Below are positions 1 to 36,584 of a stretch of DNA of 36,584 nucleotides, in pieces. The stretch is taken from positions 1 through 36,584 of the forward strand of contig PXCF01000028.1 of the NCBI GenBank assembly GCA_003566715.1. The letters run 5' to 3'. Both the position numbers and the translations under genes were made by a program. The notes under the pieces were generated by a model. It was not told the DNA's origin, did no database searches, and was given only the letters and a program-made list of their open reading frames with translations. This DNA is from Cryomorphaceae bacterium (GTDB taxonomy: Bacteria; Bacteroidota; Bacteroidia; Flavobacteriales; Schleiferiaceae). Each line of letters opens with the position of its first letter. The stretch's first letter is position 1.

Positions 1-2574
1 ATTGACTCAAATCGAACAGCAGTTAGGCAAGATCTAATAGCTGGAGCGAACATTGCTCAGGCATTATACATAAAACCAAATCTCCTTGGTGGTGCTGGTG
101 GTAATTTTGCAAGACTTGAGGAATCTATATTGGTTAGTTTATTGATACCTGGTAGTATGAACGGGGGCAATCAATGGGAAAATGAAAACGGTGTTTACGA
201 TTTAATTGAACACGAATCGGCTACGTTTAAGCAAGAGATCGAACGCATTGACGACAACAAAAGCATTGTCCGCATCACCATCAGCAAAGGGTTTCCAAAA
301 ATCAATTCTACGTACCCCATCAGCGGGTTATCTGGTGAGATGCAACCATATCTCCAGCCAACCTCACATATCCAAAGTGATGCCCCGGAAATTAAACGTG
401 TGGCAGATATGATAAAGAGCAACACCGATTTTGACAATGACTTATGGCACTTGGTTAGTGCGGTTCTTCGCTGGAATCACGGAACACTTCGCTACGGAAA
501 TCCTTCAGATATACCAACTGCTTTAGATGCTTACAACGAGACCTTTGTCAATTGTATTGGCTTTGTTCATTTACCGGCAGCCATTTTACGAAACATGGGT
601 ATTCCCGCCCGGGTGGTGCGCACATTTATGGTGCGCGGCAGCCGACTTACGCGTCACTACTTGCTGGAGGTTTACTTTCCCGAAGACGATGTATGGGTAA
701 CCTTTGAACCCCAAACACTTAGTACACCCATACGGGGAAACGTGGCAGTTTTTGTCGATAACAACTGGAACCAGCAAGAACACATCGTCTCGAGAAATTT
801 CAGCATTGACCCCAAGACGTTTGTCCGCCACGGAGTGCCATATCAGGTCAAACCGATAGACGAAACCGGTCAGCTGCCGAGACACAATTTTGACCCGGAC
901 GGCTTTGATATTCCTCCGTCCTTGGGCCTGACGGTTTCCGGCTACGGAGAAGATGTCGTTGCCATTGGTTATGGCGAACCCAAACCGGGACCACGAATGA
1001 ATTCCGAGACCCACCTCGAACAAGCAGAAATCGTTTTCTACACACCGAAGGGAGATGGATACCACACGCAATCTTTTGCGGCGGAGGACGTCGTGGAAGG
1101 TGAATATTTACCTCGAGGTTGGAATGGCGGCTCTTACCCCAATCAAGCGTATACCATTTCTGGGACGACCTTCGGAACCAACTTTGCCAAACCCAATCCA
1201 CAGTTGAGGACACATATGCACGAGCGTTGGACATTTGTCCTGTTCAATCGCTTTTTGCAACAACCCGATGAAACTGCGCAACCTTGGCGAGCGTCTGTTC
1301 CCAATAGACAATACTTTAGAGGTGACACCTTACAAAGGGGTATGTTGGCCATTTTTCATAAAAGCGACGGTGGCGAATGGAAGCACCATCAAAATATATT
1401 CAATCCTTTTATCAGCGAAACCAATCACTTCGGAGATGAGGTTGTCGTAACCGGCAATACCATGTTTGTCAGCGCCGCCAATACCATGGTCAACGAATCT
1501 CAATCCGGCGAGGTTGTGGTCTATGAATTAGACAGAAACAATCAGTGGCAGTTTGCACATACCATAAAACGCGAAAGTCCTGAGCGTCGAATCAGATACG
1601 GAAACAAGATCGCCGCCGATGACCAGCACCTGATCATCGCCGATTTAAAGGGTCTGCATATTTATGACCGCCGCGGTAAAAACTATGACAAAGCCGATTA
1701 CATTCCATTCGACTTTGGCGTGGATTCAGTCATTGTTGATGAACATAACCCAACGGAAGATGTGATCACCTCATTGAGCATGGACGGTCGACGGATTGCC
1801 GCCGGCTTTGGACACTTCAATGGACAAGGCACCCAAAGTGGAGCGGTTATGATATTTGAAAAAGAGGGCGATAAGTGGATGCAGACCACTTGTTTCACGC
1901 CGGAGGAAATCCAAGAAAACAATCAATTTGGCATCAATGTCGCACTTAAAGGCCATCAGTTATTTGTCAGCGCCCACCACATGGGAACGTCACTAGGGAC
2001 AAACTCTGGCGGCATCTTCGTTTTTGAACCGTTGGAAAATGACCTGTGGGTATCGACGGCATTGATGCGGGCAAAAGGACTGATTCCCCAACCATTTTCC
2101 GGCGAACCAACCGGAAAAGGCGGTGAGAATCTCGGATTTGACATGGTTGTATTAGACGAACAAGTCATCGCCGGTGCGCCCGGTATTTTTATGCGTAACT
2201 TTTCCAAAAACTGGGGGAGCATTTACACATTTGACATTCCTCAAAGTGCTTTTGAATTAACGTCAATTGAATCTGAGCAAACCGTTCAATCCGGTATTGT
2301 ATCGGTAGAACCCAATCCCACCTTTTCTATTTCGCAGATGGAATTTGAATTAAATCAATCGACCACGGTTTCCCTTTACTTACTCGATGAAAATGGCAAA
2401 AAGCACCATCCATTTATCGACAGTAGATCCATGAAAAAAGGGCGCTACACCATCGGTTTAGACCTATTGGATGTAACGCCCGGAAATCATCAATTGATTT
2501 TAGAAACCAGTCAAGACAAGTACACGTTTGACCTTTTGCGTGTATCGCGGTTGGAAACGGAAGCTATCGAGTAA
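1..2574 (+). CDS. Transglutaminase-like / FG-GAP propeller exported protein, 5'-truncated
   Basis: The frame is open from base 1 with no in-frame ATG near the edge, so the true start lies upstream; the TTG at 130 is only an internal codon. Bases 1-~290 encode a segment resembling the periplasmic part of Bacteroidota pilin-like proteins (SNRTAVRQDL..., then KPNLLGGAGGNF, later NENGVYDL). A transglutaminase-like domain follows at about 350-715, with Cys at 553 (NCIG), GIPARVV, His at 655 (RHYLLEVYF) and Glu at 706 in place of the usual Asp. From about 1330 to 2230 at least four FG-GAP-type blades recur (HFGDEV at 1426, RYGNKI at 1594, QFGINV at 1924, NLGFDM at 2128). The end (from about 2290, VEPNPTF) resembles a divergent T9SS sorting domain. 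An extracellular or periplasmic protein-modifying or peptidase-like role is inferred; the substrate is unknown. It converges on the pirin gene with a 9-base gap. Confidence 0.75.
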   Translation: MDSNRTAVRQDLIAGANIAQALYIKPNLLGGAGGNFARLEESILVSLLIPGSMNGGNQWENENGVYDLIEHESATFKQEIERIDDNKSIVRITISKGFPKINSTYPISGLSGEMQPYLQPTSHIQSDAPEIKRVADMIKSNTDFDNDLWHLVSAVLRWNHGTLRYGNPSDIPTALDAYNETFVNCIGFVHLPAAILRNMGIPARVVRTFMVRGSRLTRHYLLEVYFPEDDVWVTFEPQTLSTPIRGNVAVFVDNNWNQQEHIVSRNFSIDPKTFVRHGVPYQVKPIDETGQLPRHNFDPDGFDIPPSLGLTVSGYGEDVVAIGYGEPKPGPRMNSETHLEQAEIVFYTPKGDGYHTQSFAAEDVVEGEYLPRGWNGGSYPNQAYTISGTTFGTNFAKPNPQLRTHMHERWTFVLFNRFLQQPDETAQPWRASVPNRQYFRGDTLQRGMLAIFHKSDGGEWKHHQNIFNPFISETNHFGDEVVVTGNTMFVSAANTMVNESQSGEVVVYELDRNNQWQFAHTIKRESPERRIRYGNKIAADDQHLIIADLKGLHIYDRRGKNYDKADYIPFDFGVDSVIVDEHNPTEDVITSLSMDGRRIAAGFGHFNGQGTQSGAVMIFEKEGDKWMQTTCFTPEEIQENNQFGINVALKGHQLFVSAHHMGTSLGTNSGGIFVFEPLENDLWVSTALMRAKGLIPQPFSGEPTGKGGENLGFDMVVLDEQVIAGAPGIFMRNFSKNWGSIYTFDIPQSAFELTSIESEQTVQSGIVSVEPNPTFSISQMEFELNQSTTVSLYLLDENGKKHHPFIDSRSMKKGRYTIGLDLLDVTPGNHQLILETSQDKYTFDLLRVSRLETEAIE

Positions 2575-2583
2575 CACATTTTC

Positions 2584-3462
2584 TCAATCTTCCAGTACGC
2601 CAAACTTACCATTATTAAAATCATCAATCGCTTGAATAATCTCTTGTTGGGTATTCATCACAAAAGGACCGTGTGCGGCAATTGGCTCATTTAGCGGTTC
2701 GCCGCTGAGCACCAATACAATTGCTTTTTCATTGGCTTTTACCGTGAAATCGCTGTCGTTGTTTTCAAATAACACCAGGTGATTGGTATCTACCTGCTCG
2801 GTATCGTTGACGACGACACTGCCTTCAATTACCAGCAAACACGTGTTGTAGTGCTTGGGAAAACTGAAGTCTGCACCCCCGCCAGCTTCGAGCTTGGCGT
2901 TCATCATATGCACCGGAGAAAACGTACTTGCCGGGCCTTTTGCATCGCGGTATACGCCTGCTATGACATCAATCAATCCGGCATTATCAGGCAATTTGTA
3001 CTTGTTGACATCAGCGTTGGTAATACCTTGGTATTTTGGCGCCGACATTTTGTCTTTGGCCGGTAGGTTGACCCACAACTGAACCATTTGGAAGTCACCA
3101 CCTTCTTTACTGAAGTTTTCTTCGTGATATTCTTTGTGCAAAACACCGGACGCAGCGGTCATCCATTGCACATCACCTTCACCAATAACGCCACCGCCTC
3201 CACTGCTGTCGTGGTGCGCAACTTTACCCTTATAAGCAATGGTAACTGTTTCAAATCCGCGGTGTGGGTGTACCCCAACGCCTCGGGGTTTGTCACTCGG
3301 CGGAAAATAAAACTTTGAATTGTAATCCATCATGATAAACGGATCCATTCTTCTCATATCCAAACGATAACCCGATGGAATAAAATTATGTACGCGAAAA
3401 CCATCACCTACAAAATGTGGCTCTCTGGGCGGAACGACGACTTCAATGCTTCTGAGTTTCAT
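2584..3462 (-). CDS. Pirin family protein
   Basis: 292 aa, the usual pirin length, two cupin barrels. The metal-binding set of the N-terminal cupin is intact: His65 and His67 in GVHPHRGFE, His109 and Glu111 in GVLHKEYHEE. The N-terminus (RSIEVVVPPREPHFVGDGF) and the F-M-DYN segment near residue 45 are also typical. Family members are iron-binding cytoplasmic proteins, some with quercetin 2,3-dioxygenase activity and others acting as redox-sensing regulators; which applies here cannot be read from the sequence. No signal peptide. It is the second reading frame of a short minus-strand unit whose likely promoter lies at 3665-3672, behind a small ORF. Confidence 0.95.
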   Translation of the reverse strand: MKLRSIEVVVPPREPHFVGDGFRVHNFIPSGYRLDMRRMDPFIMMDYNSKFYFPPSDKPRGVGVHPHRGFETVTIAYKGKVAHHDSSGGGGVIGEGDVQWMTAASGVLHKEYHEENFSKEGGDFQMVQLWVNLPAKDKMSAPKYQGITNADVNKYKLPDNAGLIDVIAGVYRDAKGPASTFSPVHMMNAKLEAGGGADFSFPKHYNTCLLVIEGSVVVNDTEQVDTNHLVLFENNDSDFTVKANEKAIVLVLSGEPLNEPIAAHGPFVMNTQQEIIQAIDDFNNGKFGVLED

Positions 3463-3480
3463 AACATGTCTATTTTAAAT

Positions 3481-3642
3481 TCACGGCAAAATTACGCCGA
3501 TGCGCCTCGCCCCACATTGATGTATGATAAGATTAAGGTAGGCGTGTAGAATCTGTTCGCCCACTTTCACATACGTTACCATACTTTCCAGTTGAGCAAC
3601 GTGCTCTCGGTTTTTTAAGTAATTGACGAATGGTGTGTCCAT
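3481..3642 (-). CDS. Possible small leader protein (53 aa) upstream of pirin
   Basis: An ATG at 3642 opens a 53-codon frame ending in TGA 18 bases before the pirin start. The peptide begins MDTPFVNYLKNREHVAQL and looks amphipathic and helical through residue 40, then becomes basic (GARRIGV). A TAnnTTTG promoter box sits 22 bases upstream of the ATG, so the frame lies inside the probable pirin transcript. I recognise no family. It could be a genuine small protein, a regulatory leader ORF, the remnant of a longer gene, or chance; the missing ribosome-binding site is not informative in this phylum. Confidence 0.35.
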   Translation of the reverse strand: MDTPFVNYLKNREHVAQLESMVTYVKVGEQILHAYLNLIIHQCGARRIGVILP

Positions 3643-3664
3643 GAATGTTGATGGTATATATCGA

Positions 3665-3672
3665 CAAAGCTA
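3665..3672 (-). promoter_or_regulatory. TAnnTTTG promoter box for the small ORF-pirin unit
   Basis: The minus strand reads TAGCTTTG, an exact match to the Bacteroidota -7 element. No TTG lies at the preferred 19-21 base distance upstream, so the -33 half is weak. The expected start site is about 3660, leaving a leader of roughly 195 bases before the pirin ATG. Confidence 0.55.
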
Positions 3673-3782
3673 CTTGTTATTTAGGTTATGAGTGGGAAAT
3701 ACCAACATTCATTTACGAATCTATGCATCATAACTTTAAAAGTTGTAATTTTATTCTTTGACAAACCAATAATCATAAAACC

Positions 3783-4463
3783 ATGAAAAAAAGAACAACA
3801 CTTATCATGCTTCTCCTCTTGTTGGGTAGTTTTGCAGCATGGTGTCAGGGAATTGATGTCAAGTCTATAGAAATTATACCTGAATATCCAGTAATTACCG
3901 ATTCGGTAAAGGTAAGAGTGGAGGTGCTTGGCACAGATTATGGCCATAAAATTTATGATAGCCTCTCCATTTCAGGAGATACCATCCATATTAAGTATTG
4001 TGTTTTTTTATCCCCATTCGCGGCAGGCCGAGTATTTACCGACACCTTTGAACTCGGCACACTTGCTGCAGGCGATTACACCGTACAGGTAAAAGCTTAT
4101 AAGTCTTTAGATACGCTTAATTGCAACACCCCTGTTGGTACGGCAAGTGATACCAAATCCTTCAATGTCACGGATAACTTTTCCGTAAAAGAAGAAATAT
4201 TGAATAATGGACTTTCTGCGCATGTAATGCCCAACCCTGCGAAAAACCTACAGCAATTAATTCTAAAAACAGAAAAGGCCGGGAATATCAGCATTCAAAT
4301 TTGTGACCTATCCGGGCGTGTGATAATGGATGTTGTTTCGGGAAATGTGCTAGCGGGAGAGCACAGTTTTACTGCAGACCTTACCAATTTAAAAAGTGGC
4401 ATGTATGTGTATAGAATTTCATACGGTGATAACATTTTGATTTTAAAGACCTTGAAAAAGTAA
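3783..4463 (+). CDS. Small secreted T9SS cargo protein
   Basis: 226 aa. A Lys-rich start followed by a Leu-rich core (residues 7-17) ending near AAWCQ gives a clear Sec signal peptide. Residues 22-135 look like one Ig-like beta-sandwich domain (SVKVRVEVLG..., FELGTLAAGDYTVQVKAY). The last ~80 residues form a type A T9SS sorting domain: MPNPAKN near 148, LSGRVIMDV, LKSGMYVYRI, and a terminal ILKTLKK. The product should cross the outer membrane and be released or anchored at the surface; no enzymatic motif is visible. The ATG at 3783 is the only start that keeps the signal peptide. A near-consensus box (TATTCTTTG, one extra base) lies upstream at about 3753-3761. Confidence 0.85.
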   Translation: MKKRTTLIMLLLLLGSFAAWCQGIDVKSIEIIPEYPVITDSVKVRVEVLGTDYGHKIYDSLSISGDTIHIKYCVFLSPFAAGRVFTDTFELGTLAAGDYTVQVKAYKSLDTLNCNTPVGTASDTKSFNVTDNFSVKEEILNNGLSAHVMPNPAKNLQQLILKTEKAGNISIQICDLSGRVIMDVVSGNVLAGEHSFTADLTNLKSGMYVYRISYGDNILILKTLKK

Positions 4464-4478
4464 TATTTATACAATGAG

Positions 4479-4577
4479 TCATTCACCCTCTTCGAGAATG
4501 ATGCTCCGCACACGTTTCATAATCTCTTGCTGTGGATGCGGAGCGTCATTGATGTATTGTGTTACCTGTGCGTTCAT
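4479..4577 (-). pseudogene. N-terminal remnant of a DUF1801-like protein
   Basis: A 32-codon frame begins MNAQVTQYINDAPHPQQ and continues EIMKRVRSIIL before a TGA stop. This matches the helical first ~30 residues of DUF1801 (YdhG-like) proteins, which start with a V-x-x-(Y/F)-I...PEPQ-x-x-I...LR-x-(L/I)I pattern. The family is normally 110-150 aa; everything downstream (the Pro/Trp-rich beta domain) is missing here. The fragment lies between two convergent genes, where gene decay is tolerated. The family assignment rests on remembered consensus, over a short stretch only. Confidence 0.45.
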
Positions 4578-4646
4578 GTGATTCGTATTTATATGCCATT
4601 AAAAAGTACAGTGTAATAACATTAAAATGACACCTTCAAAGTCATC

Positions 4647-4677
4647 AAAAAAAAAGCCCCACATTCGTGAGGCTTTT
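4647..4677 (-). terminator. Rho-independent terminator after citrate synthase
   Basis: On the minus strand a stem (AGCC-t-CAC / GTG-g-GGCT, loop GAAT) is followed by nine T residues. It lies 40-70 bases past the citrate synthase stop. On the plus strand the hairpin is followed by only four T, so it may weakly stop the opposing T9SS-cargo transcript as well. Confidence 0.85.
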
Positions 4678-4717
4678 AGTATTGGTTTATAATATAGGAA
4701 AGTATATCTCCCTTTAT

Positions 4718-6022
4718 TTACGCATTGAATTTTTTCTTCAACAATTCAGTCGTGGTAGAACCCGGACGTTCGATGGGGAAGCCGAGGGCGCGATCCCAAA
4801 TCAAACTGGCCATGGTACCTAGGGCACGACTTACACCAAACATAACGGTGTAGAAGTCATACTGCGTCAATCCGTAGTGCATCAACAGCTGTCCGGAGTG
4901 TGCATCGACGTTAGGCCAAGGGTTTTTCACTTTACCTGTATCTTTAAGAATCTCCGGCACCACTTCGTAAACGCGGCTTACGATGAGGAATAACTCGTCG
5001 TGTGGCATGTGCTTCTCTGCAAACTCGCGCTGTGCGGTGTAACGTGGATCGGTTTTACGCAATACAGCGTGACCAAATCCGGGCACAACTTTGCCATCGG
5101 CCAAGGTCTTCTTCACGTAATTGGCGATTTGCTCTTTGGAAGGCAATCCGCCACCCAGTTCGTCGCGCATACCTAAAGTCCAACGAATCACTTCTTGATT
5201 AGCCAATCCGTGTAGTGGTCCGGCCAAACCGGCCATACCGGCGGTGAATGACAAATAAGGATCGCTCAAGGCACTACCCACCAAGTGGATGGCGTGCGCT
5301 GATACGTTTCCACCTTCGTGGTCAGCGTGAATGGTCATGTACAAGCGCATGAGCTCATAGAACTCTTCGTTGTTGAATCCAAGCATGTGAGCGAAGTTAC
5401 CCGACCAGTCAAGCTTGCTGTTGGGCTCAATATGGTCACCTTCGTGATACATACGACGGTAGATATAAGCGGCAATACGCGGCAAACGCGCGATGAGGTT
5501 CATGGCATCCTCGTAGGTCGGACTCCAGTAGTCTTTTTTGCTGATGCCCTCGCGGTAAGCGCGTTGGAATTCAGACTCGGTACGCAAAGCAGTGATACCG
5601 GCAATGAACTGCGTCATAGGGTGCGCGTGCTTAGGGAACGCATCGATGATGCGGAAAACGTGATGGGGCACATTGGCACGACGCATCCAGTTGTTACTCA
5701 TGCGACGAACGTCGTCCTCAGAAGGCAATTCGTTCATTAGCATCAAGTAGAATACGCCCTCTGGAAGCGGCTCGTTACCTCCCGGATAGCTGGGAAGTTT
5801 TTCTTGTAATTCGGGAATACTATAACCGCGGAAACGAATGCCTTCTTCAGCATCTAATTTTGAAGTCTCTGTAATAAGGGCAGGCATACCGCGCATACCG
5901 GCGTAAAGCTGAGAAACTTTAATTTCACCAATCACCTCGTCGCCGTGTGCAGCGATAAAGTCCTTGACTTCTTTGACAGATTGCTCAATTCTCGACTCGA
6001 AATACTCTTTTAGTTTATCCAT
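4718..6022 (-). CDS. gltA: Citrate synthase, eukaryotic/mitochondrial-type
   Basis: 434 aa. Condenses acetyl-CoA and oxaloacetate to citrate at the entry of the TCA cycle. The catalytic triad is present: His271 (HGLANQ), His318 (GFGHAVLRKTDPR) and Asp373 (NVDAHSG). The protein follows animal and fungal mitochondrial enzymes rather than the usual bacterial hexameric type: GIRFRGYSIPE near 61, LPEGVFYLM, SNNWMRRANVP, HPMTQFIAGITAL, SKLDWSGNFAHMLG, HADHEGGNVSAH and WDRALGFPIERP. There is no mitochondrial presequence; the first 35 residues match the mature N-terminal helix. Transcribed 18 bases after eno and probably cotranscribed with carA-eno, ending at the terminator at 4647-4677. The gltA symbol is by function; the subtype corresponds to eukaryotic CS. 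Confidence 0.96.
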   Translation of the reverse strand: MDKLKEYFESRIEQSVKEVKDFIAAHGDEVIGEIKVSQLYAGMRGMPALITETSKLDAEEGIRFRGYSIPELQEKLPSYPGGNEPLPEGVFYLMLMNELPSEDDVRRMSNNWMRRANVPHHVFRIIDAFPKHAHPMTQFIAGITALRTESEFQRAYREGISKKDYWSPTYEDAMNLIARLPRIAAYIYRRMYHEGDHIEPNSKLDWSGNFAHMLGFNNEEFYELMRLYMTIHADHEGGNVSAHAIHLVGSALSDPYLSFTAGMAGLAGPLHGLANQEVIRWTLGMRDELGGGLPSKEQIANYVKKTLADGKVVPGFGHAVLRKTDPRYTAQREFAEKHMPHDELFLIVSRVYEVVPEILKDTGKVKNPWPNVDAHSGQLLMHYGLTQYDFYTVMFGVSRALGTMASLIWDRALGFPIERPGSTTTELLKKKFNA

Positions 6023-6040
6023 GTTGTGGTGTTTTTTAAA

Positions 6041-8454
<2,414 letters not shown>

Positions 8455-8462
8455 ATTGTTTG

Positions 8463-8470
8463 CAAAGGTA
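8463..8470 (-). promoter_or_regulatory. TAnnTTTG promoter box for carA-eno-citrate synthase
   Basis: The minus strand reads TACCTTTG, an exact -7 element, between the rplQ terminator and carA. Only eight bases separate the box from the carA ATG. With the usual 4-7 base distance from the box to the start site, the mRNA leader would be about 1-4 bases, so carA may be read from a nearly leaderless message. No TTG is seen at the -33 position. Confidence 0.6.
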
Positions 8471-8526
8471 AGATTGGCGGTTGTTTTTTGGTAATACTTT
8501 TGGGTTGTCAAACTGAATGAAGCGTT

Positions 8527-8566
8527 AAAAAAAAAGGGACAGTGAATCCAGTTCACTGCCCCTTTT
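8527..8566 (-). terminator. Strong terminator of the ribosomal protein supercluster
   Basis: A seven-pair stem CAGTGAA/TTCACTG plus a GGG/CCC clamp separated by one mismatch, loop of five, is followed on the minus strand by nine T. It lies 22 bases past the rplQ stop and overlaps the upstream region of carA. On the plus strand only four T follow. Confidence 0.92.
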
Positions 8567-8588
8567 AATTGGTTATCAATCGAATGAT

Positions 8589-9179
8589 TTATGCATTATC
8601 ATCGGCTGATTGATCGTCTTTAGTCTCGTCAGCTTTTTTAGCTGCAGGCTTTTTCTTAGGAGCAGCTTCAGCCTTAGGGGCTTTATCCTCCTTAGCTTCT
8701 TTCTTTGGCGTTTCCGCTTGAGCAGCGGGGGTTTCTGCGGCATCAGTAGAAGCAGACGACTTTCCTCCACGACGGCTACGACGTGTCGTTTTCTTCTCTT
8801 CTTCTTTACCGGTATACATTTCGTTGTAATCAACCAGCTCAATCATGGCCATTTGTGCGTTGTCGCCCAAACGTGTACCCAACTTGATAATGCGGGTATA
8901 TCCTCCGGGACGATCGCCTACCTTAACAGCAACGTCTCTGAAAAGCTCAGTAACGGCATGCTTGTTTTTAAGGTAACTAAAAACAATACGACGAGAATGT
9001 GTGGTATCGTTTTTAGACTTAGTGATGAGTGGTTCGATGAACTTGCGCAACTCGCGTGCTTTAGCGGCAGTGGTTTCAATGCGCTTGTGCTCGATAAGAG
9101 AACAGGCCATATTCGAAAGCATGGCTTTGCGGTGCGGGGCTGTACGCCCTAGGTGGTTAAACTTTTTTCCGTGTCTCAT
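8589..9179 (-). CDS. rplQ: 50S ribosomal protein L17 with long C-terminal tail
   Basis: 196 aa. Residues 1-~120 are standard L17 ([13 protein letters not shown], then [15 protein letters not shown] and [15 protein letters not shown]), which lines the peptide tunnel exit. About 75 further residues are low-complexity, alternating Lys/Glu and Ala/Pro-rich stretches ([19 protein letters not shown]) ending acidic (DDQSADDNA). Such tails occur on L17 of other Bacteroidota; their function is unknown to me. Last gene of the alpha section, 47 bases after rpoA, directly before the strong terminator. Confidence 0.97.
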
Positions 9180-9226
9180 GGATGGTTATCTCTTTGTTCT
9201 GATTTGTTTCTCAACAAATCGGTCAA

Positions 9227-10219
9227 TTATTCTTTGTCTAGTTTGTATTTGGATAAATCCATGCCGAATTCGAGGCCTTTGTTGGCAACAAGTTCATCGA
9301 GTTCAGACAAAGATTTCTTACCGAAGTTACGAAACTTCATCAAGTCGGATTTGGTGTAAGTTACCAAGTCGCCAAGTGTGTCTACTTCTGCTGCTTTCAA
9401 ACAATTGAGTGCACGAACAGAAAGGTCGAGATCAGAAAGTTTGGTTTTTAGCAACTGACGCATGTGAAGTATCTCCTCGTCGTAAGTTTCAACTTCAGCT
9501 GTGGGCGCTGTTTCAATATCGATTAGTTCATCAGAGAACAACATGAAGTGCTGAATAAGGATTTTAGCAGCTTCGGTGAGGGCGTCTTGTGCGTGAACAC
9601 TGCCGTCGGTCAAAATCTCAATGATGAGCTTTTCGTAGTCGGTTTTTTGCTCCACACGGAAGTTTTCAATGCTATATTTTACGTTTTTAATCGGCGTAAA
9701 AATGGCATCCAAAAAGATGGTTCCGGTAGGGGCTGTCAACTTGCGGTTGTCTTCAGCTGGTACGTATCCACGACCTTTATCGATAGAAAGTTCAAAATTG
9801 AGCTTTACAGAGCTGTCCATATTACAGATGACGAGATCCGGGTTCAATACCTGGAATCCACTTACAAATTGACCCAAGTCACCGGCGGTTAATTGGTCTT
9901 GACCGCTGATGGTGACCTTAACCGATTCGCTTTCTTGATCGTCTATTTGCTTCTTAAAGCGCACTTGCTTTAGGTTGAGAACAATCTCGGTAACATCTTC
10001 TACTACACCTTTGATGGTAGAGAACTCATGATCGACGCCATCGATACGCAATGAAGTTATTGCGTAGCCTTCAAGTGAAGATAAAAGAACGCGGCGGAGA
10101 GCGTTACCAATGGTTAATCCATAACCTGGTTCTAGGGGTCTAAACTCAAATTGACCTTCGAACTCGTTGGCGTAGTTGAGTACAACTTTATCTGGTTTCT
10201 GGAAATTCAAAATTGCCAT
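9227..10219 (-). CDS. rpoA: RNA polymerase alpha subunit
   Basis: 330 aa. The N-terminal dimerisation domain (to ~230) contains [19 protein letters not shown], which nucleates beta/beta' assembly. The C-terminal domain (~255-325) keeps the DNA-contact core [10 protein letters not shown], including the Arg equivalent to E. coli R265, and [13 protein letters not shown]. The acidic linker near residue 235 ([14 protein letters not shown]) joins them. It lies 23 bases after rpsD, the conserved alpha-operon position. Confidence 0.99.
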
Positions 10220-10242
10220 AGTCGCGGGGAATGATTCAGTGA

Positions 10243-10848
10243 TTACTTAGAGTACAATTCGACGATGAGCTGCTCCTTGATATTTTCAGGGATTTGCTCA
10301 CGTTGTGGAACAACGATTAACTTACCAATCTTGGTATCGTTATTCCACTCAAGCCAGTCATGACTTTGACGGCTACCACCGAGGGATTCGCTGATAACGG
10401 ACAAACTTTTAGACTTCTCGCGTACACCGATCTGGTCACCAGGCTTAACGGTGTAGCTTGGAATATTTACCAAATTACCGTTAACGGTAATGTGACGGTG
10501 AGAAACGAGTTGACGCGCACCGCGACGTGTAGGGGCAATGCCCAAACGATAAACGATGTTATCTAGACGCGTTTCGCATAGTTGTAAAAGCACTTCACCG
10601 GTAATGCCTTTGGCGCGGCTTGCTTTGTCAAACATATTGGCGAACTGACGCTCTAAAATGCCGTATGTATACTTTGTTTTTTGCTTTTCTGCCAATTGAA
10701 CGGCGTATTCAGACTTCTTACCACGACGACGGTTATTACCGTGCATTCCGGGAGGATAGTTCTTGCGTTCAAGGGCACGATCGGGACCGAAGATGGGTTC
10801 CCCAAAACGGCGAGCAATTTTTGTTGATGGGCCTGTGTATCTTGCCAT
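10243..10848 (-). CDS. rpsD: 30S ribosomal protein S4
   Basis: 201 aa. Primary 16S rRNA binder that starts assembly of the 30S body. The N-terminal extension ([16 protein letters not shown]) has no cysteines, so this is the zinc-free form. The S4 RNA-binding domain is at ~93-155 ([34 protein letters not shown]). In E. coli S4 represses the alpha operon; no matching pseudoknot can be claimed here. Confidence 0.98.
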
Positions 10849-10874
10849 GTCTTTTTTCGCTTAAATGTGATTAA

Positions 10875-11264
10875 TTAAACTCGTCTGCGTTTGGGAGGAC
10901 GACAACCGTTGTGTGGTAAAGGAGTAATATCGATGATTTCGGTTACTTCAATACCTGCGTTGTGTAGTGAACGGATTGCAGACTCGCGGCCACTTCCGGG
11001 GCCTTTAACGAACACTTTAACCTTTTTAAGACCAGCTTCAACAGCAACTGTTGCAGCATCTTCGGCAGCTGTTTGAGCTGCGTAAGGTGTGTTCTTTTTA
11101 GAACCTCTAAAACCCATTTTACCGGCAGAAGACCAAGAGATGACCTGTCCGTTATTGTTGGTTAAAGAGATGATGATATTGTTGAAGGTAGCACTCACGT
11201 GCGCTTGTCCTACAGATTCAACAACGACTTTGCGTTTCTTATTGCTTTTGGTTGACTTTGCCAT
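10875..11264 (-). CDS. rpsK: 30S ribosomal protein S11
   Basis: 129 aa. Platform protein next to the E site and Shine-Dalgarno helix. Lys-rich start ([12 protein letters not shown]), central [20 protein letters not shown] and the invariant C-terminus [11 protein letters not shown]. Lies 10 bases after rpsM and 26 before rpsD. Confidence 0.99.
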
Positions 11265-11274
11265 TGCTCAAAAA

Positions 11275-11652
11275 TTATTTGGTTGCCTTCTTCTTGTTAG
11301 CAACAGTTTTGCGGCGTCCCTTGCGGGTACGAGAGTTGTTCTTGGTTCTTTGTCCACGGAGTGGAAGACCAACACGGTGACGGATACCACGGTAGCAACC
11401 GATGTCCATCAAACGCTTGATATTCAACTGTGTTTCAGAGCGCAATTCACCTTCTACTTTGAAGTTGTCGGTGATAGCAGTACGAATCGCGGTGATTTGA
11501 TCATCATTCCAATCGTTCACTTTGATGTTGTAATCAACATCGGCCATGTCGAGGATGTGACGAGCGCGGCTGCGTCCGATTCCGAAAATGTAGGTGAGTC
11601 CAATCTCGCCTCTCTTTTGTTTGGGTAAATCTACCCCTGAAATTCTAGCCAT
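11275..11652 (-). CDS. rpsM: 30S ribosomal protein S13
   Basis: 125 aa. Head protein that contacts the P-site tRNA and forms bridges to the 50S. Starts [14 protein letters not shown], has the [11 protein letters not shown] helix-two-turn-helix and the [19 protein letters not shown] tail that reaches the tRNA, then a Lys-rich end. Follows rpmJ by 12 bases. Confidence 0.99.
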
Positions 11653-11664
11653 ATGAAAATGGGT

Positions 11665-11781
11665 TTAACCTTGTCTTTGTTTGAACTTAGGATTTTTCTT
11701 GTTGATCACGTATAAGCGACCCTTGCGGCGTACAATCTTGCACTCCGGACTTCTTTTTTTAAGTGAAGCTCTTATTTTCAT
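11665..11781 (-). CDS. rpmJ: 50S ribosomal protein L36
   Basis: 38 aa, read as [20 protein letters not shown]...[12 protein letters not shown]. Only one Cys remains, where the zinc-ribbon form carries three Cys and one His; this is the C-minus, zinc-independent version. It sits between infA (11-base gap) and rpsM (12-base gap), the conserved position. Confidence 0.96.
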
Positions 11782-11792
11782 TGCTGCAGTTT

Positions 11793-12008
11793 TTAGTATC
11801 GGTAAGTTATTCTTGCTTTGGTCAAATCGTATGGAGACATCTCCATTTTAACTTTATCTCCGGGCAATAGCTTGATGTAGTTCATCCGCATTTTTCCGGA
11901 AATGTGTGCCGTAACAATATGACCATTTTCCAATTCTACGCGAAAAATCGCGTTGGACAATGCCTCAATAATTGTTCCGTCTTGTTCTATCAGTGATTTC
12001 TTTGACAT
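11793..12008 (-). CDS. infA: Translation initiation factor IF-1
   Basis: 71 aa, a single OB fold that blocks the ribosomal A site during initiation. Diagnostic segments are [38 protein letters not shown] and the C-terminus [10 protein letters not shown]. It follows secY directly with a 17-base gap; the map or adk genes often found here in other bacteria are absent. Confidence 0.98.
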
Positions 12009-12025
12009 ATTGTCGTAAATCTTTT

Positions 12026-13369
12026 TTAAATGTTCACAGTAGAACGACCCTTCATTCTACCTGATTTCATCAAACCATCGTAGTGGCGTGCCAGCAAATA
12101 ACTCTCTATTTGCTGTAACGTATCCAATACAACCCCAACCATAATCAGTAAGCTTGTACCACCGTAGAAGTAAGCAAACTGGGTATTGATATCCGCACGC
12201 ATCGCAAATGCCGGTAAAATGGCAAGGATGGCCAGGAAAATCGAACCAGGCAAGGTTATTCTACTCAATACAGTATCTAAGAACTCAGCGGTTTGTTTAC
12301 CAGGTTTAATACCGGGAACAAAGCCACCATTGCGCTTTAGATCTTCAGCCATTTGATTCGTATTGATTTGAATAGCCGTATAGAAATAGGTGAATAAGAT
12401 TATTAATACTGCAAAGATCAGATTATACCAAAATCCGGCGATATCGCTGAATAAAGTCACAATGATATTGGTACTAGCTCCGTCGCCACCGGTATAGCTC
12501 AACACGGTAATCGGGATGAACATAATGGCTTGTGCGAAAATGATGGGCATAACACCCGCGGCATTAACTTTAAGTGGAATGTACTGGCGTGCAGAGGATG
12601 CACCTTGAGCCAATCGGCCACCAGCAACACGTTTGGCGTATTGCACAGGCACTTGTCGAACGGCTTGAACCAACGCTACAGCGAGGATGATGACGACAAA
12701 CAGAGCGGCAATTTCAATGATGAACAACACCAAACCACCACCTTGACTTTCGAAGCGAGAGAATAACTCTTGCAAGAAACTCTGTGGCAAAGTGGCAATA
12801 ATACCCACCATAATCAACAAGGAAATACCGTTGCCAATTCCTTTATCGGTGATACGTTCTCCAAGCCACATGGCGAAAACCGTTCCCGCCACCAATACGA
12901 TGATTCCCATTGTCCAAAACAATTGGGTTGGAATGGTTAACTGTACACCTTGTGCGGCAAGGTTGGCCAAATATCCCGGTGCTTGAGCCGCGGTGATTAA
13001 AATGGTCAAAGAGCGGGTCAACTGATTCTTCTTCTTTCTGCCACTTTCTCCTTCTTTGTCCATCTTTTGAATGGCAGGTACAGCTACGGCCATCAATTGA
13101 ATAACAATGGAAGCCGAAATGTAGGGCATGATTCCCAAGGCAAGAATTGAAGCGTTGGCGAAAGCTCCTCCGGTGAAGGCGTTCAATATACCTAGTAGAC
13201 CACTTTCTGTTTGGCTTTCTAGTCCAGACAAACTTTGGTGATCGATACCGGGCAACACAACATTCGATCCTACACGAAAGATGAGCAATAGACCAAGTGT
13301 AAGAAGAATTTTTTGACGCAATTCTTCAATTGCCCAGATGTTCTTTAAGGTTTCTATAAAACGCTTCAT
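12026..13369 (-). CDS. secY: Protein translocase subunit SecY
   Basis: 447 aa inner-membrane protein with ten expected transmembrane helices. It forms the Sec channel that would pass all signal-peptide proteins in this window before T9SS acts. Recognised by the first helix ([19 protein letters not shown]), the [16 protein letters not shown] plug region, [14 protein letters not shown], the cytoplasmic loop [18 protein letters not shown] with [11 protein letters not shown], and a [11 protein letters not shown] loop. Twelve bases downstream of rplO. Confidence 0.99.
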
Positions 13370-13381
13370 TCGCAGAATATC

Positions 13382-13831
13382 TTAGAGGGATTCAATTTTA
13401 CCACCGGCTTTCTCGATGGCTTCTTGTGCAGATTTGGAGAACTTGTGTGCGGTTACATTAACTGCAGCCTTAAGCTCACCACGACCCAAAACTTTGATCA
13501 AGTCACTTTTACCGGCAACACCTAAAGAGATAAGAACCTCTGGAGATACGGTATCGGTAATTTTCTTTTCGTCGATCAATGTTTGAATAACGTCCAAATT
13601 GATGGCTTTATATTCAACGCGATTGGGATTGGTAAATCCAAACTTAGGCACGCGACGTTGAAGAGGCATTTGTCCACCTTCAAATCCCATTTTTTTGCTG
13701 TAACCACTGCGGCTCGTTTGTCCTTTGTGACCGCGAGCAGCGGTGTCACCGGTACCAGAACCTTCTCCACGACCAAGACGACGCTTGGTTTTGGTAGAGC
13801 CTTTGGCTGGTTTTAGGTTGTGTAAGTTCAT
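13382..13831 (-). CDS. rplO: 50S ribosomal protein L15
   Basis: 149 aa. Extended Gly/Arg/Lys-rich N-terminus (MNLHNLKPAKGSTKTKRRLG, then GSGTGDTAARGHKGQTSRSG) that penetrates 23S rRNA, then QMPLQRRVPKFGF and a globular C-terminal domain ending in an alpha-helix (FSKSAQEAIEKAGG). Twenty-two bases after rpmD, 12 before secY. Confidence 0.98.
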   Translation of the reverse strand: MNLHNLKPAKGSTKTKRRLGRGEGSGTGDTAARGHKGQTSRSGYSKKMGFEGGQMPLQRRVPKFGFTNPNRVEYKAINLDVIQTLIDEKKITDTVSPEVLISLGVAGKSDLIKVLGRGELKAAVNVTAHKFSKSAQEAIEKAGGKIESL

Positions 13832-13853
13832 AGTGATGTATTGTTTAGGTCAA

Positions 13854-14036
13854 TTACTTGACGTTTTCTACCGTAATCAGGTGGTTAACTTTATTGATCA
13901 TCCCTTGTATCTGCGGAGTTAATTCCACTTCAACAGTTGAGTTCATTTTGTTGAGCCCGAGTGCCGTCATGGTATCTTTCTGACGCTTTGGGCGTTTAAT
14001 GGTACTACGTACCTTGGTAATTTTTACTTTGGCCAT
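13854..14036 (-). CDS. rpmD: 50S ribosomal protein L30
   Basis: 60 aa, normal short bacterial length. [20 protein letters not shown] is the L30 ferredoxin-like core, followed by [20 protein letters not shown] and a valine-rich strand. Lies between rpsE and rplO in the standard spc order. Confidence 0.98.
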
Positions 14037-14047
14037 GATGCTCAGAA

Positions 14048-14569
14048 TTATCCGTTAAATACTTTTTCCATGGAGATGCCACGTGTTTTGGCAATGGTGC
14101 GTGGATCGCGAAGACTGAGAAGTGCATCGAAGGTTGCTTTTACCACGTTATGCGGGTTAGAAGAACCTTTAGACTTCGCCAATACGTCATGAACACCACA
14201 GCTTTCAAGCACGGCACGCATGGCACCACCGGCGATTACTCCGGTACCGTTGGCAGCTGGACGCAAGAAAATGCGTGATCCACCAAATTTTCCGTTTTGT
14301 TCGTGAGGAATGGTACCTTTATAGATGGGCACACGTACCAGGTTTTTCTTAGCATCCTCTACTGCCTTGGAGATGGCTTCAGATACTTCTTTAGATTTAC
14401 CAGTACCGTACCCGGCTACACCAGCTTCGTTTCCAACAACCACGATTGCGGTAAATCCGAAGGTACGTCCACCTTTAGTTACTTTAGTTACACGGTTGAT
14501 GGCTACCAAACGATCGGTTAATTCCAAACCGCTGGGCTTTACGCGTTGAATGTTTTTCAATTTACTCAT
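14048..14569 (-). CDS. rpsE: 30S ribosomal protein S5
   Basis: 173 aa. The N-terminal double-stranded RNA-binding domain is at ~14-80 ([36 protein letters not shown]), followed by the C-terminal ribosomal fold ([30 protein letters not shown]). The VTKGGRTF loop corresponds to the region where ram and spectinomycin-resistance changes occur in other bacteria; it looks wild type here. Confidence 0.99.
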
Positions 14570-14575
14570 GCCTGA

Positions 14576-14929
14576 TTAAAATTTAAGTCCGCCTTCACGT
14601 GCACCTTCAGCCAATGCTTTTACGCGTCCGTGGTATAAATAACCACCACGGTCAAAGCTACATGTTTCTATGTTGGCTGCCAGTGCTTTTTCAGCGAGCA
14701 TTTTTCCGAGTTCACGGGATTGATCGACTTTGTTACCGCTGGCGTCTTTTAGTTCATTGACGGACGATACACCTACGATGGTTTTACCATTGAGATCGTC
14801 GATCAACTGAGCATAAATCGCTTTGTTACTGCGGTAAACAGAAAGGCGTGGACGTTCGGGTGTACCCGATACAATTTTGCGAATGCGCTTGCGAATGCGA
14901 GTTCTGCGCTGTAATTTACTTGTCGCCAT
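14576..14929 (-). CDS. rplR: 50S ribosomal protein L18
   Basis: 117 aa. Binds 5S rRNA and attaches it to the large subunit. Basic N-terminus (KLQRRTRIRKRIRK), then GTPERPRLSVYRSNKAIYAQ and the C-terminal FDRGGYLYHGRVKALAEGAR. Six-base gaps on both sides indicate coupled translation with rplF and rpsE. Confidence 0.98.
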   Translation of the reverse strand: MATSKLQRRTRIRKRIRKIVSGTPERPRLSVYRSNKAIYAQLIDDLNGKTIVGVSSVNELKDASGNKVDQSRELGKMLAEKALAANIETCSFDRGGYLYHGRVKALAEGAREGGLKF

Positions 14930-14935
14930 AGTTAA

Positions 14936-15487
14936 TTATTTTGCGGCTGTTTTACCAGCTTTTCTACGAATTTGTTCTCCTACATAGCGGACACCTTTTC
15001 CTTTGTAAGGTTCAGGCTTACGCAATGAACGAATTTTTGCGGCGGCCATTCCGAGAAGTTGCTTATCGTAAGAGCTAAGGTGAATCAATGGATTTTTACC
15101 TTTTTGCATCTCAGCTTCAACTTTAACTTCATCTGGAAGGGCTACGAGGATATTGTGAGAATAACCGAGGCTTAGATCAAGGTTTTGACCTTGAGAAGCG
15201 GCGCGGTAACCTACACCTACAAGTTCCAAAGAAATCTTGTAGCCTTCACTTACGCCGATCACCATGTTTTGGATCAGTGAACGGTAAAGACCGTGCTTTG
15301 CTTTGTGAGGCTTAGATTCACTTGGACGCTTTACCTCTAAAACATTGTCGTTAATATCAATGATAAACTCAGTCTCAATTTCCTGAGTGAGGGTTCCCAA
15401 CTTACCTTTAACGGTGACAACGCCATTATTGATGTTGATGTCAACGCCTTGAGGGATGGTGATTGGTGCTTTTCCTATTCGGGACAT
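14936..15487 (-). CDS. rplF: 50S ribosomal protein L6
   Basis: 183 aa. Two tandem alpha/beta repeats near the factor-binding site. MSRIGKAPITIPQGV opens the first; the second ends with IRSLRKPEPYKGKGVRYVGE, the L6 signature. C-terminus IRRKAGKTAAK. Follows rpsH by 18 bases. Confidence 0.98.
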   Translation of the reverse strand: MSRIGKAPITIPQGVDININNGVVTVKGKLGTLTQEIETEFIIDINDNVLEVKRPSESKPHKAKHGLYRSLIQNMVIGVSEGYKISLELVGVGYRAASQGQNLDLSLGYSHNILVALPDEVKVEAEMQKGKNPLIHLSSYDKQLLGMAAAKIRSLRKPEPYKGKGVRYVGEQIRRKAGKTAAK

Positions 15488-15505
15488 GTCTTTGTACTTA
15501 AATGA

Positions 15506-15907
15506 TTAGTATACGAAACAGAGCACTTCGCCTCCTACGTTATTCTGACGAGCTTGCTTATCCGTCATCACACCTTTGTTGGTCGATACGATGGCAACAC
15601 CCAATCCATTGATTACTCGTGGAAGTTTATCTGAACGTTTGTATTGACGCAATCCCGGACGGCTAACTCGACTGAGGTGGCGGATGGCCGGTTGCTTAGA
15701 AACCGGATCGTACTTCAATGCAATTTTGATATTGCCTTGATTATTATCGGTTTCTTCTTTCTTAAAGTTCAGGATATACCCTTGTTCGTGCAAAATTTTA
15801 CACATCGCCATACGCATATTGCTGGCGGGTACGTTTACAATCTTGTGACCGGCCATGCTGGCATTGCGGATGCGGGTCAAAAAATCTGATATAGGATCTG
15901 ATAACAT
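15506..15907 (-). CDS. rpsH: 30S ribosomal protein S8
   Basis: 133 aa. Central-domain 16S rRNA binder. Begins DPISDFLTRIRNASMAGHK and ends STNKGVMTDKQARQNNVGGE followed by VLCFVY, both diagnostic. In E. coli S8 is the translational repressor of the spc operon by binding near rplE; I cannot identify such a site by eye here. Confidence 0.98.
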   Translation of the reverse strand: MLSDPISDFLTRIRNASMAGHKIVNVPASNMRMAMCKILHEQGYILNFKKEETDNNQGNIKIALKYDPVSKQPAIRHLSRVSRPGLRQYKRSDKLPRVINGLGVAIVSTNKGVMTDKQARQNNVGGEVLCFVY

Positions 15908-15924
15908 TTCTTACTCTTTACAGA

Positions 15925-16194
15925 TTACCAACTTGCTTTCTTAACTCCGGGGATCAAACCGGCATTTGCCATTTCACGGAACGTCACACGGCTGAGACCA
16001 AACTGACGCATGTAACCACGTGGTCTACCGGTCAACTTGCATCGATTGTGCTTGCGCACAGGTGATGCATTCTTTGGAAGCTTTTGCAGTGCTTCATAGT
16101 CGCCCGCCTCTTTCAAAGCAGCGCGCTTTTCGGCGTATTTGTCAACCATTTCAGCGCGTTTGCGCTCTCTGGCTTTCATAGATTCTTTTGCCAT
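15925..16194 (-). CDS. rpsN: 30S ribosomal protein S14, zinc-free type
   Basis: 89 aa, the long S14 form. It ends [20 protein letters not shown] and [10 protein letters not shown]. Only one Cys (HNRCKLTGR) is present instead of the two CxxC pairs of the short zinc form. The gene precedes rpsH and follows rplE by 5 bases, as in canonical spc operons. Confidence 0.98.
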
Positions 16195-16199
16195 AATAC

Positions 16200-16760
16200 T
16201 TAATTTTTCTGGAAAGGAATTCCAAAGTGCGTTAATAATGCTTTTGCCTCCTTATCGGTTTTGGCCGTAGTTACAAATGTGATATCCATACCTGAGATGC
16301 GATTCACCTTATCGATGTCTATTTCAGGGAAGATAATTTGTTCGGTGATACCAAGGTTATAGTTACCACGTCCATCAAAACCTTTAGCTTTAATTCCGTT
16401 GAAATCACGAATACGTGGAAGAGAGCTAACGATCAAGCGATCGAGGAACTCATACATACGGTTATTGCGAAGGGTTACTTTAGCACCGATGGGCATGCCC
16501 TTACGGAGTTTAAAGTTTGAGATATCCTTTTTAGAATAGGTAGGGATCGCTTTCTGTCCGGAAATGCGTGACATTTCGTCGACGGCATACTCGATCAATT
16601 TCTTGTCGGCAGTAGCAGCACCTACACCTTGACTGAGAACAATTTTCTCTAATCGAGGCACCTCCATTACAGACTTGTAACCAAATTCTTCGCGCATCGC
16701 ATTTACGATGGTTTCGCGGTACTGCGCCTTAAGGCGTGGTATATAGGTTGTCGTCTCCAT
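16200..16760 (-). CDS. rplE: 50S ribosomal protein L5
   Basis: 186 aa. 5S rRNA-binding central protuberance protein that contacts the P-site tRNA and S13. [14 protein letters not shown]-like start (here [18 protein letters not shown]), [40 protein letters not shown] and the closing LLTHFGIPF are all typical. Its ATG overlaps the rplX stop by one base (TAATG), implying translational coupling. Confidence 0.98.
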
Positions 16761-17083
16761 TACTTAATGACTTCATTGGTTTTTTTGCTAAATCGAACCG
16801 ATTTTCCGTTCTCGTCTTTACGACGTCCGGTGCGGGTGGCTTCACCCGTAGCGGGATCGATAAGCATCAAATTAGAAATGTGAATGGGCGCCTCTTTTTC
16901 AACAATACCTCCCTGCGGATTCTGAGCCGAAGGTTTGTTGTGACGAGTGATCATGTTCACTCCTTCAACGAGAGCGCGATTTTTGTCAGTGTACACGCTT
17001 AGCACTTTACCGGTCATTCCTTTGGACACGCCGGACAGCACTTTAACAGTATCACCTGATTTGATATGAAATTTCTTCATCAC
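16760..17083 (-). CDS. rplX: 50S ribosomal protein L24
   Basis: 107 aa. Assembly-initiating 23S binder near the tunnel exit. The KOW motif covers residues ~6-30 ([20 protein letters not shown]), followed by the [20 protein letters not shown] segment. Overlaps rplE by one base and follows rplN by 7. Confidence 0.98.
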
Positions 17084-17090
17084 GGTTGTT

Positions 17091-17459
17091 TTAAAGCACT
17101 TCAGGTGCTAGTGAAACAATCTTCATGTACTGCTTGTCACGCAACTCACGAGCGACGGGGCCGAATACACGGGTACCACGCATTTCGTTGTTGGCATTTA
17201 GCAATACACAAGCGTTATCGTCGAAGCGGATGTATGAACCATCTTGGCGTCGAACTTCTTTTTTGGTGCGCACTACAACAGCGGTGCTCACCGAACCTTT
17301 CTTGACGTTACCTGAGGGGGTTGAAGCTTTTACACTAACAACTATTTTATCACCTACAGAAGCGTAACGACGCTTAGATCCGCCCAACACACGAATGACG
17401 AGCACTTCTTTGGCTCCGGTGTTGTCTGCTACGGTTAGTCTGGATTCTTGTTGTACCAT
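17091..17459 (-). CDS. rplN: 50S ribosomal protein L14
   Basis: 122 aa, exact family length. [20 protein letters not shown] start, [31 protein letters not shown] and [20 protein letters not shown] are invariant blocks. L14 forms an intersubunit bridge and is the docking site for RsfS. One base separates it from rpsQ. Confidence 0.99.
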
Positions 17460-17460
17460 C

Positions 17461-17721
17461 TTATTTTGCTCTTTCGATGATTTCTACCAAGCGCCAGTTT
17501 TTGGTTTTACTCAAAGGGCGCGTTTCCATAATACGTACCAAGTCTCCGTTATTGCACTCGTTTTTTTCATCGTGTGCGTGAAACTTTTTAGAAAGTTTGA
17601 TAAACTTCCCGTACTTGGGGTGTTTTTTGCGGCGCTCAACCGTAACCACGATGGATTTATCCATGGCATTGCTGCTTACGATTCCGATGCGCTCCTTACG
17701 AAGATTTCTGCTTGTTTCCAT
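17461..17721 (-). CDS. rpsQ: 30S ribosomal protein S17
   Basis: 86 aa OB-fold 16S rRNA binder. [20 protein letters not shown], then [20 protein letters not shown] and a [20 protein letters not shown] close match the family end to end. Lies between rpmC (8 bases) and rplN (1 base). Confidence 0.98.
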
Positions 17722-17729
17722 CGTTTGGG

Positions 17730-17933
17730 TTATTTGTTGATTTCTTCACGTTCTCTGCGAGTGATCTCTGACATCAAACGAGCTATGGTGCGACGCTTTG
17801 CTCGTAATACCATAGGGTTCTCAAGTGGAGAAACGGCGTGTGTCATATTCAGGCGATTCAATTCACGCTTTTCTTCGAAAATGCGATCTTGAAGATCCTG
17901 AGGGCTCAGTTGTTTTACTTCTGACTGTTTCAT
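17730..17933 (-). CDS. rpmC: 50S ribosomal protein L29
   Basis: 67 aa two-helix protein at the tunnel exit, next to L23, where SRP and trigger factor dock. Residues 11-40 ([20 protein letters not shown]) and the second helix with [20 protein letters not shown] are diagnostic. Follows rplP by 18 bases. Confidence 0.97.
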
Positions 17934-17951
17934 CTTTTCAGTTGACTAAAA

Positions 17952-18374
17952 TTATTGTGCAACAAAATCACGACGGACCATCAGCTTGGTTCTTACCGGA
18001 AGCTTTTGTGCTGCCAATCGCAGTGCTTCAATCGCGATGTCTTGTGGAACACCGTCAATTTCAAACAAAATACGACCGGGGCGTACAACTGCTGCCCAGT
18101 ATTCAACCGAACCTTTACCCTTACCCATACGAACCTCGAGAGGTTTCTTGGTTACAGGCTTATCGGGAAATATGCGGATCCAAAGTTGGCCCTCACGTTT
18201 CATATAACGCGTTGCAGCAATACGAGCTGCCTCAATTTGACGAGAGGTCACCCACTTTGAGTCGAGTGACTTGATACCGAAACTTCCAAAGGCTAGTTGG
18301 GCGCCACGTTGGGCATTACCCTTCATTTTCCCTTTGAACTGTTTGCGGTGTTTGGTTTTCTTAGGCTGTAACAT
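17952..18374 (-). CDS. rplP: 50S ribosomal protein L16
   Basis: 140 aa. A-site tRNA contact and late assembly protein. [20 protein letters not shown] start, [20 protein letters not shown] and [20 protein letters not shown] are family signatures. An Arg (MKREGQL region) lies where L16 is hydroxylated in some bacteria; I cannot tell whether it is here. Eleven bases after rpsC. Confidence 0.98.
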
Positions 18375-18385
18375 TGCTGTTTACT

Positions 18386-19093
18386 TTATGCTTTGCGCTT
18401 GCGACGACCACCACCGGATTTACCGCCGGACTTTTTTGTCGTTCCCAAGAAGTTAGACAAATCGCGTTTTCCGTAGACTTCACCTTTCATAATCCATACT
18501 TTCACTCCGATACGGCCGTAGGTGGTATGAGCTTCGGCCAGGGCATAGTCGATATCGGCACGGAAAGTGTGCAATGGTGTACGTCCGTCTTTGTACATCT
18601 CTGAACGTGCCATTTCGGCGCCGTTCAAACGACCGGAGATCTGTACCTTGATACCTTCTGCACCTAAGCGCATAGTGGCAGCAATCGCCATTTTAATGGC
18701 GCGGCGGTAAGAAATACGGCCTTCAATTTGACGTGCTATGCTGTCAGCAACGAGTTTAGCATCCAACTCGGGACGTTTAATTTCAAATATATTAATTTGA
18801 ACGTCCTTGCCCGTCAATTTTTTCAATTCTTCTTTCAGCTTATCCACCTCTTGTCCGCCTTTACCGATGATAACACCGGGTCGAGCAGTGGTGATGGTAA
18901 CAGTAACCAATTTCAAAGTACGCTCAATGATGATACGGCTTACTGAGGCCTTATTGAGACGTGCGTATAAATAGTTACGGATTTTGTAGTCCTCGGCAAT
19001 TTTATCGCCGTAGTCACGACCGCCATACCAGGCACTTTCCCAGCCTCTGATATAGCCTAAACGATTTCCGATAGGGTTGGTCTTCTGTCCCAT
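18386..19093 (-). CDS. rpsC: 30S ribosomal protein S3
   Basis: 235 aa. mRNA-entry-channel protein with helicase function together with S4 and S5. [20 protein letters not shown] start; the KH domain has the GXXG loop in [16 protein letters not shown] near residue 75; the C-terminal domain contains [12 protein letters not shown] and [21 protein letters not shown] Gly/Lys/Arg tail closes it. Its start directly abuts the rplV stop with no gap. Confidence 0.99.
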
Positions 19094-19534
19094 TTATGCT
19101 GTAGTTTGTTCGTTTTCTTTGGTTTCTTCTACCACAACGTCGTTGCGGCTTCCAAGCTCTAAAATAACGTGATTAGAGCGTTTGCGGATGCGGTGAGCAC
19201 GACCCTGTGGAGCCGGCTGGATACGCTTGAGCATTCGTCCTCCGTTAACTTGGATTTCCTTGATGTACAAGCCGGCTTCTTCCATGCGTGCATCTTCATT
19301 TTTCTGAGTCCAATTGTCAATGGCTGACAAAAGAAGTTTTTCCAAACGAATAGCGGCGTGTTGCGGACTGTTTTTTAAGGTAAACAATGCCTTATCAGCA
19401 TCCATACCGCGAATCATGTCTGCAACCAAACGCATTTTGCGTGGTGATGTCGGTACATCGTTCAATCGGGCGATGACCCTTTGTTTCAGAGCAGCCTTTC
19501 TCTTTTCGGCTGATAATCTTTTTCTAGCACCCAT
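19094..19534 (-). CDS. rplV: 50S ribosomal protein L22
   Basis: 146 aa, longer than the ~110 aa minimum because of an ~17-residue Lys/Arg N-terminal extension and an acidic C-terminal tail ([14 protein letters not shown]). Core: [19 protein letters not shown]. The tunnel beta-hairpin is at ~98-118 ([20 protein letters not shown]), where macrolide-resistance changes map in other species; it appears unaltered. Eleven bases after rpsS. Confidence 0.98.
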
Positions 19535-19545
19535 ATCGGTTTATT

Positions 19546-19824
19546 TTAGCGCTTTTTATCTTTCTTGTTACCGGCGTGGCCACGGAAGTTACGCGTGGGT
19601 GAAAACTCACCTAGCTTGTGGCCTACCATGTTCTCCGTTACATAAACGGGAACAAAAGTTTTACCGTTGTGTACAGCGATGGTTTGTCCGACAAAGTCGG
19701 GAGAAATCATCGAAGCACGACTGTATGTTTTGATCACGGTCTTTTTACCGCTCTCAACGTTGTCCATTACACGCTTGTCAAGTTTGTAATGAATAAATGG
19801 TCCTTTTTTCAGCGATCTTGACAT
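19546..19824 (-). CDS. rpsS: 30S ribosomal protein S19
   Basis: 92 aa. Head protein paired with S13. [20 protein letters not shown] start, [20 protein letters not shown] and the signature [20 protein letters not shown]. Three bases after rplB, so almost certainly translationally coupled. Confidence 0.99.
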
Positions 19825-19827
19825 GGC

Positions 19828-20652
19828 TTATTTTTTACGACGTTCAACAATGAAACGGTTAGACGCTTTCTTCTTATAGCGGGTCTTATACCCTTTAGCA
19901 GGAAGACCCTTGCGTGAACGAGGATGTCCACCTGAAGCGCGACCTTCACCACCACCCATGGGGTGATCAACAGGGTTCATTGCTACACCACGGGTGCGTG
20001 GACGACGACCCAACCAACGGCTGCGTCCGGCCTTACCACTTACCTCAAGTGCGTGATCAGAATTACTTACGGCACCAATCATGGCCTTGCATGTAATAAG
20101 TACCAGGCGAACTTCTGAACTAGGCATCTTAAGAACAGCATACTTACCATCGCGGGCAACTAACTGAGCAAATGAACCGGCAGAGCGGGCCATGATGGCA
20201 CCTTGACCAGGACGCATCTCAATGCAGCTAACGACACTACCTAAAGGAATATCTTTAAGCAACATACAGTTACCTACTTCCGGCGTGGCTTCACTTCCGC
20301 TGATTACAGAATCGCCTACCTTCAATCCGTTTGGTGCAATGATATAGCGCTTATCACCATCGGCATAATGCAACAATGCAATACGTGCAGTACGATTGGG
20401 ATCATACTCAATGGTAGCCACTTTTGCTGGCACATTATCTTTATCGCGTTTGAAGTCGATGGCACGTAACTTACGCTTGTGACCACCACCTACGTAGCGC
20501 ATGGTCATCTTACCGGTGTTGTTACGACCGCCTGACTTTCCTTTCCCTTTGGTTAACCCCTTTTCAGGCTTGTTGGTGGTAACTTCTTGGAAGGAGTTAA
20601 CCACGCGAAAGCGCTGTGAAGGCGTTGTGGGTTTTAATTTACGTACAGCCAT
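19828..20652 (-). CDS. rplB: 50S ribosomal protein L2
   Basis: 274 aa. Near the peptidyl-transferase centre and needed for subunit association. [20 protein letters not shown] start, [20 protein letters not shown], and the C-terminal [20 protein letters not shown] with the conserved His equivalent to E. coli His229. SH3-like core around [16 protein letters not shown]. Confidence 0.99.
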
Positions 20653-20657
20653 GAGGA

Positions 20658-20948
20658 CTAAATATTATTGAAAAAATCAATGGTTTCGCCGCTGCGTACT
20701 TCTACGACTGCCTTTTTATAAGGAGCGGTTTTGCCTGATATAATTCCAGATTTTGTATAACGTGATTTAGGCTTAGGAGCCACGATCATGGTACGAACAG
20801 CCTCGACATTAACACCGTAAAACGCTTCAACGGCATCTTTGATCTGAAGCTTATTGGCATCTTTGGTCACCATAAATGCGTAACGATTACGCACTTCGGC
20901 ATCCTCGGTCGCCTTCTCAGTGATGATTGGTTTTATTAAAACGTTCAT
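20658..20948 (-). CDS. rplW: 50S ribosomal protein L23
   Basis: 96 aa. Tunnel-exit protein and docking site for trigger factor and [23 protein letters not shown], then [20 protein letters not shown], ending in an acidic strand ([13 protein letters not shown]). Gaps of 6 and 5 bases to rplD and rplB. Confidence 0.98.
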
Positions 20949-20954
20949 GTCTTT

Positions 20955-21581
20955 TTAGCTTAATGTCGATTCTAAATGTCCCAAAGCCTGCTCAGTAAAT
21001 ACGATATTTTGCGCGCGCATAATATCATAAGTATTTAAATCTGAGTAATTTACAACGTTTACACCCTGTAAATTTCGGGAGGACAAATATACGTTTTTAT
21101 TTGGCTCACCAAGCACTAAAAGGAACTTTTTGTTTTCCAGACCAATATTTTTTTGTGCCTGGATAAAGTCTTTAGTCTTAGGCGCTTGAAAATCAATTGT
21201 TTCAACAACTTTGATGACTTCTTCTTTAGCTTTGATACTCAAGGCAGAAAAACGAGCAATGCGTTTTACTTTTTTGTTGAGTTTAAAGCCGTAGTCGCGA
21301 GGACGAGGGCCAAAAGCAGTACCACCACCACGGTGAAGTGGTCCTTTCAAAGAACCGTAGCGTGCGCCTCCGGTTCCTTTTTGTTTGTGGTGCTTCTTAG
21401 TTGTACGAGCAATTTCTGCGCGTTCTTTTGCTTTGTGTGTACCTTGACGGCGATTGGCAAGAATGTTCTTTACATCCAACCAAATGGCGTGCTCATTGGG
21501 GGTGATACCAAAGATGGCCTCGTTGAGGGCAACTTTACGGCCGGTATCTTTCCCTTCGGTATTGATGATGCTCAGTTCCAT
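20955..21581 (-). CDS. rplD: 50S ribosomal protein L4
   Basis: 208 aa. Its extended loop (KQKGTGGARYGSLKGPLHRG, then GGTAFGPRPRDYGFKLNKK) forms the tunnel constriction with L22. The Rossmann-like C-terminal half includes NVVNYSDLNTYDIMRAQNIV. In E. coli L4 autoregulates the S10 operon; here rplD is internal to a longer cluster and no leader copy is seen. One-base overlap with rplC. Confidence 0.98.
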   Translation of the reverse strand: MELSIINTEGKDTGRKVALNEAIFGITPNEHAIWLDVKNILANRRQGTHKAKERAEIARTTKKHHKQKGTGGARYGSLKGPLHRGGGTAFGPRPRDYGFKLNKKVKRIARFSALSIKAKEEVIKVVETIDFQAPKTKDFIQAQKNIGLENKKFLLVLGEPNKNVYLSSRNLQGVNVVNYSDLNTYDIMRAQNIVFTEQALGHLESTLS

Positions 21582-22204
21582 TACTTCTCAATGATTACGT
21601 ATGAATTCTTGTGTCCGGGAACAGCACCCTTCAACAATAGAAGGTTCTTCGCTGTATCCACTTTAACTACACGTAGGTTTTGAACTTTAACGCGTTCTCC
21701 ACCCATGCGACCGGCCATGCGCATTCCTTTGAATACGCGGCTGGGGGTTGATCCGGCTCCAATAGATCCGGGGTGACGTTGACGGTTGTGCTGACCGTGA
21801 GTAGACTGACCTACTCCACCAAAGCCGTGACGCTTAACGACACCTTGAAAACCTTTTCCCTTTGATGTACCTACGACATCAACGAAGTCACCTTCAGTGA
21901 AAACCGCATCTACGAGAACTGTGTCTCCAAGATTCAACTCATTGCTGAAGTCATTGTCGAATTCAACAAACCTCCTCTTGGGGGTTGTGTTGGCTTTTTT
22001 TACGTGGCCGAGCATTGGTTGGCCGGCATTCTTTTCCTTGTGCTCACCATATGCAAGCTGTACGGACGAATAACCGTCAACATCCTCTGTCTTTAGCTGT
22101 GTTACTACACAGGGACCTGTTTCGATGATGGTACACGGAATAATCTTTCCGTTCTCATCAAAGATACTGGTCATACCAATTTTCTTTCCTATTAAACCAG
22201 GCAT
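21581..22204 (-). CDS. rplC: 50S ribosomal protein L3
   Basis: 207 aa. Early assembly protein that reaches the peptidyl-transferase centre. [20 protein letters not shown] start, central [20 protein letters not shown], and [20 protein letters not shown] followed by RMGGERVTV-like [10 protein letters not shown]. Twenty bases after rpsJ; its stop overlaps the rplD ATG. Confidence 0.99.
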
Positions 22205-22224
22205 TGTTTCTTGATTAAATCAGA

Positions 22225-22530
22225 TCAAACTTTAATTTCAACTTCGACTCCACTGGGTAATTCCAGTTTCATAAGGGCATCAACGGTTTTTGCCGATGAG
22301 CTGTAAATATCTAGGAGTCGCTTGTAGGAAGAGAGCTCGAATTGTTCACGGCTCTTCTTGTTTACGTGGGGTGAGCGGAGCACAGTGTAAATGCGTTTAC
22401 GTGTAGGCAATGGAATGGGACCATTGACTACTGCACCTGTGCTCTTCACGGTTTTAACGATTTTATCGGCTGACTTGTCAACCAAATTATAATCGTAAGA
22501 TTTCAATTTAATGCGAATGCGCTGACTCAT
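22225..22530 (-). CDS. rpsJ: 30S ribosomal protein S10
   Basis: 101 aa. Head protein that also acts in antitermination as NusE with NusB and Nus[21 protein letters not shown], then [20 protein letters not shown] and [20 protein letters not shown] cover the full family profile. It follows fusA by 10 bases; tuf is not inserted between them as it is in proteobacterial str operons. Confidence 0.99.
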
Positions 22531-22540
22531 TTTTCAGTTA

Positions 22541-24673
22541 TTATGCAGGTTGACCTTTTACTTTTGAAATCACATCGTCGGCGATGTTCTGTGGGGTTTC
22601 AGAGTAGTGACTAAACTCCATGCTTGAAGTGGCACGTCCTGAAGTAATTGTACGCAACGCCGTTACGTATCCAAACATCTCTGAAAGTGGTACTTTCGCC
22701 TTGATGATTTGTGCACCACCACGACTATCCATACCCTCTACTTGACCACGGCGCTTGTTGAGGTCTCCCACAACATCACCCATGTTTTCTTCAGGTGTGG
22801 TTACTTCTACTTTCATGATGGGCTCCATTACGACTGGCTTGGCCTTCTTGGCAGCATCGCGGAAGGCAATCTTTGCAGCAAGTTCAAAAGAAAGTGAATC
22901 TGAATCTACAGGGTGGAATGAACCATCTGTGAGAACCACTTTCAATGTTTCTACTGTAAAACCGGCCAAAGGACCATTCTTCATAGCTTCTTTGAAACCT
23001 TTCTCTACGGAAGGGATATATTCTTTTGGAATGTTACCACCTTTGATCTCGTTAACAAACTGAAGACTTCCTTCAAACTCGCTATCAGCAGGTCCCATGG
23101 TGAATACAATATCGGCAAATTTACCACGACCCCCGGTTTGCTTCTTGTAAACCTCGCGGTGATTAATGGTTCCGGTAATGGCTTCTTTGTATTGTACTTG
23201 TGGTGCACCTTGGTTACACTCAACCTTAAACTCACGTTTAAGACGATCTACAATAATTTCCAGGTGAAGCTCACCCATACCTTGGATAACCGTTTGACCA
23301 CTGTCTTCATCGGTGTGAACACGGAATGTTGGATCTTCTTCGGCTAATTTATTCAATGCCATACCCAACTTATCAACATCGGCTTGAGACTTAGGCTCTA
23401 CCGCTAAACCGATTACCGGCTCAGGGAAAGTCATAGACTCAAGAACGATAGGGTATTTCTCATCACAGAGCGTATCTCCTGTGCGGATGTCTTTAAAACC
23501 AACACCGGCTCCAATATCACCTGCGCCAATACCATCAACGGCATTTTGCTTGTTAGAGTGCATTTGGAAAATACGAGAAATACGTTCTTTTTTTCCGGTG
23601 CGTGTATTGTGTACGTAAGAACCTGCATCCAATCGACCTGAATAGGCACGGAAGAAACACAAACGACCTACGTAAGGGTCGGTAGCAATTTTAAATGCCA
23701 AAGCAGCAAAAGGCTCATCCTCATCAGGACGACGCTTTTCTTCTTGTTCCGTTTTTGGATTAACACCTACGATGGCTTCAACATCAAGAGGTGAAGGCAA
23801 GTACGACATAACCGCGTCAAGCATGGCTTGAACGCCTTTGTTTTTAAAGGCAGAACCACAAAGTATTGGCGTAATGGCCATGTCGATGGTGGCTTTGCGA
23901 ACCGCTTCTTTCATTTCCTCTTCGGTGATGCTGTCGGGATCTTCAAAGAACTTCTCCATCAAAACATCATCGTATTCGGCAACGGCTTCCACCAACTTCT
24001 CGCGGTACTCGTCTACTGTATCAACGAGGTCTTCCGGCACGTCAACAAAGGTATAAGTCATACCTTGAGTTGAATCGTCCCAAATAATACCACGGCGAGT
24101 GATTAAATCAACCACGCCACGGAACTCAGCTTCTGAGCCGATGGGCACTTGAAGAGGAACCGCATTGGCACCTAAACGATCTTTTACTTGGGCTACAACA
24201 TTAAAGAAATCCGCACCACTGCGGTCCATTTTGTTGACAAAGCCCAAGCGAGGTACGCGGTATTTATCCATCTGACGCCATACGGTTTCAGATTGAGGCT
24301 CAACACCACCTACTGCACAATAAAGCGCAACCGCACCGTCAAGAACACGCATAGAACGCTCAACCTCTACGGTAAAGTCAACGTGACCAGGGGTGTCAAT
24401 AATGTTAATTTTGTATTCTTTGGTTTCGTCGGTAGGTTGTCCCTGCTCGGTTGGAAACTTCCAGAAACATGTGGTTGCAGCAGAAGTAATGGTAATACCT
24501 CTTTCCTGCTCTTGCTCCATCCAGTCCATGGTAGCAGCACCATCGTGAACTTCACCAATCTTGTGACTTACCCCTGTATAATAAAGGATACGCTCTGTCG
24601 TGGTGGTTTTACCGGCATCAATGTGGGCAGAGATACCGATGTTTCTGGTGTATTTAAGGTCTTTCTTAGACAT
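22541..24673 (-). CDS. fusA: Elongation factor G
   Basis: 710 aa translational GTPase driving translocation and ribosome recycling with RRF. P-loop AHIDAGKT at 16-23, switch region GITITSAA at 59-66, DTPGHVDF at 93-100, NKMD at 147-150 and the GSAFKNKG G5 segment. Between ~71 and 89 there is a short hydrophilic insertion ([15 protein letters not shown]) after the switch region. Domain IV carries [12 protein letters not shown] and [13 protein letters not shown]; domain V ends near [18 protein letters not shown]. Fifteen bases after rpsG. Confidence 0.99.
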
Positions 24674-24688
24674 ATCAGATGAACTTTC

Positions 24689-25159
24689 TTAGAATCTAAA
24701 GTGAGAGAATGCTTTGTTGGACTCCGCCATTTTGTGAACGTCCTGACGCTTCTTAACTGCAGCGCCTTCTTCTTTAGCAGCTGCCATTACTTCATTGGCC
24801 AAACGTTGCGCCATGGTCTTCTCATTGCGTTTGCGAGAAAACAAAATCAACCACTTCATCGCCAAAGAAATTTTGCGATCGGGGCGAATTTGAACAGGAA
24901 TCTGGAAGTTGGCACCACCTACACGGCGACTGCGCACTTCTACGTGTGGCATAATGTTGGTCAAGGCCTCTTTCCATACTTCTAAACCATTTCCGCTCTC
25001 GGTCTTTTCAGACACGCGCTCGATGGCCTCGTAAAAAATAGCAAATGACTTGTTCTTCTTTCCGTGCAACATCATCATATTGACGAAACGGGTTACTAGT
25101 GGATCGTTGAACTTAGGATCCGGCAGTATGGGGCGTTTTTTAGCTCTGGTCTTTCTCAT
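24689..25159 (-). CDS. rpsG: 30S ribosomal protein S7
   Basis: 156 aa. Nucleates head assembly and lies at the E site. MRKTRAKKRPILPDPKFNDP start, FVNMMMLHGKKNKSFAIFYE, RRVGGANFQIPVQIRPDRK and the long C-terminal helix ending FSHFRF. Twelve bases after rpsL. Confidence 0.99.
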   Translation of the reverse strand: MRKTRAKKRPILPDPKFNDPLVTRFVNMMMLHGKKNKSFAIFYEAIERVSEKTESGNGLEVWKEALTNIMPHVEVRSRRVGGANFQIPVQIRPDRKISLAMKWLILFSRKRNEKTMAQRLANEVMAAAKEEGAAVKKRQDVHKMAESNKAFSHFRF

Positions 25160-25171
25160 GACGGCACTTGA

Positions 25172-25546
25172 TTATTTTTTTGGACGTTTGGTTCCATACT
25201 TTGAACGACGCTGCTTGCGACCGTCCACTCCCGCTGTGTCTAACGCACCACGTACAATGTGATAACGCACACCAGGTAAGTCTTTCACACGACCACCACG
25301 CACCAACACAATGGAGTGCTCTTGGAGGTTGTGCCCTTCACCGGGGATATAGGCATTCACCTCATTCCCGTTGGTCAAACGCACACGTGCTACTTTACGC
25401 ATGGCAGAGTTCGGCTTCTTTGGAGTAGTGGTATACACTCGTGTACATACTCCTCTTCTTTGCGGCGACGCATCAAGAGCTAAAGATTTACTCTTCTTCT
25501 TGATTTGGTTGCGCCCTTTACGCACTAATTGTTGAATAGTCGGCAT
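25172..25546 (-). CDS. rpsL: 30S ribosomal protein S12
   Basis: 124 aa decoding-centre protein. [20 protein letters not shown] start; [20 protein letters not shown] and [20 protein letters not shown] include the Lys and Pro positions where streptomycin-resistance changes occur, all wild type here. The Asp in VKDLPG is the methylthiolation site of RimO in E. coli. First gene of the supercluster, about 57 bases downstream of the predicted start site. Confidence 0.99.
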
Positions 25547-25588
25547 ATTGACTCGAAACTATTTGTTACTCAATGTTTTGTTTAATTA

Positions 25589-25603
25589 CCCTACTTTTAA
25601 GGG
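25589..25603 (-). other. Hairpin at the predicted 5' end of the rpsL mRNA
   Basis: CCCT, a seven-base loop, and AGGG form a small stem that would begin at or within a base or two of the transcript's first nucleotide. Such a 5'-terminal hairpin can protect mRNA from 5'-end-dependent decay. The structure is seen; its role is inference. Confidence 0.35.
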
Positions 25604-25607
25604 ACTG

Positions 25608-25637
25608 CAAATGTACGGCAATTTGCAACACCGACAA
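25608..25637 (-). promoter_or_regulatory. Major promoter of the ribosomal protein supercluster
   Basis: The minus strand has TTG (25635-25637), exactly 19 bases, then TACATTTG (25608-25615). This is a full match to the Bacteroidota housekeeping promoter (TTG-N19-TAnnTTTG) and the only one in the window with both halves and ideal spacing. The predicted start site is near 25603. Confidence 0.85.
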
Positions 25638-25895
25638 GGGGTGTAGTAAAAAAATTTACATGAATTTTTCGAAGTAAAAAAATTGAAACACAGTTAGTTT
25701 CAATCAAGGCTAGTGTTTGCCGTTAAATTCACCGTCTGTAAGCCCGGTGTTTTTATCCTATTTTTTATCATTTCTGCAAAGTTCTGATGTTGTTTTTGTT
25801 TTGAGAAAAACCCAATACCTTTTTTTGTTTCTTCTTTTTTCGTTTGCTGATGTGTTTTTTGAAGGGAAATCCAACAAAGCTTCGTTGGTGTATTA
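25638..25895. other. A/T-rich divergent intergenic spacer, no gene seen
   Basis: This lies between the divergent rpsL promoter and the promoter of the gene at 25923. It is very A/T-rich with several T6-T7 runs on the plus strand (about 25744-25865). I see no convincing coding frame, tRNA or terminator hairpin. The T-runs may reflect bent upstream promoter DNA; that is speculative. Confidence 0.5.
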
Positions 25896-25903
25896 TATAT
25901 TTG
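25896..25903 (+). promoter_or_regulatory. TAnnTTTG promoter box for the two secreted-protein genes
   Basis: TATATTTG lies 19 bases before the ATG at 25923, giving a leader of about 12-15 bases. There is no TTG at the -33 spacing. Confidence 0.6.
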
Positions 25904-25922
25904 TATTAAATTACAAACACGT

Positions 25923-26549
25923 ATGAAAAAAACAACTATCCTCTGCTTCTTTGCCGGCATGTTTATAACTTGTACTGCCCATGCACAAAGTGCTCATAAC
26001 GTTACTCTGTCCTCCATGCAAGACAGCTTATTGATGGCCGATGCCGGACAAGACAGCGCCTTTACCAACTCAAACGACCTCAATAGCTTTTTTATCGGCG
26101 GAAATCCAAGTGCTCTTGGCGGTACCCCACCCTATCGCTACGAATGGGCACCATCTACTCCGCTCGACGACGAAACACTAAGCAATCCGCAAATCACCAA
26201 CCAAACCGTTGGTCAGCAAACCTACCAACTCACCGTGTTTGACGATAGAAATTGTACCGCCGTCGATTCGGTGATGATTACACTTCTGTTCATTTCATCC
26301 ATTGACAAAAACCAAAAGGGATTGGTGAAATTATACCCTAATCCGGCAAGCACCCAAATCGTTTTTGAAGGACCTTTCCAAAATGGACAATTGCGCTTGA
26401 AAGATTCGAGTGGGAGAGTCATCGAGCAAACTGCGGTGACTAAAACTAAAACGACCCTGAATATTCAACATCTGCCTGCGGGTATCTACCTAATTGAATA
26501 CGTTGGAGGGGGGCGTACGGTCACCGAAAAGTTTATCATTCAAAAGTGA
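25923..26549 (+). CDS. Secreted PKD/SprB-like protein with T9SS sorting domain
   Basis: 208 aa. Signal peptide residues 1-21 (MKKTTILCFFAGMFITC, cleavage after AHA). Residues ~35-125 form one PKD/SprB-type repeat: GGTPPYRYEWAPSTPL, LSNPQIT, QTYQLTVFDDRNCTAVDSV. A type A T9SS sorting domain occupies ~135-208 (LYPNPAST, LKDSSGRVIEQ, LPAGIYLIEY, final KFIIQK). Probably a surface adhesin-like or minor matrix protein; no catalytic motif. The next gene starts 46 bases later on the same strand without its own clear promoter, suggesting cotranscription. Confidence 0.85.
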   Translation: MKKTTILCFFAGMFITCTAHAQSAHNVTLSSMQDSLLMADAGQDSAFTNSNDLNSFFIGGNPSALGGTPPYRYEWAPSTPLDDETLSNPQITNQTVGQQTYQLTVFDDRNCTAVDSVMITLLFISSIDKNQKGLVKLYPNPASTQIVFEGPFQNGQLRLKDSSGRVIEQTAVTKTKTTLNIQHLPAGIYLIEYVGGGRTVTEKFIIQK

Positions 26550-26595
26550 TCAACTGCTAGAAATCCTTTTTTACACAAAACAAAACTCATTTAAA

Positions 26596-27549
26596 ATGAC
26601 TAGACTTTTCCACACTTATATATATGTATGCTTTTTAAGCGTTTCTGTGTTTGCACAACAAACCTTGGTGGTCGACCTCAACGACACCATTCACCTAGAG
26701 ATTGACCAAGCCCGTGGTAACCTGCAATGGGAAATTAGCTATGACAGCATCAATTGGCAGGATATCTCTGGGGCCAATAGCGCATCATTCTCTACCATTG
26801 CCGACTCACTTCCCGCCGGCTATCGCTTGCGTATAGAAGAAGGCAACTGCGACCCTATTCATTCAGAAGTGCTATGGGTTACACAAACGGTGAGTATCAT
26901 CTGCGGAATCGACAGTGTAAGCCACGGTTTTGTGGCCGGCTTTACGCCCGACACTTCCGCACAATTTGCCAACCGGGTGTACAGTACCGTGCAAGCAAAC
27001 TGGGGCGGACCGGGCGGAAACAGTTGCTGGTTGAAAATGAATCTCGGCGCTACCGCCGAAGCTGATTCTGCTTTAGACCCCTCTCCCGAGACATCGGGTT
27101 GGTATTGGCAGTTTAACCGTGCACAGGCTTACGCCCACGATGCAGGCGCCAACCGAACACCCAATACGACTTGGATTAACCCCATTAATGAGATTCAAGA
27201 TTGGACAACTGCCAATGACCCTTGTACGCAGTTATTGGGTAGCAGCTGGCGCTTACCTACGCAAGCCGAATGGAACAATTTCCTAACCGCATCCACAGCC
27301 AATGGTGGCGTGGGCAGCGGCTTTATATCCGATGCCTTTTCCTCAACGTTACGTATTCACGCGGGCGGACGAGCCAGCGGCGGAAGTGGTGACCTGCAAG
27401 ACCGCGGCTCCCAAGCCTACTTCTGGTCGTCTGAAGAAAACAGCAACAATACAGCGGGATCGTTTCGCTTTGGCGGTATTGGCTCCTTCCCGGTTAATGC
27501 CACGAAAAATTTTGGCATGGCCGTACGTTGTATTTGTGATTGCCCGTAG
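26596..27549 (+). CDS. Secreted FISUMP-domain protein
   Basis: 317 aa from the ATG at 26596; the frame extends upstream to 26494 but overlaps the previous gene and would bury the signal peptide. Residues 1-20 are the signal peptide (ending SVSVFA). Residues ~25-95 look like one Ig-like module (GNLQWEISYDSINWQDI). Residues ~137-314 match the Fibrobacter succinogenes major paralogous (FISUMP) domain: CWLKMNLGA, GWYWQFNRAQAYAHD, SWRLPTQAEWNNF at 217-229, YFWSSEENSN at 275 and FGMAVRCICD. There is no T9SS domain; the protein ends in a Cys-rich RCICDCP. Surface or extracellular role unknown. Confidence 0.75.
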   Translation: MTRLFHTYIYVCFLSVSVFAQQTLVVDLNDTIHLEIDQARGNLQWEISYDSINWQDISGANSASFSTIADSLPAGYRLRIEEGNCDPIHSEVLWVTQTVSIICGIDSVSHGFVAGFTPDTSAQFANRVYSTVQANWGGPGGNSCWLKMNLGATAEADSALDPSPETSGWYWQFNRAQAYAHDAGANRTPNTTWINPINEIQDWTTANDPCTQLLGSSWRLPTQAEWNNFLTASTANGGVGSGFISDAFSSTLRIHAGGRASGGSGDLQDRGSQAYFWSSEENSNNTAGSFRFGGIGSFPVNATKNFGMAVRCICDCP

Positions 27550-27557
27550 ATGAGCGG

Positions 27558-27576
27558 TGAGCGGGTAAAACGCTCA
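27558..27576. terminator. Hairpin after the FISUMP gene, possible terminator
   Basis: TGAGCG, loop GGTAAAA, CGCTCA: six perfect pairs starting 8 bases after the stop codon. The T-tract behind it is poor (TATT), so termination is only suggested. An extra TGAGCG copy at 27551 allows an alternative pairing. Confidence 0.4.
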
Positions 27577-27620
27577 TATTAGATGTTTGCGCCGGCTCTT
27601 GTGTTCATGCCATAAACGCA

Positions 27621-27652
27621 TCAACAACTAAACAGCTCAACGACTAAACAGC
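27621..27652. repeat. Two tandem 16-base repeats
   Basis: TCAACAACTAAACAGC is followed directly by TCAACGACTAAACAGC (one mismatch). A short noncoding tandem duplication between two convergent genes. No coding or structural role is visible. Confidence 0.6.
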
Positions 27653-27696
27653 AAACCTTTACTGACTAACGAAAATTGATTATCAATCCGAAATCA

Positions 27697-29619
27697 TCAA
27701 TAAACGAGCAGCTTATGACGCTCACTGCCACGGGCATCGGAAATGCGTAGGGAATAGTGACCCGCTGCCAATCGGCTAATGTCTACACTTGACGCATGAT
27801 CACTGTGTTGACCGCGATAGACTTCGCGGCCTTGCTGGTCGTAAATGACAACATCAAAATTCTCCCCTACGGTAGCAAAGTGCACCATATCTGAAGACGG
27901 ATTGGGGTATACGCCATAACGCAATCTATCGGTTTTGTAAACCGCGTTATCGAGCGTAAAGCCAACAGTAAAATGGTGGTGTATACGTGTACCAAAATCG
28001 GGATTAAACAACTTAAGCACTCCTGAATTGGTCATAAAACGCAGGGCACCGGCTCCGTCGCTATTGGCCCAAAAACTTAACCCATTCTTACCCCGATCGT
28101 GAAATATCAGCTCGTAGCAATCTTGAGGCAGTTGTAGGTCTATGTTCACATTTTGATTGGCGGTATAATTGTCGCCTTGCTCCACAGTATCACCCGCGGC
28201 ATTCCGCAATATCCAATGGGTTTCGTCTCCACGGGTATTGGTTCTAAAGTTCATTCTAAACTCTGACGGGTACGTTGGTGCAGCATCAAACACTGAAGTT
28301 TGTGCATCGTTGAAGGGATAGGTGTCCGGCTCGCCATTGGGTGCGGCTGTCCAAGCCGTAAAAATGGTTTTACCCACATAGTCCGACCAAGCATCGGGAT
28401 CGTCAAATGGCAATTGCACAATGGTCTTTTGCATGGGCAACAGCGTTCCCTCCCACTGATGCATCAAGCGTTTGCCGGTAAACATACCGTAGTGGATTTC
28501 TACCGAATGAAGGGTATCTCCACCTCTGTTCTGAATCTCAACTTGAGCCGTGCCGCAACTTGGGTTGAAGCGACTGAATTTTTCGTGACTGCTGGGCGAT
28601 AAAATATTGGTCAGTGCTGCATCGTAGGTTCTCATCGGATCTTCATAAGTAAACAAAATAGCCGATAGGTTGTAATTGGCCGGGGTTTCTCCCGATGGCA
28701 CAGTGTATATGATGGGCTCAATATCTACATCAAGTCTCAAAGAATCGCCCGGTGTATAAAGTCCGGTTAACTCGTGGGTATAGGTAATAACCTCTGTGCC
28801 TGGACACCAATTCGCTCGATCGAATAACCAAGTTCCCCCTTGCGGATAGACGGGGTTCATCCCACAATCGTCGCGCCACATGAGTTGTTGAAAGTGCTGT
28901 TGCCCATTGAGCTTTACGTAATAGTCACGCTGACAAAACTCTGCACAGTTGGGGGCGTTAACGAATCCGTGACCGGAAGGGGTAAACTTCAAAGCGGCTT
29001 GCTTATCGTCTACTTCCATTTTTAAAGCCACTTCGGGAAGTACGTCGCTTTCAAATTGACTGGGCGTAAAGTAATTGTGACGCCCCGGCGTGTAAATATT
29101 CTCAATTCTTCGCACACGACGAGGGGGCGTGCCTTCAATCATCTCAAATGCAATATCAGCGCTAAATCCGGACGACCATCCTTGATAAAAGACTTCAATT
29201 TCCACCGAGTCTTTCATCAACATCTGAAAATCAGTCACGTCAAAATCAAATCGGTGTGTCCAATTGTTGCTGAATCCCTGTTGTCCTCGGTCCATGTAAC
29301 CACCATAAGGGGTGATCAATCTGGCCAACTCAAAACGCTCAATTGTGGTGTCATTGCCGGAAATATGTCGCTTGCGCAAATAGACCAACACGGTATAGTC
29401 CCAATCGCTGCAACCACCGGAAGCGCACCCCATGGTGAATGTCATGTTGACGTGGTGAAATTCTTTATTTGACGGAAAGTGTGCCCAGTCATTATAAGCC
29501 TCAAACCATACGATATCACGATTTTCGTGAGCCTGTACAATGATGGTATCGCCTTCTGCTGCAAAAGTTTGCAAAGCCAGTAAGAGGGAAAGGGCAAGTG
29601 TGGATAGATGTTTGATCAT
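27697..29619 (-). CDS. PNGase F-like N-glycan amidase with T9SS sorting domain
   Basis: 640 aa. Signal peptide 1-21. Residues ~30-330 align with both eight-stranded jelly-roll domains of Elizabethkingia PNGase F, which cleaves the glycan-asparagine amide: CASGGCSDWDYTVLVYL (65-81), LITPYGG, FDFDVTDFQMLM, NCAEFCQRDYYV (224-235), DCGMNP and FDRANWCPGTEV. Asp74 corresponds to the essential Asp60 and Glu227 to Glu206. The third active-site residue, Glu118, appears to be Gln146 (FYQGW). The six Cys at 65/70, 225/229 and 252/272 fit the known disulfide pattern. Residues ~340-560 hold two more beta domains, then a T9SS sorting domain (VYPNPSSDM near 567, final HKLLVY). Exported and probably released or surface-bound. 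Confidence 0.85.
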   Translation of the reverse strand: MIKHLSTLALSLLLALQTFAAEGDTIIVQAHENRDIVWFEAYNDWAHFPSNKEFHHVNMTFTMGCASGGCSDWDYTVLVYLRKRHISGNDTTIERFELARLITPYGGYMDRGQQGFSNNWTHRFDFDVTDFQMLMKDSVEIEVFYQGWSSGFSADIAFEMIEGTPPRRVRRIENIYTPGRHNYFTPSQFESDVLPEVALKMEVDDKQAALKFTPSGHGFVNAPNCAEFCQRDYYVKLNGQQHFQQLMWRDDCGMNPVYPQGGTWLFDRANWCPGTEVITYTHELTGLYTPGDSLRLDVDIEPIIYTVPSGETPANYNLSAILFTYEDPMRTYDAALTNILSPSSHEKFSRFNPSCGTAQVEIQNRGGDTLHSVEIHYGMFTGKRLMHQWEGTLLPMQKTIVQLPFDDPDAWSDYVGKTIFTAWTAAPNGEPDTYPFNDAQTSVFDAAPTYPSEFRMNFRTNTRGDETHWILRNAAGDTVEQGDNYTANQNVNIDLQLPQDCYELIFHDRGKNGLSFWANSDGAGALRFMTNSGVLKLFNPDFGTRIHHHFTVGFTLDNAVYKTDRLRYGVYPNPSSDMVHFATVGENFDVVIYDQQGREVYRGQHSDHASSVDISRLAAGHYSLRISDARGSERHKLLVY

Positions 29620-29664
29620 AAAGGTGTTGTGTTATTGAGACGTTTAGGTGTTATCTTCAAACCA

Positions 29665-29682
29665 AAAGTCTATCCAGACTTT
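29665..29682. terminator. Small hairpin between protease and PNGase-like genes
   Basis: AAAGTC, loop TATCCA, GACTTT: six perfect pairs, 49 bases past the protease stop. It lacks a T-run, so it may be a weak terminator or an mRNA processing structure only. Confidence 0.3.
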
Positions 29683-29730
29683 AGGCCTCAAACTTCCAGT
29701 CGGCCTTAACTACCATTCGTCATCATTTTT

Positions 29731-31974
29731 TTATTTCACCAAAACGCGAAATACCGACACATTTCCATCCTTAGCCGTGGCTTGTAAAAAGTAGACCCCG
29801 GAAGCGAATCGAGAGACGTCGTACTGGCGTTCTTGTTGGTGTTCGTCGATGTTGTGCGCCTCGATCACGCGGCCATTGACATCGGTCAGTCTGATGTGGT
29901 AAACCTCTGGCGCTGCCGACAAGTCCACACGAATCAGGTCGGATGAAGGATTGGGATAAATAGCAATGGTTGCTTTACCTCTAAAGCGCTTGGCGCTGGC
30001 CGTATTAAGCGCTTGTTCAACAGCTGCATAAGCATTTAATTTTCCCCAGCCCCAGTGCAAATCGCCGGTTGAAGGGAGTGTTCCTGTATTGTTGTCTTGT
30101 CGGGCCGTACTGCGAATGATGTCGCGAATTTGGTCCCAGGTAAGCGATGGATTGGCTTCTAACATAAGTGCCACTACGCCGGCGGTAACGGGACCCGACA
30201 TTGAGGTGCCCGAATAACGGGCATATTGATAGGTTTTACCATTCCAACTAACATTTCCAAATGTTTGTCCGGGGTCGGGATCAAAACTAGAAACCGAAGA
30301 TGCCACCTGAACACCAGGCGCCGTGATATCCGGTTTTACTCTTCCATCTACGGTGGGACCAAAACTGGAGAAAGGCGCAATATTGCCGTGAAGTTCACGC
30401 CCCGAAGACGAGAATTCTCTAGAACGGTATGCACCAACCGTTATCACCGATGGGCCAACACCCGATGGTTCGCCAACACCGTAATCCGAATCACCGGCAA
30501 CACCACCAATCAAAGGAACTCCCAATACATCCGAAATCAAAGACTCTCCCCAATTGGTATAACGGGTAAGTAAACGAGCCACATTCCAGCAGTGAACTTC
30601 CCCACTACCGGTAAGGCGAACAACGGCATTTAATCCGGCTTGGTTTTTTAATTCCAACCGTACATTGGCCTTGTCGTTATTGGGATCACTGCTGATACCT
30701 TCAACAATCATATGCACCGTATCGCCATTAATGGTAAACAAAGAGTCAACCGATGGGTTGTCTTGCGAATGCACCCATCCACTTCTAAATACCGTATCCA
30801 GTGTATTGTTTAAGAGCATAAGCTCCACGCTAAAGTCCTCATTGGGACTACCCCACATGGGAAGTGCATTGCCCCAGTAATCGTTGCGGTTGAGCGAATG
30901 TCTACGCATGTAAAAGGCTGCGGTATCAATGAGGTCGAGATCCACCTTTGCGTGAAAATTATTTTGTCCATTGTTACCGGCGGAACCAACAAATACCGCA
31001 CCTTGTCCTACAATCTGAGTAATGGCTTGATTTTTCAGAGATGTACCGTCGTGCGGACCCAAATGCGACCCCGTACTCATATTAAATACAAAGGGCTTAT
31101 TTTCTGAATCTGCGTAGTCTTTGACGTAGCTCATTCCATCCATCAAACCGGCGGCTCCCCTTCTGTAAGGCAGTAAGATCAGTTCTGCTGAGGAAGCCAA
31201 CCCTTCAAATGCGGTTCCCAAACCACTACCAGCGGCAATTCCACTGGTGTGCATTCCGTGTGAACCAAGACCAAAGGTGTACGGGTCGTCGTGTCCGGCG
31301 GCCAACATATCTGCTTCATTGGTGTACTCAGTACCGTAATTATATCCGCTGGGGGGCGTTCCTGCCGGGCTGTTTTGGTCCCAAACACGCGCCACGCGGT
31401 AGGTTGTTCCCGAGGTATCCCAGTATGTAGGGTGACCGTAGTCAAACCCCCAGTCAATTACACCAACCACTACGCCATTTCCGTTTAGCGGTGTGGTAAT
31501 CGTGCCCAAGCCTTGTTTTACCGTATCGGCGCCAACGTCATCTATGGCAAGATTAAGAGAAGGGGCGTCTCCTGGCGCCCCCATTTCAATGTAAATAATA
31601 CCGGGTATATTCAATAACTCTGCTGCTCTATCGGCGGGCACGTGAACGCTTCTTAAGTCGCCTAGTGAAGACCCGAGATGTCCGCCCAACTGTTCTATGA
31701 CGGCATCGTTATACGTGGCGGGATCAACCTTTAGGGCTGCGCCAATATACCATTCGTTGTTAAACATTTGCAGCGCGTGGCGCAAGACAAAATTTTGTGG
31801 GAGCTCTTTACTCTGCTTTACTGCTTCAGGCAATTTTTTATATTCGTTCATAAAAAACTTAGCCGATACACTTGATACGGCATTCTGCGCGAACAAGCCC
31901 GAAGAAAAGAAACTTATTGTGAGAAAAAATGTAAGCGTCTTAATTGTGAAATAACGTTGTTTCATCATTACCAT
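29731..31974 (-). CDS. Subtilisin-family (S8) secreted protease with T9SS sorting domain
   Basis: 747 aa from the ATG at 31974. Alternatives are ATG 31968 and 31965, or the frame's first ATG at 32004, which would push the signal peptide inward. Signal peptide ends SGLFAQ; a propeptide-like domain spans ~35-140. Catalytic triad: Asp174 (GVIDWGFDYGHP), His239 (SHGMHTSGIAAG) and Ser591 (YSGTSMSGPVTAG), with oxyanion Asn334 in GSAGNNG. About 165 residues between the Asn and GPSVITVGAY form an inserted beta domain (FHAKVDLDLIDTAAFYMRR...). A T9SS sorting domain covers ~675-747 (IYPNPSSDL, LTDVNGRVIEAH, final VFRVLVK). Extracellular proteolysis is the expected role. Possibly cotranscribed with the upstream decarboxylase-like gene. 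Confidence 0.93.
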   Translation of the reverse strand: MVMMKQRYFTIKTLTFFLTISFFSSGLFAQNAVSSVSAKFFMNEYKKLPEAVKQSKELPQNFVLRHALQMFNNEWYIGAALKVDPATYNDAVIEQLGGHLGSSLGDLRSVHVPADRAAELLNIPGIIYIEMGAPGDAPSLNLAIDDVGADTVKQGLGTITTPLNGNGVVVGVIDWGFDYGHPTYWDTSGTTYRVARVWDQNSPAGTPPSGYNYGTEYTNEADMLAAGHDDPYTFGLGSHGMHTSGIAAGSGLGTAFEGLASSAELILLPYRRGAAGLMDGMSYVKDYADSENKPFVFNMSTGSHLGPHDGTSLKNQAITQIVGQGAVFVGSAGNNGQNNFHAKVDLDLIDTAAFYMRRHSLNRNDYWGNALPMWGSPNEDFSVELMLLNNTLDTVFRSGWVHSQDNPSVDSLFTINGDTVHMIVEGISSDPNNDKANVRLELKNQAGLNAVVRLTGSGEVHCWNVARLLTRYTNWGESLISDVLGVPLIGGVAGDSDYGVGEPSGVGPSVITVGAYRSREFSSSGRELHGNIAPFSSFGPTVDGRVKPDITAPGVQVASSVSSFDPDPGQTFGNVSWNGKTYQYARYSGTSMSGPVTAGVVALMLEANPSLTWDQIRDIIRSTARQDNNTGTLPSTGDLHWGWGKLNAYAAVEQALNTASAKRFRGKATIAIYPNPSSDLIRVDLSAAPEVYHIRLTDVNGRVIEAHNIDEHQQERQYDVSRFASGVYFLQATAKDGNVSVFRVLVK

Positions 31975-32036
31975 TTTAATTGAAGTGGTAAAATTACGAA
32001 ACAACGACGGATATTTTTAAGCCTTGAACCGAATAT

Positions 32037-32720
32037 CTAATTCAACGGAACAAGAAGTGTTACTTTACCCTGTCGCTTAACGTCGTCTAAATGTGCATTA
32101 AGCCCATCGCTTTCTCGAAATAAATGCACGTGCACGTATTGACCCTTATGGGTAAAAACGCCTTCGTGATTTCGGGAAAAAAAGCCCATCAACTGGTACG
32201 GTGATGCGACATCTTCAAACATAACTTTAGACTGTTGGTGCGCTTCATGGGAATGCGATTTTTCATTGAGATCACGCATAATGATGTGGTAGAGGATAAA
32301 ATCCATTTCACCCTGAATCATAAAGGGAAAAGGTGCTTGCCAACCTCTTTCAGCGGCCAGCTCTTCGATGGTTTGCTGCAAGTCGGAAAGCGACTGCCAG
32401 TTGACTTCCAATTCAACTTCTTCCCACAACTCCACGTATGCGTACACGAAAAAAGGCGCTTTCACTTGTGACGACACATAACTGTTTATTTGCCCGTTGA
32501 CCACTTCTGATACGTGGACTTCACCGTTGATGATGGTGACTTCTCCTTGCAAGTCATCTACCGGACCTACACCGTACAAACCTGGCCCCACAATGGTATC
32601 AAGGGAGATATTAGGCGATAGATCTATCCCTTGCATCACGTTTTTGGCCTTTCCGGCGGTAAATATTGCCGGCTGCGCCCATGCAGCAGACGAGATAAGA
32701 AGTAAAAAAAGAATGCGCAT
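32037..32720 (-). CDS. Exported alpha-acetolactate decarboxylase-like protein
   Basis: 227 aa. Residues 1-16 form a Sec signal peptide (MRILFLLLISSAAWAQ). The rest follows the acetolactate decarboxylase fold: GLYGVGPVDDLQGEVTIING at 48-66, APFFVYAYVE at 88, and a C-terminal metal site with His197, His199 (QYVHVHLF) and His210 (NAHLDD), equivalent to the HxH...H zinc ligands of the family. The reaction would be acetolactate to acetoin plus CO2. No acetolactate synthase or acetoin gene is nearby. An Asp/Glu/His-rich segment (KSHSHEAHQQ) at 154-163 is unusual. Lies 24 bases after the methyltransferase gene. Function is inferred from family only. Confidence 0.65.
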   Translation of the reverse strand: MRILFLLLISSAAWAQPAIFTAGKAKNVMQGIDLSPNISLDTIVGPGLYGVGPVDDLQGEVTIINGEVHVSEVVNGQINSYVSSQVKAPFFVYAYVELWEEVELEVNWQSLSDLQQTIEELAAERGWQAPFPFMIQGEMDFILYHIIMRDLNEKSHSHEAHQQSKVMFEDVASPYQLMGFFSRNHEGVFTHKGQYVHVHLFRESDGLNAHLDDVKRQGKVTLLVPLN

Positions 32721-32744
32721 ATCAAAGGTTTTTTACAAGAAAAT

Positions 32745-33368
32745 CTATTCGGGTTTTTGGGCAACATATCGTGTCACAAAGGCTTGTCCGCGGTGAAACT
32801 CCCCTTCATTGAGCACAGCTTCGGTTTCGATGGAATACAGCACGTGAAACCCCGCGAAATCTTGTTTGAGTAAGTCTATGGTGTACAGCATGTCTTCACG
32901 TTTGGGCCCACCGGAATCACGACCGAGTTGATTGGGATGAAATACTTCGGCAATCATTACCCCCCCGGGCTTCAAAGCTTTTACAATTCCTTGGTGCATG
33001 ACCACACGCTCCTCAGGTGGTAAATGTGCATAAATCAATGCCACTGCATCAAAGGCTTCGTGAGAATAATTGAAATCCACCGCAGTGGCATGATGATAGT
33101 CAAACGTGACATGCTGAGACTTGGCCAGCATTTGGGCTTTCTTAATTCCTTCAGAAGATGCGTCAAAAGCAACGACATCCCAGCCCAACTTGCTTGCGTG
33201 TACCGCGTTCCTACCTTCCCCTTCCATGGGCAATAACATTTTACCGGATGGCAAGGTCTTCAGTTGTTCCGCAAAGAAAACATTCGGTTCTTCTCCGTAA
33301 ACGTAATCTTCACCGGCAAATCGTTCGTCCCACATAGATTGTTTCACTTTTATTTTTTGCCTTTGCAT
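32745..33368 (-). CDS. Class I SAM-dependent methyltransferase (TehB-like)
   Basis: 207 aa. Motif I is a TehB/thiopurine-type variant: LLPMEGEGRNAVHASKLGWD (45-64), followed by the acidic VVAFDASSEGIKKA (65-78). Later motifs are FDAVALIYAHLPPEER and LKPGGVMIAEVFHPNQLG. The N-terminal MWDERFAGEDYVYGEEPN is typical of this subgroup, so ATG 33335 is a possible alternative start to 33368. Small-molecule or metalloid/thiol methylation is characteristic of relatives; the substrate here is unknown. Cytoplasmic. First gene of a minus-strand run with the decarboxylase-like and protease genes. Confidence 0.88.
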   Translation of the reverse strand: MQRQKIKVKQSMWDERFAGEDYVYGEEPNVFFAEQLKTLPSGKMLLPMEGEGRNAVHASKLGWDVVAFDASSEGIKKAQMLAKSQHVTFDYHHATAVDFNYSHEAFDAVALIYAHLPPEERVVMHQGIVKALKPGGVMIAEVFHPNQLGRDSGGPKREDMLYTIDLLKQDFAGFHVLYSIETEAVLNEGEFHRGQAFVTRYVAQKPE

Positions 33369-33401
33369 GACAATTAGTTAAATTCAATTACAGTATCTGA
33401 G

Positions 33402-33409
33402 CAAAAATA
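33402..33409 (-). promoter_or_regulatory. TAnnTTTG promoter box for the methyltransferase gene
   Basis: The minus strand reads TATTTTTG, 33 bases before the ATG at 33368. No -33 TTG at standard spacing. Confidence 0.45.
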
Positions 33410-33621
33410 CCATTGAAAAATTGCTTTTTAGGGAACTGTTATCACAATAACTTATTGTTTGGTTTCACGATTGGTGTAGTATGAGCCGAGAGGCAGTAAG
33501 TCGGTTGAGAGGAGTTAACGTAAGATGCAGACGCTACTCGTTTTGTACTATGCTTTGTTATGTATAATTACGATTGATGCAACCAGACAGCAGAAAATTA
33601 TTTAAACAAGGCCACTACACA
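33410..33621. other. Noncoding spacer without recognised feature
   Basis: Short frames on both strands stop quickly, and none has a convincing composition. It carries neither a tRNA-like fold nor a full promoter that I can see. It leads into the palindromic repeat at 33622-33672. Confidence 0.5.
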
Positions 33622-33672
33622 TTACCAGCCTGAAGGGATGGTAAATTACAACCCGACGGCAACGCCTCGGGG
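33622..33672. repeat. Intergenic double-palindrome repeat (CCC..GGCAACGCC..GGG type)
   Basis: Two adjacent stems: TTACCA (33622-33627) with TGGTAA (33639-33644), and CCCGA-c-GGC (33652-33660), loop AAC, GCC-TCGGG (33664-33671). The second has eight pairs with one bulge and a GGC-AAC-GCC head. It resembles the dispersed intergenic repeats built around a CCCAGGGCAACGCCCTGGG core, with a neighbouring CCTGAAAGGG-like stem, that I know from several environmental genomes. On the minus strand it lies 41-91 bases past the aminotransferase stop and could also act as its terminator. Confidence 0.5.
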
Positions 33673-33712
33673 AATTGGCGCGTAAAACCAACCACAAATC
33701 TGAAATCAAAAA

Positions 33713-34894
33713 TCACAAAACCTCCCGCACCACTTGGCACACGAAGTCAATCTCCTCCATGCTGATGATCAAAGGCGGGGCAATGCGTAGGGCGTTTTGA
33801 TTGAATAGAAACCAATCGGTAACCACGCCTTTGTCTAAGCAGGCACGCATAACAGATTGTACTTTATCGAAGTTTTCGAGTTGCATTGAAAGCATGAGGC
33901 CTTTTCCCGTGACCGACAAGATTTTCGGATGCTGTAAACCTTCACGAAAACGGGCTTCTTTTTTAGGCACCTCACAAACGAGTTTGCTGTTGAGCAGTTC
34001 GTCCAATACGGCTAAAGAAGCGGCACAACTTACGGGGTTTCCACCAAACGTGGTGATGTGACCGAGAATGGGGTTGTCTTTAAGAGCCGCCATTATGTGC
34101 TGTGGGGCCACAAAGGCACCAATCGGCAGACCACCTCCCATCCCCTTGGCCATAACCACAATATCCGGAAAGAAGTCCTTTACTTCGTGAAAGGCAAATA
34201 AACTACCACTGCGACCAAACCCCGTTTGTACCTCGTCGAGAATCAATAAAGCGCCGGTTTCATTGCAGCGCTTACGCGCCGCCCGGAGAAAATCGTGATT
34301 GGCAGGGACGTATCCGCTTTCCGACTGCACCACCTCCAAAACCACCGCGGCGGTGTGCTCGTCGATGGCAGAAGTCACCGCTTCAATATCGTTGAAATCG
34401 ATGTGGGTGATGCCCGGCAAAAGCGGCCGGTAATTTTGTCTGAAGTCTTCGCTCCCCATAATGGACAAGGCGCCGTGACTACTGCCGTGGTAACTGCCAT
34501 GGCAGGCGACAAAATTGGCTTTACCCGTATAACGCTTGGCCAACTTCATAGCCCCTTCTATGGCTTCCGAACCTGAGTTTACAAAGTAGACATTATCTAA
34601 GGAGGGATGAAGAACACGATGCAGCGCTTCGGCCAATTTTACCTGCGGCGATTGGATGTACTCGCCATAAACCATCAAGTGCATGTATTTGTCCATCTGC
34701 TCTTGAATAGCGGCCATCACTTTGGGATGACGATGCCCTACGTTACACACACTTATACCGGCAATCAAATCCAATATTTTTTTACCTTCGGGGGTGTAGA
34801 GATACATCCCTTCTGCCCGCTCAACCTCAAGCGCTAGAGGAAAATTGGTCGTTTGCGCTTGTCGCGCCAAAAACAATTGCCTTACCGAAGCCAT
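33713..34894 (-). CDS. Class III PLP aminotransferase (acetylornithine/ornithine type)
   Basis: 393 aa from ATG 34894 (MASVRQLFLA); the frame extends to 34939 but crosses the promoter box at 34911-34918. Fold type I PLP enzyme: VNSGSEAIEGAMKLAKRYTG (105-124) binds the cofactor phosphate, HGSYHG (132-137) stacks on the ring, Asp220 is in LILDEVQTGFGRSG, and the Schiff-base Lys250 is in MAKGMGGGLPIGAF. TTFGGNPVSCAA and the C-terminal RIAPPLIIS follow. It uses a glutamate/2-oxoglutarate couple in the family; acetylornithine, ornithine or another omega-amino donor cannot be told apart here. It stands alone, with no arginine genes beside it. Confidence 0.93.
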   Translation of the reverse strand: MASVRQLFLARQAQTTNFPLALEVERAEGMYLYTPEGKKILDLIAGISVCNVGHRHPKVMAAIQEQMDKYMHLMVYGEYIQSPQVKLAEALHRVLHPSLDNVYFVNSGSEAIEGAMKLAKRYTGKANFVACHGSYHGSSHGALSIMGSEDFRQNYRPLLPGITHIDFNDIEAVTSAIDEHTAAVVLEVVQSESGYVPANHDFLRAARKRCNETGALLILDEVQTGFGRSGSLFAFHEVKDFFPDIVVMAKGMGGGLPIGAFVAPQHIMAALKDNPILGHITTFGGNPVSCAASLAVLDELLNSKLVCEVPKKEARFREGLQHPKILSVTGKGLMLSMQLENFDKVQSVMRACLDKGVVTDWFLFNQNALRIAPPLIISMEEIDFVCQVVREVL

Positions 34895-34910
34895 AAAAGA
34901 GTATTTGCGA

Positions 34911-34918
34911 CAAAGGTA
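34911..34918 (-). promoter_or_regulatory. TAnnTTTG promoter box for the aminotransferase gene
   Basis: The minus strand reads TACCTTTG, 16 bases before the ATG at 34894, giving a leader of about 10 bases. It supports 34894 as the start. No exact TTG at the -33 distance. Confidence 0.6.
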
Positions 34919-35000
34919 CTTGACGCATGAGGAATGCACACATTTTACTACTCATGCAAAAATATTTCTGCAAAGATTTACGCTGTCGATTAATCCAACG

Positions 35001-35008
35001 TAAATTTG
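35001..35008 (+). promoter_or_regulatory. TAnnTTTG promoter box for the T9SS cargo gene and threonine dehydrogenase
   Basis: TAAATTTG lies 21 bases before the ATG at 35030. An earlier in-frame ATG at 35006 overlaps this box, so 35030 is the likelier start. A TTA occurs 20 bases upstream where TTG is expected. Confidence 0.6.
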
Positions 35009-35029
35009 CCAATCACGAAGCAACGATAC

Positions 35030-35863
35030 ATGAAAAAATCACTAAAAGAAAAACTTGCCCGTTACGGTTCGGTTGCGGCTGGTGTACTTGGCACAACCAG
35101 TGTTGGCGCTCAAGTCAATTACGTAGACGTCCAATCCGACACCATTCGAACCGATACACTTTTCGCCGTCAGTTTAGATGGCGATTCTCTTAATCACTTT
35201 GCCATTCGCTCGGAGTTTGATGTGAATCTCGGCATCAACACCTTTGACATCATTGAAGCTGTACCACTCAACAGTACCCACAACCGCATTGCCGGGAACA
35301 CCCCGATGAGTTACGCCTATGCGTCAAAATTTGACTTTGGCGTTGATATTGGCCCCGGAACAGAGTGGCTTCCTGGCCTTACCAACGGCAGCATGAGTTT
35401 CGCCCGCAATGGAGCGTTTGATTACAACGATTACTGGAATGGTGGCGCCACCGATAAGTTTTTGGGACTTCGCATTCGTCGCAACGACTCCACCCACTAC
35501 GGCTGGATGCGCTTGGATATTGACACCGCCGGAACGTGGTTTATCGTCAAAGACCACGCACTTAATCTCAAGGGCAATGAGCCATTGAACACCTCCTATC
35601 TTATAGGTGTAGAAAACCACAGAAAAATGGCCTTTATTGTTGCCCAGCGTCCATCGGAAATTTGGGTCAAGGCCGACGCACTCCGAGAAAAAGCAAGCGT
35701 AGAAATGTACGACCTCAACGGTCGCGTGGTATATAATGGTCACATTTCTCCCAATAGAGAGCTCAGTATTCCTACCGACCAATTGGCCCGTGGGGTTTAT
35801 GTGCTGCGCTTCTTTAACCAGCACGGCCTTATCGAACGAAAAGTCAACATCAATCAATATTAA
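35030..35863 (+). CDS. Secreted T9SS cargo protein
   Basis: 277 aa. The N-terminus MKKSLKEKLARYGSVAAGV followed by GTTSVGAQ is a recurring Bacteroidota export signal (a long basic region before a short Ala/Gly/Val core); cleavage is expected after GAQ. Residues ~35-195 form a single beta-rich domain with FDYNDYWNGGATDKFLGLRI, HYGWMRLDIDTAGTWF and IVKDHALNLKGNEPL, a pattern common in exported proteins of this phylum but without known function. The C-terminal ~75 residues are a T9SS sorting domain variant (MYDLNGRVVYNGHI, LARGVYVLRF, RKVNINQY); the usual YPNP start is replaced by VENHRKMAFI. The next gene begins 18 bases later. Confidence 0.8.
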   Translation: MKKSLKEKLARYGSVAAGVLGTTSVGAQVNYVDVQSDTIRTDTLFAVSLDGDSLNHFAIRSEFDVNLGINTFDIIEAVPLNSTHNRIAGNTPMSYAYASKFDFGVDIGPGTEWLPGLTNGSMSFARNGAFDYNDYWNGGATDKFLGLRIRRNDSTHYGWMRLDIDTAGTWFIVKDHALNLKGNEPLNTSYLIGVENHRKMAFIVAQRPSEIWVKADALREKASVEMYDLNGRVVYNGHISPNRELSIPTDQLARGVYVLRFFNQHGLIERKVNINQY

Positions 35864-35881
35864 TCAGAAAAGCATTCTTTG

Positions 35882-36584
35882 ATGAACGAACGCATCCTCA
35901 TTCTTGGTGCCGGCGGACAAATTGGCACCGAATTGTGTGAATATCTCAGCAACAAACACGGCAGTGAAAACGTCATAGCCACAGACATCCGCGACCTAAC
36001 GCATCACGATGGCCCGTGTGAATTACTCGACGCCACCGACAAAGAGGCCCTAAAGAAAATCGTTGACAAGTACAACATTACCACCGTATATCACTTGGTA
36101 GCCATGCTTTCTGCCACGGCAGAAAAAATGCCGGAAAAAGGGTGGGCACTCAATATGGATTCTCTGTTTCACGTATTGAATTTGGCGCGTGACAAGCACA
36201 TCAACAAAATATTTTGGCCGAGTTCCATCGCCGTTTTTGGTTTGACAACGCCCAAGCACAACACGCCACAGCGCACCATTATGGAACCGAGCACCGTTTA
36301 CGGCATCAGTAAGAGCGCGGGCGAACTTTGGTGCCAGTACTACCATCGCGTTTATGGAGTCGACGTGCGCTCCATACGCTATCCCGGCTTAATCAGCTGG
36401 AAAGGCGAACCGGGAGGCGGCACAACCGATTACGCCGTTGACATTTTTTACGGAGCGGTTAAAGACAACGCCTACACCAGTTTTCTCGCCGAAGACACCT
36501 ATTTACCCATGATGTATATGAACGATGCCATTCGCGCTACGGTAGAACTCATGGAGGCGCCTTCGGAACGTGTTCGCATCCGCA
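35882..36584 (+). CDS. L-threonine 3-dehydrogenase, SDR/epimerase type (3'-truncated)
   Basis: The frame runs off the window after 234 codons (family ~315). Extended SDR fold: NAD-binding GAGGQIG at 9-15 after ILIL, acidic DIR at 35-37, FWPSSIAVFGLTTPKHNTPQ at 111-130, catalytic Tyr140 and Lys144 in TVYGISKSAGE, and RSIRYPGLISWKGEPGGGTT. These blocks match the short-chain threonine dehydrogenases that oxidise threonine to 2-amino-3-ketobutyrate, rather than the zinc-dependent Tdh. The usual partner, glycine C-acetyltransferase (kbl), is not in view. Start ATG 35882, 18 bases after the T9SS cargo gene; probably shares its promoter. Confidence 0.92.
   Translation, partial: MNERILILGAGGQIGTELCEYLSNKHGSENVIATDIRDLTHHDGPCELLDATDKEALKKIVDKYNITTVYHLVAMLSATAEKMPEKGWALNMDSLFHVLNLARDKHINKIFWPSSIAVFGLTTPKHNTPQRTIMEPSTVYGISKSAGELWCQYYHRVYGVDVRSIRYPGLISWKGEPGGGTTDYAVDIFYGAVKDNAYTSFLAEDTYLPMMYMNDAIRATVELMEAPSERVRIR

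Follow-up and report, generated by a model that had tools for sequence, protein, structure and literature searches.

The residue at position 118 of PNGase F, the type I peptide:N-glycanase (PNGase) of Elizabethkingia meningoseptica, differs among the described PNGases. According to PMC9522356, Glu118 of PNGase F blocks the spot where a core alpha-1,3-fucose would sit, type II PNGases have Gly at 118 together with a fucose pocket (their Glu418 being said to assume the coordination), and Bacteroides group 1 PNGases, to which the active B. fragilis enzyme belongs, have Asp; one enzyme from each Bacteroides group proved active. In zebrafish Ngly2, all activity was lost on changing the equivalent of either Asp60 or Glu206 of PNGase F (PMC12753239). 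PMC12381499 describes six further PNGases whose models leave the surroundings of C3 on the core GlcNAc open; activity was seen, although little for the oyster enzyme, and two of the six, PNGaseL (Flavobacterium akiainvivens) and PNGaseDo (Draconibacterium orientale), bear T9SS tails. The PNGase tree in that report contains 1897 sequences, and therefore probably includes the branch to which the protein described here belongs.

The window, by which we mean the whole 36,584-nucleotide stretch of DNA that was analysed, encodes a PNGase F-like protein of 640 residues on its minus strand (27697-29619, ATG start), identified from the ORF list, Pfam and an AlphaFold2 model. Pfam matched N-glycanase_C to residues 192-322 (3.8e-19) and Por_Secre_tail to residues 570-639 (5.2e-11), and a match of N-glycanase_N to residues 89-156 (8.5e-4) fell under the curated cut-off. 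The best solved relative by sequence is PNGase F (3pms, 1.6e-19); padloc returned no match for the protein. The AlphaFold2 model (pLDDT 87, with 51 sequences in the alignment) has the double jelly-roll PNGase fold, and its residues 24-329 superpose on PNGase F (1png) over 281 residues by VIA-align (Z 28.2, rmsd 2.4), so that the predicted structure agrees with the PNGase F homology first proposed from the sequence. The other PNGases follow, namely Ngly2 (Z 25.4), the P. massiliensis PNGase 7zgn (25.2), PNGF-II (25.2), the B. fragilis enzyme (24.6), the B. vulgatus enzyme (24.0) and PNGase Bb (16.9), and the first row below the PNGases drops to Z 10.8.

The protein opens with what we judged by eye to be an N-terminal signal peptide (about residues 1-21). 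All further domains also lie on the minus strand: the PNGase catalytic domain (residues 24-329, 28633-29550), delimited by VIA-align to 1png and the N-glycanase_C match; an Ig-like accessory domain (residues 330-445, 28285-28632), seen in the strands of the model and in VIA-align rows spanning about 331 to 445; a beta-sandwich accessory module (residues 447-557, 27949-28281); and a T9SS type A C-terminal sorting domain (residues 565-640, 27700-27927). The preliminary description had noted about 220 extra residues relative to PNGase F and routing to the T9SS. Both points stand, the first being accounted for by the two accessory domains and the tail, and the second by the Por_Secre_tail and TIGR04183 assignments, by the fold of the modelled tail, which matches T9SS tails (NucA tail 8glk_D, VIA-align Z 9.6), and by the presence in the same genome of SprA (2613 bits), the component of the T9SS machinery for which we searched. 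Keeping the enzyme close to its substrate, or supplying its surface context, is the probable role of the two accessory beta-modules.

Judged from sequence and profile alignments, the three sites at issue pair as follows. W73-D74-Y75 (29395-29403, minus strand) aligns with Trp59-Asp60-Arg61 of PNGase F, the WDR motif of the Asp60 site; Gln146 in FYQGW (29182-29184, minus strand) aligns with the Glu of YTETW, Glu118; and Glu227 in NCAEFC (28939-28941, minus strand) aligns with the Glu of GCAEWC, Glu206. A profile built from 51 orthologues gives the identical pairing of Gln146 with Glu118, which bears out the earlier reading that Asp74 and Glu227 are kept while the Glu expected at 118 in a type I enzyme is replaced by Gln. 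PNGase F is the nearest match by both sequence and fold, and six cysteines (65, 70, 225, 229, 252 and 272) align with cysteines of PNGase F. Besides Gln for Glu118, the window protein differs from PNGase F in having His217 (28969-28971, minus strand) for Trp191 and Tyr for Arg61, and in its two added accessory domains and T9SS tail.

Among the other described enzymes, PNGaseL and PNGaseDo, compared here by their description in PMC12381499, are likewise from Bacteroidota and share accessory beta-modules and T9SS tails, an aromatic-Asp-positive/aromatic motif, a His and a Glu on the facing loop, and, in their models, the open space near C3; PNGaseDo, with three beta-modules, may share the window protein's architecture. 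Ngly2, an acid PNGase, shares the PNGase fold and the identical essential Asp/Glu pair, but is an animal enzyme, believed to be lysosomal, with a protease-associated domain and an acid pH optimum. PNGase F-II and the Bacteroides group 2 PNGases resemble the window protein in having no Glu at 118, in their facing-loop His and in keeping the catalytic Glu. They differ in having Gly at 118, with Glu418 as the said replacement, and an N-terminal bowl-like domain, and they form a distant branch on our tree. We rejected type II identity for the window protein, which has Gln in place of that Gly, has a catalytic domain beginning at about residue 24 of the predicted model with no bowl-like domain before it, and stands apart from the type II group on the tree.

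To place Gln146 in its family, we compared two sets of relatives. The first holds the best 80 of 180 relatives found in genome contigs, by search patterns including the Asp60 motif, together with the window protein (81 rows). The second, wider set began as 160 collected domains, including PF09113 matches from other genomes and three PDB fragments, of which 139 were kept after removing identical domains and those of less than 150 or more than 520 residues. The PF09113 loci in it from the class and phylum are the best-scoring matches, up to 30 per search, rather than a random draw, which somewhat reduces our confidence in the main reading below. Proteins of this family are present in 152 of 295 genomes in the class and in 61 of 395 in the phylum sample. 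Among the best 80 of 180 relatives, the nearest named carriers are Cryomorphaceae MAGs, and others include Owenweeksia, Phaeocystidibacter luteus, Saprospiraceae, Aureispira and Marinifilum; going by the organism names, we take the carriers to be aquatic. In six PNGase relatives (L024, L025, L026, L065, L072 and L076), a break separates the part of the domain match around Asp60 from the part around Glu118, which would suit a large insertion, and some of the ORFs are about 1120-1150 residues long.

Glu227 and His217 are each present in 81 of 81 rows of the first set, as is Asp74 in 80 of the 80 rows with a letter there, a count that is partly selected because one search pattern spans the Asp60 motif. 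The wider set gives Asp74 in 134 of 134 rows with a letter at the position, Glu227 in 139 of 139 and His217 in 138 of 139. The lone exception at the last position is PNGase F itself, with Trp, and for this reason PNGase F is a poor yardstick.

The Glu118 site behaves differently. Of the 81 rows, 79 (the window protein among them) have a clean motif, and in these it is occupied by Ser (33), Gln (19), Asn (6), Asp (5), Glu (5), Gly (3), Lys (2), Ala (2), Thr (2) and His (2). In the 81-row set it ranks 72nd in variability among 284 domain positions, with an entropy of 2.55 bits against a median of 1.77, and the adjoining Gly147 is near-invariant. The wider set of 139 has Ser (43), Gly (29), Gln (22), Asp (20), Glu (8), Asn (6), Thr (4), Lys (2), Ala (2), His (2) and one gap; some of its rows are loosely aligned in the loop at site 118 (e.g. 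GNW, DAP), so the clean-motif count is the firmer one. On a tree of the 139 sequences, a quick one in which long branches meet, position 146 requires at least 31 residue changes, including 11 switches between acid and non-acid, while Asp74 and Glu227 require none. The Glu118 site is labile and the Asp/Glu catalytic pair is not. Gln146 should therefore not be taken as the mark of a dead enzyme, and we rejected its reading as the loss of a catalytic residue, given the lability of the position on the tree.

We consider it probable that the protein is an active, T9SS-secreted peptide:N-glycanase using Asp74 and Glu227, with a neutral Gln146 predicted to lie near C3 of the core GlcNAc, and most likely an ordinary working deglycosylase, neither disabled nor repurposed. 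The Asp74/Glu227 pair would hydrolyse the amide bond that links the first GlcNAc to asparagine. Gln146 would line the pocket near C3 of that sugar, and the chemistry in this branch would not need it. Since the residue is neutral where Glu118 is charged, the pocket may accommodate a core alpha-1,3-fucose, as has been proposed for open-site PNGases. The shift in glycan specificity suggested in the preliminary description is plausible in this light, since the site gates core alpha-1,3-fucose in the enzymes studied (PMC9522356). That description had also held that many active homologues with Gln at this position would speak against an altered active site: Gln occurs in 18 of the 78 other clean-motif rows, but our search of the literature, mostly open-access, brought up no publication dealing with this branch of an otherwise known kind of enzyme, and no assay of a Gln146-type enzyme or of any other member of the branch.

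A more restricted form of the same activity, in which the protein would be narrowly specific for core alpha-1,3-fucosylated N-glycans in the manner of type II enzymes, overlaps with the preferred reading as to catalysis and seems to us unlikely, though worth keeping in view. It draws on the type II enzymes, which combine the loss of Glu118 with a fucose pocket (PMC9522356), and on the His at the Trp191 position that they and the window protein have in common. Against this, site 118 is Gln rather than Gly, and the bowl-like domain and the placement on the tree with the type II group are both absent. The position paired with Glu418, in a loosely aligned loop, is Thr177 in the window protein; 70 of 81 rows carry Ser, Thr, Arg, Lys, His or Gln there, and the ten residues most frequent among the relatives include no acid.

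In the 81-row set, D24, D74, E97, D127 and E227 are the only acids conserved in 95% or more of the rows, and the alignment shows no obvious substitute acid for Glu118, at the Glu418-aligned position or elsewhere. Kuhn is said to have found in 1995 that E118Q greatly lowers the activity of PNGase F. Both points weigh against the preferred reading and, with the replacement of Glu118 itself, favour a weak or inactive enzyme turned lectin, in which catalysis failed with the loss of Glu118 and the protein now serves to bind N-glycans, either to attach or to sense. We regard this lectin reading as quite improbable, since every row with a letter at Asp74 or Glu227 keeps the catalytic residue, whereas a lectin would have no need to keep Asp74 and Glu227 while the 118 site changed so often. 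The substrate-contact His holds as well, and in other branches enzymes with Asp or Gly at 118 are active (PMC9522356). The lowered activity or lectin-like role put forward in the preliminary description thus finds no support.

The beta-sandwich module (residues 447-557) folds alone with a pLDDT of 94.9 in a separate model. No Pfam family describes it securely, and searches yielded no secure relative: there was no Foldseek match below 0.001, the best VIA-align Z was 6.5, and the best PDB match by sequence, at 0.003, was to a designed protein. Por_Secre_tail weakly matches 17 of 45 module sequences (best 2.3e-4), so the module and such tails may be remotely related. Searched with a module profile, nine of 13 other ORFs of relatives gave a match. 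Four of the nine are peptidases (three M43 and one trypsin-like); the others are three Omp28-type proteins, a PKD protein and one ORF without assignment. The 13 are 14 of the 15 ORFs among the matches listed beginning at residues 300-500 (a 4848-residue ORF was left out), minus L171, which was excluded as an apparent fragment of a PNGase relative whose remainder lies on another contig. Such mixed carriers make this a general module of T9SS cargo, found often but not exclusively on peptidases. Carriers with T9SS tails include the trypsin-like peptidase of L163 (720-3374, plus strand) and the M43 peptidases of L165 (640-2661, plus strand), L166 (1694-3556, minus strand) and L167 (1499-3346, plus strand).

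Directly upstream of the PNGase gene is a T9SS-tailed subtilase (Peptidase_S8; 29731-32004, minus strand), identified by Pfam in the neighbour scan and matched in padloc by generic subtilase models. Among the best 80 of 180 relatives, a subtilase adjoins the PNGase gene in two of 80 loci, some of whose flanks end at contig edges; both are the nearest relatives, and within the genus the count is two of four loci. We therefore rejected an operon with the subtilase. Other neighbours are an acetolactate decarboxylase-like protein, a methyltransferase and an aminotransferase, and the opposite side of the PNGase gene holds small secreted proteins and ribosomal genes. Three small proteins of the window (25923-26549, 26494-27549 and 35006-35863, all on the plus strand) gave two T9SS tail matches and one Fib_succ_major match below cut-off, the T9SS tail match of 35006-35863 being just under cut-off. 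In 24 of 80 loci (e.g. L086-L090), the gene immediately upstream of the PNGase gene belongs to a family of putative membrane proteins (hub of 192 residues), which we take by eye to be DUF502-like. Synteny thus exists at the level of the branch only, and membership in a conserved gene cluster was rejected.

The genome carrying the window (99.57% complete) gave no match to GH92, GH20, GH18, GH29 or GH130, families whose presence nearby or in the genome would indicate an N-glycan utilisation locus; each search gave matches in at least three of 14 control genomes. That result, with the absence of any N-glycan-breakdown gene among the ten neighbours scanned, would suit a PNGase-fold amidase acting on something other than N-glycoproteins, such as a glycosyl-amide in algal or bacterial polymers, to which we give a slim chance at best, as the contact residues tested are conserved and, according to a review, N-glycans are the exclusive substrates of the PNGase-family enzymes characterised so far. 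For an active PNGase, the lack of matches to the five families and the occurrence of the accessory module on T9SS peptidases suggest that the cell may deglycosylate in order to feed on the protein and not on the glycan. The likely use would be to strip N-glycans off eukaryotic (e.g. algal) glycoproteins, which secreted peptidases would then digest. In a comparison of 40 genomes, this one included, both GH92 and GH20 are missing from 18 of 25 genomes with a full-length relative (more than 200 bits) and from five of 15 without (Fisher p 0.024 overall and 0.34 within the family, with rows that are not independent). Seven of the 25 do have GH92 or GH20, and two of the 15 (G026 and G029) carry other PNGases. 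Also against protein feeding, the subtilase neighbour is not conserved, and five of the nine module-bearing proteins are non-peptidase by Pfam.

The comparison corrects a tempting inference, that a PNGase missing Glu118 must be dead. Enzymes that tolerate core alpha-1,3-fucose would be useful for the analysis of plant and insect glycans. It is possible, although we hold it tentatively, that aquatic Bacteroidota have a large uncharacterised branch of T9SS-secreted PNGases that relies on the Asp/Glu pair alone, without an acid at the Glu118 or Glu418 sites, accepts many core types, including algal ones, and serves protein foraging. Glycans would then be removed to give secreted peptidases access, in genomes without the enzymes for breaking the glycans down, and the freed glycans would be left to other microbes. 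PF09113 proteins are common in the sampled genomes, and a use of deglycosylation in protein feeding is testable.
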